A stretch of DNA of 64,000 nucleotides, from the NCBI RefSeq assembly GCF_007754155.1, contig NZ_CP037423.1, positions 7,870,938-7,934,937 of the forward strand, written 5' to 3'. The notes under the pieces were generated by a model, which did no database searches, was not told the DNA's origin, and saw nothing but the letters and a program-made list of their open reading frames with translations. The translations under genes and the position numbers were made by a program. Below, piece by piece: positions 1 through 64,000 of this stretch. The stretch comes from Stieleria neptunia (lineage in GTDB: Bacteria > Planctomycetota > Planctomycetia > Pirellulales > Pirellulaceae). Numbering within the stretch: the first letter of the stretch is position 1; each line of letters begins with the position of its first letter.

Positions 1-2265
1 GGTGTTGTTAAGCGTCGGGTTGATGATATTCGGGTTTTCGGCCAGCACGTCGAGCCAATAGCCCATCCAATGATCGGCCCATCGCTTGTCGTCGAGCAGC
101 CGATCGATGACACGAGCGCGACGGTCCGCACTGGCAAGATCGCTTTCCGAGGACATCGAACCCTGGACACGGACGACGTCGGATGGCCGCCGTACGTCGT
201 CATTCAGGAAGGCATTGATTTCAGCTTCGCTGGGGGGCACGCCCACGGTGTCGAGCGTGACCCGGCGAAGAAAGGTAAGGTCGTCGGCTGGCGGAGTCGG
301 TTCGAAATCGACCACATCGAACTGGGGCCACGCGGCGCCGTCGTTGATCCACCGTGTCAACCGATCAATCTGGTCATCAGACAACGGATCGCCCGTCGGC
401 GGCATGACGATGCCTTCGTCTTGTGACGTGATGCGATCGAGCAGCGCACTGGCGTCGGCTTTGCCGGGAACGATGGCAGGTCCGTCAGACTCGCCGCCGA
501 CCAGCACGGACGCGTGATCATCGAGGCGCAGATCGCCCTGAGCCTTCTGCCCTTGATGACAATCGTAGCAGCGCTCCTCCAGCAGCGGGCGGATGTCTTT
601 GAAGTAGTCCACTTCGGACCGTTTGCTCTGGTTTGCCTCGCGGGCAACCGAGGCGATCCGAGAGGCGATGAAATGGTCGATTTCATTGTTCGCCGAAAAG
701 CCGTCGGGCAGTTCCGGGACGACGACCGGTTCGGTGGCGGCCAGCCAATCGGATGCGGCCATGCGACGCCGGTTCCAGTAATCGCTGTGACCTGCGCGGC
801 ATTTCTCTCGGGCAGTTGCGTTGACTTGGTCGAGCCACGCCTGTCGATCGGCGGCAAACGCGTTCCAGCCGGCATCGTTGTAAGCCACCTGACGTTTTCC
901 AGGCGAAAGCAGCGACCACGATTCGCTGCCTTGCAGTGAGATCGCGGCGACGGTTTCACCGAGTTCCGGCCTTTGTTTTGAATTGCCTTTGATGTTGCCG
1001 AGCATGGATTCGAGAATCACGAAGTGCTCGCCGCCGGCAGATTCAAACTCGCACCAGGCGTCGCGGTTTCCGGGCGGCGCGAAGCGGAAATCCGGACCGA
1101 GATCGAGGTAATCGTCCTGTGCAGCCAGCGGCGTATGGCCACCGGAGTCGAGTGTTCGCGGTCCGTTCTCAAGTATCTCTTTTCCGTCGATGAACAACCG
1201 TGATAATCCCCGTCCACGCAGCAGCAGACGATGTTTGCCTTGGGGCAATTTCACGACGGCCGACGCCCGGACGTGCGACGGATTGTGACGGTCGGCCCGG
1301 ACGCCGGTGGAGATGTACTTGTGCGGGACTGCGAACAAGCCGAACACGTCTTCCAGGTACGTTTCGGTGACCCGCGGCTCTTCGGGCCAGCCACTCGATT
1401 CGGGGACACCTTGTTCGCTGATCTGCACGAGCACTTTTCCGGCAGGAATCATCTCGCGTGTGACAGCCGGCGGCGGCGGCACATACCGGTATCGCTGAGC
1501 GATTTCGTTCGTGTCAAAGCCGCTGCGATAGATCGCCAGGTTGTCGAGCCACCCGTTGAACGACGAGTTTGCGCTGCGTGTGTATCCGGTGCCGATGACA
1601 AGGTCGTCGGCGTCCTGAACGGGTGGAAGATCCGTCTTGCCGTTCAGATCCCATTTGCCCGTGACCGGTTTTCCGTCGATCCAAGCTTGCAGACTCTCTG
1701 CATTGCCGAACGTGTACTGCAATGCCACGTGATGCCAGCCGGTGGAAGGCACGGTCGTTTCGCTCCACCACCGATGCCACGCAAATTCCTGGGTCTCGGG
1801 ATGCCGGCTGGTGAAGAGGAACCCGAATCGGGCGCCGCCGCCGGTTTCCTGAAACCGGACGGCATAATTCTGGTTCGTCTCGGGAAACGTTTCGCCATGA
1901 CTGACGTGTCGTCCCTTGCCGACGACATAGGCGACATGTCCCCGCCCCAACGACCGTATTTTCACCCAGGTTTCGAAACCGAACGTGTCGCCGATGCCGA
2001 ACCGGACGTTGGTGAATCCACCCCGCCGATGATCTTTCACCTCGATCGCGCCAGCGTGTCCGGTGAACGACATGGCACGGTTCATGGCGTCAAACCCGGG
2101 ATACCTGGGCGGACGAGGGCCATCGGCGGCAGTCCCCGGCTTGCCCGTCCACGCTCCAGGCGATGAGGCTCCATCAAAACGCCACTCAAGGATCGGTTCG
2201 GCTGCGGCAGCGAATCCGGCTGTCGCAAGGAAAATGGTGGTGAGAAGAATCGAAATTGTCTTCAT
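1..2265 (-). CDS. PSD1-type protein: LamG + planctomycete cytochrome C + DUF1549 (3' part outside window)
   Basis: An open frame runs without a stop from ATG at 2265 to the left edge (755 codons), so the gene is cut by the window. The N-terminus, MKTISILLTTIFLATAGFAA, is a typical Sec signal peptide, so the product is exported. Residues about 25-265 read as a concanavalin-like LamG domain (FGFETWVKIRS, GWHHVALQY, NGWLDNLAIYR). Around 570-650 there is a planctomycete cytochrome C segment (PSCyt1) with heme motif CYDCH, followed by GDLRLD and VMPPTGDPLS. After it starts PSCyt2/DUF1549 (FLRRVTLDTVGVPPSEAEI, then WADHWMGYWLDVLAEN). In this family a PSD1/DUF1553 domain normally follows, which would lie left of base 1. 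Such proteins are numerous in planctomycetes, often beside sulfatases, and are thought to handle complex polysaccharides, but no reaction is established. The domain call is firm and the biochemical role is unknown. Confidence 0.9.
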   Translation of the reverse strand, partial: MKTISILLTTIFLATAGFAAAAEPILEWRFDGASSPGAWTGKPGTAADGPRPPRYPGFDAMNRAMSFTGHAGAIEVKDHRRGGFTNVRFGIGDTFGFETWVKIRSLGRGHVAYVVGKGRHVSHGETFPETNQNYAVRFQETGGGARFGFLFTSRHPETQEFAWHRWWSETTVPSTGWHHVALQYTFGNAESLQAWIDGKPVTGKWDLNGKTDLPPVQDADDLVIGTGYTRSANSSFNGWLDNLAIYRSGFDTNEIAQRYRYVPPPPAVTREMIPAGKVLVQISEQGVPESSGWPEEPRVTETYLEDVFGLFAVPHKYISTGVRADRHNPSHVRASAVVKLPQGKHRLLLRGRGLSRLFIDGKEILENGPRTLDSGGHTPLAAQDDYLDLGPDFRFAPPGNRDAWCEFESAGGEHFVILESMLGNIKGNSKQRPELGETVAAISLQGSESWSLLSPGKRQVAYNDAGWNAFAADRQAWLDQVNATAREKCRAGHSDYWNRRRMAASDWLAATEPVVVPELPDGFSANNEIDHFIASRIASVAREANQSKRSEVDYFKDIRPLLEERCYDCHQGQKAQGDLRLDDHASVLVGGESDGPAIVPGKADASALLDRITSQDEGIVMPPTGDPLSDDQIDRLTRWINDGAAWPQFDVVDFEPTPPADDLTFLRRVTLDTVGVPPSEAEINAFLNDDVRRPSDVVRVQGSMSSESDLASADRRARVIDRLLDDKRWADHWMGYWLDVLAENPNIINPTLNNT

Positions 2266-2336
2266 GTCAACTTGATAGCGTACCAGCGTCCAATCGGAGT
2301 CTGTGAGCGTTCATCATAAACGCCCATCATAAACGC

Positions 2337-3719
2337 TCATCGCGCTTCATTGATAAATTTAAACAGTGCCTTTGTTGGCGGATCGCCGGGCAGCCCCAGT
2401 TCTCGATTGATCGTTCCATGGGTCTTGCCTTTTGCCGCGAAGACTCGAGCATCAACACCAGCCTTTTTCAGGGCATCCGCGAAAGCTTGTGATCGAGCGG
2501 TGGAGTCGGCACGGCTGGCGACGTGAAGGATCAGGAACGGTGGAATGTCATTGCCCTTGGCCACGTAGGTGATCGGCGACAATTCCTTCTGACGCGTTTC
2601 GCTTTCGCCGAAAACCGCAATCTGCAGGGGGCTCCGCCGGGGACGGATGCTCTTGGCGTGATTGGCAACATCGTACGCGGCTGTATCGACGGGCATGCAG
2701 CCCGTGATGTCGCCCAGAGACATCCCCTCGGCCTTGAGGTAACGCTCATCGGTGCAAATCAACGCCGCCAAATGGGCTCCCGCCGAGTGTCCGGCAACGA
2801 AGAGTGTTTCCCGGTCACCGCCGAAATCGTCGGCGTGATCGTGGCCCCACTTGATCGCCTTGGCGATGTCACCAGTCATTTCCTCGACGGTGACCGCCGG
2901 CACGAAGCGATAGTTGATAGAGATGAACACCATTCCTTTTTCGACAAACGCTTGGGGTTTGCGTTGCACGCCGGCTTTGTCACCTTTTTGCCAGCCACCT
3001 CCGTGAATCCAGAAGGCGATCGGATGGTCTTCGCCTTCGGTGGGCGCATAGACATCGAGTTTTTGCCGCGCGTGGCCACTGTCGACGTAGGCGATGTCAC
3101 GACGCACGGTCATTGTTTCAGAGACGGCCGGGTCGCTGCGCGTCTTGATCCATTCGACTTCCAGCTTGAACGGCCCGGCTTGCTTGTCGCTGAGCTGGAT
3201 TCCCATTCCGCTGACGTTGCCGGGATCAAACTTCTCGTTCGGATCGACGCGGCCTCGCCAGGTGGCCACGAACTTGTCCATCGGCAACACGACTTCGATC
3301 CATTTGTCCTTTTCGGTTTTGAAGGATTGTCGGTAGGAGTTTCTGCTGACGCTTCGTGGCACATTGAGACGGAAGTTGTACTCACGACCGTCACCGCGTA
3401 CTCGGATCACGATCGAATCGCCTTGTTTGAGCCCCAGTTTGGATTCTCGTGATCGGACCGATGCGAAGCCCCCGTTGTTCTCCAGCGACAGCGTGCCGTA
3501 GAACACCATGTGTTGGTCTTCGTTGATTTGGAAGCGGCCATCGGAGCGGCCGCCCATCACGCCATCGTTGACGGTTTGCCAGGCCATGGCCGCATCAGCG
3601 TCGTTGAATTTGAACAAGACTCGATCCTCTGCGATGACCGATGAACTCGGGAGAAAGGAGGCGCCCGCGAGAAAGACGGTCAGCAGCAGCATTCGTAAGA
3701 TCATGGTCTTCTCTCTCAT
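2337..3719 (-). CDS. Exported CIA30-domain / alpha-beta hydrolase fusion
   Basis: This 460-residue protein starts with a Sec-type signal (MILRMLLLTVFLAGASFLP). Residues about 33-195 match the CIA30 beta-sandwich fold (NDGVMGGRSDGRF, SGMGIQLSDKQAGPF). Residues about 205-460 are an esterase/lipase-type alpha-beta hydrolase: HGGGW at 240-244 supplies the oxyanion hole, and GHSAGAH at 311-317 holds the nucleophile Ser313. The C-terminal GKTHGTI supplies the likely catalytic His. The hydrolase half resembles BD-FAE-like carbohydrate esterases, so an extracytoplasmic deacetylase or feruloyl-esterase role is an inference. CIA30 in bacteria usually occurs alone and may bind carbohydrate. Start codons at 3719 and 3704 are both possible; I use 3719. 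It lies 71 bases downstream of nothing on its own strand except the repeat gap, and reads towards the PSD1 gene. Confidence 0.85.
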   Translation of the reverse strand: MREKTMILRMLLLTVFLAGASFLPSSSVIAEDRVLFKFNDADAAMAWQTVNDGVMGGRSDGRFQINEDQHMVFYGTLSLENNGGFASVRSRESKLGLKQGDSIVIRVRGDGREYNFRLNVPRSVSRNSYRQSFKTEKDKWIEVVLPMDKFVATWRGRVDPNEKFDPGNVSGMGIQLSDKQAGPFKLEVEWIKTRSDPAVSETMTVRRDIAYVDSGHARQKLDVYAPTEGEDHPIAFWIHGGGWQKGDKAGVQRKPQAFVEKGMVFISINYRFVPAVTVEEMTGDIAKAIKWGHDHADDFGGDRETLFVAGHSAGAHLAALICTDERYLKAEGMSLGDITGCMPVDTAAYDVANHAKSIRPRRSPLQIAVFGESETRQKELSPITYVAKGNDIPPFLILHVASRADSTARSQAFADALKKAGVDARVFAAKGKTHGTINRELGLPGDPPTKALFKFINEAR

Positions 3720-4238
3720 CACGTGAAGGCTTGCTCCGCTAGACGGCGATTCAGAACTTCCAGCGGGCGGTCGGCGTCATCGGTTCCGACACGTAGCATA
3801 CCAGGAACCTATCGGACGAAAGTGACTCGCGATCGGAACCATCAAATCGATGTCCGTCTGCGAGAAGACGGTCGGGCAACTGATTGATGCAGAACTCGAT
3901 ATGGGAGCATCCCAAGTGACGGTCGTGTGACGCGAGGCGAGGCAGATTGGACTCACCGATTGAGAAGGATGAACCCACGGATGGCAAGGCGTCCCCACGG
4001 ATGTTGATGGGATGGCAGAACGGCGGGATGGCAGAACGATGGAGTGGCAGAACGATGGAGGTCGCCAAGTTTTCGCAGCTTGCATCCTCCCCCTCTCTCC
4101 TTGTCTCCCTCTCTCCTTGTCTCCTTGTCTCCTTGTCTCCTTGTCTCCTTGTCTCCCCCTCTCCTTGTCTCCCGAATCGCCCTGTCTGTCTCGCGACGGG
4201 CAGACTCATCGAGTTTGGCGGAGTGTGAATCGACGACG
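3720..4238. repeat. Gene-free gap with GTCTCCTT microsatellite and ATGGCAGAACG repeats
   Basis: No credible gene lies between the esterase start and the giant gene stop. Bases 4089-4172 are a tandem array of the 8-mer TTGTCTCC with interspersed CCCTCTC variants. Bases 4011-4060 hold three imperfect copies of ATGGCAGAACGRYGG, related to the ATGGCAGAATGATTCGG element seen near 32822 and 54087. All six frames through the array are repetitive peptides (for example SPCLLVSLSP), which argues against coding. Confidence 0.8.
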
Positions 4239-7200
4239 TCAAAACGGTAGCGTTCGCAAGAAGCGTTGCCCGAAGCGGCCGTAGTCTTGGCTGTCGATGT
4301 CGCCGTCACCGTCGCTGTCCAAGGATGGGTCGTAGCCGGGCTGGCCCTCGCTGGTCAGGAACGCGAGTCCGAATCGTCCATAATCTTGGCCATCGACGTC
4401 TCGGTCGCCATCGGTGTCGCCGTAGAGTGCGAAGAAGCTGTCCGCTTCGGTCGCACCGAACTGTAAAGCGCCCCCGGCGACGCCGTCACCGTCGCCGTCA
4501 AACTCAGCCGATGTGCCGGCGCGGCGCACCTTGGATGGATCGACGGTCAACTGATAGTTCCCATCGACCAGGGCGCCTCCGGCTCGCGTGGCATCACCGC
4601 TAAAGGAGAGCGTGACAACCGTATTGCCATCCGCGTCCGTCTCGACGGTATGGCTTGTCTCGACCGCGACGGGCTGATCGTCACGTCGTTCCACCCGAAA
4701 CGCGTCGGCATCGATGTCGACTGCGCCGTCAAAGATCAGTTCAAGTTCGTTCACCGTCGATCGCTGTGTCCCGGTACCGAGCGAACGTGACATCACATCC
4801 ACCATGTCCACCAATTCCAATCGCAGTTGATCCGTCTGGCGAATCACGTCCCAAGCCAAACCGGCGGGGGCGGGCGGCAGCGTGTCGACCGTGAAGCTGT
4901 CGCCGGGCGTGGCGATGGAGACCGATTCGATGTTTTGAAACTCTGTTTGTAACCCGGCCGTTTGAGTCGCGTTCGGATCGAAACCGGTGCGACGGATTCC
5001 GGAACCGGTTGCTAGAAACAGGTCGCTATCGCCGACCGCCAGACCCGACGTTCCGATGGAAACGTGATCGCCGACCATTTCGACCGTGACGGATTGAATC
5101 AACGACAGTCCACCCGTGGCGGGATCGATCGCGTAAGTGACGATCGTATTCTGTTCGCGACTGGTGAAGACTGCGATGGATTCATCCGACGACAGTTCGA
5201 CTTGGTCAACGTCGAGCAGACCACGAACGCCGGTGTCGCCGTCGCGAAGCGTTTGCACGGGAAGTATCTGACCGGATGCCGGGTCGCGGCGATACACGCG
5301 AACCTCATCAGCGACCGGAGACGCGGTGTAGATGAACTGTCCGCTGGCGGATCCGATGACCGCCAGATCGGTCACTCCGGGTGAGGTCGCGACGGCCAAC
5401 TCGGTCAGGTATTGAAGGCCTATGCCCGAGCCAAAGGACATCACCGACTTGACGGTGCCGGCGAAGCTGAACCCGTTCCCGATCGTCAGGTTGGGATTCG
5501 CCGAGGCGACGAACACCTGGCCGGAATTGGTGGTCGCACGCAGACTCCAAGAGCGGAAAACCGTGCGGGAAAAATCGACGGAGTTGTCATCGTCGGTCAC
5601 TTGCAGTCGCCAATCGCCGTCGAGCGTCAATCCATCCAAGACCGCCAATGATTGTTCGGGTCGGTAGGTTCCGCCGCCGGTGTAAGAAACGATTGAACGT
5701 GTGGCCTGGTCGCTCAGCGTGACCGTCCTGGAATCACGGGAACCACCGACGTCATCGAATAATCGCACCGATCGACCATTCGGCGCGATCAGATAAACAT
5801 CCAATTCGTCCATGTCCGCATTCTCGATCTGGACGGTCACGTCAAGATCGGTGATCACCGGAACAGCCAGACGACTCACGCGGAGCGTCCCGGCGGAATC
5901 CGCGGTCAGGACCATGGGGTTCGGATCGGTCGCGTCGGTGATGAACGCGGCCGCGGTTTCGGTACCCAAGGGCGTCGTTTCAATGAGGGTCGTCAGGGAT
6001 CCATCGGCGGCGCGCGACAGTGTGACAAACGTCCCGTTGCCGACGAGGATCGTTTCACCGTCGCCGGAAATTTCGAAGATCGGGTCATCAAGCGACACCG
6101 ACACCGCGATCGAGCCGAGGAGTGTGACCTGTCCCGTCGTGGCGTCTCGATCCAAGATGGCGACTCGCCCCTGATCTGCAGCCGTGACATAGACGTTCTG
6201 GCCGTCCGGGCTGATCAAGACATTCGATGCTCCGCCCAAGAGGTGGATGCCGTTGACGCCGTCGCGGAGTGATTGACGAAGCGTTCCGTCGTTGGCATCG
6301 ATCACGAACAACGAGTCGTCTGCAGCGCTGACCGCATACAACGTGTCGCCGTCGGGGCTGAGTGCGACCGCATCGAACTGGTCTGTGACGCCATTGACGC
6401 CCAGGACATCGCCGGACAGGGTCGCCATTTGACCGGCGGCAAGGATCTGGTTGTCGATGACGTTGCTTGCCCCTGCGACCGAAGCGGTAAGGCCGACGTC
6501 GCCTTCGGGGACCAAGGTGATCCAGACGCTGCGGGCGGGCAACGCGTTGAGAACATGCGCTCCGCCTGGTCCGGTTCCGGCGGCACCACCGAATGCCGGA
6601 TCGATCTGTCGTCCGCCGACGGCCAACGGCACGGTCGTCGCACCGGCACCACCGTTGACGATCAATCCGGGATCGGCCAGATAGTGATGGGTCAGGTTGG
6701 CGATCACCAAGACATCGTAGCCGACAAAGTCATCGTTCGTCGTTGCATCGCGATCGGTATCCAATTGGTCCAGTCGCAAGATCCCGACGATGGCATCGGT
6801 GTCCGCGAGATCACGGAAGGCTTCGAAGTCATCCGCGGTGTACTCGGTCAACAACCCGAACGCTTCGGCACCCCCGAGCACATCGGGAATGCGAGGCGTC
6901 ACGGGGCTGCCTTGGACGAAGGGATTGCTGCGCGAGATCAGTCCGGGCTGGGCGGTCCCGTCGAAACGGCTGATGGTTCCATTGCCGCCGACCAAGACCG
7001 GATCGACGACGGCGGTGTTGCTGCCGATCAAGATTCGTCCGTGATCGGAGGGCACACCACGCCCGTCGACTCCACCGCTGGCATCGACTGCGACGTCGTC
7101 GGAGAAGTTCAGCGACGATGCGAACCATTTGACGCTTCCGGCTGCACCACCGGAACCGGCTCCACCGTCACCGCCCTTGCCGCCGTTACCGCCGTTGCCG

Positions 7201-10200
7201 CCTTTCCCTCCGTTGCCGCCGTCGCCACCGTTGCCGGGCAAGAACGGCACGTCGCCTTCATAGTAGCCATCGAAGCCTTCGTCGCCGGAATACCCGGTCC
7301 CGCCGAGATAGCCGACTTCGATCGTCTCGGCCAACAGACCGGGCGTGCCATCACTGCCGGCGACGGCGATGGACGTTCCTCGTTGGTTATGATCAAGATC
7401 GGGGGCAAAAACGACTCGGCCTGCCGCGATAATCTCCAACGCGCCGCCACCATTTCCGCCATCGCCGCCGTCGCCTCCTTCGGTGCCCTCGCCTCCGTCA
7501 CCGCCGTAGCCACCGTCGCCTCCGAGACCGCCTTCACCACCTTCGTTATACGGGTAGTCGATTTCGCCTTCGTCGTCGAGGAATCCGGCGACGGCTCCTC
7601 CGCCACCGCCGCCACCACCACCTCCTCCGCCGCCACCACCGCCGCCGCCGCCTGCTCCACCGCCGCCTCCGCCGCCGGCTCCGCCACCGCCGCCGGTGAT
7701 GATCAAGGCATCGAGGGGGACGGTTCGGGCGAGGCTTGCGTCGCCACCTGGCAGACCGTTCTCTCCATGGAGTCCATCTTCGCCGGCGAACCCGGGCTCT
7801 CCGTTCTGGCCATCAGACGCGTTGAGTCCCTGGCTTCCCTCGACGTCGACCGAATCTCCGCCTTGCCCACCATAACCTTCCGCACCGCCGAATCCTCCTT
7901 CGCCCGCGAGGCCCTCTTGGCCACCGTCACCGAACAGTCCGGGGCTGCCGCCGTTGATGCCGGCTTGTCCCGACTCCCCCGGTTCGCCACGTTCGCCCTG
8001 GTACCCGAATTCACCGTCGAAGGCGATTACCCCAATTTCACCTTCTTCGCCGGGTGTGTCATCATCAAACAATGCGCCAAAGCCGCCATACCCGCCGTAC
8101 CCGTTTTCACCGCCGAGTCCGCCTTCGCCACCGAGGCCACTGGAGCCCCCATAGCCTCGCTCTCCGCCACCCGGGCCAGGGGAATCCTCTGTCGCGGCGA
8201 ATTCGAAGACCACGTTGTCACCGATATAGATGTCTCCGGCGACGTAAAACGAAACGCCCCGCGTGCGACTGCCGACGACCCGCACCACCGAATTGTCGGG
8301 TAGGAACAAGTCGCCCGCAAAACGGAACTGGGCGATCGTGCCGTCGGCGATGTGTTCGGCATAGAACCGCGTTCGATTGAAAAAACTGGATGACCCCGCC
8401 AGCGTCAGCGCCGAGGTGTCGATGTCGACCTGTCTGGAATTTGCGATCGGAGACAGCACCGGAGTGATCGGCAGCGCGTACGATTCCGGAACGATCGCGT
8501 ACTGCAGGTTATCAATCGTCACCCCGTCGGATTGCAATTCCAGCGATTTCAGGCCGGCAAAACTGGACGGCAGCGTCTTTCGAATGAATCCTTGGCCCGC
8601 CGGAATCCGCATCTCGGAAACAACCAACGACGAGTCAATGGTCATTCCCGCCCAGCGGATCAATTGTTCTTGATCGGTTTGCCAGACGTCGACGCCGAAC
8701 GCTCCGAATCCCATGCCGTCGGTCGGATTGACGATGGTGATGTTCTCGACCCGCGCGGCGTTGCCAACTCCGGCCGCAGCGCCGATCGTTGCGGTTGTAC
8801 CGGTCACCGAAAACTGCAGTCCGCCTTCGCTGTATTGTGTCACCTCGGATACGAGCGATTCGAACGCGATCTGCTGACCGACCGAAGGATAAACCATCGG
8901 GGCCGAGTCGCCGATCACCAACGGGACCGGATTCAAATCGATCGTCGGTCCCAGCAACCGGGCGACGGGGGCGGTCGAATCGGCCGCTTCGACCGCGAGG
9001 GTGTCCGCAGCGGTGCCGCCGGAAATCCGAATCCGGGTGTCCGGGTCCGCTCGGAACACGGTGATGGCCGGATCGGTCGTATCCAGTCGCCGCGCCGAGA
9101 CGGAGCCATCGCCGTGACGGACCCAAGCGGTCGGTTGCGAGCTGGACTGGTCATCCAACGCCACGGTCTCGACATCGATCCAGACATCGTCGAACAACTC
9201 GGCCGTCGGCAACGGGCTCATCCCGACCGAAACGACGTCATTCCCTGCGTCACCGACCAACTGTAAACCCGGTGGATACGACGCTGTGATCTGAAACTCG
9301 TCATCGCCTTCGCCGCCGCCAAATCGAACGGGCGCGTCCAAGGTCGACGCAAACCGAAACACATCATCCCCCGTTCCCAAGCGGCCTTCATAGCCTTCGA
9401 AATCAGCCAATCTCAGCTCCGATGTCAGCCCGCCGGCGATTTGCCCCCAGCCGACGATCACCTGTCCCGCATCGACATCGAACGCCCCATCGGTGATGGC
9501 GACGTCCAGGTCGCTTTGATCCAACACAAACTGGTCACGGCCCGCACCGCCGTCAACCGTGATCGATGCATCGACTCGGCCGGCAACCAGCAAATCGTCT
9601 CCGTCACCGAGGAAGAGTTGCAACAACTCATGTGGATCGGTCAGTCTGACGCTGTCTCGCCCACGGCCCAACTGGATTGATGAAGCAAGTGCCGGTGAGT
9701 CAATGATCAGGTCATAGTCGATTCGGTCCGCCCCGAGGAACGTTACCGCAGGCGACGTCCCCGCATCGTTGCGAACGGTGACGCTTGAACCGCCGAAACC
9801 GCTGAACACGTCACCGGTGAACCAGCCAACTTTCGTCGACCGCGCGGTGTCGTGTCGGTCGTCCAACAGCACCGTTGCCGGCAGGTCGCCCGAGTCGATG
9901 ATCAATGGAGAATCGATATCGGATAGCGAGCTAGGAAACCAGGGAATGTTGGTCAGCCCCGGCGTGCCGACGGTGGTTTCAGCGGTCTGGCCGGTGTATC
10001 GAACGGTGGTTTCGCCCCAATAGGCCGGTGTTTGGGGGACGTAGACCTGGGACGCCGGAGTCACCAAGGTCATCGATGTCGCGGAGGATGACGCGATCAG
10101 TCGTCTCGACGGCCGAATCGTCTGGGTGGTCGGGACGGCAGAGACACCCGATCCCGTGATCAACCAGGGATGTCGCTCTGCGACCGGGACGTTCGTTTGG

Positions 10201-13200
10201 TTGACTTCGATGGCAAATTCATCGGCTTCGATCCATTGGTACGCTTGGTTGTCGGCGACCAGCGCGCCGTCGACATCGACGGTCAGGTGATTTTCGCCTG
10301 CGCCTCCGTCGACGAAAACTTGCTGCGAGGAAAGGTCGATGGCGTTTGCCGCGGCTCCGACCGACATGTGAACTTGGTCATCGGCCGATCCGGTGTGAAC
10401 ACGAACACGCTCGATGGAGCCGTCGTATCGAACCCCGTCGGCATCGAGACCGCTGACACGATCGGATTCGACACTGACGTTCGACGGCAATGCGGACAGT
10501 GCGGCGTCGAAGAAGACCTCGTCGCTGCCGCCCGTGGCATGGATAATGAAGGCATCGGTGATGTCCGCCCGTTGCCCATCCTTTCCGATCGTCCACACGT
10601 TCGCACCGCCGCTGGTCGAAAAATCCACCGGACCGCTGGTTGCGTGAACGGCGAACTGATTGACGCCACCGGAGTCAACCATCGTGTTGCTGACGCCGAC
10701 TGCCGTGTCACGAATCAACAGGTTGTCCTGCGAGACGCCCAGCCGCACTTGCAAACTGGCGATCCCGGTGTAGTAGACTCCGAACGCCGAGGCGAATCCG
10801 TCGATCGCATCGAATTCCGTCTCATCATCGAGCGAGAATCCGGTGACAAACGCGTTGGGTAGATCGAGATCGAAACCGCTGGTGGTGAACAACCGGATTT
10901 CCTCGACTTCGTCATCGACCGCGTAGTCGGCTTCCATCCTGACACCGATGCCCGAGGACAACATCGCGTCTTCGGCGATCGAAACCACACCATCGGTGAC
11001 CACCACATCGAACGGATGGTTCGTCGCAAACGACTGGAACTCCGTCAAGGATGCGAATTCCTGGACGGCCACGCCGGGCAGGAAACGGAGCGATGTTTGC
11101 AAACCGGGGCTGGCCAACATTTCGTCGACCAGACCTTTTTGACGAATCCGATGCAGATCACGGATCTTGTTGCTGACCGCATTTTCCAGCAGTGCGGCGG
11201 AGATCCCGGCGGGCACCATCGGTTCCAGGATGTCCAGATCTGTCGTCAGCGACCGGGTCTCGATCACCGTCCGCTGCAGCACGCCGACTCCACTGCCATC
11301 GACCTGGCCGTTGTTGTCACCGTCCAGGTGGGACAGGGTGTTGTCGATGAACAATTGGTCGCTACCGGCAAATCGATTCCCGTCGACAATCACCGGTCCG
11401 TCCAGGCGTCCCAAATGACGCGTCTCGGGCATGTTGACCGTTTCCGAATACGCGGGCACGGTGATCTGTTCGGGAACCAGCAGATCATCTTGCGGCGTCC
11501 GAATGGTCCGGGTGCCATAGCGGGCCGGCACGTAGACTCGCTTGTAAATTGGAAACAGTTTGAAAATGGGAATGCCGTAGCCGATGATCTTACTGTAGGA
11601 ATAGGCCGCTCGAATCAGGTAGCTCTGGGTGGTGATGATGTCCGGCTGGGGGATGCGATTGATCCGGGTGTAGGTGGATTCGGGAATCAGGATCTGCAAC
11701 CCTCGTTGGCCGCCGCCCACGAAGACCTGATCGTCGCCGCTGCCGGTGTTGATTTGGATTTCCAACTCCGCCAGCGTGCCATACACATAGACCTTGTCGT
11801 CGCCGGCGCCGGTCAGGATGATCAATCGTTCGACGTTTTTAATTTCGGGAACGACCAACCCGGCGCCGAAGATCCGTTGAACCGGTTCGCCATCGACTTC
11901 TTCGGTAAAGACGATGAACTCGTCATCGACCTGTGTGCCCAAGATGACGAGCGTGTCGATCCCGTCGCCGCCGTCGACATTGACTTGTGCGTTGCGAACG
12001 TAGGAAAGCGTGTCGTTTTCGCCGGCCGCGGAAATCACGTTCACGGTATTGAGCGACAGCGGTTGGCCCTCGTCACCGGCTTCGTTGGTCGTCAGGTGTG
12101 CTTGGATGAAGAAGATGTCATCGCCGGATTCTCCGAACAGTGAAATCTCCGCCAGGTTGTGGTTGACTTCGAAGTAGTCGTTGCCGCTGCCGCCATAAAA
12201 GCTGGTGGGGAACGACACGCCGTCGGTGATCTGGTCGACGACGTCGATCACGCCCAGCGTCGGATGGTTGAACGTTTTGGTCGACAGGATGTTGCCGATG
12301 AAGAAGCGGTCGCTGCCATCGTCACCGTAGATCGACATCTCCGTTGCCGTGTCGTCGGCAATGAAAAGGTCATCGCCGGCCAAGCCACGCAGCGTGACCA
12401 ACTCGGTCGTGAAGTACTGAACCTCTTGACGATAGAGGGCCGCCAATTGGGGGCTGCGGACGACCAGGTCCGTCGTGAACTGTGTCAACACCGCGAACAG
12501 CGAATCGAGCGAGTCGCCTTGTTGTGGCAGGTAACGCTGGATCGCTCCACCGCCCAAACGCAAAACGTCGTCGTCTTGCGTTCCCACGACCGTCAAAACA
12601 TCCAGCCCGCTCGCACCGGAGTCTTCGATCCGCAAGATTGAATCGCTGCTGCCGGCGACCGTCACGTTCAGGGAGACTTCATAGAGGTCGCTTCCGATTC
12701 CCCCGTCGAACGTCGCGTCGCCGCTGAATCCGTCCACGACGAACCGGTTGACGTCGGTGGGTTCATTGCCGCTGACGTCGTCGAACCCGAAAAGCGAGAT
12801 CGATGAAAAGATCGTCACCGGTTCGACTTCTTCGAGCACGACGATGCGTGGGGTTTGGCCTACGCTCGGTGCCAATTCGGCGATCGTCAACGAAGCATCG
12901 CTGAGCGTGAAGTTGGCGTCCCGTGATTCCGTCAACGCATTGGTTCCGCCGGCATCGATGAACAGGTCGACGCCGCGGCCGCCGGTGTACAAGTCGTCTC
13001 CCGATCCGCCGTCCAGCGTGTCGACAAACGGAGTTCCGATCAAGACGTCGTGTCCAGCGCCGGCGAAAACGGAGAGTTCGACCAGTGATGCCGAAACGTC
13101 GCCGGCATCGATTGTGTCGTCACCGGCATAGGTTTCGATGATCAACTGATCGCCGCGTTCGACGCCAGCATTGCTGATCGAAAACTGAATGCTGTTTTCG

Positions 13201-16200
13201 ATCGAACCAGAAATCGTTTCGTCGTCGCTGCGAACGGTGACCGAGTCGTCGCCCGTGGTGCCCAGCAGTCGCAGCGTATCGGCGTCGAAATCGATCCCAT
13301 ACTCCGGCGTGATAAAGACCTCTTCGATCGGATTGCCCTGGCTGTCCAGCAGCGGATTGCCGTCCGGGCCATAGACGGGAATCGATCGCTGGCGTGACCG
13401 TTCAACATTGCGGAGTTCAAACAGCACCGGAATCGATTCCGAGTCGACATGCCAAACCGGTTCGCCCGCCGCGTCGACGATTCCGCCGCCTTCGATTTCT
13501 TGGAAGTAAATCAGTGTGCCGTCCTCGGTCAAACTTCCCAGGATCGGGGCGCCGCCGGCGTCGTAGCGGTAACTGGATTCGGCGGATAGCTGCTGGCGCC
13601 GAAATCGCTCGCTGGTGTCGTCAGACGACATGCCTTGATCGAACGACTGCGACGCATCGAAGACGCGGCGAACCTCGCGATAGTCGATCTCGGCCCTGGT
13701 TTCAAAGGCCACGAAAATCGGCTCGCCGTCCGACAACACCGCGTTCCCACCGCTGTGCGACTGGACCAGGGCGACCTGGCCGCTCGGCAGCGTCTGTTCG
13801 GTCAACGTCGGCGTGCCGTCCGCTTCGAACGCGTACGATCCGCCGTCGAATGTCTGACGATAAAAGCTTGTCGCCGTGGTGGTGTCCGCGTCGAAGGGAT
13901 CGTCGGGTGAAAAGACATGCGCAAGATTCGATCCGTCCAGGATCAGCATTTCTCCCGTCTTGAGTTGTTCGGTCACGGGAACGAATTCCAGGATTTCGCC
14001 CGTCCCGAAGTCGACGTCGACGTTCTGCAGGGTCGTCGATGTCACATCCTCAATCGTGACCGAATCGGCGCCGGCTTCCAGGCGGATGATCACGCGTTGG
14101 AATTCCTGCAACAGCAACGTGTCAGTCTGGAATTGATCCGGCAACGACTCCGACTGGAATGCCAGCACGACGTCGGCGAGATCGGACGGCGACGGAGCGA
14201 GCGTCACGGTATCATCGATCCGATCTTCGATGGAAATCACCCGGATCGTATCGAGGTCATCGACGGTTTCGCCGTCCACCGTTTTGGTCGACTGGCCGCC
14301 CAGGATCAATGCATCGGTGCCGTCGCCGACCATCCACTCGAACGTGTCTTCGCCGTGGTTGCCGCGGAGGGTATCGATGTCGGGTCCACCGGTGATGGTA
14401 TCCGGGCCGCCTTGCCCCCAAATCACATCATCGCCATGACCGCCGCGAAGAAAATCTTGTTCGCCGGCGGGGTCAACGGTGACGGTCCCATCGCCGGCGA
14501 TCGTGATCACGTCACCGTAGATCTCGTCGTGTCCGTCACCACCATCGATGCGGTCTTCGCCTTCGCCACCGACGATGAAATCGTCGCCGTTGTCACCGGT
14601 GATCGCATCGTCACCGCCACCGCCGTCGATGGTGTCATTGCCGTCGCCGCCACCGATCAAATCGTTGCCACTGCCGCCACTGATCGAATCGTCGCCGCCC
14701 ATCCCGCCAACCACGTCGTCGCCTGCGCCGCCGTCAATCACATCGGCTTCATCCGAACCGATGATCGTGTCGTGTCCGTCGCCGCCGAACAGTTTTCGAC
14801 TGGCGCCCAACGGTGAATGGACCTCGATCGTATCGTTGCCGGCACCGCCATGAATTTCGATCGCGGCGGTGACGTCGGCCGCGATGATGTATTCGTCATC
14901 GTTGGGTGTCCCGGCGATGAAGATTTTCGACACGGTGGCCGGATCAAATTCCTCTCGATTGCCACGTGAGCTGACGACGATGCGCAGATGCTGCGTGTTG
15001 TCGGTGGGATCCGCGGGCGTGGCGTCGACCATCTTTTGTTCGACCACGTACTTTTCGCCGCGATTGGGATCGACCGGTTCGCCGGGGCCGGGTTCGTACT
15101 TGATCGTGACCACATCGTCGCTCTGTGAAGCGATCGTTGCGTTGGGATTGGGGCAGCTGAAATCAAAATCGGCAAGCACGGCGCTGAAGAACGTCTCGCG
15201 GGCCTCGAACACGGTGATTTCGCCGAAGATGCCCAAGTCCAGTCCGACCCAAAAGAAGGCATCCAAGAACGTCGACAGTTTTCCGGAGGTGTCGAACAGA
15301 CATTGAGCCCCTTGATCGAGTCGTTGATCCAACTCGCTGAATCGCAGTTTCCCGTCGTAAACGTCGACTCCAGCGATCGCGGGATCGGGCACATCATTCA
15401 AGTTAAACCCGACGTCCGCTCGAATGCCGCCTTCGACACCCGCCTCGATCAAGCCCGCGATGCCGACCGACGCCCCGGCCGTGATCGTTGAACTGAGCGT
15501 GACTTCCGGCAGATCCGCGCGGATGGATCCGTCACCGTTGAACGTGACTTGGTCGTCGACATAGAACCCTTGAAAGATTTTATCGGCTTCGGAGATTGCA
15601 TAGTCGCCTTCTTCTTTCCACTGGCGAATCCCCGAGGTGTCAAAACCGAAGATAAAATCGGTATCGGCTTGCACGCGGCCGCCCAAACGCGCGTTCAAAC
15701 CGGGAAACACGGGAAACGACTTGCCGTACCGAAAATTCAAATTCAATCCGGGCATTTCGTACTTGAACAAGTCGACGTCCTTTCCCAGCAGCAACCCGAA
15801 CGCGGCGAACGGATCGGTCAGCAGCGGAAACTCGATCGATCCCTTGGTGGTGCCGATCTTGTCGGTCACGCCCTTGGTTTTCGGGTTGGTCGATTGGTCC
15901 AACTGAGACGTCGTGTCTTTGGCTCCATCAGTCGACGGCGTCGCGCTGCCGCCGGGCGAGCGGACTTCATCACCGATTTTGAAACTGCCGAAATCAATGA
16001 TCAAGGACTCGCCCTGGGAGTCGTTGAGAAACGCTTCGACGCTGTCGACCAATTCGACGACCGCCGCAATCGCCGTGACCCCCTTGGCGACCGGGGCAAA
16101 TTTCGTCGGACCCAAAACGACTTTGGCGATGTCGAGCAACGAGGTTTGGGAGGCGCCCAAACTCTTTAGCAGGGGGATGTCATCGGTCAACACCGACACG

Positions 16201-19200
16201 ATCGGCTCCAGCGGTTCGGTCACGCGGGCCACTTCGGAAATGACCGGCCCGGCAAAACCGCTGATGAACTCGCCCAAGTCCAGTTTCACGTCGGCGAATT
16301 CAATGATCGGTGACCCGCCAAACGTCGCCGCGGAACCACCGCTGCCGAATTCGATTTCGGCGAACAATTGGTCGTAATGCAACGTCGTCGTCAGGTTCGG
16401 CAATTGCAACCCGTTGGATTCAGGCAATTGCACCGTCGCGTCCAGATCGACATTCGCCTCGGCGACCAAACGGCCTTGAATGCCAAGACTTTCCAGTTGA
16501 AGCGGTGCCCAACGTCCGTTGCCATCACCGTCCTGCAAATCGATTTCGAATCTGCCCACCAAGCCGCTGGAACCATCGGCGTCATCGACTTCGTCGAGCT
16601 GAACTTGCAAGAATCCGAGTTCGCCCATCAGCGACGTTCCGGGAGCGAGCGTGGCGGACAGTTCGAGCGAAAATTCTGCGCCGCTATCGGTCACGCCATT
16701 GGTGTCGACGTAAAACCAATCGTCGCTGGACAGACCAAACCCAAACCCGAAGACGTAATCCATCTGAATGGTGATCGCGCTGTCGTCGTCCGAGCGGAGT
16801 CCCAGACCCGGTACGCTGGCATCGAATGTCAGCGGCACCGTGATGTCTTCAAACACCTCGCCCGAGAGCACGAGATTAAATTGAACCGCGTCGTCTCGGA
16901 TCGTCAGACCGATGTCTTCGGGCGTTTGGATGTCCTTCAGCAGCAACCGTCCTTCGCCGTCAAACTGGAAACGACCTTCCGAATCCAAGTCCGGCACCCT
17001 CAACGCGCCATCGCCCAGCTTGCCGACCAATTTGAAAAGTTCCGCACGGATCAGATCGAGCACCGCTTCGTCGTTTGCGATCGCCGATTCCAGTGCCGCA
17101 CCCAATCGCGCGTCATAGCCGGCATCGCCGTAGTAGTAGAACCCGCCGGAATTGGGCACGTCTTGCTTGATGCCCAACAAGTCGTCTTCCAGGTCGCCGA
17201 CAAATGAAGCGGCGTCCTGGAGCGCGTCGCCGGCAAGCGGCAATCCGAGTTCGGCAAATTTCGCGTCCAGATCCGAATTCAGCCCCGCAAACAGTTGCTC
17301 CAATCCGTCCAGCAGGTTTTGCGGATCGTTGATCATCGCCCCCAGCCCGAACAGCTCCTTGCCCCCCGGGCCGGACAGGTCGTAATCGAAGTCGCCACCG
17401 CTGAAGTTTTGGCTTTCCATGGAAACGCCGACGTGCAGCACATGGTCGCCGAATCCGTTATTGTCGTCGTCTGCCGTGGTTCCGCCGACGGGAAGGTTGT
17501 CACCCAGGTACAGCGGCAGCGACAGATCCGCCCGTCCGGCCACCGAGATCTCTAAATCGTCCGCGCCGATCTGGCCGACTTCGTGACGTCCGTCGTCGTT
17601 GTCTTGCAGTCCATACGCCGCCCGCACATCGATTTCCGCGGTCGCCTGTTTGATCGAGAACCCGATCGTGCCCAACGATGTGTTGTCACTCTGTCCGATC
17701 AGATCCGCCAAATCCAAACGGACGTCCAGATCCACCGGTTGGGAAAGACCGGCGGTCGCAGAAACAAAAACTTCCGACGCGTCGGTAAAATACGACACCG
17801 GATTCAAGACGTCGCTCAAGTCGTATCCGAACCCGAATCGGATTCCGCCCGAACCGGTCACGTCCAGTTTGATTTGCCCGTCCGAATCGCCCAGACGCAC
17901 ATCCAGTGCCGCCAGGTCCACGGTGACGTCGGCCAACAGCGGACTGTTGTCCACAAAGTCTTGGATCTCGTCCTGAAACAACGCGTTCAGGTCCACCGAA
18001 AAATCGAACTGCTTGTCGACCAACAGACGTTCCAGGGCAAAGTCGATCAAGAAGTTTGAATCTTGATAGGTGATCGTGAAGGGATCGACGGCTTCGTCAA
18101 AGAACTGGTTCACCGCAGCGTTCAATTGATCGGCGAGGTTGCCCAGATGGCTGTTCGCGTTGTCGCGCACGTCCACGATCGCGTTCTTGAGTCCGACAAT
18201 AAAATCGTCGGTGCCGTCACCAAACAATTCCATCGCACTCTGGTTCAGCCCGGGAATCTTGCGGGCGATCAAGCTACCGTTGACGGGATCCTCGTCGACC
18301 AGTTTGTCCAGCCCCGCGATGATTCCGTCCAGGATCGCGTCCAAACTGACGCCGCGGAGCCCAAGGATATCGCCGAACTCGGGCACATCGAAGCGAATTC
18401 CCGAGACCAGACTCTCCAACGTTCCGATCGTGTCGCCGAAGGTACCGCTTGCCTGTATCGCAAGCCCGTCGTCGTTGAGTCCGGAGAGAAACCCGTTCAA
18501 CTGGATCGGCAAATTGATGTCGACGATCGAATCGGTTCCCAGTCGCGGCAGCAATTGACTGGCCAGCGAGGTGCCGTTGACCAAGTCGCGGTAGGAGAGC
18601 CGCTCGTTGGTTTCCAAGATCATCGTGCCGCCGATTTCCGCCGTCCCTGCGACGACGCTCAACCCAACCGGTCCCAGGTTGACGTCCAAGTCGAACGGCA
18701 CCAAATTCCCGTCGACGTCGCGTCCGGTGTCGACTTGTAGATCGGCGACCAACGCAGGCGAATCGACGTAAAACTGCCCGCCGGAATCGATCCCGAACTG
18801 AAACGTCAGCTCAATGCCGGCGTTGACGTTCACGACCGGCGGCGTGTCACTGTTGACGTTGAAACCGAATGCGCTGGGATCAAATCCGCCCAACCGCAGC
18901 TCGTCAAAATTAATCGGGATCGTTTGGTTGTAATCAAACGCGGACAGGTCGACGCTGGCGACGAACGACATCGGATTGTTGCTGGCGGCAAAATCAATGT
19001 GGTCCAATCCGGCCAGTGTCACGTTGGTGACTTCGTTTCCAACGGTCGCGGCGGCAAACGCGTTTTGGATCGGCGTCAGGATGTCGTTCCGCAATCCCGT
19101 TTGCAGATCGCCGGCAAACACCTTCCCATCCAAGTCGATGCCGAACAGATCCGCCACCGACAGCGATCCCAACAACGGAATCGAGACGCGTGGGCTGAGC

Positions 19201-22200
19201 GTTTCGACGAACCGATTGGCTAGACTTTCGCCGTTGTTGGCACCGGCGACCCAGCCCGCGAAGGCCTCCAAGCCGATTTCCAGTTTCGCTTGATCGGCCG
19301 TGGCGGACGAGACGACGTGCTGGTCGGTCGGCGGATCGATTCGCGTTCCCGGTGAAACCGTTTCGTGCATCAGCGCGGCTGCGTTGGCATCGCTGCCCAG
19401 CCCGATCGCACGCCCCATCTCGTGCATGATCACATGCAACAGATCGATTCGTTCGTTGTCGAGGTCGGCGTCGGGGCTGGGATCGATAAACCATCCGTGC
19501 CCTGCCGCCGTGGGATCAATTTGAATCGTGCCATCGGGAAGCGATCGTGAGACCTCGCCCAAGGGAAGATGTTTGACAACCACCGTCGGCGTTTCGACGG
19601 AAATCGTCGCACCGCCGCCGGCGATGACCGTGTAACCGCCGACCACGCCCTGCCATCGCGAGACGGCTTCGGCGATGATCGGTGTCAGGTCGGTGGAGGC
19701 GTCCAGCTGAACTGCCGGGGCTTCGCCGGCAACCAGCGGCGGCGGATCGTTGGCCAGCGGATCGATCGTGATCGTGGCATCCACACCGCGACTGGCCACA
19801 CCGGGTGCAAGCTCGGTTTGCGTGGGAACCTGTTGCAACAGAATGCCGATTTCGTGAATCAAAACCGAAAGCAGATCCATGCGATCGGCTTGAACCGTTG
19901 CCGATCCGGTGTCATCCCATCCGAAATCACCGCCGGTATGATCGATCAGGACATCGCCTGAATTGTTGCGGTCGGACAGCTGGCCGTCGGGAAGGTCCCG
20001 GATCAGAAACGGCAGATTGTTGCTGACCAGCAGGACCTGTCCGGAGTCCGTTTTGATCTCGTAAGCTTCGCCCGAGTCCGCAGGGCCGGCGGTCAAGCCG
20101 ACCAGGACTTCGTTGCCGTCGTTGTCGACCAGCCGCAGCGTCGTGCCGTTGAATACCGTGAGGGCTTGATCGACCAGACCGGTCGGCAAGGCAGTGATCG
20201 AATCGGGAATCGCGGCCGAGAGTCGCCCGTTGGAACCGACGGCCGGAAGCGGTCCGTCGACCGTTCCCGGCGTAGGGACGATGACTTGAATCGGCCATTT
20301 GTCCCTCGCGATCGTTCCGTCCTGGTCACGGATTCGCAGGTCAAATTTCTGATTCGGCACGATCGTGATCGTGTGTGGAAGACTGACGCCTTCGCCGTCG
20401 GCAAACTGGAAAACAATGTCGGTGCCGGACGTCACGATTTCGTACGTCCAGTCGCGGGGAATGCGGGTCAGGTCGATCGTATCGCGTCCGACTGGGGTAT
20501 CGGTCTCTGACGCGGTCGCATTGGAACGCAGAACATCGTGTCCCCAGCCGTCTGAATCACCGGTGGCGGCAAAATAGAACACGTTGTCGCCGCTGGATCC
20601 GATGATCGTGTCGTTCCCGTGCCCGGAGACGACATCCGAACCGTCCTCCCACGTCAAAAACTCTTCGGGCGTCGATCCCGGTTGGTGGGTGACGCTGTGG
20701 GTGTCGATGTCGATCGTCAGGTCATCGTCAACGCCGCTCTCGAACAGATTCAAGACGCCTTTGATCGTGTCGCCCTGGTTCGCGACGAATTCGATGTCCA
20801 GGTTGTCGCTGATCAGGCGATCGGGCTTGGAACTTCCGATGACCTTGGTCAGCCCCGAAACGCCGAACTGTTCCAACACGCCGGAAACGGGATTATCGAA
20901 ACCGACGATTTTGGTGACATCCAACAGCGATGTCAGACCTTGCAACCGGTGACCGCTGACGCCCGAAGCCCGGCCGGATGTAGTCGCCGCCGTGGCAAGC
21001 GACGGTGGCAGAATGTCGCCGTCGAGCACGTAGGTTTGTGTCTTGTTCAACAGCTCTTGAAGGTATGGATGCCGCTCGCCGTCGACCGTCTTGCCCAACA
21101 CATGTCGGTCTGCCAGAACGTCGACCGTCGGAACGTCGCTGGACGCTGCCGACGCGTAATCCGAGTAGTCCAGGGTCACGGTTCCGTTGTTGCCCGAATT
21201 GATGGTGCCCCGAAGAGTCGCGTCACCGTGGAAGCGAACCGTCATGTTGCCCAGTTCCGGTCCCTGCAACGACTCGATGTCCATCGCGACCAGGAAGCTG
21301 GCTTTGTCGCGTAGGAAGTCGGTGATCGGCCCTGTTTCGGGGTCACCGAGCCATTGATTCAAGACAGCGTCGGGAGTCACATCGCGGACGATGATAAAAT
21401 TGGTGTTCAGATTGGGGCCGATAGGATCTTCGAAGAACGTCTGGCCGGGACCAGCGATCGCTTCGTGGGCTGCATCGAAGGCATCGTCCACACCATAGGA
21501 GTAGACGTCGACGACGAGGCTGCCGACCATCCGGGAGAAATCCAGGGTGTCGAGCGATTCGGGGATCGGCTCGCCGTTGAGTTCCAAATCGGGATAGTCA
21601 ACGATCGCAGCGGCGCCCCAGAAATTGGTAAAGCTGTAGGTGTCCGCACCGGCTCCGCCGGCGATCATGTGCAGCCCCGGCAATGGTCGCTCATGGATGA
21701 ATCGATTCGATAGACTGTTGCCGTAGAACTTGTTCCAACCGCCGGCGTATTCGACGCCGGTGATGCGTTGGTTCCCGGCCGAATCCAGTTGCAGTTTCAG
21801 ACCATTGACGGTCTCCGTTCGCAGGTCGGCGGTGTTGCTGGTGTTGTAGATTCCGTGGGTGATGTCGACGGTGTGACCGACGTTTTGACCGTTGGGCACC
21901 GACAACTCGGTGCGGGGGACGGAACGGTGTCGAAAACCGTCTGCCAGAATCAATTTGCCGGGGAAGTCGACATCGATTTCGTTTAGATAGGTGTTTTCGT
22001 TGATGCCGCTGATGATCGTGGTGTCGGAATCGACGTGGGAGATCCAGATCGAGTCGGCGTACTTGTCAAAGAAGTAATCGTCGATTTGCGAGGGGAGAAC
22101 ATTCTCTATCGCGTCGGTGAGCACTTGTCCCCGCTTGATCCGCATGCCAACCGAGCCGTCGTCGTTTTGAAAGGGCTCGAATTTGAGCGGGATGGCCGAG

Positions 22201-24611
22201 CCGGAAAAGTCGAAGGTCAGCTGGGTCTCGGGTTGTCGCTGCGTGGAGGTGTCAAAGTGCAGGTCTTTCCAGCGATTGCCGATCTGGATGGTTTGATTGC
22301 CCGTCCCCGTGATCACCGTTTTCACCGCCGTGCCCAGCCCGCCTTCGGTGCTGACCTGATTGCCCAGGCTATCGCTGGCGGCGATCTGTTGGGATTTCAC
22401 TTCGAACGTGAAATCAGTCGTCGTTTTGCTGAAATCCAGTTTGTCGGTACGAAATTCCAACAGCCCGGTGGTGATGGTGTCGTCACCAAAACCGTCTTCG
22501 AATTCGAACGTGTCTTCACCGCCGTTGCCGGCCAGCGTGTCATCGCCCGATCCGCCGACGATCGTGTCATCACCGCTTCCGCCGTCGATGCTGTCGTTGC
22601 CCTGGCCGCCGAGCAGGACGTCATCGCCGGAGTCGCCACTGATTTGATCAGCGCCGGCTTCGCCGGACACATAGTCGTCGTCATCGCCGCCGGAGAGCAC
22701 GTCATCGCCGGCTTCGCCGACCACGGCATCGTTTCCATCGCCGCCGCTCAAGTTGCTGCCGGTCGTTTCGGCGAACAAAAAGTCTTCGCCGCGTCCGCCG
22801 CTGACCGCCACGACGTTGCTGGCCGTTCCACCGATGGCCGGGAAGTCGCCGGTGTCGGTCCCGATCGAAAAACGCACGCCGGAGGGGTTGGGCGAAAACA
22901 GTTGGGGAAACGCGGCGGTGATCGTATCGATGGCCGTGGCGTCTTCGGGATCCAAGTTCCCATCGGCACCGCTGCTTGGCGGATCGTCCGGGACGTACAG
23001 GTATTCCGCGCCGCCGGTTCCGCCGTCCAGGTCACCGGCCAACCGGGCGCCTTGCTCCACCGTCACCTCGTCTCGAGCCTGGGTGCCGATGATGCTGCGA
23101 ACGTTCGTCACCCACAGTTTCTTTCCCGACTGAAACGTGACCGTGACGTTGTTGTGCACCGGGCGACCGGAATCGCGTTTGGCGAGCGTGATTTTTACGT
23201 TGCTGGTCAGCTGCGACAGATCCAACACCGCCGTCGGATCGTCGCTGGGCATCAGCGGATTGGCGATCGTGAACGTCTTGTTGAAGAAACCGTCCACGGC
23301 GAGTGAGTCACCGAACGCGTCACGCACGACGATGGTGTTGGCCCCCGAACCGGAAATGATTCGCTCGATGTGGTTGCTCGCTGCAACTTCATGAACCTGG
23401 CCACTCTCCGCCGGCGTTGTGACCTGAATGAATTTCGTCGGTTCCCCAAGCGTGATCGTCAGATCGGTGGTGACAGGCGTGAAGTCCAGCGTGTCTGTTC
23501 CTTCGCCGGCCGCCTCGCCGACCCGGTCTTTGCCCCAACCCTCTGCAGGTGAGTTGGCGGCGAAATAATAACGGTCATCGCCGGGGCCACCTTCCAAGGT
23601 ATCGTTTCCGACGGCGAAGTCGGCCGCCGCGTCGGACGAATCGTGGTCGCCGAACAGCTTGTCGGCACCCGGGCCGCCGTACAATTCGTCGTCGCCGGCG
23701 TCTCCGTACAGCGAGTCGTTGCCGTCATCCCCGGATGCGACGTCATTTCCGGGACCTCCAAACACCTGGTCATTCCCGCCGCCGCCCAACAGCGCCGCGG
23801 CGTCGAAACCGAACAGCCCTGGAATTCGGTCATGCCCACCGCCGCCCAGCAAGGTGTCATCGCCGGCGTCACCGAGCAGACCGTCGACGAGGTCACCGCC
23901 GACGATGCGGTCGTTGCCCTTGCCGCCGCGGACGACGTTCTGATCGGTGTCGGAACGCGCGGTGAGCGTATCGTTTCCGCGGCCGCCGACGATTTCGATG
24001 CTCCCCTCCAAGACGTCAAAGCGAACGCCCGCCGAAGTTGTGGTCGGGCCGGCATTCCGATCCAAGGTCAGCGGTTTCGTCACGCCGCTGGCAAACAACT
24101 TGTTCGGGTTTTCGTAGTCGCTGGTGTACGCCAACACGATCTGGCTGGGCGAGACCGGAAACCCTGCGCGGCCGTTGCCCAGGATGGCGCCCTGGTCCAG
24201 TGCCGCGCCTTGTTCGACGATGAAAACATTTTCCATCGGGCCGGGAACAAACTGCTCGACATGAGTCGCCGTCGCTTTCTTGCCGCTCGCGCTGGTCACT
24301 TCCACGCGGTTTTTGGCTTGGATACGAAACGTCAGGTTTTCCATGACGTTGCGAAAATCCAGCGTGTCCAGCGATCCGTCCGCGGCGGCGGATTCATTGA
24401 TGTTCGTTCCGTTCCAGTCGGCGGTGCCGAATTCATAGAGATCGTTGCCGGGGGTGGGGGCAAAGACATTGTTGCCCGGACCGACCGCGTTGACGGCCAG
24501 CAGCCGTCGCGGTTCGAGTGCTTCGATGCTGGTGCGAAACTGGCGTCTCCGTTGATCCGCTGTCCGACCGCGTTTTGCGCGTCGCCTGGTTGTTGCTGGT
24601 TGATCCATCAT
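4239..24611 (-). CDS. Giant LEPR-XLL / RTX-like calcium-binding / dockerin surface protein (6790 aa)
   Basis: A single uninterrupted frame of 6790 codons. I start at the ATG pair 24611/24608 because the planctomycete LEPR-XLL N-terminal signal ([14 protein letters not shown]) follows about 30 residues later; upstream in-frame codons give an arginine-rich run with no homology. Glycine-rich Ca-binding repeats of GGxGxDxL type form three blocks, coded at about 23960-23570, 22800-22500 and 14860-14350. Two metzincin-like segments with incomplete zinc sites are coded at about 20000-19380. A collagen-like/polyglycine region spans about 8190-7110. Blades of a lactonase-type beta-propeller ([15 protein letters not shown]) are at about 6400-4900, with a proprotein-convertase P-domain inserted at about 5862-5545. 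A dockerin ([17 protein letters not shown] and a second loop) closes the protein at 4445-4239. It is presumably exported and assembled at the cell surface. The adhesion or matrix role is inference. Confidence 0.92.
7110..8190 (-). repeat. Collagen-like and polyglycine coding tract inside the giant gene
   Basis: The giant protein reads here as GxxG-type repeats such as [17 protein letters not shown] and GYGGDGGEG, then (7590-7695) an almost pure glycine run broken by single alanines, then more GGNGGKGG repeats. On the plus strand this is seen as consecutive ccg/gcc/acc triplets. Such low-complexity DNA is prone to length change, yet the frame stays open through it. Neighbouring segments with normal composition show it is an inserted linker, not degeneration of the gene. 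Confidence 0.85.
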
Positions 24612-26019
24612 CTTTGGGGGGTGTGCGTCCAGGCTGCGTGAATTTCGCAGCCCCGAGTTTAGCGGTATCACGTCTACCACCGTGAGATCGATCCGCCGGA
24701 TCGACCGCATTGACCGGGTGGATTCGCAAGATTCCCGCGATCGCGATGCGGCTTGGTGCCGTGCGTTGGGTCGCGTGGCGGCTGGCCGCCTGTCACCGTG
24801 GCATGATCGCAAAGGGAGCTTGCACCCATTCCTGCGAGATCAGGGTGCGAAGGCCTTAAGAGGATTTTGGAAAAAAGCTTCTTGCTTCTCTCTCGTTTTC
24901 AAGTCATTGATCGTGGAGGGTTTTGTCACTCTCCCCCTGGGGGTTCTTCGCGGATTTTAGTGGCTGCTCTCGGATACTCGGGGAAGGTTTTTTGAGGGAT
25001 GACTGCGATGTCCGATGGTTCTGTTCGGTCTGATGGCGAAGCCAGCTGTAGCGGAGACGGGCTCTGCGGAGGAGCAACCCGCCTAGAAATCACCTGGTCT
25101 GCGATGCGGCGAAGGTGCTTCGTGCCCTCCACCGGCCCGCGTCGCCGGAGGGGCGTTTGAACCGAGCGGTTGTCGTCCAACACCCATTCGGACATCGCAG
25201 CAATGCCTCAAACAACCTGGGTCCTGAGTGATTAGCCATTAATATCGACGAAGCCCCCCTGGGAGAGTCGATCGTAGCGAGGAGAGGGTTTGCGTTGTTG
25301 CTTGGGGGCGCCCATCAAGAGTGAAGTGAAACAGGCGTTTCACCGTTCGACCTCCCCTCGCTTCGCTCGACCCTCCTGCCAGGAGGGTGACTTCACCTCA
25401 ATGACGAACTGACGTCTTAACTTGTTGCGAGAAGACGGGCTTTTTTGTTGTGTTCTCGGTGAACCACATTCCACTGCGACAGCCGGTGTCGCTCGGGTTC
25501 ACGGTGGACCGTGCGATCCACACGCTCAACGCTGGATCGTGGCAGCGATACGCTTTGGTTGGCGAGCCCACGACGCTGGCTTCCACGTGACGTTCTGACT
25601 GTGCGGCTCGGCACAGGAGTGATCGCGTTCGCGTGCTGTGATGGCTGCGGCTGGGCGAATGGGCGCGCTTCGCAGTCGACGTCTCAATGCCACCTGCTCT
25701 GACACCAAACGGGGTGTTTCTTGTTAGCGGTAGGGCGCGAGCCCTCCGGTCTTTCACGGTGTTTTTGAAGGGTGACCGGACGGCTCGCCATTCCGCTCGC
25801 TCCTTCAGTGCCAAAGTAGATGGCCTTGGGCGACGGCCCTCTGGGGCACAACGGAATGCTTGGGAACAGGAGTTGCTCACGGCAAGCATTGTTCCCCCGT
25901 TCCTCCGCCGAGTGGTGAGCGCGTGTGCGTGCGAGGTTCGATCGAAACGTTAATCGTGTTGAGAGGTCGACACAGAGAATGAATCCCGCAATGGCACCTC
26001 GACAGACGGAGCGGAAACA
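24612..26019. other. Long repeat-rich gap between the giant gene and hoxE
   Basis: Apart from the inserted element (24942-25254) and its split host palindrome (24915-24941 and 25264-25300), this gap has a CTCGCTTCGCTCGACCCTCC / CCAGGAGGGTGA segment near 25350-25392, and a GTTAGCGGTAGGGCGCGAGC repeat at 25723-25795 that is related to copies at 31051-31132 and 54138-54194. I found no protein with gene-like composition. Regulatory sites for the hox operon should lie in the last 200 bases, but no convincing -35/-10 or -24/-12 pair could be assigned. A GGAG ribosome site at 26002-26012 precedes hoxE. Confidence 0.6.
24942..25254. mobile_element. MITE-like element, copy 1 (313 bp), with 9-bp target duplication
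   Basis: The element is nearly identical along its length and in the same orientation to 53177-53492. It starts GGTTCTTCGCGGATTTTAGT and ends in an imperfect inverted copy of that sequence. A second inverted block lies inside: TTTTTTGAGGGATGACTGCG on the left pairs with the complement of CGCAGCAATGCCTCAAACAA on the right, so the whole element can fold into a long hairpin. The 9 bases CCCCCTGGG occur directly on both sides (24933-24941 and 25255-25263). The interrupted target is a known repeat of this window whose intact form is at 44131-44190. No transposase is coded inside; open frames crossing it are not gene-like. Mobilisation in trans by an unidentified transposase is inference. Confidence 0.85.
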
Positions 26020-26532
26020 ATGTTGATGGACCGTCCGCGAACGGAACGATCCGCCGTGGTCGCACCGCCCGACGACGACAAACGTTGGAAGATCATCGAC
26101 GTCACGATGCGTCGCAACGGCTACTCGGGGCATGCGTTGATCGAAACGTTGCATGCCGTGCAAAGTTATTTCGGGTATCTGGAAGACCGTTCCCTCCGTT
26201 ACGTCGCGATGTCGTTGCAGCTGCCGTTGAGCAAGGTCTACGGGGTCGCCACGTTCTACCACTTGTTCACGCTTAAACCGCAGGGCGAGCACACTTGTGT
26301 GGTCTGCACCGGAACGGCGTGCTACATCAAGGGGTCTCGCGATTTGGTGGCGGCGATCGAGAACCGTTATGGGATCAAGCCGGGGCAGACGACCGCCGAC
26401 GACGCGTTGTCCGTGTTGAGCGCTCGCTGCATCGGCTCCTGCGGCGTTGCCCCGACGGTCGTCCTGGACGGAGACGTTCTCGGGGAACAGACGCCAGACG
26501 GATTGATCGCCGAGATTGAGGAGGTCCTCTGA
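26020..26532 (+). CDS. hoxE: HoxE, NuoE-like [2Fe-2S] subunit of bidirectional hydrogenase
   Basis: The 170-residue product is a NuoE/thioredoxin-fold ferredoxin subunit. The [2Fe-2S] ligands are visible as CTGTAC (Cys96, Cys101) and CIGSC (Cys137, Cys141), in the canonical spacing. VYGVATFYHLF (73-83) is the family signature. In five-subunit Hox hydrogenases HoxE joins HoxF and HoxU in the diaphorase module that passes electrons between NAD(H) and the hydrogenase dimer in the cytoplasm. It is the first gene of the cluster; its stop at 26530-26532 is immediately followed by the hoxF ATG at 26533, which fixes the operon order. ATG 26020 has GGAG eight bases upstream. Complex I NuoE is excluded by the hoxF-U-Y-H genes that follow. 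Confidence 0.93.
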   Translation: MLMDRPRTERSAVVAPPDDDKRWKIIDVTMRRNGYSGHALIETLHAVQSYFGYLEDRSLRYVAMSLQLPLSKVYGVATFYHLFTLKPQGEHTCVVCTGTACYIKGSRDLVAAIENRYGIKPGQTTADDALSVLSARCIGSCGVAPTVVLDGDVLGEQTPDGLIAEIEEVL

Positions 26533-28182
26533 ATGAACCTGGAAGACCTGGCGGAGATCGCCGAACAATCTGCCGAAGCTGAAAAAAAACAGCGACACTG
26601 TGTCCGCGTCTGCATGGCGGCCAGTTGCCAATCCAGCGGCGCCGGCGCGGTGCTGGACGGTCTTCGGCAGCATGCCGAACAGGACGCCGAGGGCGGGGTT
26701 CACGTCAAATCGGTCGGCTGCATGGGGCTCTGCTCGGCCGGCCCCTTGGTCAGCGTCGACGCGACCGAGCCGAAAACCGAGGTGATGTACAAAGACGTCA
26801 CGCCGGACGACGCCGCGGAGTTGTATTCCAGTCTGGACGGCGATCCGCTGGAACGTCTGCGCTGCTCGACGGACATTCCGTTCTTTGCCCGCCAACAACG
26901 CATCGTGCTAAAAAATTCCGGCGTCATCGATCCGGAACACATCGACGATTACATCGCAGCCGGCGGTTATGCATCGTTGGTGCGGGCGGTGACCGAAAGG
27001 ACGCCGGCGGACGTTCTTCGCGAGGTCAAGCAGAGTGGATTGCGGGGACGCGGCGGCGGCGGTTATCCGGCGGGGCTGAAATGGTCCACGGTCGCGATGG
27101 CGCCCGAGCCGCACAAGTTTGTGATCTGCAATGCCGACGAAGGCGATCCCGGTGCCTTCATGGACCGAGCGGTGTTGGAATCGGATCCGCATCGCGTGCT
27201 CGAAGGGATGGCGTTGGCCGGCTATGCGATCGGAGCCGAGCACGCCTACGTCTACATCCGCGCCGAGTACCCGCTGGCCGTCGAGCGGCTGAAGAAGGCG
27301 ATCAAACAAGCGACCAAGAAGGGGTTGTTGGGTCGCCGCATCAGTGACACGACGTTCAATTTCGAAATCGAAATCCGTCTGGGAGCCGGCGCGTTCGTGT
27401 GCGGCGAAGAGACCGCGTTGATGGCGTCGATCGAAGGGCTTCGTGGCCAGCCGCGCCCCAGGCCACCGTATCCGGCCGAGGAGGGGCTGTGGGAGTGTCC
27501 GACGCTGATCAACAACGTCGAAACGCTGGCCAATATCCCTGCGATTTTGGCCCGCGGCGGAGACTGGTTCAAGGGAATCGGCACCGAGAAGTCGACCGGC
27601 ACGAAGGTCTTTGCCTTGGCCGGACGGATCGCGAATTCCGGCCTGATCGAAGTCCCGATGGGAATCCGCTTGCGCGAGATTGTCGAACAAATCGGCGGCG
27701 GGATCCCCGATGGGCGACGGTTCAAAGCGGTGCAAACCGGCGGGCCCTCCGGCGGATGTCTTCCCGAAGAACACCTCGACATGTCGGTCGAATACGACAC
27801 GCTGCGTTCGGCCGGTTCGATCATGGGGTCGGGCGGGATGATCGTGATGGACGAGACGTCGTCGATGGTCGATGTCGCGCGCTACTTCATGGAATTCTGT
27901 ATGACCGAATCGTGCGGCAAATGCGTCCCCTGCCGCGCCGGCACGGTTCAGATGCACGGGTTGCTGGACAAAATCGCCGAAGGCCGGGCGACGCAAACGG
28001 ACCTCGATCTACTGGAAGATCTCTGCGACGTCGTCCAAGCCACCAGCCTATGCGGACTCGGGCAGACCGCGCCGAATCCCGTGCTGAGCACGTTGCGCTA
28101 CTTCCGGCACGAGTACGATGAAAAGCTGCGTCCCGAATCCGAACGCTGGCCACTTCTACCTGTCGTGACGGGAGACAATTGA
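26533..28182 (+). CDS. hoxF: HoxF, NAD- and FMN-binding diaphorase subunit
   Basis: The 549-residue protein has an N-terminal NuoE-like [2Fe-2S] domain with Cys27, Cys32, Cys63 and Cys67, then the NuoF core. The NADH-binding glycine loop GRGGGGYPAG is at 172-181, and the FMN-binding ADEGDPGAFMDR at 201-212. The [4Fe-4S] ligands are ESCGKCVPC (Cys461, 464, 467) plus Cys507 in TSLCGLGQ. The fusion of a NuoE-like domain to NuoF is standard for HoxF, and the length is normal for the family. It should catalyse NAD+/NADH exchange in the diaphorase module. The gene abuts hoxE without a gap and its stop is followed directly by the hoxU ATG. Confidence 0.95.
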   Translation: MNLEDLAEIAEQSAEAEKKQRHCVRVCMAASCQSSGAGAVLDGLRQHAEQDAEGGVHVKSVGCMGLCSAGPLVSVDATEPKTEVMYKDVTPDDAAELYSSLDGDPLERLRCSTDIPFFARQQRIVLKNSGVIDPEHIDDYIAAGGYASLVRAVTERTPADVLREVKQSGLRGRGGGGYPAGLKWSTVAMAPEPHKFVICNADEGDPGAFMDRAVLESDPHRVLEGMALAGYAIGAEHAYVYIRAEYPLAVERLKKAIKQATKKGLLGRRISDTTFNFEIEIRLGAGAFVCGEETALMASIEGLRGQPRPRPPYPAEEGLWECPTLINNVETLANIPAILARGGDWFKGIGTEKSTGTKVFALAGRIANSGLIEVPMGIRLREIVEQIGGGIPDGRRFKAVQTGGPSGGCLPEEHLDMSVEYDTLRSAGSIMGSGGMIVMDETSSMVDVARYFMEFCMTESCGKCVPCRAGTVQMHGLLDKIAEGRATQTDLDLLEDLCDVVQATSLCGLGQTAPNPVLSTLRYFRHEYDEKLRPESERWPLLPVVTGDN

Positions 28183-28926
28183 ATGCCTGGACCGCCCGTT
28201 ACCACCGCGCCCGGCGTGAAAGTCCGCGTCGTCACGCTGAAGATCAATGAACACGACATCGGCGCCCGCGAAACGGACTCCATTTTGGACGTCGCTCAAG
28301 CAAACCACATTCGCATCCCCTCGCTGTGTTTCTTGGAAGGGCTCAGTACGTGGGGCGCCTGCCGATTGTGTGTCGTCGAAATCGAAGGCTACCCCCGGCC
28401 GGTCTCCGCCTGCTCGACGACGGTCAGCGAGGGCATGGTCATCACGACCCATAGCGACCGGCTGAAACGCTATCGACGCACGATCCTGGAATTGCTGTTC
28501 GCCGAACGCAACCACGTTTGCAGCGTCTGTGTTTCCAACGGCCATTGCGAACTGCAAGATCTGGCCGCCGAGTGCGGCATGGATCACGTCCGCGTCCCCT
28601 ATCGCAATCAGCCCTACGCCATCGATTCGACGCACGAAATGTATCGCGTCGACCACAACCGTTGCGTGCTGTGCACCCGCTGCGTGCGCGTTTGTGATGA
28701 AATCGAAGGCGCCCACACGTGGGACGTCAAGGGCCGCGGAATTGAGTGCCAGGTGATCACCGATTTGAACCAGCCCTGGGGTGACAGCAGCTCGTGCACT
28801 TCGTGTGGAAAGTGCGTCCAGGTCTGTCCGACCGGAGCCTTGGTCAAGAAAGGGACGGCGGCCGGAGAAATGGAAAAACACGACGAGTTCTTGCCGTACC
28901 TGGCCCAAATGCGGGGCAACCAATGA
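28183..28926 (+). CDS. hoxU: HoxU, multi-FeS electron transfer subunit
   Basis: The 247-residue product matches the N-terminal part of NuoG. A plant-type [2Fe-2S] centre is given by Cys49, Cys60, Cys63 and Cys77. A His-Cys3 cluster motif follows (His111, Cys113, Cys116, Cys122 in [13 protein letters not shown]). Two bacterial-ferredoxin [4Fe-4S] motifs are [11 protein letters not shown] (161-171) and [12 protein letters not shown] (205-216). All ligands are present, so the wire between the diaphorase and hydrogenase modules should be complete. The stop codon overlaps the hoxY start by four bases (ATGA), indicating translational coupling. Confidence 0.95.
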
Positions 28927-29465
28927 GCGAATCAGCAAAAATCACGATGGCGACCGCGTGGCTGGACGGCTGCTCGGGCTGCCACATGTCGTTCCTGGAT
29001 CTCGATCAACGGCTGATCGAGTTGGCCGAGAAAGTCGACATCGTTTACAGCCCGATCGTCGACACCAAAGAATTGCCCGGCGACGTCGACGTCGGGATTC
29101 TGGAAGGCGCGGTCAGCACCGAAGAGAATTTGCAGGTAGCCAAGATGTTCCGCGAGCGTTGCAAGTATCTGATCAGCCTGGGCGACTGCGCCGTCAGCGG
29201 CAATGTGCCGTCGATGCGAAACACGTTCGATTTGGACGAGGTTTTTGACCGCGCGTTTGTTGAAACGGTCCAGGCACAACCGGGCCGGCCCACCGAAAGC
29301 TTGCCGACGCTGTTGCGGACCGTCGTGCCGATTCATCATGTCGTCAACGTCGACTTGTTTGTCCAGGGGTGCCCTCCGTCGGCGGACACCATCTGGTACG
29401 TGTTGACCGAATTGATCGCAGGCCGCACCCCGGATCCCACCCAAATCACCCGCTTCGGAGCCTGA
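28923..29465 (+). CDS. hoxY: HoxY, small subunit of NAD-linked [NiFe]-hydrogenase
   Basis: The 180-residue protein is the short-type hydrogenase small subunit. Four cysteines fit the proximal [4Fe-4S] cluster: Cys17 and Cys20 in GCSGC, Cys89 in LGDC, and Cys150 in QGCPPS. There is no twin-arginine signal and no medial or distal cluster domain, as expected for cytoplasmic group 3 enzymes. I chose ATG 28923, which overlaps the hoxU stop; a longer frame with an earlier start would overlap hoxU extensively and has no homology there. hoxH follows after eight bases. Confidence 0.94.
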
Positions 29466-29473
29466 AGTCCGCC

Positions 29474-30907
29474 ATGGGACGCACGATCAAAATCGATCCC
29501 GTTTCTCGCATCGAAGGTCACGCGCACATCACGCTGCACCTGGACGATGACGGCAACGTGGATGATGCGAAATTCCACCTGACGCAGTTCCGTGGCTTTG
29601 AAAAATTTTGCGAGGGACGGCCGTTCCCCGAAATGCCCGCGCTGACCGCCCGGACCTGCGGCATTTGCCCGGTCAGCCACCTGGTCGCTTCGTCCAAAGC
29701 CTGCGATCACCTGTTGAGCGTGACGATTCCGCCGACCGGGGCCAACCTGCGGCGGTTGATGAACCTGGCTCAATTGATGCAATCCCATGCGCTGTCGTTC
29801 TTTCATCTTTCTTCGGCCGACCTGCTGTTGGGCATGGATTCGAATCCGAAGTCGCGAAACATCTTTGGGCTGTTGGCCGTCGATCCCCAATTGGCCAAAG
29901 ACGGAATCCGATTGCGGCAAATCGGCCAAACGATCATCGAAATTCTGGGCGGCAAAAAGATCCATCCCGGCTGGATGGTCCCCGGCGGCGTCAGCGCGCC
30001 GATCACCGAAGAGAAGCGAACCGAAATGTTGGCGATGCTGCCCGAAGGCTTGGAGATCGCCCAGCGGACCTTCGAATCCTTCAAGGGCTTGATCGGAAAG
30101 TTTTCCGAGGAAATCGAACACTTCGGCAATTTCCCGACGATGTACCTGAGCCTGATCCAACCCAACGGCGGGCTGGAACACTACGACGGTTTCTTCCGGA
30201 TCAAAGACGACAGCGGGGCGATCGTCGAAGACATGGTGCCGCTGGAGGAATACGAACGCGTCATCGGTGAAGCGGTCGAACCGTATTCATACATGAAGTT
30301 TCCGTATTATCTGCCGGCAGGCTACCCCGAGGGGATTTACCGTGTCGGACCGTTGGCTCGATTGAACAACTGTGACTTCTGCGGAACCAAACTCGCCGAC
30401 GCGGCGCTGGACGAGTTTCGCGCCTTGCAGCACGGTCGTCCGGTCAGCAGCAGCTTTCACTTTCACTTCGCCCGACTCGTTGAAATCATCTTTGCCCTGG
30501 AACGGATGAAGGAGTTGCTGGACAATCCCCACATCCTGGACACGCGGGTTCGAGCCCGTGCACGTGGCAACCGCGACGAGGGCATCGGTGTTGCCGAAGC
30601 GCCCCGGGGGACGTTGATTCACCACTACAAGATCGACGACGACGGTCTGATCACGTGGGCCAACCTGATCATCGCGACCGGTCACAACAACCTGGCGATG
30701 AATCGCGGCATCAAGCAGGCGGCCGAACACTTCGTCGACGGCAACAACATGCAGGAAGGGATGCTCAATCGAGTCGAGGCGGTGATCCGCTGCTATGACC
30801 CGTGTTTGAGTTGTGCCTCGCACGCCTTCGGCCAAATGCCGCTGCGAATCGAATTGCACGATTCACGCGGAAAGGTTTTGGATCAGTTGCTGCGTGAGGT
30901 TTCGTAA
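29474..30907 (+). CDS. hoxH: HoxH, catalytic large subunit of NAD-linked [NiFe]-hydrogenase
   Basis: The 477-residue subunit carries both nickel-binding motifs: [10 protein letters not shown] (Cys62, Cys65) near the N-terminus and DPCLSCASH (Cys444, Cys447) near the C-terminus. After His450 a 27-residue tail begins AFGQ; in this family the tail is removed by a nickel-dependent endopeptidase once the metal is inserted, and a suitable protease is coded at 31290. The sequence and the hoxEFU neighbours place it in the bidirectional NAD-linked group (3d) that interconverts H2 and protons with NAD(H). ATG 29474 gives an N-terminus [16 protein letters not shown] typical of the family; longer in-frame starts would overlap hoxY. 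Confidence 0.95.
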
Positions 30908-30916
30908 ATCAAGTCT

Positions 30917-31275
30917 CTCGTTCCCAGGCTCCCGCCTGGGAACGCACCGTCTTGGAGGCTCCCGCCTCCTGGTCGCAAACCGCGTGTGGCGGGAGCCACG
31001 CCAGCCTGGTGTTCCCAGGCAGGAGCCTGGGAACAAGTGAACGCTGTAGGTGTTAGCGGAACGGCGCGAGCCGTCCGGTGACGCCGCCCGCGGCGCGTGA
31101 AAAACCGGAGGGCTCGCGCCCTGCCGCTAACAAGAAGCATCCCACATTAACTCGTTCCCAGGCTCCCGCCTGGGAACGCACTGTCTTGGAGGCTCCCGCC
31201 TCCTGGCCGCAAACCGCGTGTGGCGGGAGCCACATCGGCCTTGTGTTCCCAGGCGGGAGCCCGGGAACAAGTGAA
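30917..31275. repeat. Duplicated 125-bp palindromic repeat flanking a second hairpin, between hoxH and the maturation genes
   Basis: Two direct copies of a 125-bp unit lie at 30917-31041 and 31151-31275, each with outer hairpins of the type GTTCCCAGGCTCCCGCCTGG and inner GGAGGCTCCCGCCTCC. Between them, 31051-31132, lies a different inverted repeat beginning TGTTAGCGGAACGGCGCGAG and ending GCGCCCTGCCGCTAACA. The gap has no gene. The strong hairpins could attenuate or stabilise transcripts between hoxH and the maturation protease. Confidence 0.88.
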
Positions 31276-31289
31276 GAACGACACATCCC

Positions 31290-31757
31290 ATGAAACTCGC
31301 GGCGCTCGTCATCGGTCTCGGCAATACTCTACGCGGTGATGATGCGCTCGGGCCCATCGCCGCCGAACGGGTGCGGCAGGTCGTTGATCCGCAAGCGGTC
31401 CGCGTCATCAACCGGTGCGAGCCGACACCCGATCTGGCACTGGAACTCAGCAAAACAGGACGCGCCGTTTTCCTGGATGCGTCCATCGAAGGCCCTGCCG
31501 ATCGGGTCCTCGTCCGACGGCTGCAGGAAACCCATGCCGCCGAGGCACTCGGGCACCAGTTGAGTCTCGGCACATTGTTGAGTCTCACGCGTCGTTTGTA
31601 TGATGACGTTCCGGAAGCGTTCGCGATCACCTTTCCAGGTCGGACGTTCGAGTTGAGCGATCGCTGTTTGACCCCCGAGGCGGAATCGGCTGTCGCGACC
31701 ATGGTCGCCAAGACGCTGCGGGTGATCGAGTCAAAGCAGGTGATCGCTGATGCATGA
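31290..31757 (+). CDS. hoxW: Hydrogenase maturation protease (peptidase M52, HoxW/HycI type)
   Basis: The 155-residue protein opens with the M52 signature VIGLGNTLRGDDALGP (residues 7-22); the acidic residue after GNTLRG takes part in nickel sensing. VFLDAS near residue 58 is the second metal-site region. These proteases remove the C-terminal tail of the large subunit after nickel insertion, and the neighbouring HoxH carries such a tail. The symbol follows from this context; specificity for HoxH is inferred. Its end overlaps hypA by eight bases, so it starts a tight three-gene maturation unit. Confidence 0.88.
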   Translation: MKLAALVIGLGNTLRGDDALGPIAAERVRQVVDPQAVRVINRCEPTPDLALELSKTGRAVFLDASIEGPADRVLVRRLQETHAAEALGHQLSLGTLLSLTRRLYDDVPEAFAITFPGRTFELSDRCLTPEAESAVATMVAKTLRVIESKQVIADA

Positions 31758-32112
31758 ACTCTCCATCGCACTGAATATCCTGGACGTCGCGGCCGAAGAA
31801 GCCGAACGTCGGAACATCGGTTGCGTCGAAGCCGTCCATATCAAACTCGGCCCGCTTTCCGGGATCGTCAAATCCGCGTTGCTGTCCGCATTCGATCTTG
31901 CCCGAGAGCATTCGTCCTTGCCCGATTCGCGACTGGTGGTGGAAGACGTGCCGATCGTCATCTACTGTGAACCCTGTCAGGCCGAACAACCGGTCGAGTC
32001 GATTCAGGAACTCGTCTGCCCGGTCTGCCGAACGCCCTCCAACCATGTGGTCGCGGGGCGAGAGATGGAAATCACTGCGTTGGAAATCGCTGAACCGGAA
32101 ATCAAAGCATGA
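31750..32112 (+). CDS. hypA: HypA, nickel insertion metallochaperone
   Basis: The 120-residue product has the N-terminal nickel-binding MHE motif and a zinc site made of two CxxC pairs (Cys73/Cys76 in YCEPC, Cys90/Cys93 in CPVC). HypA with HypB delivers Ni to the hydrogenase large subunit in the cytoplasm. The start overlaps the protease gene and the stop overlaps the hypB ATG (ATGA), so the three are likely co-translated. Confidence 0.93.
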   Translation: MHELSIALNILDVAAEEAERRNIGCVEAVHIKLGPLSGIVKSALLSAFDLAREHSSLPDSRLVVEDVPIVIYCEPCQAEQPVESIQELVCPVCRTPSNHVVAGREMEITALEIAEPEIKA

Positions 32113-32801
32113 ATTCTCAAACCCGTCTTGTCGAAGTCCGCACGAAGATCTTGAAACAGAACGATGTGTTGGCGAGGGAGCTGCGGGAGCGGTTCCGGCA
32201 GGACGGCGTGACGGTCGTCAGTCTGGTGTCCAGCCCCGGCTCGGGTAAAACGGCCCTGTTGGAAGACTTGTTGCTGCGGCTGCGCGAGAACTACCGAGTT
32301 GCCGCGCTGGTCGGCGATCTGGCCACCGACAACGACGCCCGACGCTTGGCCCGCGCCGAAGTCCCCACGAAGCAGATCACGACCGGAACGGTGTGCCATT
32401 TGGAAGCGGACATGGTCGCCGACGCGCTGCAGGGGTGGAACACCGACGAACTCGATTTCTTGTTCATCGAAAACGTCGGCAATCTGGTCTGCCCCGCCAC
32501 ATGGGACCTCGGCGAAGCATTGCGTCTGGTCCTGTTTTCGGTGACCGAAGGCGAAGATAAACCGCTCAAATATCCCACCATCTTTAACACCGCCGACGTG
32601 GCTGTGATCACCAAAATGGATCTGGCGGCCGCCGTCGAATTCGACGCCGCCGAGGCAAAGCGTAGCCTGCAATCCGTCCGGCCGGGAATCGAAACCTTCG
32701 ACGTTTCCGCCAAGACCGGCGAGGGAATGGCGGAGCTGCTGCAGCGACTGCGGAGCCTGCGCGGGTTCGGCGACGCGGGCAACGATCACGGGCCGGGCTG
32801 A
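32109..32801 (+). CDS. hypB: HypB, GTPase for nickel insertion
   Basis: The 230-residue SIMIBI-class GTPase has a P-loop SSPGSGKT at 41-48, a GDLATDNDA switch region, and ITKMD as the guanine-specificity motif. Cysteine and histidine in GTVCHLEAD form the conserved metal site at the dimer interface. The N-terminal histidine-rich nickel store seen in some HypB proteins is absent. It partners HypA. hypC, hypD, hypE and hypF do not follow; the next gene is pdxH on the opposite strand. Confidence 0.94.
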   Translation: MNSQTRLVEVRTKILKQNDVLARELRERFRQDGVTVVSLVSSPGSGKTALLEDLLLRLRENYRVAALVGDLATDNDARRLARAEVPTKQITTGTVCHLEADMVADALQGWNTDELDFLFIENVGNLVCPATWDLGEALRLVLFSVTEGEDKPLKYPTIFNTADVAVITKMDLAAAVEFDAAEAKRSLQSVRPGIETFDVSAKTGEGMAELLQRLRSLRGFGDAGNDHGPG

Positions 32802-32959
32802 AGTGGGGAGTGGGGAGTGGGATGGCAGAATGATTCGGGGCAGAATGATAAGTCAGACAATCAGCCCGGAAGACACCTTGCAGGATTCAACCCGCATTCC
32901 GCCCACATCGTTTTGCCCACATCCTTCTGCCATTCATTCCGGACTGCCCAAACGTTTTT
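32802..32959. other. Short gap with ATGGCAGAATGATTCGG-type repeat
   Basis: Bases 32822-32849 carry ATGGCAGAATGATTCGGGGC, almost the same as 54087-54113 and related to 4011-4060. Nothing else is recognised here. Confidence 0.6.
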
Positions 32960-33099
32960 CTATGGCGCAAGACGCTTGCGTTCCCAGTCGTCGTCGTCGT
33001 CGTCGGGTTCGTAACAGATCCGGTCGTGCAGTCGGTTCGGACGTCCCTGCCAGAATTCGAAACGTGTCGGTTTGACACGGTAGCTTACCCAGGCTGCCA
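32960..33099 (-). pseudogene. Duplicated 3' fragment of pdxH
   Basis: Read on the minus strand this stretch encodes [20 protein letters not shown] and onward to WERKRLAP followed by TAG. It repeats the last 45 or so codons of the adjacent pdxH. The copy differs by a small expansion of GAC codons (DDDDDD in place of DEHQD) and by divergence upstream of the YRVKP motif. It has no start codon of its own and only 21 bases separate it from the pdxH stop. Confidence 0.85.
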
Positions 33100-33120
33100 A
33101 AAAGGTGTCGGACACCTTTT

Positions 33121-33759
33121 TCAGGGTGCAAGGCGTTTGCGTTCCCAGTCTTGGTGTTCGTCGGGTTCGTAACAGATTCGATCGTGCAGTCGGTTCGGAC
33201 GTCCCTGCCAGAATTCGAAACGCGTCGGTTTGACGCGGTAGCCTCCCCAGAAACTTGGCAGCGGCACTTCTTTGGACGCGAATCGCTGTTTCATTTCCTG
33301 CATTTTGGCTTCCAAGAGCGACCGTGATGACACGACCTCGCTTTGGTGCGAAACCCACGCGCCGAGTCGGCTGCCACGTGGTCGTGTCATGAAATACTTC
33401 AGCGATTCCGCGGTACTGACCCGCTCGGCCGTCCCGCCGATTTCGACTTGCCTCTGCAAGGGCAGCCACTGAAACAGGATGGAGACGCGCGCATTGAGTG
33501 CGATATGTCGCGCCTTTCGACTGCCGTGATTGGTAAAGAAGACAAATCCGGTCGCATCGAAGTACTTCAACAACACCGTCCGTTGCGTCGGCTGGCCATC
33601 GGGATCGACCGTGGACAAGACCATCGCGTTGGGTTCCAGCAATGCAGCCGTTGTCGCTTGTCGGTACCAATGCTCGAATTGAACCAAGGGGCTCGGATCG
33701 ACATGATCGATGTCGAGTGATTGGAGTGCATATTCCTGACGAAGATGTGATAGATCCAT
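33121..33759 (-). CDS. pdxH: Pyridoxamine 5'-phosphate oxidase
   Basis: The 212-residue FMN enzyme oxidises pyridoxamine/pyridoxine phosphate to pyridoxal phosphate in the vitamin B6 salvage pathway. Family signatures seen are [46 protein letters not shown] and the C-terminal [24 protein letters not shown] block with the terminal RLAP. Length is normal. It is transcribed divergently from the patatin-like gene. The only oddity is the partial duplicate of its 3' end just downstream. Confidence 0.95.
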
Positions 33760-33977
33760 CGGCTCTGACGCGAAATCGATTGCTTGGGAATGGTTTCAAT
33801 CGTGAACATGCTTCGATAGCCTTCGTCCCTCACTCGGGTGAATTGCGGCAATCTGATGCAGCGACAAAACAGGCGAACGCAAACGATACCGCGAAGCCTC
33901 CGAGCCGTTTGAAACAATCGACTCGGGTGTTTCGGATTTTGCATGCTTCTGCGCGTGCTTTCGAACAGGGGATGCCC

Positions 33978-33983
33978 TATAAT
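33978..33983 (+). promoter_or_regulatory. Possible -10 hexamer for the patatin-like gene
   Basis: TATAAT occurs exactly, 62 bases before the chosen start, in the 286-base region shared with the divergent pdxH gene. The sequence 17 bases upstream is not a good -35 match, so this is only a candidate. Confidence 0.3.
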
Positions 33984-34045
33984 CCCCCCAGCGGGCTGGT
34001 TTGTTTTGTTGCCAAACGCGGATCGAAAAGGGGGGGATGGGGGCC

Positions 34046-37000
34046 ATGTCAAATGAAGCAGGCCAGACACGAGACGGGGAATCCGGATTTCGCAGACTGC
34101 GCGACGCGATCGGCGACAACCTGTTCCTGATCATCGCGTCGTGCGTTTCGGTGTTCATGCTGTTTTTCGTGCCGCAGGTCACCAATTTGATTCGGCCGAC
34201 GCCCAGCTGGAATCTGTGGACGTTCTGGTTCCTGTTGTTACTGGCTGGGTTGGCCTACATCTATGCCACAACACTGGTGCGATTCATCTGGCCGGACGCG
34301 CAGTTTTTTAAACTGTTCAAACCGGCTGACTTCGTCAACGGCTGGTTGCTGTGGATCGCCCGGAAACTGTCGCGATTGGCCCGGGGATCCTTCGGCTATG
34401 CCGTCCCATTTGTCCTGTTGCTGATCGGACTGGGGTTGTTGTTCTCGGTCGGCATTGATTTGAACACGCCGTACGTGTTGTTCGGCGGGTTCGTCAAAAC
34501 CGTGGGGTTGTGGCTGGTTTTCGTCTCCATCTGGTTGATCGTCGGCAAGTTTCTTGGCGCCGATCGGATGTTGGTCGGCAAGACCTTGTCCAGACGAATG
34601 CAACGCGCGTCGTCCCTGACAGCGGAACCGGATATTCAACCCCGATCGGCTTGGCAGGCCTGCGGCGAGGTGCTGTCGTGGTTGGCGGTGATGGGCACGA
34701 TCTTGGAGACGCTTTGGGTCACAGCGAGTTACGAAGTCCCGGGGGCTTCGTATCGTCTCTACAGCATTGCGGCGCTGATTCATGTCGCGATCCTCTGGAT
34801 CGTCATCGCTTGGCTGGTCGATTTTCTGCAGAAAACCACACCTTTGCCGGCCAGGTTTCTGACCGTCGCGTTGATCGTGGTGATGTTGATCTACGGCAGT
34901 TTCGGCACCATTTCCGACCACGAAGACGGCTCACAGCAGGTGTCTGCCGAAAAATCGCCGCCGCCGGCTGATTTCTTGGCCGTCCTGGACGAGCGGATTC
35001 GCACGACGCCGGAGGGGCCGGTCGTGATGGTCGCCGCCAGCGGCGGTGGTTCACGGGCGGCGCTGTTCACCTCCCTGGTACTGCAAATGCTCGCCACCGA
35101 GCCGATGGCGGATTTTCCGGAGGCGCGGCGGGTGGAACTCACCGACTCGGTCGACCAAGGGACTTGGGGGGATCACATTGTCTTGATCAGTTGCGTGTCC
35201 GGCGGCAGCCTCGCCAGCGCGCGATACGTCTGGAACAACGGGTTTCCGGCGGACGACACGTTGCCGGATCTTCGCTACAGCGTTCGCGACGACTTGCTGG
35301 ATTTGACGCGTCGCAAACTGGCACAATGGGCAGACAGCGCAGCGTCACAGGCCGCAGAAGCCAAGTCCAAAACCAATGAGACGTCCGAAATCTTGCTCGC
35401 GAGGGTCTTGGAGGAGGAACAGAAACGGCTGCAGGAAGTGGCCAATCAGGTCGACCGTTTGCGTGAGACGGCCGATTGGGAATCATTGGAGAACGACCAG
35501 GACACCGCTACGGTCACGCAAGCGTTTTCATCGCGGATGGCCGACGACATGTCGATGGATTTTATGGCGCCGATCCTGCGCGGTTTCATCACCCCGCTGG
35601 CAACGCGAGGCCAGGGGCTGTATCACTTTTGGCGCCATCGATTCGGCTGGGGAGCGGTGCACCAACGGGGATCGCACCAAGTCGCCACAGACGTCGCTTC
35701 ATCCGATCCGCCGAACACCGCCTCGGATCCGCGGCGCCCGTTGCCTTCGGTGCTGTTCAACACCAGCGACGCCGACGGCGGGCGTCGTGTGATTGTCGGA
35801 TTCCCCAGGCTTACCCGAGGGTCGTTGGTCGGGTCGCCGCATGCCGATACGTCCGGAGCGGGTCGTGATGCAGAATACGCGCCGTTACCGTTGTGTGATT
35901 TCGCCGCGGACCCGGTCCCGAACCTCTCGCTGACACGGGCGGTCCGACTCTCCTCGAATTTCCCATTCGGATTCAGTGTTCCAATGCTGTCCGAATCGTC
36001 GGTACCGGCGTTAAAAATCCACAAGAAAGCGCCCCCGATTCGCGGTCAGAGTCAACGCAAGACGCTGCGGCTGCTCGACGGAGGTGTCGTCGACAACACG
36101 GGCATCGACTCATTGCATGCCGTCATCCAATCGTTGGAGAAGAAGGCCGCGGCCGATCCGCGCGGGCGAGAATCCGTGGTCCTGGATCGACTTCGCCGGC
36201 GTGGCGTCGTCTTCATCGAAATCGACTCGGGGGCCAAGCCGTCGGGTTCGCGTGGCGGACCGCTCGCCTCGGCAACACGTCCGCTGAGCGCACTCAACAA
36301 CGCCGTGTACACCAACGCGCTGCGCACCAGTGATCAACAGCAAATGGACATCGAACGGTCGTTGTCGGACTCGCTCGAATCCCGCATGGTCGCCACCATT
36401 GAACGTGATCCCCAAACGCTGCGGGCCGATCCGATCCGTTTTGATTTCACCAAAGAGGAATTGGTTGCGGCAACCACCGCCGTCTTCCAGCCTCGGCAAT
36501 TCGGCGAACAGCCGTTATCCGTCGTTCGGTTTCGGTTTACCTGCAACCATCTCCGTGATACACGATCCGATGTCATGACGGCTCTGGCACTCGGGCCGGA
36601 CGATAAATCCACCGTGATCGCGATGTATCTCTCCGAAGTCTTCCGCTGGCGAAAGGAACTCGATGCGATCCTCGATGAGTACCGTGACAGTATCGGCATC
36701 AAGGGACTCAACGGATTCTCCAACGACGACATCGCGGGACTCACCGGACGACTGCTGCGCCGTGCCAAGAGGGAATTGCAGCAAGCGGATTTGAAGGTGC
36801 GACTGTTACAGGATTCGTGGAATCAAATCGATGACATTGACGAACAAACGAAGATCGCCCGACTGAGCGAGACGCTTGTCCGCCCCGTCACACTGCTGTT
36901 GGCCGTCCGCGAAATCGCCCGGTCCAGTTCGATGGCGGTCGATGGCAAGGATGAACAATTCGCCAAATTGACCGAGATCATCGATGGAATTCTTGACGAT

Positions 37001-37282
37001 GAGGAATCAGGGATCGGCAACCTCGTTGCCACCCAACGCGCGTTGCCCGATCGCATCGACATCGTCAAGATGAACGCCGCACAGTACATTCCGGAAGAGA
37101 GCGCGATGGTTTACGCGAAACTCAATGAAGCCATCCAACAGGCCGACAGCACGGAGTCGCCAAAGCTGTGGCAACAGCAAATGCAGCTCGATCAGCAACG
37201 CGACCAGATGCTGCAATTCGAACAACTCAAACAAGACCGCTCCCGAGCCCGGGCCGAATTCTTCAACGCCATCAAAAACTGA
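34046..37282 (+). CDS. Polytopic membrane protein with patatin-like phospholipase domain
   Basis: This 1078-residue protein has seven hydrophobic segments in its first 290 residues (about 23-45, 57-80, 117-136, 143-168, 208-229, 238-260, 269-287), then a soluble patatin-like part. Its oxyanion-type loop is SGGGSRAA (332-339). The nucleophile elbow is CVSGG, Ser385, where the usual first glycine is Cys383. The catalytic Asp is in DGGVVDN (Asp679). The stretch 430-480 and the C-terminal 250 residues are charged and helical, probably coiled coil. Serine-aspartate lipid acyl hydrolase activity is expected; the substrate is unknown. ATG 34046 is chosen because AAAAGGGGGG lies ten bases upstream; ATG 34037 is in frame but too close to it. 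It is followed by a hairpin repeat array, so it is probably monocistronic. Confidence 0.82.
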   Translation: MSNEAGQTRDGESGFRRLRDAIGDNLFLIIASCVSVFMLFFVPQVTNLIRPTPSWNLWTFWFLLLLAGLAYIYATTLVRFIWPDAQFFKLFKPADFVNGWLLWIARKLSRLARGSFGYAVPFVLLLIGLGLLFSVGIDLNTPYVLFGGFVKTVGLWLVFVSIWLIVGKFLGADRMLVGKTLSRRMQRASSLTAEPDIQPRSAWQACGEVLSWLAVMGTILETLWVTASYEVPGASYRLYSIAALIHVAILWIVIAWLVDFLQKTTPLPARFLTVALIVVMLIYGSFGTISDHEDGSQQVSAEKSPPPADFLAVLDERIRTTPEGPVVMVAASGGGSRAALFTSLVLQMLATEPMADFPEARRVELTDSVDQGTWGDHIVLISCVSGGSLASARYVWNNGFPADDTLPDLRYSVRDDLLDLTRRKLAQWADSAASQAAEAKSKTNETSEILLARVLEEEQKRLQEVANQVDRLRETADWESLENDQDTATVTQAFSSRMADDMSMDFMAPILRGFITPLATRGQGLYHFWRHRFGWGAVHQRGSHQVATDVASSDPPNTASDPRRPLPSVLFNTSDADGGRRVIVGFPRLTRGSLVGSPHADTSGAGRDAEYAPLPLCDFAADPVPNLSLTRAVRLSSNFPFGFSVPMLSESSVPALKIHKKAPPIRGQSQRKTLRLLDGGVVDNTGIDSLHAVIQSLEKKAAADPRGRESVVLDRLRRRGVVFIEIDSGAKPSGSRGGPLASATRPLSALNNAVYTNALRTSDQQQMDIERSLSDSLESRMVATIERDPQTLRADPIRFDFTKEELVAATTAVFQPRQFGEQPLSVVRFRFTCNHLRDTRSDVMTALALGPDDKSTVIAMYLSEVFRWRKELDAILDEYRDSIGIKGLNGFSNDDIAGLTGRLLRRAKRELQQADLKVRLLQDSWNQIDDIDEQTKIARLSETLVRPVTLLLAVREIARSSSMAVDGKDEQFAKLTEIIDGILDDEESGIGNLVATQRALPDRIDIVKMNAAQYIPEESAMVYAKLNEAIQQADSTESPKLWQQQMQLDQQRDQMLQFEQLKQDRSRARAEFFNAIKN

Positions 37283-37294
37283 AAGCTAGACGAA

Positions 37295-37441
37295 CGGTTT
37301 TTCAAGTACGACGGCCCTTCCGGGCCGTCGTCCGTTGGACTTCCGGTTTTTCGAGTACGACGGCCCTTCCGGGCCGTCGTCCGTTGGACTTCCGGTTTCT
37401 CGAGTACGATGGCCCTACCGGGCCGTCGTCCGTTGGACTCC
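37295..37441. repeat. Three tandem 49-bp units, each with a strong GC hairpin
   Basis: The unit CGGTTTTTCGAGTACGACGG continues through CCCTTCCGGGCCGTCGT and TTGGACTTC, repeated with period 49 at 37295, 37344 and 37393. Each has the self-complementary ACGACGGCCC/GGGCCGTCGT stem. A 26-bp flank at 37445-37470 (CGACGACCTAGAAAGGACGT and on) is present exactly, in inverse orientation, at 63874-63899 beside a related hairpin. The array lies 12 bases after the patatin gene and may act as its terminator. The rest of the gap to 37858 has no gene; 37508-37560 resembles 53681-53735. Confidence 0.9.
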
Positions 37442-37858
37442 CGACGACGACCTAGAAAGGACGTCGTACAACGGTCCGCTAGTCGCATCACACTCCATCG
37501 ACAGGCCGCTCGCGTCCTACCGCAAAAAAATGCTTCACAGCGTTGCCCTTGTGGGAGGCCGACGTCGGGAGTGTAAAATCTACAATCGTTTGAAAAATGG
37601 GGCCTTTCCGAGGACTCCGGTTTCGTTGGACTGATTGGGCCCAATCGAAATACCGCGATTTCCGCCTCCGTCCACACCGCTGAGACATTCCGCCATGGCC
37701 CCCGATCAGGCTTTGCGGATGCGTGGCGGAAGCTTTTGGCATGCCGGTTGCTTTGGTGGTGGCAGCCGGCCGTTGGACCGACCCGCTGGGGCAATTGAGT
37801 CGAACGGGCTGCGAAGAGTCAGGATGACCCGCAAACAGAATTCAGGAGGAATTCGACC

Positions 37859-38611
37859 ATGTTTCAATCTCAGATCTCCCCCGGTGGTTCAATGGAAGTC
37901 GAACGATGTTCGGGGCAACGGAGTGCAACGCGGCGAGCGTTCGGCAGAGCCGCCCTGGCGTGTGCCGTGCTCGCCGTTGGTTCCGTGGCGATATCGCCTG
38001 CCTCGGCCCAACAGACTGCCTCGGCCCAACAGACCGCCTCGGCCCAACAAGTCTCGCCAATGGATCAACCCGGTCACCGGATTGCGGTGATCGACGTTAG
38101 CCATGTGTTTAAAAATCTACCTTCGATCCAGGCCCAAGTCCGCAAGGTCAAAGCCGAGCTGGCAAAGCACGAGGCGGAGGTGAAACAGAAGCGGGACGCA
38201 CTGAACCAGGCTGCCATCCGACTGAAATCGATGACGCCCGGAACGGCGGCATACAACCGGCAAGAGGAACTCGTTGCGGAGATGGATTCGAAGTTGCGGT
38301 TGGACATGAGACGCCGACACAGCGCGATGAGTGAAGCCGAGGCGAAAATCTATTACGACGGCTATCAGAGACTGCAGGCTGCGGTGAAGGCCGTTGCCGT
38401 CCACAACAACATCAACGTGGTGTTGCGTTTGGGCGGCGACGACGTCGATCCGCAGCAAAACGATTCGGTGATTCGGCACGTCATGAGGAACGTCGTCTAT
38501 CACGACGCCGGCATCAACATCACCGACACCGTGATGCGGTATCTGCAACAACAGACCGAAACGTCTCAGGCTGCAACGGGATCGGGGGCCGCGTCGGGCA
38601 CCCGACGTTGA
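37859..38611 (+). CDS. OmpH/Skp-like periplasmic chaperone
   Basis: The 250-residue protein has an N-terminal signal region (RRAFGRAALACAVLAVGSVA, ending ISPASA) after a long n-region. Residues about 72-210 fit the OmpH/Skp fold: IAVIDVSHVFKNLP at the beginning, then a charged, coiled helical arm, then INVVLRLGGDDVDPQQNDSV. Skp proteins bind unfolded outer-membrane proteins in the periplasm. A small in-frame tandem repeat (SAQQTASAQQTASAQQ, 18-bp units) follows the signal cleavage area. GGAGG stands twelve bases before ATG 37859. It is not next to bamA or lpx genes here. Confidence 0.85.
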   Translation: MFQSQISPGGSMEVERCSGQRSATRRAFGRAALACAVLAVGSVAISPASAQQTASAQQTASAQQVSPMDQPGHRIAVIDVSHVFKNLPSIQAQVRKVKAELAKHEAEVKQKRDALNQAAIRLKSMTPGTAAYNRQEELVAEMDSKLRLDMRRRHSAMSEAEAKIYYDGYQRLQAAVKAVAVHNNINVVLRLGGDDVDPQQNDSVIRHVMRNVVYHDAGINITDTVMRYLQQQTETSQAATGSGAASGTRR

Positions 38612-38731
38612 GGCCGCGGCAGAATGATGATGGCAAAACGTGGGGTGCACTCCGCGATAGCTAGCAATTGCGATCGCTCTTCCGGATTTCCGAAAAGTTC
38701 CGTATACCTCGGCGCTGTTTCTGACAGTCTC

Positions 38732-39532
38732 ATGCAATCAATTTCAGCGGAATCCAGGATGGATCCATCTTCCACGGACTCACCCGTCTCGTTTCCCGAT
38801 CGTCTTTTCCCGATTGACGAAACGTTACCCGACGATGTTTTCATTGCCGGATACCCCAAATCTGGAAACACGCTTCTTCAGCACATCATTGCCCACTTGG
38901 TCTATGGGCTTAACGAGAACGTCGGTCGTACTCTTGTTCAGCTATTGGTGCCGGATGTCCATGCCAACACGCATTATTTCCGGCATCGAGATCGTTGCTT
39001 CCTGAAAACCCACGAACCTCCGAAAGCCCAGCATCGCAATGTCATCTACGTCATGCGCGATGGACGTGAGGCGATGTTGTCCTATTACCACATGCTGAAA
39101 AATATGGGACAGGACATTTCACATGAATCCGTGTTTTCTGGAAAGCTACAAATTCAGGGTGGGCAATGGCATGAACACGTCGCCGCCTGGGAATCGAACC
39201 CTTTTGGTGCCAACATTCTATGGATTCGCTACGAAGAACTCAAAAGCGACAAACTAACGCAATTGAAACGCATCTGTGAGTTTCTTGATCTCAAACGGAG
39301 CGATCAACAGATCCAGGAGGTGGTCCGACTGACATCGTTGGACCACATGAAAGCCGTCGAACAACGAAGTGATTGGAGACGAGCCAACGAGGGCGTCTTT
39401 ACCAAACCCGCCTGTTTCGTACGCCAAGGCAAAACGGATTCCTTTCGCAAAGAGGTCGACCCTCAAATTTTGTCTCGTTTTGAAGCCCGCAGTGAAGACG
39501 TTCTTCAGCGGTACTATCCCGATGCCGCATAG
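38732..39532 (+). CDS. PAPS-dependent sulfotransferase domain protein
   Basis: About 266 residues. The 5'-phosphosulfate loop is GYPKSGNTLLQ, the 3'-phosphate site is VIYVMRDGREAMLSYYH, and the C-terminal RQGKTDSFRK corresponds to the GxxGxxK region. FLKTHEPPK contains the conserved catalytic His. The length fits cytosolic Sulfotransfer_1 enzymes, which move sulfate from PAPS to hydroxyl groups; the acceptor is unknown. Starts at 38732 and 38759 are both possible, and the longer open frame from 38624 has no homology. Sulfate metabolism genes are common in Pirellulaceae, but none is adjacent here. Confidence 0.87.
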   Translation: MQSISAESRMDPSSTDSPVSFPDRLFPIDETLPDDVFIAGYPKSGNTLLQHIIAHLVYGLNENVGRTLVQLLVPDVHANTHYFRHRDRCFLKTHEPPKAQHRNVIYVMRDGREAMLSYYHMLKNMGQDISHESVFSGKLQIQGGQWHEHVAAWESNPFGANILWIRYEELKSDKLTQLKRICEFLDLKRSDQQIQEVVRLTSLDHMKAVEQRSDWRRANEGVFTKPACFVRQGKTDSFRKEVDPQILSRFEARSEDVLQRYYPDAA

Positions 39533-39775
39533 CACCGTCGGCGCACAAGCGATCATCTGCTGGTATTGATCCGGGTCGGTAACAGTCCCAGCTCTGTTCG
39601 TGATTGCTAAAGATCGCGCGTGCAGCGGTATCGAACGCCATGCCAATCGCAAACCGCGAGCTGCACTCTGATGGGTGGCAACGCAAAATCGCTGGTGACG
39701 CGGAAGCGCAAGACTTGATACACCTGGGGAGTGCCGTTGCGGTACGTACGTTTCATTGCAAGCATTCGATTTGAT

Positions 39776-40708
39776 ATGAGCCTCCATTCCTCCGAACCGT
39801 CTGCCAAGTATTCGGACACACAAACGTTCGAAGCCGGAACCCTCCGGGTCGATGAAGGGGTGATGCCTGCGGATCGCCAAGCCCCCAGGCGAGCGTTTTT
39901 GAATGTGATTCGCAGCCGCGCCGACTTCGGCGTCAATGCGTTTCTGGAGGGGCGAACGGTGATCGGCCGCAGCCCGACATGCACGTTTCCGCTGCACGAC
40001 TTGAAGGTGTCCGGGCATCACGCCGCGATCACCCCCAACGGTGACGGCGAATTTGTTCTGGAGGATTTAAATTCCACCAATGGAACGCGTGTCAACTCCA
40101 CGTCCGTAATCGGTCGCCGGACGCTGCGGGACGGTGACAGAATCTTCGTCGGGGAAACGGTGATTCGATTTTCCCTGGCCGACGAGCTGGACATCGATTT
40201 TCACAGCGAAGTCGCAACCCTCATCGGCAGCGATCCGCTGACCGATCTACCCTCCAAGCGTCGCTTTGACGAAGCGTTGGAGTTTTCGCTGCAGACTTCG
40301 CAACGCCGCGCGATTCCGCTGGCCGTTTTGATGATGGACATGGACGGCGTCAAGCAGATCAACGACACCTACGGGCATCTCTACGGCGCACACGTGATCG
40401 GTGAGACCGGGCGGTTGATTGCCAAAGTGCTGGGATCCCGTGGACAGGCGTGCCGGTTCGGCGGCGATGAGTTCAGCGCGTTCTTGCCCGGTCTCGACCT
40501 GGAGGCCGCACTCGGGATCGGCGAACAGATTCGCGTGGCGGTCGAATCGGCGGGATTTGAAAAGAATGGAGTCGCACTGCGGCCCACGATCAGCATCGGT
40601 GTGGCCTGCTTTCCCAAGACCGCTGCCGATACCCTGTCGCTGGTCACCGACGCCGACGCGGCACTCTATCGGGCCAAAGCACGTGGGAAAAACTGCGTGA
40701 CCTCGTAG
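39776..40708 (+). CDS. FHA-GGDEF diguanylate cyclase
   Basis: The 310-residue protein has an FHA phosphothreonine-binding domain at about 42-135 (GRSPTC 64-69, SGHHAA 80-85, NSTNGT 99-104), then a GGDEF domain at about 150-310 with DPLTDLPSKRRF, MDMDGVKQINDTYGH and the intact active-site motif RFGGDEF (227-233). It should make cyclic di-GMP from two GTP. The RxxD inhibitory site expected just upstream of GGDEF is missing (RGQA in its place), so product inhibition by that route is unlikely. No membrane segment is seen. A kinase may control it through the FHA domain. ATG 39776 is chosen since upstream codons are unlike the domain. Confidence 0.92.
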   Translation: MSLHSSEPSAKYSDTQTFEAGTLRVDEGVMPADRQAPRRAFLNVIRSRADFGVNAFLEGRTVIGRSPTCTFPLHDLKVSGHHAAITPNGDGEFVLEDLNSTNGTRVNSTSVIGRRTLRDGDRIFVGETVIRFSLADELDIDFHSEVATLIGSDPLTDLPSKRRFDEALEFSLQTSQRRAIPLAVLMMDMDGVKQINDTYGHLYGAHVIGETGRLIAKVLGSRGQACRFGGDEFSAFLPGLDLEAALGIGEQIRVAVESAGFEKNGVALRPTISIGVACFPKTAADTLSLVTDADAALYRAKARGKNCVTS

Positions 40709-40849
40709 GACCGCTCAAATCCGCCGCGAAACGAGTTCGCCGACTTTGCCGCCACCGCCGGCAACTTTCGCCCAGCAACTTTTCCGTCTATCTGGGGTTT
40801 AGAATAGCGTCGGATCGTCTCAACGCATTTCGCTTCTCGCGGCACCACC

Positions 40850-41224
40850 ATGACCGAAAATGAAAATCCATTCGTGCAGGCATCGTTTGATGGAACGAGC
40901 CTCGTGCTTGACATTCAGACCGATCAAATCCGAGATTCCGAAACCGCCTCCACGATCAGCCGCGAGATGATCGCATTGGCGAAAGAGAATCAAGCGAAAC
41001 GCTTGGTGATCGACATGAGCCAGGTTCGATTCATGGGAAGCGTCGGGTTTCTGGCTCTGATGGGCTTGCGACGACATCTCGACGAGCCCGTCATCATCTT
41101 GTGCGGCTTGAGCGAGCATCTGAAAGACATCCTCGAAGCCTGTAAGTTGATTTCGCGAGACCCCAAGGAAGAGGCGATGTTTACCATGGCGGAGACGGTC
41201 GAAAACGCCAAAGGGTTGACCTGA
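40850..41224 (+). CDS. STAS-domain protein (anti-sigma factor antagonist type)
   Basis: The 124-residue single-domain protein matches the STAS fold of SpoIIAA/RsbV proteins: LVLDIQTDQIRD at the start, RLVIDMSQVRFMGSVGFLAL in the centre with the conserved phosphorylatable serine position in GSVGF, then a terminal helix. Such proteins bind anti-sigma kinases or stressosome partners, and none is coded nearby. It follows the FHA-GGDEF gene by 141 bases on the same strand, so the two may be coregulated. Confidence 0.85.
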   Translation: MTENENPFVQASFDGTSLVLDIQTDQIRDSETASTISREMIALAKENQAKRLVIDMSQVRFMGSVGFLALMGLRRHLDEPVIILCGLSEHLKDILEACKLISRDPKEEAMFTMAETVENAKGLT

Positions 41225-41232
41225 GTCGATGC

Positions 41233-41976
41233 CTAGCGTCTCTGCGTCGTCGGCAGTTCAGCGATCGCCGATTCGTAGCCGTCACCGCCGAGGTTGTCGA
41301 GCATACGAACCGGTTGCCGCCGAGCGACGTGGATCGGATTGCTCATAAAACTGCCGCCGACTCCATTGAATCCGACCGACTGCTCACGCTGCTTGAGCAC
41401 GGTTCCGCTTCGAAACGGTCCGATCCCCATCACGTAGGTGTCGTTGTTGTGCGTCAGTGCTGTGGACTCGCCACCGTTGCCGAGCGCGCGTCCGGTTTTG
41501 GCGTCGTAGCAAACCAAGCCCAATTTGGCCGTTCCCATCTGTGTGCTTCGCGAAGCGAGTTTGATTTCGGGCAATTCGATCGGCAACCCCGGCATGCCCA
41601 GCGACGGAATTCCGAGAAAGCTCTCTTGCGTGTCCGTGCCGACTCCGCCGCTGCGAGCTTCCAAGACCAGATCGGCTTGGTCGGCTGCCGGTGCGAGCGA
41701 ACCGCCTGCCTGCAAGATGCGGTGACGCAACGAACCGACTAAGTATCCCTTGTCCACTGAATCGAGATACTTCTCATCCACATAGACACGGTAGCCTTTG
41801 AAGTCATCGAACGTGACGTTCGACATCGCCCGATCGATGGCGGCGGAGATCAGCAGTTGCTCGGTCCCCGTTCGAGCCGTGTTGCTGGTGCTGGTCGTCG
41901 CACAGCCGACTGCCAGCGTGACGAGGGTGACGAAACCACAATTCAGGGCCAGGTTTCGTGTCGTGAAAGTGTTCAT
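41233..41976 (-). CDS. Predicted lipoprotein, DUF6655-like
   Basis: The 247-residue product starts at ATG 41976 with a signal peptide ending in lipobox LAVGC (cysteine at about residue 25), so it is probably lipid-anchored. The mature start TSTSNTARTGTEQLLISAAI resembles a planctomycete family that I recall as DUF6655, and the resemblance is from memory. A central segment is rich in leucine and proline (GIPSLGMPGLPIELPEI), and there is a conserved-looking GKTGRALGNG-like KTGRALGNGG block. No enzyme motif is visible. It converges on the STAS gene with eight bases between the stops. Confidence 0.7.
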   Translation of the reverse strand: MNTFTTRNLALNCGFVTLVTLAVGCATTSTSNTARTGTEQLLISAAIDRAMSNVTFDDFKGYRVYVDEKYLDSVDKGYLVGSLRHRILQAGGSLAPAADQADLVLEARSGGVGTDTQESFLGIPSLGMPGLPIELPEIKLASRSTQMGTAKLGLVCYDAKTGRALGNGGESTALTHNNDTYVMGIGPFRSGTVLKQREQSVGFNGVGGSFMSNPIHVARRQPVRMLDNLGGDGYESAIAELPTTQRR

Positions 41977-42446
41977 GTCCACTCCTTGGTCTGCATCCGC
42001 GCCGCTGGGAGCGAGTGCCATTGATGGAAAAAAACCGCCGGGCATCGTTGACGAGACGCTTGCGGCAAGATGAGTATTTGTTCATTAGCTTGCTTCGGAC
42101 ATCAATGGCTCGGTCTACACCCGGTCCGTGGCGGCGCGGAAAACCCAACGAGACTTCTGCATGAGCCTCAATTTGCCAGACGATAGACAGTCCGCGCAGA
42201 CACCCACGACAAGACATCCGATGGATAACGAAGGCAAAACCCTGACCATCAAAATGAGCGCATGCCGCTGTCATCCAGCAACAATCCGACGGCGCCAGAC
42301 GGCCTGGTAAGGCCTGCCGAATGGCATGAAGGATTGTGGGACCCGAAGAACCTTGGACCCGAAGGGACGGGAACGGAAGAGAGGGCAGAAGAAGGCTACG
42401 CGGTGAAGTTCTTTAGCGGTAGGGCGCGAAAAGCATTGCAGAACGA

Positions 42447-42740
42447 TCACGTCCACGCAAAGGGTGACGGTGAATTCATCCAGGAGTTCACTTCAATCAA
42501 TTCCGGCGCCGCCTCACCAGAAAGGACCTGGGACAGTTCTGTTTCATTGCGGTAGCGCGCCGCTTCCCGTTCGATCAGTTCCAGGTCGGATGTCGACCAA
42601 TCGGGATACTCGGTCAAACGCTGCGCCCGACATGCGAGTCGCAAATCAAGGACTTGCAGCATTCGTCCACCGGCCGCATAGGTGGCTTGAACGTGTTCGA
42701 CGAACTCTACGAATCGATGACTCAACATGTGGTTTTGCAT
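42447..42740 (-). CDS. Small hypothetical protein
   Basis: A 97-residue frame, MQNHMLSHRFVEFVEHVQAT at the start, predicted mainly helical and acidic, with no motif I recognise. Composition is protein-like, unlike the surrounding repeat peptides, and the region is otherwise gene-free, but no clear ribosome site precedes ATG 42740. It could be real or chance. Confidence 0.4.
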   Translation of the reverse strand: MQNHMLSHRFVEFVEHVQATYAAGGRMLQVLDLRLACRAQRLTEYPDWSTSDLELIEREAARYRNETELSQVLSGEAAPELIEVNSWMNSPSPFAWT

Positions 42741-43084
42741 TTTGCAACTCCGTGTTTGTGATGAAGTGATTGTTCGATCGCATCCATCGATTTCGATGGC
42801 AAACATCGCTCGGATTTGCAAACATCGTGCCGGGATTCCGAATCGTTCCGCCCACCCGGTCTGGGGTGGAGATCGCTCCTGAATCGGAACGCTAGCGGTT
42901 GCCGATGGGGCATGCGATCAAAACAGGTGGGCCGTTTCTTCGACCGCGTTGCTCAAACACGCAGCACAAACGCGCTGCACACTGCTCAAGGAGTTGACAG
43001 TCGGATCGCCTCGGTTCAAACGCCGCAGAATGCTCTGCGGCTAGTGCTGCCTTGCAACTTAATCTTCGGGTGGCGCGTTGGATC

Positions 43085-43158
43085 GGAAACGGGGGCAGGA
43101 ACCAAAAATGCGAAGCACCCTTCGGGCCGTTTGGTTTTTGGTTCCTGACCCCGTTTCC
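43085..43158. repeat. Palindrome with 24-bp arms
   Basis: Left arm 43085-43108, GGAAACGGGGGCAGGAACCA and four A, pairs with right arm 43135-43158 with one mismatch. The loop itself holds GCACCCTTCGGGCCG. It lies 35 bases beyond the stop of the CYTH-like gene and could work as its terminator. Confidence 0.9.
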
Positions 43159-43192
43159 GTGGACAATCCAAAAAACGAGCTGCAACGCAGCA

Positions 43193-44065
43193 CTAGGCTC
43201 GCGTGAGACCGTAGGCGTAGGACGTCTTGGTCGGGCCGTTTAAATCAACCCAAGCCGCGAGTGGTGAACGTTCGTCGCGAAAGACTTGCAGAATCTTGAA
43301 ACAACGCTCCGCCATCTCGGTCGTAAACGGTTCCTGCTTGGCCCCCAACCCCTTGTCGCGATAGCGAAAGCTGAATTCAACGACGTCCGGCGACGCGGCG
43401 TTTCCTCCCTTTCGATGCCAGACGATCACCGCGCACTGGGCGCGGGCCTTGTCGCTGGCTTGAAATTCAACGCCTTCCAAGACCGTTTGGTTGGCGATGA
43501 AATCGCAGACGCGTAGCAGTTCTTTGCGGCCCTCATAGGCATCGCCGAGTTGTGATTTGACAGGTTTAAAAACGCGGCGGATGTCTTTTAACGCGTGGAA
43601 CTCGGTGCCCGCATCGACGTCCGTGACTTTTCCCGAAAGGCTGTACAGCGAAAGAAACTCGTGGTCCACAGTCGCCTTGATATCTTCCTCGAACTTCGTC
43701 TTGCCTCCCGTCTTGCTGCCCGAGACAAAGAAGCGATCACGATGGCGGCGTTTCAGCGTCAGTTCAAGTGGTCCTCCCGAGAGAGGCTGACGCTGCCGAA
43801 AGACAAAACCGGCGTTGCGCAACCGGCGGTCTTTGGTGTCATAGAACTGCACCGTGGCCTGCTTGTCGTCCTGTTTCGGTTCGAATACACCGCGGACGGC
43901 CGGATCGTCCGACTGCTTCGCGACGGCGTGGCCGATGGCCCGGGCGAACACCGATCGAAAGTGTTCCGTTGCGGCGAGAACCTCCTGACCGTTCCCCACG
44001 AATCTGCTTGCCCGAAGCATGACCTTGTATTCACGCGACGTCACGGGTCTGGATTGGCGGGGCAT
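43193..44065 (-). CDS. CYTH-like (triphosphate tunnel) protein
   Basis: In this 290-residue protein the segment FYDTKDRRLRNAGFVFRQRQ (74-93) closely resembles the CYTH consensus YYDTPDxRLxxAGxxLRVR. TLKRR (103-107) and KFEEDI (124-129) would be the next tunnel strands, and EYKV at 12-15 sits where the ExExK motif is expected, with one acidic residue missing. The family binds triphosphates and divalent metal (adenylate cyclase, thiamine triphosphatase, polyphosphatase). The weak ExExK leaves activity uncertain. It is not next to a polyphosphate gene. Confidence 0.55.
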   Translation of the reverse strand: MPRQSRPVTSREYKVMLRASRFVGNGQEVLAATEHFRSVFARAIGHAVAKQSDDPAVRGVFEPKQDDKQATVQFYDTKDRRLRNAGFVFRQRQPLSGGPLELTLKRRHRDRFFVSGSKTGGKTKFEEDIKATVDHEFLSLYSLSGKVTDVDAGTEFHALKDIRRVFKPVKSQLGDAYEGRKELLRVCDFIANQTVLEGVEFQASDKARAQCAVIVWHRKGGNAASPDVVEFSFRYRDKGLGAKQEPFTTEMAERCFKILQVFRDERSPLAAWVDLNGPTKTSYAYGLTRA

Positions 44066-44130
44066 GGTGTCTTCCAGCGGTGGGCCTCAAGAGGAGAGGT
44101 CGTCCGGTTTTGAAGTCGTTTAAAAAGACA

Positions 44131-44190
44131 GGGTTTTCGTCACTCTCCCCCTGGGAGAGTCGAGCGTAGCGAGGAGAGGGTTTACGTTGT
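44131..44190. repeat. Intact copy of the palindromic repeat split by the MITE at 24942
   Basis: The repeat reads GGGTTTTCGTCACTCTCCCC, CTGGGAGAGTCGAGCGTAGC and GAGGAGAGGGTTTACGTTGT. CTCTCCC (44143-44149) and GGGAGAG (44153-44159) form a hairpin. It matches 24915-24941 joined to 25264-25300, showing what the target looked like before insertion. Confidence 0.85.
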
Positions 44191-44276
44191 TGTGCCGACG
44201 GGGATGGACCTCACTGAAGTGAACGTGGCGATTTCGATTGAACGGTTGGGCGTGCGCTCGATTCAGAACGCTCGGA

Positions 44277-44549
44277 TCAGAACGCTCGGATCTCGCCCGT
44301 GACATCACCGACGATCGGAAAGCCATCGACCTCGGCGGGCAGTTGTGAAATCGTTTGTTGTTGGTCGACGTAAACCACGATCGCGTCGCGGCCGCTCGGC
44401 GTCTTGGTCATCCCCATGCCCATCACGCCCTTGCGGTGCGACAACTGCTTTTCCGCCTTGGCCAAGGCAACTTGAATGGCGGCAGCCGTCCCGGTCGGTT
44501 CGTCGTCGGCGGGATGATAGGGCATGGCTGCATTCTCATTGAGACTCAT
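44277..44549 (-). CDS. Stand-alone homologue of the neighbouring protease pro-domain
   Basis: A 90-residue protein. Residues 41-90 (GVMGMGMTKTPSGRDAIVVY, then VTGEIRAF at the end) align with residues 97-157 of the serine protease coded just upstream (GVQGVGISGGVIPGEPSLIV, then VTGEIVPY). No catalytic part is present. ATG 44549 has AGGGA eight bases upstream. It lies 144 bases downstream of the protease gene on the same strand, so co-transcription is likely. A role as inhibitor or folding aid in trans is inference. Confidence 0.75.
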   Translation of the reverse strand: MSLNENAAMPYHPADDEPTGTAAAIQVALAKAEKQLSHRKGVMGMGMTKTPSGRDAIVVYVDQQQTISQLPAEVDGFPIVGDVTGEIRAF

Positions 44550-44693
44550 GCGGGATTCCCTCATGGGTTGTGTGCCGCCCGATCGACCGACGCAAAACGG
44601 CGATCGCAACGGGCGCGGGTTCGGGATCAACCGGACGCCGGCGTCCGGATCAATCTATCCCATCCTACGGCGGATCACACACGGAATCAATTC

Positions 44694-45881
44694 TCAGCTG
44701 AGTTCATACAGCGTGATGTCGAGCGCCGAGACGACGCGCGATATTCGGTTGCAGAACGTGGTGCCGCCGCCACCGGCAAACAGCAGACCGACCGGCGGCA
44801 ACCCCGACCGCCACTGCCAGACGATGGAACCGGAGTCCCCGCCGGCGGAGAACGTTCCGGAGGTCGTCGATCGCACGGAGAACTGGTCGCGAAAATGCGC
44901 CACACCCGCGGCCCCATAATTGACGTTGATCGAGACACCCGTGGCGCGGATGGTTCCTTGGGTCAGGTCGGTCGTTCGCCCGGTCTTTCCCACAACCAGA
45001 TTGACCGACGGTTCGATCACCGAATTGCCGATTTTGAAATAACGTGCCGTCGAACCGCCACGATGGTAGACGTGGTCACGCCGGACGCGACTGGGCCAGC
45101 ACCATCCGGTGGCGGCGTCGACCAGGTTGATGGCACCGGCGTTAAAGTCGATCGGCACAAAACGCTCCAGAATGGCGATGCGATCGGCGGGGTTCACGCC
45201 CTGATCGGCCGGTCCCGGTTGGATGATCGAATCGCCGAACCGGGCATCATTCGAGTTGGCCAGGACGTGATTGTTGGAAACCATCAGCAGACGTCGTCGA
45301 CGGGTACGATCACGACCGCGGGCCCAGCCTCCGATCGTGCCGGCGGTGATTTTGTAGTGACCGACCGAGGCGCCTGCCGGAGCCGGCCGAAACTTCGATC
45401 GATTCGTCGTGTACGGCACAATCTCACCGGTGACCTCGATCTCCATCGGCATGTCATCGCTCGATGCGGCTTGGACTCCCATCGTGTCGACGATCTCGCG
45501 ACGGACCTGTTCCTGGTCGGCGTCGCTCTCGACATACACGATCAGACTGGGTTCACCGGGGATGACGCCACCGGAGATTCCGACGCCTTGGACACCGGCG
45601 CTGTCGAGATGCCGTGCGCTGGCCAGCGACATCGCATTGGAGGATGCCGCCTCGGCGAGCCGCTGTTCGATCTGTGATTTGATCTCGCGCACCCGATCGG
45701 CCGCGGCACTCGATTCGATCGCCTCGCCGCCCTCCTCATCACCAAACGGCGGCGGGTCGAATTCCGAGTCGGAGTCGCTCACCTGGCCTTCGGGCGTCGG
45801 CGGCGTATCGAACCCGCCTCCCTCGTCCGCAGAGGGTCTGATTTCTGCGTTTTCATTGAAGTCGCTCTCACCGAAGCTCAT
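44694..45881 (-). CDS. Trypsin-like serine protease with N-terminal pro-domain
   Basis: The 395-residue protein has an acidic, proline-rich N-terminus (1-60), a pro-domain-like segment (80-157) and a chymotrypsin-fold peptidase (about 170-395). Catalytic His205 is in SNNHVLA, Ser350 in AGGDSGS; Asp255 in NLVDAA is the likely third member. No signal peptide is seen, which suggests a cytoplasmic or unconventionally exported enzyme. AAGGAG is eight bases upstream of ATG 45881; the longer frame to 45914 is not needed. The C-terminal half of the pro-domain recurs as a separate small gene downstream. Confidence 0.85.
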   Translation of the reverse strand: MSFGESDFNENAEIRPSADEGGGFDTPPTPEGQVSDSDSEFDPPPFGDEEGGEAIESSAAADRVREIKSQIEQRLAEAASSNAMSLASARHLDSAGVQGVGISGGVIPGEPSLIVYVESDADQEQVRREIVDTMGVQAASSDDMPMEIEVTGEIVPYTTNRSKFRPAPAGASVGHYKITAGTIGGWARGRDRTRRRRLLMVSNNHVLANSNDARFGDSIIQPGPADQGVNPADRIAILERFVPIDFNAGAINLVDAATGWCWPSRVRRDHVYHRGGSTARYFKIGNSVIEPSVNLVVGKTGRTTDLTQGTIRATGVSINVNYGAAGVAHFRDQFSVRSTTSGTFSAGGDSGSIVWQWRSGLPPVGLLFAGGGGTTFCNRISRVVSALDITLYELS

Positions 45882-46118
45882 GATCGGCTCCTTGTCTTGG
45901 GACCATCTCTCCAAACTGTTCGGGGCAACACACTTTCCCCGAGCGATCCAGTTGATCCTAGGACGCGATCGTCAGCGCACTACGGAAGCCTTCGGGTAGC
46001 GAACCGGAACTGAGAGACGCGGGGACGTCGACGTTTCTTCATCTCGCGCACCTACGATTGTCTGCAAGACTTCACGGAATCGATCAAGCCGACTCGGTTC
46101 GAGTCCAATCGGCCACGC

Positions 46119-47573
46119 TCAGCTCGCTTGCAAGCTGTTCAACACCCGATCGGCCGCTTGCTGTCCGCTGCGAATGCAATGCGGAATGCCGACGCCGTGA
46201 TAGGCATTTCCGGCCAGTTCCAAACGCGGGTGTTTTGCGGCAAGCTGTTCGATGCGTTCGACGCGTTGCGCATGCCCGAGCACGCATTGCGGCATCGCAC
46301 GATGCCAACGCTTGATTCGCGAAAACAACGGTGGCTTGCTGACGTGTATCAATCGCCCCAACTCATCTTGAACGGTCTTTACAATCGTCTCGTCGGACCA
46401 CTGCATCACTTCCTCGCGGCAGGCCCCGCCGAGGAACGCTCGCAACAAGACTTTTCCATCCGGTGCCCGACCGGCATACTTCACGCTGCTGAACGTGCAG
46501 GCCAGCACGGGCCGTTGTTCGACGTGCGGCACGAGGAAGCCAAAATTATCCAGCTCGCAAGGAAACGCGTCTCGATCGTAGGCCAGATTGACCACGACAC
46601 ATCCCGCGTAGGGAATCTCGCTCAACGCCTGCGCAAGTTCATCGTCGGCAGATTGCAGCATCGAACCGGCGTGATGCGCCGGCACGGCCAGGATCACCGC
46701 TGAAAACGCTTCCTGCCGGGTTTCGGCGTTCCCGGCGGGTTTGACTTGCAGCACCCAACCGTCGTGATCGCGTGACAGCGACAACACTTGATGGTCGGTG
46801 CAAATGCGACTGTTCTCCAAGCCGGCGGCCAACGCCTCGATCGCGCTGCCCAAGCCACGCCGCGGCGCGACGAACAAACTGTACTCGGGGCCGCCCGCGC
46901 CCGGCCGTTGGTGCTTGGCGCCCGGTGCTCCCGCCCGTTGCGTCTTGGCGCCGGCCCTGGCTGCTTTGATCAGACTGCCGTACTTGGATTCCATCTCCAC
47001 GAACTGGGGAAAGGTCGCGTTGATGCTGAGCTGTTCCGGGTCGCCCATGTAGATCCCGCCGGCGAGCGGTTGCACGAGACGCTCAAATGCGTCGCGACCG
47101 AGTCGGCGGCAGGCGAACGCGGCCAGACTTTCATCGTCGGTCGAACGGCGTCTGGGAAGAAAACGCTCGGCGGCGAGCCGGAGTTTGCCGCGCCAGCTGA
47201 GAATCGGCGTCGTCACCATCGGCCAGATTCGCTGCGGCGCCATCACGGCCAAGCCATCGGGCAACCGTTCCAACCGCCCGCGACAGACCACGTCGACCCC
47301 ATGGTGCGATCGATTGGTACTGATCAACTGGTCCGCAATCCCCAGATCGCGAAACAGGTTCATCGCCCATGGCATTCGGCTGAGCACGCTATCGGGACCG
47401 AGTTCGATGCAAAAACCGTCGGTGTGTTCGGTTTGCAGGACGCCGCCCAGCCGATCGCTCGCTTCAAACACGATGATCTCAAGGGATGCGTCCGATCGGC
47501 TCAACTGGTGAGCGGCGGCCAGACCGCTGATTCCCCCACCGACAATGGCGACGCGTTGTTGGTTCGGGTTCAT
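46119..47573 (-). CDS. hemG: Protoporphyrinogen/coproporphyrinogen III oxidase (HemY/HemG FAD type)
   Basis: The 484-residue flavoprotein has an N-terminal dinucleotide fold VAIVGGGISGLAAA, a FEASDRLGGVL motif, LVQPLAGGIYMGDP in the substrate domain and a C-terminal GNAYHGVGIPHCIRSG block binding FAD. It oxidises porphyrinogen to porphyrin late in heme synthesis. Whether the substrate is proto- or coproporphyrinogen cannot be told from sequence. A short lineage-specific insertion with AGAKTQRAGAPGAKHQRPGA sits near residue 240. The start codon overlaps the end of the upstream radical SAM gene by four bases. Confidence 0.9.
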   Translation of the reverse strand: MNPNQQRVAIVGGGISGLAAAHQLSRSDASLEIIVFEASDRLGGVLQTEHTDGFCIELGPDSVLSRMPWAMNLFRDLGIADQLISTNRSHHGVDVVCRGRLERLPDGLAVMAPQRIWPMVTTPILSWRGKLRLAAERFLPRRRSTDDESLAAFACRRLGRDAFERLVQPLAGGIYMGDPEQLSINATFPQFVEMESKYGSLIKAARAGAKTQRAGAPGAKHQRPGAGGPEYSLFVAPRRGLGSAIEALAAGLENSRICTDHQVLSLSRDHDGWVLQVKPAGNAETRQEAFSAVILAVPAHHAGSMLQSADDELAQALSEIPYAGCVVVNLAYDRDAFPCELDNFGFLVPHVEQRPVLACTFSSVKYAGRAPDGKVLLRAFLGGACREEVMQWSDETIVKTVQDELGRLIHVSKPPLFSRIKRWHRAMPQCVLGHAQRVERIEQLAAKHPRLELAGNAYHGVGIPHCIRSGQQAADRVLNSLQAS

Positions 47574-48667
47574 GAAAGGTTCGCCACGGCGTCTGTTCCA
47601 ATCGGCGTGTAGACGCAATCCGGTTCGCTGGCCAGCGGGTCGCCGAAGACGGCGTAGGCGCGCGAACGGCTGCCGCCGCAAGGATCTCGATACTCGCACA
47701 CGCCGCACTTGCCGCTGAATTGTTGCGGGTCACGCAGCGAACGAAACGTCGGATGGTTTTGATAGATCTCGACAACACTGTCTTCGGGAAACCGTCCGCA
47801 CTCCAGCGGCAGGAAACCGGCCGGATAGATTTGTCCGGTGTGACTGACAAACATGATGCCCTTGCCGTCGCCGACGCCTAACGGCGCACGCCGTCGCCGC
47901 CCCGGTTGAGACGAGGCCAGCGGGTCGCCTCCCCGTTCCATCACAAAGCGTCGATAGTGGGGTGCTTCGGTTGTCTTGATCCCATAGGGACGCCGTTGCG
48001 ATTGCGTCCACAGTTTTTCGAAGACCTGCTCGTACTCGGCCGCCGAAATCCGCTCCTCCATCGTCCCGCGTCCCACCGGCACCAGGAAAAAGACCGACCA
48101 CATCATGATCTGTTGATCGGCGAAAAGCTCCGCCATGGCATCGATCTGGTGCACGTTGCGGCGGGTGACGGTCGTGTTGACTTGAACGGGGAGTTCCAAC
48201 TGACGCGCATCGGCCAACATCCGCAGCGTCCGCTCAAAGCTGCCTTCCCAACCGCGAAACGCATCGTGGGTCTCGGCGTCGCTGCCGTCCAGACTGATGC
48301 CCAGCACACTGACGCCGGCATCGCGGGCCTGCTGCAGGGCTTCACGCGTGGCCAGTGGTGTCGCCGACGGGGTCAGGGCGATTTGCAATCCCTTGTCACG
48401 GGCGTGGCGAATCAAATCCAACAGATCGGGGCGTTTGAGCGGATCGCCACCGGTGAACACGACGACGGGCGGTCGCGGAAAGGTGGCGACCTGGTCGAGA
48501 AGGGCCCGCGATTGGACGGGCGTGAGCTGCCCGGGGGCGGCAGCCGGTTGTGCGGAGGCGCGGCAATGCTGGCAAGCCAAATCGCAGGCCTGCGTCACTT
48601 CATAATAGAACATCAGTGGAGCAATGCCGAAATCGACGGGTCCGTAGTCTGCATGTGGATGGGGCAT
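47570..48667 (-). CDS. Radical SAM/SPASM protein (TIGR04053/AhbD-like)
   Basis: The 365-residue enzyme has the radical SAM cluster motif CDLACQHC (Cys28, Cys32, Cys35), the VFTGGDPLKRPDL SAM-binding segment and a C-terminal SPASM domain with clustered cysteines (GKCGVCEYRDPCGGSRSRAY and a later Cys). It resembles TIGR04053 proteins, which are related to the heme-pathway enzymes AhbC/AhbD. Translational coupling to hemG (ATGA overlap) supports a role in porphyrin or heme chemistry. Peptide modification is an alternative for SPASM enzymes, but no precursor peptide gene is seen next to it. Confidence 0.8.
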   Translation of the reverse strand: MPHPHADYGPVDFGIAPLMFYYEVTQACDLACQHCRASAQPAAAPGQLTPVQSRALLDQVATFPRPPVVVFTGGDPLKRPDLLDLIRHARDKGLQIALTPSATPLATREALQQARDAGVSVLGISLDGSDAETHDAFRGWEGSFERTLRMLADARQLELPVQVNTTVTRRNVHQIDAMAELFADQQIMMWSVFFLVPVGRGTMEERISAAEYEQVFEKLWTQSQRRPYGIKTTEAPHYRRFVMERGGDPLASSQPGRRRRAPLGVGDGKGIMFVSHTGQIYPAGFLPLECGRFPEDSVVEIYQNHPTFRSLRDPQQFSGKCGVCEYRDPCGGSRSRAYAVFGDPLASEPDCVYTPIGTDAVANLS

Positions 48668-48809
48668 CAGGGTGGCGATTCGCGAAACGCGGATCGATGA
48701 GAGACGGGTCGGTCAAAAGATGGGTTGATCAATAGATGGGAAGCCGGCCGGAGGATGCGTGCGCCGCCGGGCTCGCGTCGGTCGCGAGCCCTTGCGGCGG
48801 AGGACAGCG

Positions 48810-50171
48810 TTACAGTTCGACCCACTCGCCGGCTTCGGGCGCCGGGAAGAAACCGTTCTCGTCGGCTTTCACCGGCGGTTCGCTCTCTTCGGTCAAATCA
48901 TCCAGGTAGTCACAGAATTGGAAGTTTGACTGGGTGACTTCGTCCCACGTCACGGTGCGATTCAAGTGCGCCGCAGCGCGGCCCATCAGCGAGGCAAAGT
49001 CGGCGTACACCGCGCGTTTGGCTTCGTTGTGCGGCCGGTCGTTACGGATGCTTTGAATGAAGTCGATCCATTCGTAGTCCCAGGGGTTTTCGGCATCGGG
49101 AGTGGGCGTCCACTCGATGTTGTCTTTGGCGATCCGATGGTCCTTGAACATGTGGACGGTCGCCTTGTGAACGTTGCCGGAGAACTGTCCCGCTTTCTTG
49201 CTGCAATGAACGTAGGTGGCAAAGTCGTTGTCGCCGTTCTTGGCGCGACGGAAGCCGCAAAACGCTTTCTTGCCATTGGGGAACGTGTACTCCATCGAAT
49301 AGAGGTCGTTGTTCTGGCCACGATCTTCACTGTTGACTTCGCGACCGCCCATGCCGTGACAGCTGACGGGCCAATCGTCCATCAACCAACAGCATTCATC
49401 GATCTGGTGAATCAAGTTATCGACCATGTGCCCGGATCCGACCCACATCAGTTGGGCCTTGCCGAATTTGAGCTGTTCGCCGAACAGGTTTGACTTGTCG
49501 CGTTGGTCGCCCAGCCAGCGTCTGCCGGTCAATCGATTGGCCCGGATGTAGGACAGTTCGCCCATCGCGCCGCTGGCGATCTTGTCGATCAACGCGGCCC
49601 GTGCCGGTGAGTGTCGGCATTGCAGACCGGCCGCGATCTTGACGCCGTTCTGCTCGGCCAGTTCGCCGGCTTTGAGCATCCGCCGCAGCCCCACCGGATC
49701 CGGCGAGAACGGTTTTTCCATGAACACGTTGATGCCCTTTTGGACGGCATATTCGACGTGCACCGGACGGATGTAGGCGCGCGTGGTGCAGAGCGCGACG
49801 TCGCCGGGGCGCAGCACGTCGATCGCAGCCTTGTAGGCCTGGAATCCGAGGAACTGTCGGTCTTTGGAGACATTGATCCGGTCGGGGAACTTTCTCGCCA
49901 GCGGTTTGAGCGAGTTATCGATCTTGCTCGCTTCCAAATCTGCGACGGCATACAGTTCGATCGGGCCTTGATTGCTGGTGTTGAGCGCGTTGACGACGGC
50001 GCCATTGCCGCGTCCGCCGCAACCGATCAGTGCCAACCGGATCGTGTTGTTTTCACCCGCGTGGACCGCCGGAATGGATTGCCCGAACATCGTCGCGCCG
50101 ACCGCCGCGGCACCGGATCGTTGGATGAATTGGCGACGGGACGTTTCGGAGGAAGCTGGGGTTTGGACCAT
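48810..50171 (-). CDS. Tat-exported Gfo/Idh/MocA-family oxidoreductase
   Basis: The 453-residue product has a twin-arginine signal (SRRQFIQRSGAAAVG), then a nucleotide-binding fold IRLALIGCGGRGNGAVV and the catalytic-region EKPFSPDP motif. Members oxidise or reduce sugars and related compounds with bound NAD(P). Planctomycetes have many Tat-exported paralogues, generally of unknown substrate. AGGAG precedes ATG 50171 by eight bases. It stands alone, with no sugar-uptake gene beside it on its strand. Confidence 0.9.
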   Translation of the reverse strand: MVQTPASSETSRRQFIQRSGAAAVGATMFGQSIPAVHAGENNTIRLALIGCGGRGNGAVVNALNTSNQGPIELYAVADLEASKIDNSLKPLARKFPDRINVSKDRQFLGFQAYKAAIDVLRPGDVALCTTRAYIRPVHVEYAVQKGINVFMEKPFSPDPVGLRRMLKAGELAEQNGVKIAAGLQCRHSPARAALIDKIASGAMGELSYIRANRLTGRRWLGDQRDKSNLFGEQLKFGKAQLMWVGSGHMVDNLIHQIDECCWLMDDWPVSCHGMGGREVNSEDRGQNNDLYSMEYTFPNGKKAFCGFRRAKNGDNDFATYVHCSKKAGQFSGNVHKATVHMFKDHRIAKDNIEWTPTPDAENPWDYEWIDFIQSIRNDRPHNEAKRAVYADFASLMGRAAAHLNRTVTWDEVTQSNFQFCDYLDDLTEESEPPVKADENGFFPAPEAGEWVEL

Positions 50172-50784
50172 GGTTAACTCCTAACCATCAGATGGGGATG
50201 GGGTGGGCTGGGGGTAGGCAGCGAGCGCGACGATGCCGGCTGAACACGCCGAGCATGATCACGCCGGAATCGAAGGTGAAAGTCGGTCAAGGAATGCAAA
50301 TGGCGTTCCATGGGGCCGGGCGGGCGCAGTCGGGCGAACCCCGGCCGCAGCGGCGAGAAACCGTGGAACACGCCTCCGACGCCAGACCGTGATTCGGCGA
50401 TTTTCAGCAGTCGTTCGTTTTCCGCGAGTTTGCCGATGTCGCTGAGACATGTCGCACACGCCCGATCGATCGGATGCTCCGGACCGCGCGCCCGTGCGGA
50501 CGGCTTGACCGTGCGGACGGCTTGACCGTGCGGACGGCTTGACCGTGCGGGGCAACGAACCGGTCGGGCCGTCGACGGCTTTCACGACGTCGGGCCGAGA
50601 ATCCGTCGTGCAAGCAAGCGACGCGGGGACAAGGTCGCTACATTGTGGACTACCGACATTCTGGTCGCATTGGACGAGCGGGCGATGCGGCGAGAAGACG
50701 CCACGGCCCGCGCCCCGTGGCACTCTTCCGAGCACGCTCTCCTTCCGACTCATTCACGGCTTTCGGGCCATCAGGGACAATCTT
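50172..50784. other. Gap with 17-bp tandem repeat
   Basis: No gene is supported. Bases 50493-50550 contain three and a third units of CGTGCGGACGGCTTGAC with period 17. Divergent promoters for the oxidoreductase and the symporter should lie here, but none could be assigned. Confidence 0.65.
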
Positions 50785-52419
50785 GTGTATTTGGTCACCC
50801 TTCTCTCGTTCCTTTTTTTCACGGGGCTCGTGGGCCTGTGTACCTGGTGGATCACTCGCAAAGACGACCACGGCAGCAGCACCGGCTACTTTTTGGGCGG
50901 GCGTTCGCTGACATTTCCGCTGATCGCAGGCTCTCTGCTGCTGACGAACCTCTCGACCGAACAAATGGTCGGGCTCAACGGAGCGGCCTTCACCGACGGA
51001 CTGTGTGTGATGGTCTGGGAGGTGGTCTGTGTGGTGGCGCTGGTGTTCATGGCTTGGTTCTTTTTGCCGCGGTTTTTGCGAAGCGGCGTGGCCACCGTTC
51101 CGCAATACCTGGAGATCCGCTTTGACCATCAAACCCAGGTGATCACCAACCTGATTTTTCTGTTGGCCTACGTCGGCATCTTGTTGCCGATCATTCTGTA
51201 CACGGGCGCGACAGGGATGGTCGGCATTCTGGATGTGCCTTCGATGTTGGGCAGTTTGCCCGAGAGCGTGGGGATGGACCCCGGCACCATGGCGCTGTGG
51301 TTGATCGTCTGGGCGGTGGGTCTGATCGGTTCGGTGTACGCGTTGTTTGGTGGGCTGCGCACCGTCGCGGTTTCCGACACGATCAACGGCGTCGGTCTGC
51401 TGGTCGGCGGCTTCATGATCACCGCCTTCGCACTGGCGCAGCTCGGCGGCGAGGGGGGGATTTCCGAAGGCGCGAGCTTGTTGGTGGAACAACAACGCGA
51501 TCGATTCAACTCGGTCGGCGGCGACGACAGTTCGGTACCGTTCGGCACGATTTTTAGCGGCATCTTTTTGCTGAACTTGTTCTACTGGACCACCAACCAG
51601 CAAATCATCCAGCGGACCTTCGGCGCCAGCAGCTTGGCCGAAGGTCAAAAAGGGGTCTTGTTGACCGGCGCGTTGAAGTTACTGGGGCCGCTCTACTTGG
51701 TCATCCCCGGCATGTTGGCGTACAGCTTGTTCGCCGGCGATGACATCAAGGCCGACCAGGCGTATGGCATGTTGGTCAACAAGGTGCTTCCCGCCCCGCT
51801 GACGGGCTTCTTTGCCGCCGCGATGATCGGAGCGATTTTGTCCAGCTTTAACTCGGCGCTGAACAGTTCCTGCACGCTGTTCAGCCTGGGGCTGTTTAAG
51901 AACGTGATCAAGAAAGACGCCAGTGAGCAGGCGGTCGTCCGTTCGGGAAAGATCTTCGGATGGATCGTCGCGGTGGTCGCCATGTCGATCGCACCGCTGC
52001 TGGCCAACACCACCAGCATCTTCGGCTACCTGCAGAAGATGAACGGCATGTATTTCATTCCCATTTTTGCGGTGGTGCTGATCGGCATGCTCACCAAGCG
52101 GGTTCCCCCGTTGGCGGCCAAGGTCGGTTTGATCGCCGGGTTTACGGTGATTGCCGTCGGCTACTTTGTGCACCCCTTCGACAAAATCGTTTCGTCCTTG
52201 CACGAGTACCATTTCCTGGGAATCGTCTTCGCCTGGTTGCTGATTCTGATGCTGGTGATCGGCGAGATCAAACCGCGCGAGACGGAATTTGTGCAGGAGG
52301 ATGTCGGCGCGGTGGACATGACGGCGTGGCGATTTGCCAAACCGGTCGGTTTGCTGCTGATCGCGATCGTGTTTGCCGTTTACTCCACGATGGCGGATTT
52401 CTCGATCCTCGTGCAGTGA
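50785..52419 (+). CDS. Sodium/solute symporter (SSS/SLC5 family)
   Basis: About 544 residues with 13 or more hydrophobic helices. Family features are YFLGGRSL near the N-terminus, [14 protein letters not shown] in helix 1-2, [15 protein letters not shown], and [31 protein letters not shown] matches the conserved sodium-site helix. It imports a sugar, amino acid or similar solute with Na+. I choose GTG 50785, giving an N-terminus [18 protein letters not shown], because AGGGA lies nine bases upstream and upstream codons are not membrane-like. The PII gene follows after 73 bases but has its own promoter. Confidence 0.88.
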
Positions 52420-52424
52420 TCGAT

Positions 52425-52441
52425 TTGGCACGCAAATTGCC
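52425..52441 (+). promoter_or_regulatory. Sigma-54 (-24/-12) promoter of the PII gene
   Basis: TTGGCACGCAAATTGCC matches the RpoN consensus TGGCACG-N4-TTGC at every conserved base. The distance to the glnB-like start (52493) leaves about 40 bases of leader, as expected. It lies just after the symporter stop, so the PII gene can be expressed independently under nitrogen control. Confidence 0.82.
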
Positions 52442-52492
52442 TCCAATGATGCAGAGAACTGAGACTGACCCCTATCCCGGAGGAACTCTGCG

Positions 52493-52831
52493 ATGAAAAT
52501 TGTTAGTGCAATCATCAACCCCTTGAAACTGGACGCGGTGAGGGACGCCCTGGCCGAAATCGGCGCCAAAGGAGCGACGGCGACCGAGGTGAAGGGCTAC
52601 GGACACCAACGAGGGCATACGGAAATGTATCGGGGGGCGGTCGTGGACGTGAAATTTAACCCGAAGGTCAAGCTGGAAGTCGCGATCGAAGACGCCTTGG
52701 TCGACCCGGTCATCGAGGCGATTTGCAAGGTCGCGAAGACGGGACACATCGGCGCCGGAAAAATTTTCGTCACGCCCCTCGAACGCGTCGTGCGAATCCG
52801 CACCGACGAAACCGGTGAAGCCGCCCTGTAA
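52493..52831 (+). CDS. PII nitrogen regulatory protein (GlnB/GlnK family) lacking Tyr51
   Basis: The 112-residue protein aligns without gaps to Escherichia coli GlnB over most of its length: EVKGYGHQRGH (32-42), then the T-loop, KVAKTGHIGAGKIFVTPLE and RVVRIRTDETGEAAL. Residues for ATP and 2-oxoglutarate binding appear kept. In the T-loop, Tyr46 is present (MYRGA), but position 51, the residue uridylylated by GlnD, is valine (AVVDV). It should sense energy and 2-oxoglutarate status, yet cannot be modified at that site. GGAGG stands ten bases before the start. No amtB or glnA gene is adjacent. Confidence 0.93.
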   Translation: MKIVSAIINPLKLDAVRDALAEIGAKGATATEVKGYGHQRGHTEMYRGAVVDVKFNPKVKLEVAIEDALVDPVIEAICKVAKTGHIGAGKIFVTPLERVVRIRTDETGEAAL

Positions 52832-53120
52832 ATCCAGGCCGCCAATCCAGGTCAACGTCTGACCGCAACCAGGCATCGCAGTGAGGCGGACTGCGGTTGC
52901 CGACATCCGATCCGGGTCCCGAGGAAAAACATTCGTTGAGTACGCCCGAAGCGAACCGACCATTCTGATCGCATGCTTGCGGTCAAAAACGTGCCAATCC
53001 GCGCGCTAGCGAACCAACTCAACCGCTCAACGCACACCTTCGAAACCGGCCGCGCCGATTCGCACTGCACATCATCCACTTTGGCACTCAAGCATTTAGC
53101 AACGCTCGGTCCATTACAGG
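52832..53120. other. Short gap, nothing recognised
   Basis: Frames here are short and not gene-like, and no clear terminator follows the PII gene. Bases 53081-53120 lead into the hairpin element. Confidence 0.5.
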
Positions 53121-53175
53121 GTAGTGGACGAGGTTACGAGTCCTATCGCGAGGGACTCGTAACCGCGTCCACTAC
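53121..53175. repeat. Intergenic hairpin with 23-bp arms, target of MITE copy 2
   Basis: GTAGTGGACGAGGTTACGAG plus TCC (53121-53143) pairs with 53153-53175 with one mismatch, leaving a nine-base loop. The right arm runs directly into the inserted element, and the arm end TCCACTAC is part of the target duplication. Confidence 0.92.
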
Positions 53176-53176
53176 G

Positions 53177-53492
53177 GGTTCTTCCGCGAATTTACTGGCT
53201 GCTCTCGGATACTCGGGGAAGGTTTTTTGAGGGATGACTGCGATGTCCGATGGTTCTGTTCGGTCAGATGGCGAAGCCAGCTGTAGCGGAGACGGGCTCT
53301 GCGGAGGAGCAACCCGCCTAGGAATCACCTGGTCTGCGATGCGCCGAAGGTGCTTCGTGCCCTCCACCGGCCCGCGTCGCCGGAGGCGCGTTTGAACCGA
53401 GCGGTTGTCGTCCAACCCCCATTCGGACATCGCAGCAATGCCTCAAAAAACCTGGGTCCTGAGTGATTACCCACTAAGATCCGCGAAGAACC
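53177..53492. mobile_element. MITE-like element, copy 2 (316 bp), with 9-bp target duplication
   Basis: This is the same sequence as 24942-25254 with scattered substitutions. The left end GGTTCTTCCGCGAATTTACT and the right end, whose complement is GGTTCTTCGCGGATCTTAGT, form a terminal inverted repeat of about 22 bp. The direct repeat TCCACTACG lies at 53168-53176 and 53493-53501. An internal second inverted repeat allows a long hairpin. The minus-strand frame through it (53143-53430) encodes a peptide shared by both copies, but it extends past the element border in each case, so it is not a gene. No transposase is present. Confidence 0.88.
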
Positions 53493-53589
53493 TCCACTAC
53501 GAAAACCGACACCTATTGGTCGTGCGGTGTTTTTGAAACGCAACCGGACGGCTCGCGGGTTGTCGTTTTAGTCGGGTTCTGCGGAGTTA

Positions 53590-53690
53590 ATGGCGAGCCG
53601 CTGGCCGTAAGGCCTCGGGCAACGTCGCAGTGCCCGGCCGCTTACGCGTCGCGGCTCACTAAATCGACAGCCCGCTTGCGCCGTTCCGCT
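53590..53690 (+). repeat. Dispersed 101-bp repeat, forward copy
   Basis: The sequence, with TGGCCGTAAGGCCTCGGGCA and CCGGCCGCTTACGCGTCGCG as landmarks, recurs in inverse orientation at 58797-58900 with about a dozen differences. The rest of 53502-53828 has no gene; 53681-53735 is similar to 37508-37560. Confidence 0.85.
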
Positions 53691-53828
53691 AACAAATGCT
53701 GCACAGCGTTACCCGAAGGGCAGGCGACGTGTTGTATGATGTGGATCATCCGCAGCCTGCGCGCCCCGCCGTGACAGTGGAGTTGGCGAAGTGGGGCCGC
53801 TTTGATTCCGTGATCAAGGACAATCCCG

Positions 53829-54050
53829 ATGGCAAAGCATGAAGTCGAGTTTGATGTTCCCAAACGCCCCCTCGGTCGCGCGGACATCGAATTCACGGTC
53901 AAGGCAGACGGCAGCGTGCTGGGCACGTTGACGGTTTCCAACGGCTCGCTGGTCTGGTTTCCCAAAGGCACGACGAACGGCTGCAAGATGGGATGGAGCA
54001 AGTTCGATGCGTTGATGCAGGAACATGCCACCAAGCAAGAACGGCGTTAG
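53829..54050 (+). CDS. Small conserved protein of unknown function
   Basis: A 73-residue soluble protein, beginning MAKHEVEFDVPKRPLGRADI, with a two-strand pattern (IEFTVKADGSVLGTLTVSNG) and a terminal charged helix. It looks like a short beta-rich family that I recall in several planctomycetes and proteobacteria; the function is unknown. Composition is clearly coding, unlike the repeats around it. No partner gene is adjacent. Confidence 0.7.
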   Translation: MAKHEVEFDVPKRPLGRADIEFTVKADGSVLGTLTVSNGSLVWFPKGTTNGCKMGWSKFDALMQEHATKQERR

Positions 54051-54225
54051 TGGGCTGTCCAGTCGGTGGGAAGTCAGGGCAGGGATGGCAGATTGATTCG
54101 GGGCAGAATGATGGGGTCCTGCGCCGTCAAAGATTTTTTGGCGGTAGGGCGCAAGCCTCTTCGGTCTTTCACGGTGCAACCGGACGGCTCGCCAACACCC
54201 TCAGAGCCCGGCAACACGTTGATCC
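54051..54225. repeat. ATGGCAGATTGATTCGG and GGCGGTAGGGCGCAAGCC repeats
   Basis: Bases 54087-54113 repeat the element at 32822-32849. Bases 54138-54194 repeat 25723-25795 with a deletion in the middle; both contain GGTCTTTCACGGTG and ACCGGACGGCTCGCCA. Confidence 0.7.
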
Positions 54226-54933
54226 TCAGCCGATCGAGGATGTTTTCAACGAGTCGAGAAACTTCGGCACTTCGATCGACGCCTTGCCCCGAATGGTCAA
54301 ATCAAATTGGTCGCTTTGGGGCGTGTCGTCCAGGTTGATTTCCACGCGGCGACAATGCCGGGGCGTGCTTGCGACGATGCCCGCGGCCGGATAAACGACG
54401 GCCGACGTGCCGATGGCCAAGAATAAATCGCAGTCCGCGGCAAAGTCGGCGATGCGATCCAGACCGATCGGCATTTCACCGAACCAGACGACGTGGGGTC
54501 GCAGCGTGCCGACCAAATCGGGTTCGGTCGGGTGCGGCGTTCGGACACTCAGATCGCCGCGCCAATCAAACAGTTCGCCTGTCAACATGCAACGTGCTTT
54601 GAGCAATTCGCCGTGCATGGGCAAGACGTTCCGGCTGCCGGCACGCTGATGCAGGTCATCGATGTTTTGGGTCACCAGCAAAAACGCATCGTCGTGCTGC
54701 TTTTCAAATCCTGCCAACGCGACGTGTGCCGCGTTGGGCTGAATCGATTCATCGAGCAGCTTGCGGCGTCGAGCGTTGTAGAACTGATGCACCAGATCGG
54801 GGTTGCGGTCGAACGCCTGCGGTGTGGCGACGTCCTCGAACCGATGCCCTTCCCACAATCCGTCTGCGCCGCGGAAAACCGGGATCCCGGATTCGGCGGA
54901 GATCCCGGCGCCGGTCAGCACGAGCACTTTCAT
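54226..54933 (-). CDS. cobB: SIR2-family NAD-dependent protein deacylase (class III, CobB type)
   Basis: The 235-residue sirtuin has the NAD site VLTGAGISAESGIPVFRG (4-21), TQNIDDLHQRAG, catalytic His in MHGELLKARC and RPHVVWFGEMP. Tyr52 and Arg55 in QFYNARRR are the class III residues that favour succinyl and malonyl groups. Of the four zinc cysteines only the one in KARC is obvious; the second pair is replaced by TPHPTEPDLVGTL. It lies 25 bases downstream of the PEPCK-like gene on the same strand and is probably co-transcribed with it. Confidence 0.9.
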   Translation of the reverse strand: MKVLVLTGAGISAESGIPVFRGADGLWEGHRFEDVATPQAFDRNPDLVHQFYNARRRKLLDESIQPNAAHVALAGFEKQHDDAFLLVTQNIDDLHQRAGSRNVLPMHGELLKARCMLTGELFDWRGDLSVRTPHPTEPDLVGTLRPHVVWFGEMPIGLDRIADFAADCDLFLAIGTSAVVYPAAGIVASTPRHCRRVEINLDDTPQSDQFDLTIRGKASIEVPKFLDSLKTSSIG

Positions 54934-54958
54934 CGTGGCGGTCCCGCATCGGAGGTGA

Positions 54959-57900
54959 TCAAACGCCGGCCATCCGGTCGGCCAGGACCGGATCGTCCGC
55001 GGCCACCCGCATCGGATCGGCGCCGAGCGTTCCGACCAGGCTCTTCAAATACGTCGACGATTCCGCTTGGGCCAATCGTTCTTTGGCGTAGGCCAGGCGC
55101 TCGTCAAGATCGAGATCGATCCGCGGGCGGTCACCGTCCAGGGTTTCGATCGCCCGTTCAATCCGCTCGATGCAGTCGGTCCAATGCTGGATGTCACGTT
55201 GTTGTTGTTCCACCAGGCGACGACGATACCAATCGCTTTGCAGCATGTTGTCCAAAGTGAACAGGTTGCGGACCTCGGGATCGTCGATCGTTTTGCCTTC
55301 GTACTTGCCTGTCGCCAGGATACTGACGATGGCCCGGAGCGGCGGGCAGGCCAACTCGTACCCGCCGTCTTCCATGTAGAGCTTGGCAACTTTGGCATGC
55401 GCCTCAGCGATATGCAGGATTCCGTCGGCGAACGAATCGGGGTCTTGAAGTTCCGGTTTCAGGATATCGTCGGTAAAGACTTTGCTGGGGTTATCGAACA
55501 CGCGCGCCATGTAGGTGCGGACGAATCGCCGGGTGATGCGATATCCGAGTCGGCTGGCGGGAATGTCGACACCGTTGTGTTGGAAATCTTCGATGCGTTC
55601 CAGCATTCCGTTGTCGATCATGTGTTGCGGCGATCGCTCTTCCGGGGTCAATCGGCACCAGACCTCGGGGATCAGCAACGAGATGTCGTGTCCGACTTCG
55701 AACCGCGGTCCGATGTGACCGGCGGCGGTGCTGTAGCCTCCCAGCCCGGTCAGGATCATGGACACGATCATGTTGTTCATGTCGGTCGACGGCATCAGGG
55801 CATTGAAGGGGCCCTTGGTCAGTGCGCCTTCGCTGCCGGCACCGGTGGTGCTGGGGCTCTTGCCGGTCAATGAACAGAGGTAGTCCATCACCAATTCGGG
55901 CAACTCTTGATAATGCAGCGGGGAGTAGACAGCCAACGAACGAATTCGTTTTTCGGGCTCCGGCGGATTGTTCCGGCGTCCTCCGAGCACGGCGCCGACC
56001 GGGATATGGATCGGTTCATCCGGGCCGAGTCCTCGGTTGAACTGGACCCCGCGCCGGGCCACATAGGTTTCGCGGGCGAAGACCATGTCGGGCCGGTCTT
56101 GCAAGTAGCGTGGGTTTTTCGTCTGTTTGCCGTCGACCAGGCGGGGATTGGCCGTGCTGACGACGTAGCTGTCCCCCTGCTCGTAGGCCTTGGTGAGCAG
56201 ATCCGCCATCGGGCCGGTGAATTTGTCAAACTCGATCGCATCGAGCACGATGTCGCGAACTTCATCGTGGGTCAAGGGATGGAAATTGCTGATGAAGTTG
56301 GCCGGCCGGGACAAGTCCCATTCGGTCTGTTTGTCCAATCCTCGATGGATGGCATCATCGGGACGTTGGAACAAGCGGTACTCGCAGTTTTCGATAAACT
56401 TGTAGCTGGTCGCGGGAATGACGCTGTCGCCAAGGTTTTCGATGCGGTCGGCCGGGACGACGGTGCTGGCGCTGATGTCGTCTTCACGCTGCACCTTCGC
56501 AGCCGGGATGAAATCCTGACGCACCTTGAACGTTCTCCAGCGTTTGTTATCCAAGCCGACACGAAGATACGTCCCCACCAGAGCTCGATCGCCGATCTTC
56601 AATTCGTGTCCGGGCGAACCGTTGACGATGTCCACGCCGAATCGATCTTTCCAATTCGACGCTTCGCCTTCCTTGGTGAATCGTTTGATGATCAAGGCCA
56701 TCGAGTAAACGCGTTCGGGAATGCCTTCGAGCCAGCGATTGTAATCGTCGTTGTAATCCGGTGACGGCGTCAGCAGCTTGATCACACTGCCGAGACTCCG
56801 CGCCGGGCTCAACACGCTGCGGCTCGGTCCATCGGTGTAATCGGTTCGTCCGGAATAGCTGTCCGACCAGCGTTGGGAGTAATCCTTCTCGAAAATATCG
56901 TCCAGTTTGGCAAAGTCATCGTCTCGGTCGCCGACAAAGATCGGGCCGTAGAGCATGTAGTCGCGAAGACTCTTGCTGATCTCGCTCTTGCCGCCACCGC
57001 TGACGGTGCAGGGCTTGTGACAGAAAACGCCTTCGCCGACCGTTCCGACCAGTCGCCAGGAGGGCGCGTTGGGGTGTTTTTCCAAGCGGATTTTATAGCC
57101 GCTCGGGGCGATGTAGATTTGGTCCGGTGAAAGCGGAATCCGGTGTTCGTTGCCGTCGCGTGTCCACTTGATGCACCGCTCTTCCAAGGTCACCTTGGCA
57201 TTCTCGGGAATGTAGATGATCGACTCGTCGTTGCGATCAACGCCGTAGCCTTCGGGTTTGGCATCGACAAATTCCGCATAGTCGCGGACGACGTCATCAA
57301 ACGTCCGCCCGTTGTAGCGTTGACTGTCGACTTGGAATTCTTCCCCCAATGAATACGACGCGAACGCGAGCGCTCCGCCGGCGTGCTCCTCTTCCGATCG
57401 CCCCATCAGATTGCAGGCGTAACTGATCTGCGTCTTGACCTCTTTCTTGCAGTATCCGTAGTAGTTGTCCGCGATCAGCGTGACGACCACGCCACGGCGG
57501 TCGCGACAGGTCAACTTGAACGCCGTGCCGTTGTTGTAGCATTCCGATTCATCACTCCAACACATCCCGTCGCGGCGCTGCCGCTCCGACGCACTGCTCT
57601 CATGCGGCAATCCAAGTTCCTTCTTCGTCAACTTGGTCAGGTGGGGGGCCAAAATCACGCAGCCCGTATGCCCCGTCCAGGATTTCACATCGAGTCCGGC
57701 ATCGTTTTCGGGGATCAGCGGATCGCCTCCGTTGCCGAAGATCGATTCCACAAAATCCAGGTTACTCACCAAGCTGGCCGGTGCGAAGAATCGTGTCTCC
57801 ATCGACAGCGCGTTGGTGAACCCGGGAACCTCCGGGCAGACCAACGGCCGCAACATCAGTGAGACCCAGGTGTGCGCCGGGTCCTTCAACTCGCTCGTGT

Positions 57901-58507
57901 AGGGCAGCAGCATCAGATCTTTCGGCGGATTCATCGCCGCCCGGAACAGTTTGACGAACACGCCCTTGGGGACGGCACGCTTGTCACCGGGAATCGGCAG
58001 CCCGCCTTCGACCACATGGAACGTCCCCGCGGTCGTCCGACGGTCCGCACGTGGATTGTTCAACACCCCATTGGTGCAGCGATAGGAACTGACCAGATCG
58101 TTTTCAAAGGAGTCTCCGTTGATCGGCAGACTCAATTTGCGGGCCATCCCGTGACGGTCCAACGTCAACGAGCTGGACGGAAGATGAAGGGTTCCGTTGC
58201 GCAGTTCATCGGCAAAATAGCCGTTGAGGAACGTTTCGATTCGAGTGTCGACGGGGACGCGGTGCGAGGAGAGCAAACGCGATTTTTCACGAATGTTATC
58301 GAGAATCCCACTCGAAAACTTGGTCATCGCGTTGCCGAGTTCATTGTCACGGCCCAGCAGCCCGGCCGCAGCCAGTTGTAAGACCAAGTACGTGCGGAGG
58401 TTGTCACGTTCGACCGGGTCGGTGGTGAGCGACTTGTCCCAACCGACGGCACGCTGTAATTCATCCGCATCATGGAACAGTGAGAGATTTTCACGAAGGA
58501 GCGACAT
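54959..58507 (-). CDS. PEPCK-superfamily enzyme, probably PPi-type phosphoenolpyruvate carboxykinase
   Basis: The 1182-residue protein is about twice the size of ATP- or GTP-PEPCK, matching the roughly 130-kDa PPi-dependent enzyme described from Entamoeba and Propionibacterium. Residue numbers here count from a TTG eight codons earlier: a substrate-loop candidate YYGYCKK (357-363) recalls the YGGEMKK motif of ATP-PEPCK, and SGGGKSEIS (511-519) recalls its phosphate loop SGTGKTTLS. There is no signal peptide and the C-terminus (last 100 residues) is helical. The enzyme would interconvert oxaloacetate and PEP using pyrophosphate/phosphate. I am moderately sure; the superfamily is better supported than the PPi assignment. 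I choose ATG 58507 over TTG 58531. Confidence 0.6.
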   Translation of the reverse strand: MSLLRENLSLFHDADELQRAVGWDKSLTTDPVERDNLRTYLVLQLAAAGLLGRDNELGNAMTKFSSGILDNIREKSRLLSSHRVPVDTRIETFLNGYFADELRNGTLHLPSSSLTLDRHGMARKLSLPINGDSFENDLVSSYRCTNGVLNNPRADRRTTAGTFHVVEGGLPIPGDKRAVPKGVFVKLFRAAMNPPKDLMLLPYTSELKDPAHTWVSLMLRPLVCPEVPGFTNALSMETRFFAPASLVSNLDFVESIFGNGGDPLIPENDAGLDVKSWTGHTGCVILAPHLTKLTKKELGLPHESSASERQRRDGMCWSDESECYNNGTAFKLTCRDRRGVVVTLIADNYYGYCKKEVKTQISYACNLMGRSEEEHAGGALAFASYSLGEEFQVDSQRYNGRTFDDVVRDYAEFVDAKPEGYGVDRNDESIIYIPENAKVTLEERCIKWTRDGNEHRIPLSPDQIYIAPSGYKIRLEKHPNAPSWRLVGTVGEGVFCHKPCTVSGGGKSEISKSLRDYMLYGPIFVGDRDDDFAKLDDIFEKDYSQRWSDSYSGRTDYTDGPSRSVLSPARSLGSVIKLLTPSPDYNDDYNRWLEGIPERVYSMALIIKRFTKEGEASNWKDRFGVDIVNGSPGHELKIGDRALVGTYLRVGLDNKRWRTFKVRQDFIPAAKVQREDDISASTVVPADRIENLGDSVIPATSYKFIENCEYRLFQRPDDAIHRGLDKQTEWDLSRPANFISNFHPLTHDEVRDIVLDAIEFDKFTGPMADLLTKAYEQGDSYVVSTANPRLVDGKQTKNPRYLQDRPDMVFARETYVARRGVQFNRGLGPDEPIHIPVGAVLGGRRNNPPEPEKRIRSLAVYSPLHYQELPELVMDYLCSLTGKSPSTTGAGSEGALTKGPFNALMPSTDMNNMIVSMILTGLGGYSTAAGHIGPRFEVGHDISLLIPEVWCRLTPEERSPQHMIDNGMLERIEDFQHNGVDIPASRLGYRITRRFVRTYMARVFDNPSKVFTDDILKPELQDPDSFADGILHIAEAHAKVAKLYMEDGGYELACPPLRAIVSILATGKYEGKTIDDPEVRNLFTLDNMLQSDWYRRRLVEQQQRDIQHWTDCIERIERAIETLDGDRPRIDLDLDERLAYAKERLAQAESSTYLKSLVGTLGADPMRVAADDPVLADRMAGV

Positions 58508-58989
58508 AAAAATCTGGGTGGTTGGAGACAAAATGACGAAAACACGAAAAGAATAGCAGACGCGCGGCTGCCCGATGGCACCTCAGCCAAAGGAATCGCC
58601 GACCTGCGCCCTGTTAGCCTGGGGGAGCTTCCCGGAGCGTCAATGCCTATCATCGCTAGCGTTGCCGAGCTGCCCGTTGTCCGCCGATGATGGCGTGATG
58701 CACGCCTCGCCGAATGAGGGGGATCCGATCAGCCCTGCGGATCGGCAGCCGCGAGGTTTTCCGGCATCGGGCAGCCCGACGCCACCGGAGGAGTTGGCGG
58801 AACGGCGCGAGCGGCTTGTCGTTTTAGTGAGTGAGCCGCGACGCGTAAGCGGCCGGGCATCCAAGCGTTGCCCGAGGCCTTACGGCCAACGGCTCACCAT
58901 TGCCTCAACCCATTCCACTCAATCGACAGCCCGCGAGCGCCCTGCCGCGAACAAAAAACGGTCGCCGGCGGCGGGATCCAAGATCCGGC
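58508..58989. repeat. Gap with inverse copy of the 53590 repeat
   Basis: Bases 58797-58900 are the reverse complement of 53590-53690 with small changes, ending in a GCGAGCGCCCTGCCGCGAAC repeat tail near 58937-58952. No gene is supported in the gap. Confidence 0.8.
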
Positions 58990-61900
58990 TCAATCGACCG
59001 GTTGTTGGATCGGCTGGGGCGATTCACCGAACGTGTAGATCAAGGTTTCACCGTCGATCGTCGCTCGAACGCGGCGCAGTTCCGGTTGGGCGGTCAGGAA
59101 GGTGGTCAGCCCGGTCGACTGTGGCGAAACAACTCGCTCCAACTGTTCGTGGATCGTTTCGCCATCGGTCAGACGCAGCATCGCGACGTCCATCTTGGGC
59201 GTTGATTTGTTGATCTCGTAAATGGTTTTTGAACGGGCCAACAACACCACGGGCGATCCATACGGCTGGTCGATCGTCATGCCCCAGGGATCGTGTTGGA
59301 AATCACGGGTCCAATTGATCTCCCCCGATTGCGTCGAGACCGCGATGATCTGGTGCACGGTACGGTGCGTTTCACCGTGCTGGGTCAGCATGTCGCCTTT
59401 TTGACGCACGACGGCGTTGGCCGGCAGCACCAGGATCTGGCCGTCCATCCACATCGCGTACATCGATTGCAGCTCCGGCATCTCGCCGAGCTCGTGGCGA
59501 CACAGCTCGGTCGCGCTCAGCAGGTCCCAAATCACCAGTCGCCCCGTGCTATCGAACAGCACCAGATAGCGGTCTTGCAAGATTCGTCCACAACCTCGGC
59601 CGGCCCCCTGGGTCAGCGGTTGTTTGATCAACGCTTCGAGTTCCAAAGCGACTTGGCCGCTGAAGGGATCCACCAAACGCACCATCGCCGCGGAGGATTT
59701 CGGATCGACGTCATAGGCCAAGACGTGTTTCCCGCTGGTTGCCCAGACCTTGCCGTAGGGCCAGTCGGCCGAATCAATTTTGCGACCGTCATACAGGTCG
59801 AACTGTGACACCGAAGCGAAGATTCCTTTGACGTAGGATACAACGGCGACGCGGCTGTCGTTGACCACGATGTGCCCAATCGTTGGCGCCGAAGAATTTC
59901 GCCACAGGGTTTCTTTGTCTTGCGTATCCACGGCAATCAAGTCACCCGCTTGCAACACCAGAACGCGATCGCCCAGCACCGGTCCGACGCGGAACTCGCT
60001 GATCTGATTGGCCGCGCCGGAATTGGTCGGGTAGGAAAAATTGGAATCCCCGAAGACGGTCGTTTCGATCTTGCGCTGGGTGTTGGTTGCCCCGTCGGCC
60101 CCGAAGTCGCGCGACCACAACGACGCTTCGCTGCGGCGACTGCCCTGCATCGCAAATAGGTCGACCGCAGAGATTCGCCCCGGACGCTCCAGGATCATCA
60201 GCCCGCCGCTGATCTTGGCCTTGCGGTCTTGAATCCTTGCCGCACGAAACTCATCCATCGGCAACGGGATCACGTCGCCATTGGGGTTCTGGAACATCAC
60301 CGAACCGCCACGGTTGACCACTTTCCAGCCTTGAAAGGTCCGTCCGCCGTAGAGCGTCGGGTCGACCACCGCTTGCAGAAACGTCGACCGTCCCCCGCCC
60401 GGCAGCGATTGAGATTGCCACGACAGCGAGACCGGCGCGGTGACATCCAGCGGCAGCGTCTGAGCGGCGATTTGGTCTTCGGCGAGCGTCTGCATGTCCC
60501 GCACCTTGGTTTTCAAATCCGCAGCCAGATCGGCGGAGTCTTCGTCTTCCGCAACGGGATTCAAGATCGTCTGACTGACGGCCACGGCATCTTGGTACAG
60601 CGAACCTTCGCTGTAGACCTCTCCGAGCATGGCGGCGCGCCGCGGCGTGTAACGCCACTGTTGCTGGTCAACAAGCCGAGACGGCAGGGTCGGCCCCAAC
60701 AGCAAGCGTTCGGCCGAAAACAATTCGTCCTCGGCGACCCGTCGTTTGGCCAGCGAGACGACAAGCTCATCAATGCCCAGGGGGCCGAATTGCCCGCTCA
60801 TGACCGACAACCGTTTGCTCGAATCGGCGGGCATCGCTTCCAGATGCGCTTTTAGTTCCTGTTCAACGCTGTCGAGTTGGTTGTCTTCTTCGGCGATCCG
60901 CATCACCTCGGCGGCTCGCGCGGAGACCCAGCTGTCGAGTGCACAATCGCGTGTGGGGTCGCGGAGGATCGAATCGTCTTCATTGCCGACCAGGGAAAGG
61001 TTGGTCATCACGCTGGAAAATTCCAGCAACCGCTTCGTCGCCGCCTGGACGGATCGGTTTCGCAGTGCCGATTGGATTCTCAACGCCACGAACTCCAAGC
61101 GTTGCGCCGGCGTGTCGATCAACGCATCGAGTTCCTCTTCTAAACCTGGCGGCGGCGTCGGGTTTTCACGCATCTCACCCAGCATGGAAGAAATCGACAA
61201 CATCAGCACGTCGTCGCTGTCGGGATCGATCTGGCGTGCTTTCTGCAGCACCTTCAGTGCCTCTTGACGCTCGCCCCGTTCGCTCAACAACAGCGCTTTT
61301 TGGACGAGCGCGTCCAGGTTGTCCGGGTCGTCTTGAAGAATCCGTTCGACACGCGGTCCCAACGTTTTTTTACCGAGGGCGACGACCAGCCGTGTGGGGC
61401 CCTGTGAAATGATCTCACCGTCGATGGCGATCAGGTTGCCGAGCGGGAACTGGGCCGTCACGCGATCGACCAGCGAGCCGTCTTCCAACGAAATCTCGAC
61501 CAACTCGTTGCCGCTGGTCGGAACGATGTAGGATTGATCGCCGAACACGCCCCGGCCGACGATCTGTTGCCCGGCGGAAATCAAACGCTGATCGGTCCGC
61601 CAATTCAGTCGCCCGTTTTCCAGGTCATGGCTGACGACTTCACGTGCACTGACCATCAACAGTTGGTCGTCGCGAATTCCGGCAACATAAAACGCGGCCT
61701 GTCGCGATTTGCTGAATCGCTTTTTGCCATCGACCAGTTCAAAGCAGTACAGGTTGTCGGTCGCGGCCGGTGTGACCAGCACACTCAAACCACTGGCCGT
61801 TGCGGCGGCGTTGTGCCAGCGCTGCAACAACTGGTCGGATGACTTCCCCGAACGCGAGTTGAACATGATGCTGCCCATCGCGCGGCGTTGATAGGGATTT

Positions 61901-63603
61901 CCCCAACGTAGCGTCCGGTCGGCCAGATCGACCGCGACCGTCGCGCCGGCGCCCGTCGGGCAAATCAACACGCCCTCGTGGTAGCTGGGCGTCGCGCCGG
62001 AAATGCGTCGGATCGCGTCGAACTGAATCCCGGCACCCTCGATCGCCACCAGTTGTTGCTGCCACAACAGGTTTCCCGTCGCCGGATCCAGGCTGACCAG
62101 CATGATGTCACCGGCGATTTCCGCCATCGCGTACAGAGCCCCATCGACCGCAATCGGCGCCCCCAAGAAGAACGCCTGGTTCAGCTCACTTTCGACGGTC
62201 GGGTTTTGGCCCAGACGCCACAGCGTCTTGCCTTCGGTTTCCAATTCCAACGCGACCAAGGTGTTGCGTCCGCCGTCGGCCGTGCTCGTGTTGCGAACCC
62301 CCATCAGCGGATTGATTTGCAACATCTGAAACGGCGAAAGGTCGTCCAGCAAGAACACCCGCTCGCCATCGCTGGTGATTTGACCGTACGGTAAATCATT
62401 CCACACCCGGCGGCTGAGACGGTCCGGCGGATCAGAGGATCCCATCCCCAGCATCGCGTCGTATTGTTCATTGTCGGCCGAAACGTCGGTTTGAAACCAA
62501 GGATACTGCCAGACCCGTTTTCCGGTTCGATAGTCCACGCCCCGCAGACGTTCGGTCGTCCGCATCAACAACTGATTGCCCACTCGGATCGGTGTCCAGC
62601 TGGGCGGAACCAATCGACCGCTGGCCGCCAACTCCTCCGCCTTTTGCCTCAACCGTTGTTCTTCCAACGGAGTCGCGGTGGTTTCCAGCATCCAGCGGGG
62701 CGTCGAAAGCGGTAGCTGGCCGTCGGCGGTTTCGTTTCGCGAGGCCGATCCGCCCAGCAACGGATAGTCGGTCGAACGGCTGATCGAATCGGTTTGGGGC
62801 ACTTGATAGTGCCCATCGATCCAGCTCCGCCAATCGGTCACGGTTTCGGCGGTCGGGGCGTCGTCCCCATTCCATTGCACGCTGATCGACCCCAGATCAC
62901 GCGGGACCGTGCGACCGGCCAAACGACAGGCGATCGCATGCATCGCCAACAACCCGTCGCCGAGTTGATCGACCGCGTGTCGACTGGCCACCACATCATC
63001 GAGCAACAACGAGCACGCCAGGGGATGCCCCAGGTACATCTCGCGCTGGGCCAAAATCAACGACGCCTGATACCCGGCCGCGGTGTGAAAGTACTTGCGG
63101 CGGACGCTGCGGAGACGTTTCCAATCGCGGTCACCCGTCGCGTCATCGAGCAATTGTTTGGCCAGTGCGCCGTAGCGAAGCTCGTAGGTGGCAAACGCGT
63201 CGCTGGGTAACGCCCCGATCAAATCGCGGCAATGACGCAAAAAACTCTTGTCCAACCGCTGCTGGTCGCTGTCGCGGATCTCCAGAAAAAAGTCTTGGCC
63301 TGCGATCGTCGGATCGTTTGTCGGGTCGACGTGGCGTTCGAGCAAGTCGCCCAAGACAACCACCGCGTCACTGTACCTGGCGTCGGCGATCGCCTCCTCG
63401 GCGTCCTTCAATCGCTGATTCAGCAATCGTGGCGGCGGAATGAACCGCGACATGTTTTGATCAAACCCCACCCCGAAACGGCCCTGCTGGGCCCGGGCAC
63501 GATCACCACCGCACAACGCAAACAAAATCGCCGGCATCAGCGCCAGCGACAGCGCGAGGAACCGAGGCGTACAGGAAACGGCGGATGGAGCAGCTGATTT
63601 CAT
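58990..63603 (-). CDS. Exported PQQ-like beta-propeller protein with TPR-like helical middle
   Basis: A 1537-residue protein with a signal peptide (FLALSLALMPAILFALCGGD, cleaved near ARAQQG). Residues about 30-230 are helical repeats; about 330-770 carry PQQ-type blades (MLVSLDPATGNLLWQQQLVA, VAVDLADRTLRWGNPY); about 780-1060 are TPR-like (LVQKALLLSERGERQEALKV); and about 1110-1500 hold a second propeller (LIAVDTQDKETLWRNSS, IIAVSTQSGEINWTRDF). No PQQ-dehydrogenase catalytic residues were recognised, so it is likelier a scaffold, as BamB is, than an enzyme. I choose ATG 63603 because the signal peptide follows at once; the longer frame to 63687 adds unrelated residues. Confidence 0.88.
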   Translation of the reverse strand: MKSAAPSAVSCTPRFLALSLALMPAILFALCGGDRARAQQGRFGVGFDQNMSRFIPPPRLLNQRLKDAEEAIADARYSDAVVVLGDLLERHVDPTNDPTIAGQDFFLEIRDSDQQRLDKSFLRHCRDLIGALPSDAFATYELRYGALAKQLLDDATGDRDWKRLRSVRRKYFHTAAGYQASLILAQREMYLGHPLACSLLLDDVVASRHAVDQLGDGLLAMHAIACRLAGRTVPRDLGSISVQWNGDDAPTAETVTDWRSWIDGHYQVPQTDSISRSTDYPLLGGSASRNETADGQLPLSTPRWMLETTATPLEEQRLRQKAEELAASGRLVPPSWTPIRVGNQLLMRTTERLRGVDYRTGKRVWQYPWFQTDVSADNEQYDAMLGMGSSDPPDRLSRRVWNDLPYGQITSDGERVFLLDDLSPFQMLQINPLMGVRNTSTADGGRNTLVALELETEGKTLWRLGQNPTVESELNQAFFLGAPIAVDGALYAMAEIAGDIMLVSLDPATGNLLWQQQLVAIEGAGIQFDAIRRISGATPSYHEGVLICPTGAGATVAVDLADRTLRWGNPYQRRAMGSIMFNSRSGKSSDQLLQRWHNAAATASGLSVLVTPAATDNLYCFELVDGKKRFSKSRQAAFYVAGIRDDQLLMVSAREVVSHDLENGRLNWRTDQRLISAGQQIVGRGVFGDQSYIVPTSGNELVEISLEDGSLVDRVTAQFPLGNLIAIDGEIISQGPTRLVVALGKKTLGPRVERILQDDPDNLDALVQKALLLSERGERQEALKVLQKARQIDPDSDDVLMLSISSMLGEMRENPTPPPGLEEELDALIDTPAQRLEFVALRIQSALRNRSVQAATKRLLEFSSVMTNLSLVGNEDDSILRDPTRDCALDSWVSARAAEVMRIAEEDNQLDSVEQELKAHLEAMPADSSKRLSVMSGQFGPLGIDELVVSLAKRRVAEDELFSAERLLLGPTLPSRLVDQQQWRYTPRRAAMLGEVYSEGSLYQDAVAVSQTILNPVAEDEDSADLAADLKTKVRDMQTLAEDQIAAQTLPLDVTAPVSLSWQSQSLPGGGRSTFLQAVVDPTLYGGRTFQGWKVVNRGGSVMFQNPNGDVIPLPMDEFRAARIQDRKAKISGGLMILERPGRISAVDLFAMQGSRRSEASLWSRDFGADGATNTQRKIETTVFGDSNFSYPTNSGAANQISEFRVGPVLGDRVLVLQAGDLIAVDTQDKETLWRNSSAPTIGHIVVNDSRVAVVSYVKGIFASVSQFDLYDGRKIDSADWPYGKVWATSGKHVLAYDVDPKSSAAMVRLVDPFSGQVALELEALIKQPLTQGAGRGCGRILQDRYLVLFDSTGRLVIWDLLSATELCRHELGEMPELQSMYAMWMDGQILVLPANAVVRQKGDMLTQHGETHRTVHQIIAVSTQSGEINWTRDFQHDPWGMTIDQPYGSPVVLLARSKTIYEINKSTPKMDVAMLRLTDGETIHEQLERVVSPQSTGLTTFLTAQPELRRVRATIDGETLIYTFGESPQPIQQPVD

Positions 63604-64000
63604 GTTCAAACGACTTGCGGAGCGGAACAGCGGAGCAGACGCGGCGAGGCAGCACGCCGCAGTCACCATTGTAGCGCCCGAGGGCAAAAAAGGCGCCCGC
63701 AGCTGACCATTTTATGATGGTGGATCGCGTTGCGACGGAAATCCGTTGGTGTTTCGCTGCTTCGGACGTCGATTCTTTTACCGCAGGATATTGGCAACCG
63801 ATTTAGATTCTCTCCCTCTGGGAGAGACGGCGATTGCGCAGCAAGCAAACGCCAGAGGTGGTCGGCGGAGGGGTGTACGACGTCCTTTCTAGGTCGTCGC
63901 GCAGAGCCCCACGGGCGACGGCCCGGAAGGGCCATCGTACGTCAGAAAAGCGATCGCCCTAAGCTGGACGGTCTCTAACCCGGATATTGCATCCGCTGAT
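63604..64000. other. Gap to the right edge with hairpin repeats
   Basis: Bases 63874-63899 are an exact inverse copy of 37445-37470, followed by GGGCGACGGCCCGGAAGGGCC, a relative of the 49-bp repeat hairpin. TTCTCTCCCTCTGGGAGAGA at 63807-63826 is another member of the palindrome family seen at 44131. No gene is supported. Confidence 0.65.

What the first reader, a model, noticed from the sequence alone, without database searches (positions are those of the whole stretch)
24942..25254. Two-copy MITE family with terminal inverted repeats and distinct 9-bp target duplications
Copies at 24942-25254 and 53177-53492 are near-identical over about 315 bp, share inverted ends GGTTCTTCGCGG, and are flanked by different 9-bp direct repeats (CCCCCTGGG and TCCACTACG). 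That combination is direct evidence of transposition, not of tandem duplication. No transposase is inside, so it is non-autonomous. An internal second inverted repeat makes a long hairpin. I know of no named element with these ends.
Basis: seen in the sequence. Interest (0 to 1): 0.78.

Follow-up and report, generated by a model that had tools for sequence, protein, structure and literature searches.

The report
Palindrome-targeting MITE carrying conserved RNA-like module
This is a short parasitic DNA element, copied dozens of times in a planctomycete genome, that inserts mostly into one kind of palindromic repeat, probably using another element's enzyme, and carries inside it a folded RNA-like sequence that also turns up in viral contigs, a plasmid and another transposon.

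Summary
The window's two copies belong to a MITE family in Stieleria: 31 bounded ~316-bp copies and 18 longer ones in this genome. Movement is shown by exact 9-bp duplications (17 of 49 bounded copies; 30 of 49 allowing one mismatch) and an orthologous empty site for copy 2. The ends are ISL3-type. Of 19 other ISL3 copies with placeable ends, 11 duplicate 8 bp exactly, but an ISL3 with 11 copies in another Pirellulaceae genome duplicates 9 bp (10 of 11) in the same type of palindrome. No ISL3 transposase with such ends was found in this genome. The longer copies hold an IS110 element in one internal loop; 14 of 18 share a ~200-bp deletion in its gene. The MITE interior is a covarying RNA-like fold without an Rfam 15 match above threshold. 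It recurs in another planctomycete MITE, upstream of an ISL3 transposase, on an Acidisarcina plasmid and in two viral contigs. Best reading: an ISL3-mobilised, target-specific MITE carrying an undescribed structured module; its function is unknown, my guess being a leader RNA of the ancestral transposon.

The parts
24942..25254 (+). MITE copy 1 (313 bp; right end lost ~3 bp)
24933..24941 (.). Left 9-bp target duplication CCCCCTGGG of copy 1, part of a CTCTCCC-CCT-GGGAGAG palindrome
25255..25263 (.). Right 9-bp target duplication CCCCCTGGG of copy 1
53177..53492 (+). MITE copy 2 (316 bp, both ends intact)
   Evidence: L024
53168..53176 (.). Left 9-bp target duplication TCCACTACG of copy 2; present once, as TCCACTATG, in the empty orthologue in G005
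53493..53501 (.). Right 9-bp target duplication TCCACTACG of copy 2
25038..25222 (+). Conserved structured RNA-like module inside copy 1
   Evidence: core 25038-25115, 78.9 bits
53273..53457 (+). Conserved structured RNA-like module inside copy 2
   Evidence: core 53273-53350, 84.4 bits
53297..53312 (+). Conserved apical sequence CTCTGCGGAGGAGCAA of the P1 stem-loop; the IS110 of the composite copies sits in the matching loop of another MITE copy
44143..44159 (+). Unoccupied target palindrome CTCTCCCCCTGGGAGAG with nearly the same flank as copy 1 (paralogous empty site)
   Evidence: (D7)

Best explanation
A miniature inverted-repeat element moved in trans by an ISL3-family DDE transposase of a type that duplicates 9 bp and prefers a symmetric CTCT-CCCNNNGGG-AGAG target, which explains its concentration in one palindromic repeat family. 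No such enzyme was found in this genome. The interior is not filler: it holds a structured RNA-like module that an autonomous ISL3 element (G121) carries upstream of its transposase. My inference is that the MITE arose by internal deletion of such an ISL3 element, keeping both ends and the module. Later one MITE copy received an IS110 element in the module's loop, and that composite was amplified by the same route. Shown: mobility, 9-bp duplication, target preference, ISL3-type ends, nested IS110, a covarying fold. Inferred: identity of the enzyme, origin by deletion, any function of the module.
For: 9-bp flanks identical in 17 of 49 bounded copies and within one mismatch in 30 of 49, against 1 of 49 identical at 8 bp and 0 of 49 at 10 bp. 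Of the 16 of 49 copies outside the palindrome, 10 show the 9-bp duplication with at most one mismatch. Orthologous empty site. 33 of 49 copies have a palindrome half at a junction, while 147 palindromes with at most one mismatch remain unbroken genome-wide. ISL3 elements of Pirellulaceae have ends such as GGTTCTTCCGGGAATTTAGTGG. The ISL3 of G209 combines such ends with exact 9-bp duplications in 10 of 11 copies and the same type of palindromic target in 10 of 11; its protein matches PF01610, PF13542 and PF14690, as does the G121 protein. The G121 ISL3 carries the module.
Against: No ISL3 transposase with such ends was found in the genome: only one decayed fragment at C1:528326-528978, closest to a different set of ISL3 proteins. 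Of 19 non-G209 ISL3 copies whose ends I could place, 11 have exact 8-bp and none exact 9-bp duplications, so the end sequence alone does not predict 9 bp, and the G209 protein was not resolved as a separate clade. No similarity between MITE and the G209 ISL3 beyond the ends was detected. 19 of 49 copies do not show the 9-bp duplication within one mismatch. The G121 element's own ends are only loosely similar and its duplication is unclear.
Confidence: 0.75

Rival explanations
1. The IS110-type recombinase carried by the 18 longer copies is what moves the family.
For: It is the only transposase gene found inside any copy; the longer copies look recent (4 full proteins and 14 shortened ones at 99-100% identity, rounded).
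Against: The inserted element has its own layout inside the MITE: about 255 bp before the gene and 15 bp after it, both junctions the same within one mismatch in 17 of 18 copies, and MITEs in Stieleria sedimenti and G013 show the uninterrupted sequence. 14 of 18 copies lack about 200 bp of the gene. MITEs occur in G002, G005 and G013 where no protein match was found at 1e-60, though a G002 contig starts inside the IS110 junction. Composites also have exact 9-bp duplications at the MITE ends (L085, L090, L098, L101 outside palindromes). IS110 elements typically lack TIRs (PMC11208160 passage).
Confidence: 0.05
2. A DDE transposase of another family, with ISL3-like ends by convergence, moves the MITE.
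For: 9 bp differs from the 8 bp of 11 of 19 other ISL3 copies measured here, and no matching ISL3 was found in the genome.
Against: The G209 ISL3 matches in end type, duplication length and target at once; a 1317-bp element in G436 whose ends match the MITE at 20 of 22 bases encodes a frame matching PF01610.
Confidence: 0.15
3. The sequence is a conserved structured RNA gene at fixed sites and not mobile.
For: The interior covaries across distant genomes.
Against: Dozens of scattered sites, distinct target duplications and an empty orthologous site.
Confidence: 0.02

Closest known systems
ISL3-family insertion sequences of Pirellulaceae (PF01610), especially the G209 element
   Same: End sequence type; for G209 also 9-bp duplication and palindromic target
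   Different: The MITE has no transposase gene; its interior matches the G121 ISL3, and the model found the module in no other ISL3 locus given to it
Bacterial MITEs as a class (RUP, NEMIS, ERIC, Nezha; named in a passage of PMC3733652)
   Same: Size, TIRs, no coding capacity, hairpin fold
   Different: Strong preference for one palindromic repeat; carries a module found in viral contigs and a plasmid
IS110 family (bridge-RNA-guided; PMC11208160 passages)
   Same: The element nested in the composite copies: DEDD and Transposase_20 domains, long left and short right non-coding ends
   Different: It is a passenger; the MITE itself has TIRs and target duplications
REP-targeting insertion sequences (Tobes and Pareja 2006, seen only as a title in the reference list)
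   Same: Insertion into repeated palindromes
   Different: Here a non-autonomous element with DDE-type duplications

Membership tests
MITE | Short, TIR-bounded, many scattered copies | tested here: met
   31 bounded copies of 316-331 bp
MITE | Target-site duplication and empty site | tested here: met
MITE | No transposase gene inside | tested here: met
   At 80 aa or more, only a 95-aa frame (53143-53430, -) and the end of an 85-aa frame (52973-53230, +) overlap copy 2; a 316-bp element is too short for a DDE transposase
MITE | Shares ends with an autonomous element | tested here: met
   ISL3 elements of Pirellulaceae and G436; none found in the same genome
ISL3-mobilised element | ISL3-type terminal repeats | tested here: met
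   22-bp ends, e.g. 20 of 22 with G436
ISL3-mobilised element | 8-bp duplication, usual in the family (recalled; 11 of 19 non-G209 copies) | tested here: not met
   MITE makes 9 bp; the G209 ISL3 makes 9 bp too
ISL3-mobilised element | Mobilisation by an ISL3 transposase | not testable with these tools
   Needs a transposition assay
IS110 (for the nested element) | PF01548 and PF02371 domains | tested here: met
   NF033542
IS110 (for the nested element) | Bridge RNA guides matching target and donor | tested here: inconclusive
   Three guide-like matches of 7 nt with shuffle frequencies 0.105-0.246 and one of 6 nt with 0.638; one 8-of-9 match looked for after seeing it by eye
IS110 (for the MITE itself) | Typically lacks TIRs | tested here: not met
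   MITE has TIRs and duplications
Any Rfam 15 RNA family (for the module) | Match at gathering score | tested here: not met
   None in the window; permissive scans of L204, L075 and L238 gave nothing on the module; on copy 2 one sub-threshold match to dauA RF04311, 17.2 bits against a cut-off of 45, E 3.1. L239 and L247 were not scanned

The most novel reading that the evidence does not exclude
The MITE interior is a member of an undescribed structured RNA class carried by mobile DNA (MITEs, an ISL3 transposon, phages, a plasmid) across at least two phyla, which serves those elements, for example as a leader RNA of the transposase or a factor acting on phage and transposon DNA, and MITEs spread it as cargo.
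Probability: 0.42. Interest if true: 0.75.

Novelty: new variant of a known kind. Interest (0 to 1): 0.56.

Why it matters
It ties a MITE to a kind of ISL3 transposase whose 9-bp duplication and palindrome preference can be read from genomes, so target choice by ISL3 enzymes becomes testable with a natural set of 33 used and 147 unused sites. The covarying module shared by transposons, viral contigs and a plasmid, without an Rfam family, is a concrete RNA candidate to test. The composite copies show an element of the bridge-RNA-guided IS110 family spreading as cargo of a MITE.

Tried and rejected
The 8 right-arm matches looked at first like an autonomous element whose IS110-type gene moves the MITE. 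I dropped that reading after seeing fixed IS110 junctions inside a MITE, an uninterrupted MITE in S. sedimenti, ISL3-type ends and 9-bp duplications.

One-ended matches in G001 and G013 (L071-L074) were checked as possible autonomous elements by listing frames and comparing L071 with L072, L073 and L133 by BLAST; no transposase was recognised by eye and similarity stopped at the ends. Exact 22-bp ends in two Verrucomicrobiota assemblies were solitary. The decayed ISL3 of this genome is closest to ISL3 proteins other than the G209 one. A tree of 24 ISL3 proteins left the G209 protein unresolved among 8-bp relatives, so 9 bp is not shown to mark a clade. I read the module for a time as an IS1111-type bridge RNA because it starts about 25 bp after an IS110 gene on pACPOL3. 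In three of 7 fetched relatives (Salinibacter, Vibrio, Thermus) a sequence like ACAGTATC soon after the stop codon looks, by eye, like the element's end, the other four being unclear; so I take the module as flanking DNA, but the bridge-RNA reading for pACPOL3 is not excluded. Bridge-RNA guide matches for the Stieleria IS110 were weak. Of the two viral contigs, L237 matched only in the short loop, by eye inside a coding sequence, and I dropped it (16.1 bits, E 0.4). Plasmid searches with the MITE, the L204 module and the L075 stretch gave none, none and one match to a group II intron gene; with the L239 stretch only itself and a 35-bp match. Phage-record searches gave 3 marginal matches and none.

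Full report
What is there. The two copies are at 24942-25254 and 53177-53492, with exact 9-bp duplications CCCCCTGGG and TCCACTACG read directly. The ungapped 300-bp repeat covering them is 95% identical. The genome is one 10.98-Mb contig (G000). One search scored 40 of 89 candidates and reported 31 near-full copies, one truncated copy (L027) and 8 right-arm matches, besides short self-matches of the inverted ends. A left-end pattern with up to 3 mismatches matches 51 places in this genome and occurs in 4 other genomes, all of the same genus (5 of 241 family genomes in all). One search names Stieleria sedimenti; four of its contigs have the lengths of G002 contigs C49, C42, C32 and C5 (lengths), so I take G002 as that species and the genus as Stieleria.

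Bounded copies. I gave 52 loci of this genome; 49 had both ends placed: 31 MITEs of 316-331 bp, 16 longer elements, and two miniatures of 223 and 121 bp. L027, L076 and L093 lacked one end. One-ended loci L092, L095-L097, L099 and L100 were left out before that count. The 9-bp flanks agree exactly in 17 of 49 and within one mismatch in 30 of 49; at 8 bp 1 of 49 and at 10 bp 0 of 49 agree exactly. The end finder misplaced eroded ends such as copy 1 (L001, counted as a miss), so the 9-bp count is conservative. 19 of 49 do not show it within one mismatch; eroded ends or recombination are possible, and I did not separate them.

Empty sites. The flank of copy 2 was found in five other Stieleria genomes. 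In G005 (86%) the DNA runs through ...CTCGTAACCTCGTCCACTATGAAAACCGACAC... without MITE and with a single target; in the other four the sequence diverges before the site. Copy 1 lies in a repeat whose unbroken paralogue is at window 44143-44159 with closely similar flanks.

Target. 33 of 49 bounded copies have at least one half of CTCTCCC-NNN-GGGAGAG within 2 mismatches (24 of 49 both halves within 3); 16 of 49 do not. The genome keeps 147 palindromes CTCTCCCNCTGGGAGAG with up to 1 mismatch, with no match to the backwards control. In the window 2 were found against 0.01 expected.

Which enzyme. A search of 392 genomes drawn from the phylum found ends matching at 20 of 22 bases 1317 bp apart in G436, around a frame matching the ISL3 family PF01610. 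Among 241 Pirellulaceae genomes 49 have PF01610 at 1e-30, none of the 14 Stieleria among them. From 30 such loci plus 20 further copies, ends could be placed by script for 31 of 50 rows, one copy being present twice (L202 = L217). Outside G209, 11 of 19 have exact 8-bp and 0 of 19 exact 9-bp duplications. In G209, 10 of 11 copies have exact 9-bp duplications and 10 of 11 sit in a palindrome of the same type (mostly CCCTCCC-NNN-GGGAGGG). The G209 protein has the three ISL3 Pfam domains. Its place in a tree of 24 proteins was unresolved. In this genome PF01610 found only a decayed fragment without matching ends, closest to other ISL3 proteins.

The longer copies. They contain a 465-aa IS110-family gene (distant relative of IS621). 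4 of 18 are complete and 14 of 18 share a deletion of about 200 bp. The insert lies between two copies of a CT/AG dinucleotide inside the MITE loop CTCTG-CT-GAGG; both junctions are found within one mismatch in 17 of 18, L093 being altered. S. sedimenti (L043) and G013 (L038) have MITEs with the uninterrupted sequence, and an S. sedimenti contig (L049) begins with the junction. The right MITE arms of 16 of 18 composites that could be cut out are 96-100% identical to L061 and 87-90% to window copy 2, so one insertion followed by amplification is the simplest account (inference). Exact 9-bp duplications at the outer MITE ends of L085, L090, L098 and L101, all outside palindromes, show that the composite moves by the MITE route.

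The interior. Copy 2's interior matches the 5' non-coding region of the G121 ISL3 element (L204: 73% over 67 nt, 78% over 46) and, at 69% over 164 nt, a MITE-like insertion in G040 (L075); L075 lies in a broken group II intron-type reverse transcriptase gene, recognised by eye and by a plasmid match to ltrA. A loop pattern found two viral contigs, of which L238 extends beyond the loop; L238 in turn found the plasmid pACPOL3 of Acidisarcina polymorpha (73% over 147 nt, E 3e-13). On 14 sequences, 10 of them close MITE relatives, 15 named pairs are 90% paired; 6 pairs and 9 cells change on both sides, reached by 0 of 500 shuffles, while slid controls have 1-4 such pairs. I chose the helices by eye on these same sequences and left out the 3' helix P3, which aligned poorly outside the MITEs, so the test is not blind. 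In L238 four of the six outer P2 pairs fail. A model from 9 sequences was searched in 84 loci (361 kb): L204, L075 (also held as L035), L239 and L238 match by construction; new were both window copies, L047 (two places) and a weak hit in L237 (E 0.4); no other ISL3 locus given matched. A later pattern scan found another viral contig, L247, which scores 69.5 bits though not in the model, with different bases in P2 and P1 that mostly still pair. In window copy 2 two of the 15 pairs are broken, which fits a decaying passenger. Rfam 15 gave no match at gathering score in the window; permissive scans gave nothing on the module in L204, L075 and L238 and on copy 2 one sub-threshold match to dauA (17.2 bits, cut-off 45, E 3.1); L239 and L247 were not scanned. 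The strand is not settled: counting by hand, 12 cells are G-U on the MITE + strand and 9 are A-C, which would be G-U on the other, and a hairpin acting as DNA is not excluded. The composites moved although their module is interrupted, so an intact module is not needed in cis (inference).

Function. For the MITE: DDE-type transposition in trans (outcome shown, enzyme inferred). For the module: it lies upstream of, and on the + strand antisense to, the G121 ISL3 gene, so I guess a regulator of transposase expression. Against that, no ISL3 gene was recognised in the frames or annotations I listed near L238, L247 and L239, so the module may be older or more general. This step is weak.

Print. Searches for MITE with Rhodopirellula; IS110 with MITE and passenger; ISL3 family with MITE; Stieleria with insertion sequence; ISL3 family with 8 bp and palindrome terms; REP with insertion sequence and Planctomycetes; ISL3 with 9-bp palindromic target; and MITE with Planctomycetes showed no account of this element in the titles and abstract starts listed (three of these found no paper, and one search listed 8 of 9). 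One search listed the bridge-RNA papers; one search listed one survey of structured RNAs, seen as title and abstract start only. I saw passages only of PMC11208160 and PMC3733652. Subscription journals and ISfinder were not searched.

Noticed in passing
window 4239-24812 (-): Open frame of 6857 aa; MITE copy 1 begins about 130 bp upstream of its start.
   Followed up: no
window 53122-53176: Long inverted repeat (GTAGTGGACGAGGTTACGAGTCC... / ...GGACTCGTAACCGCGTCCACTAC) at whose foot copy 2 inserted; the G005 orthologue keeps the hairpin with small changes.
   Followed up: partly
G000, 147 places; window 44143-44159 and 63810-63826: Abundant repeat with palindrome CTCTCCCNCTGGGAGAG; flanks of occupied sites fall into at least two types by eye; nature unknown.
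   Followed up: partly
window 37295-37441: Three tandem 49-bp units holding CGACGGCCC-TTCC-GGGCCGTCG hairpins.
   Followed up: no
L141 (Opitutaceae) and L142 (Pedosphaera): Exact 22-bp MITE end, one per genome, no transposase recognised among the frames listed; my hand estimate of chance hits for that scan is about 0.03.
   Followed up: partly
L239:1915-3148 (Acidisarcina plasmid pACPOL3): Another IS110 gene ends about 25 bp 5' of the same module, a second case of an IS110 next to or in it.
   Followed up: partly
L047:1182-1258 (-), G013: Second, weaker module match (29.3 bits, E 2e-4) beside the first in opposite orientation.
   Followed up: no
L093 (G000:C1:3570332-3573332): Composite copy whose IS110 left end is joined to the MITE arm at a different CTC-AG, either a deletion or a second insertion.
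   Followed up: no
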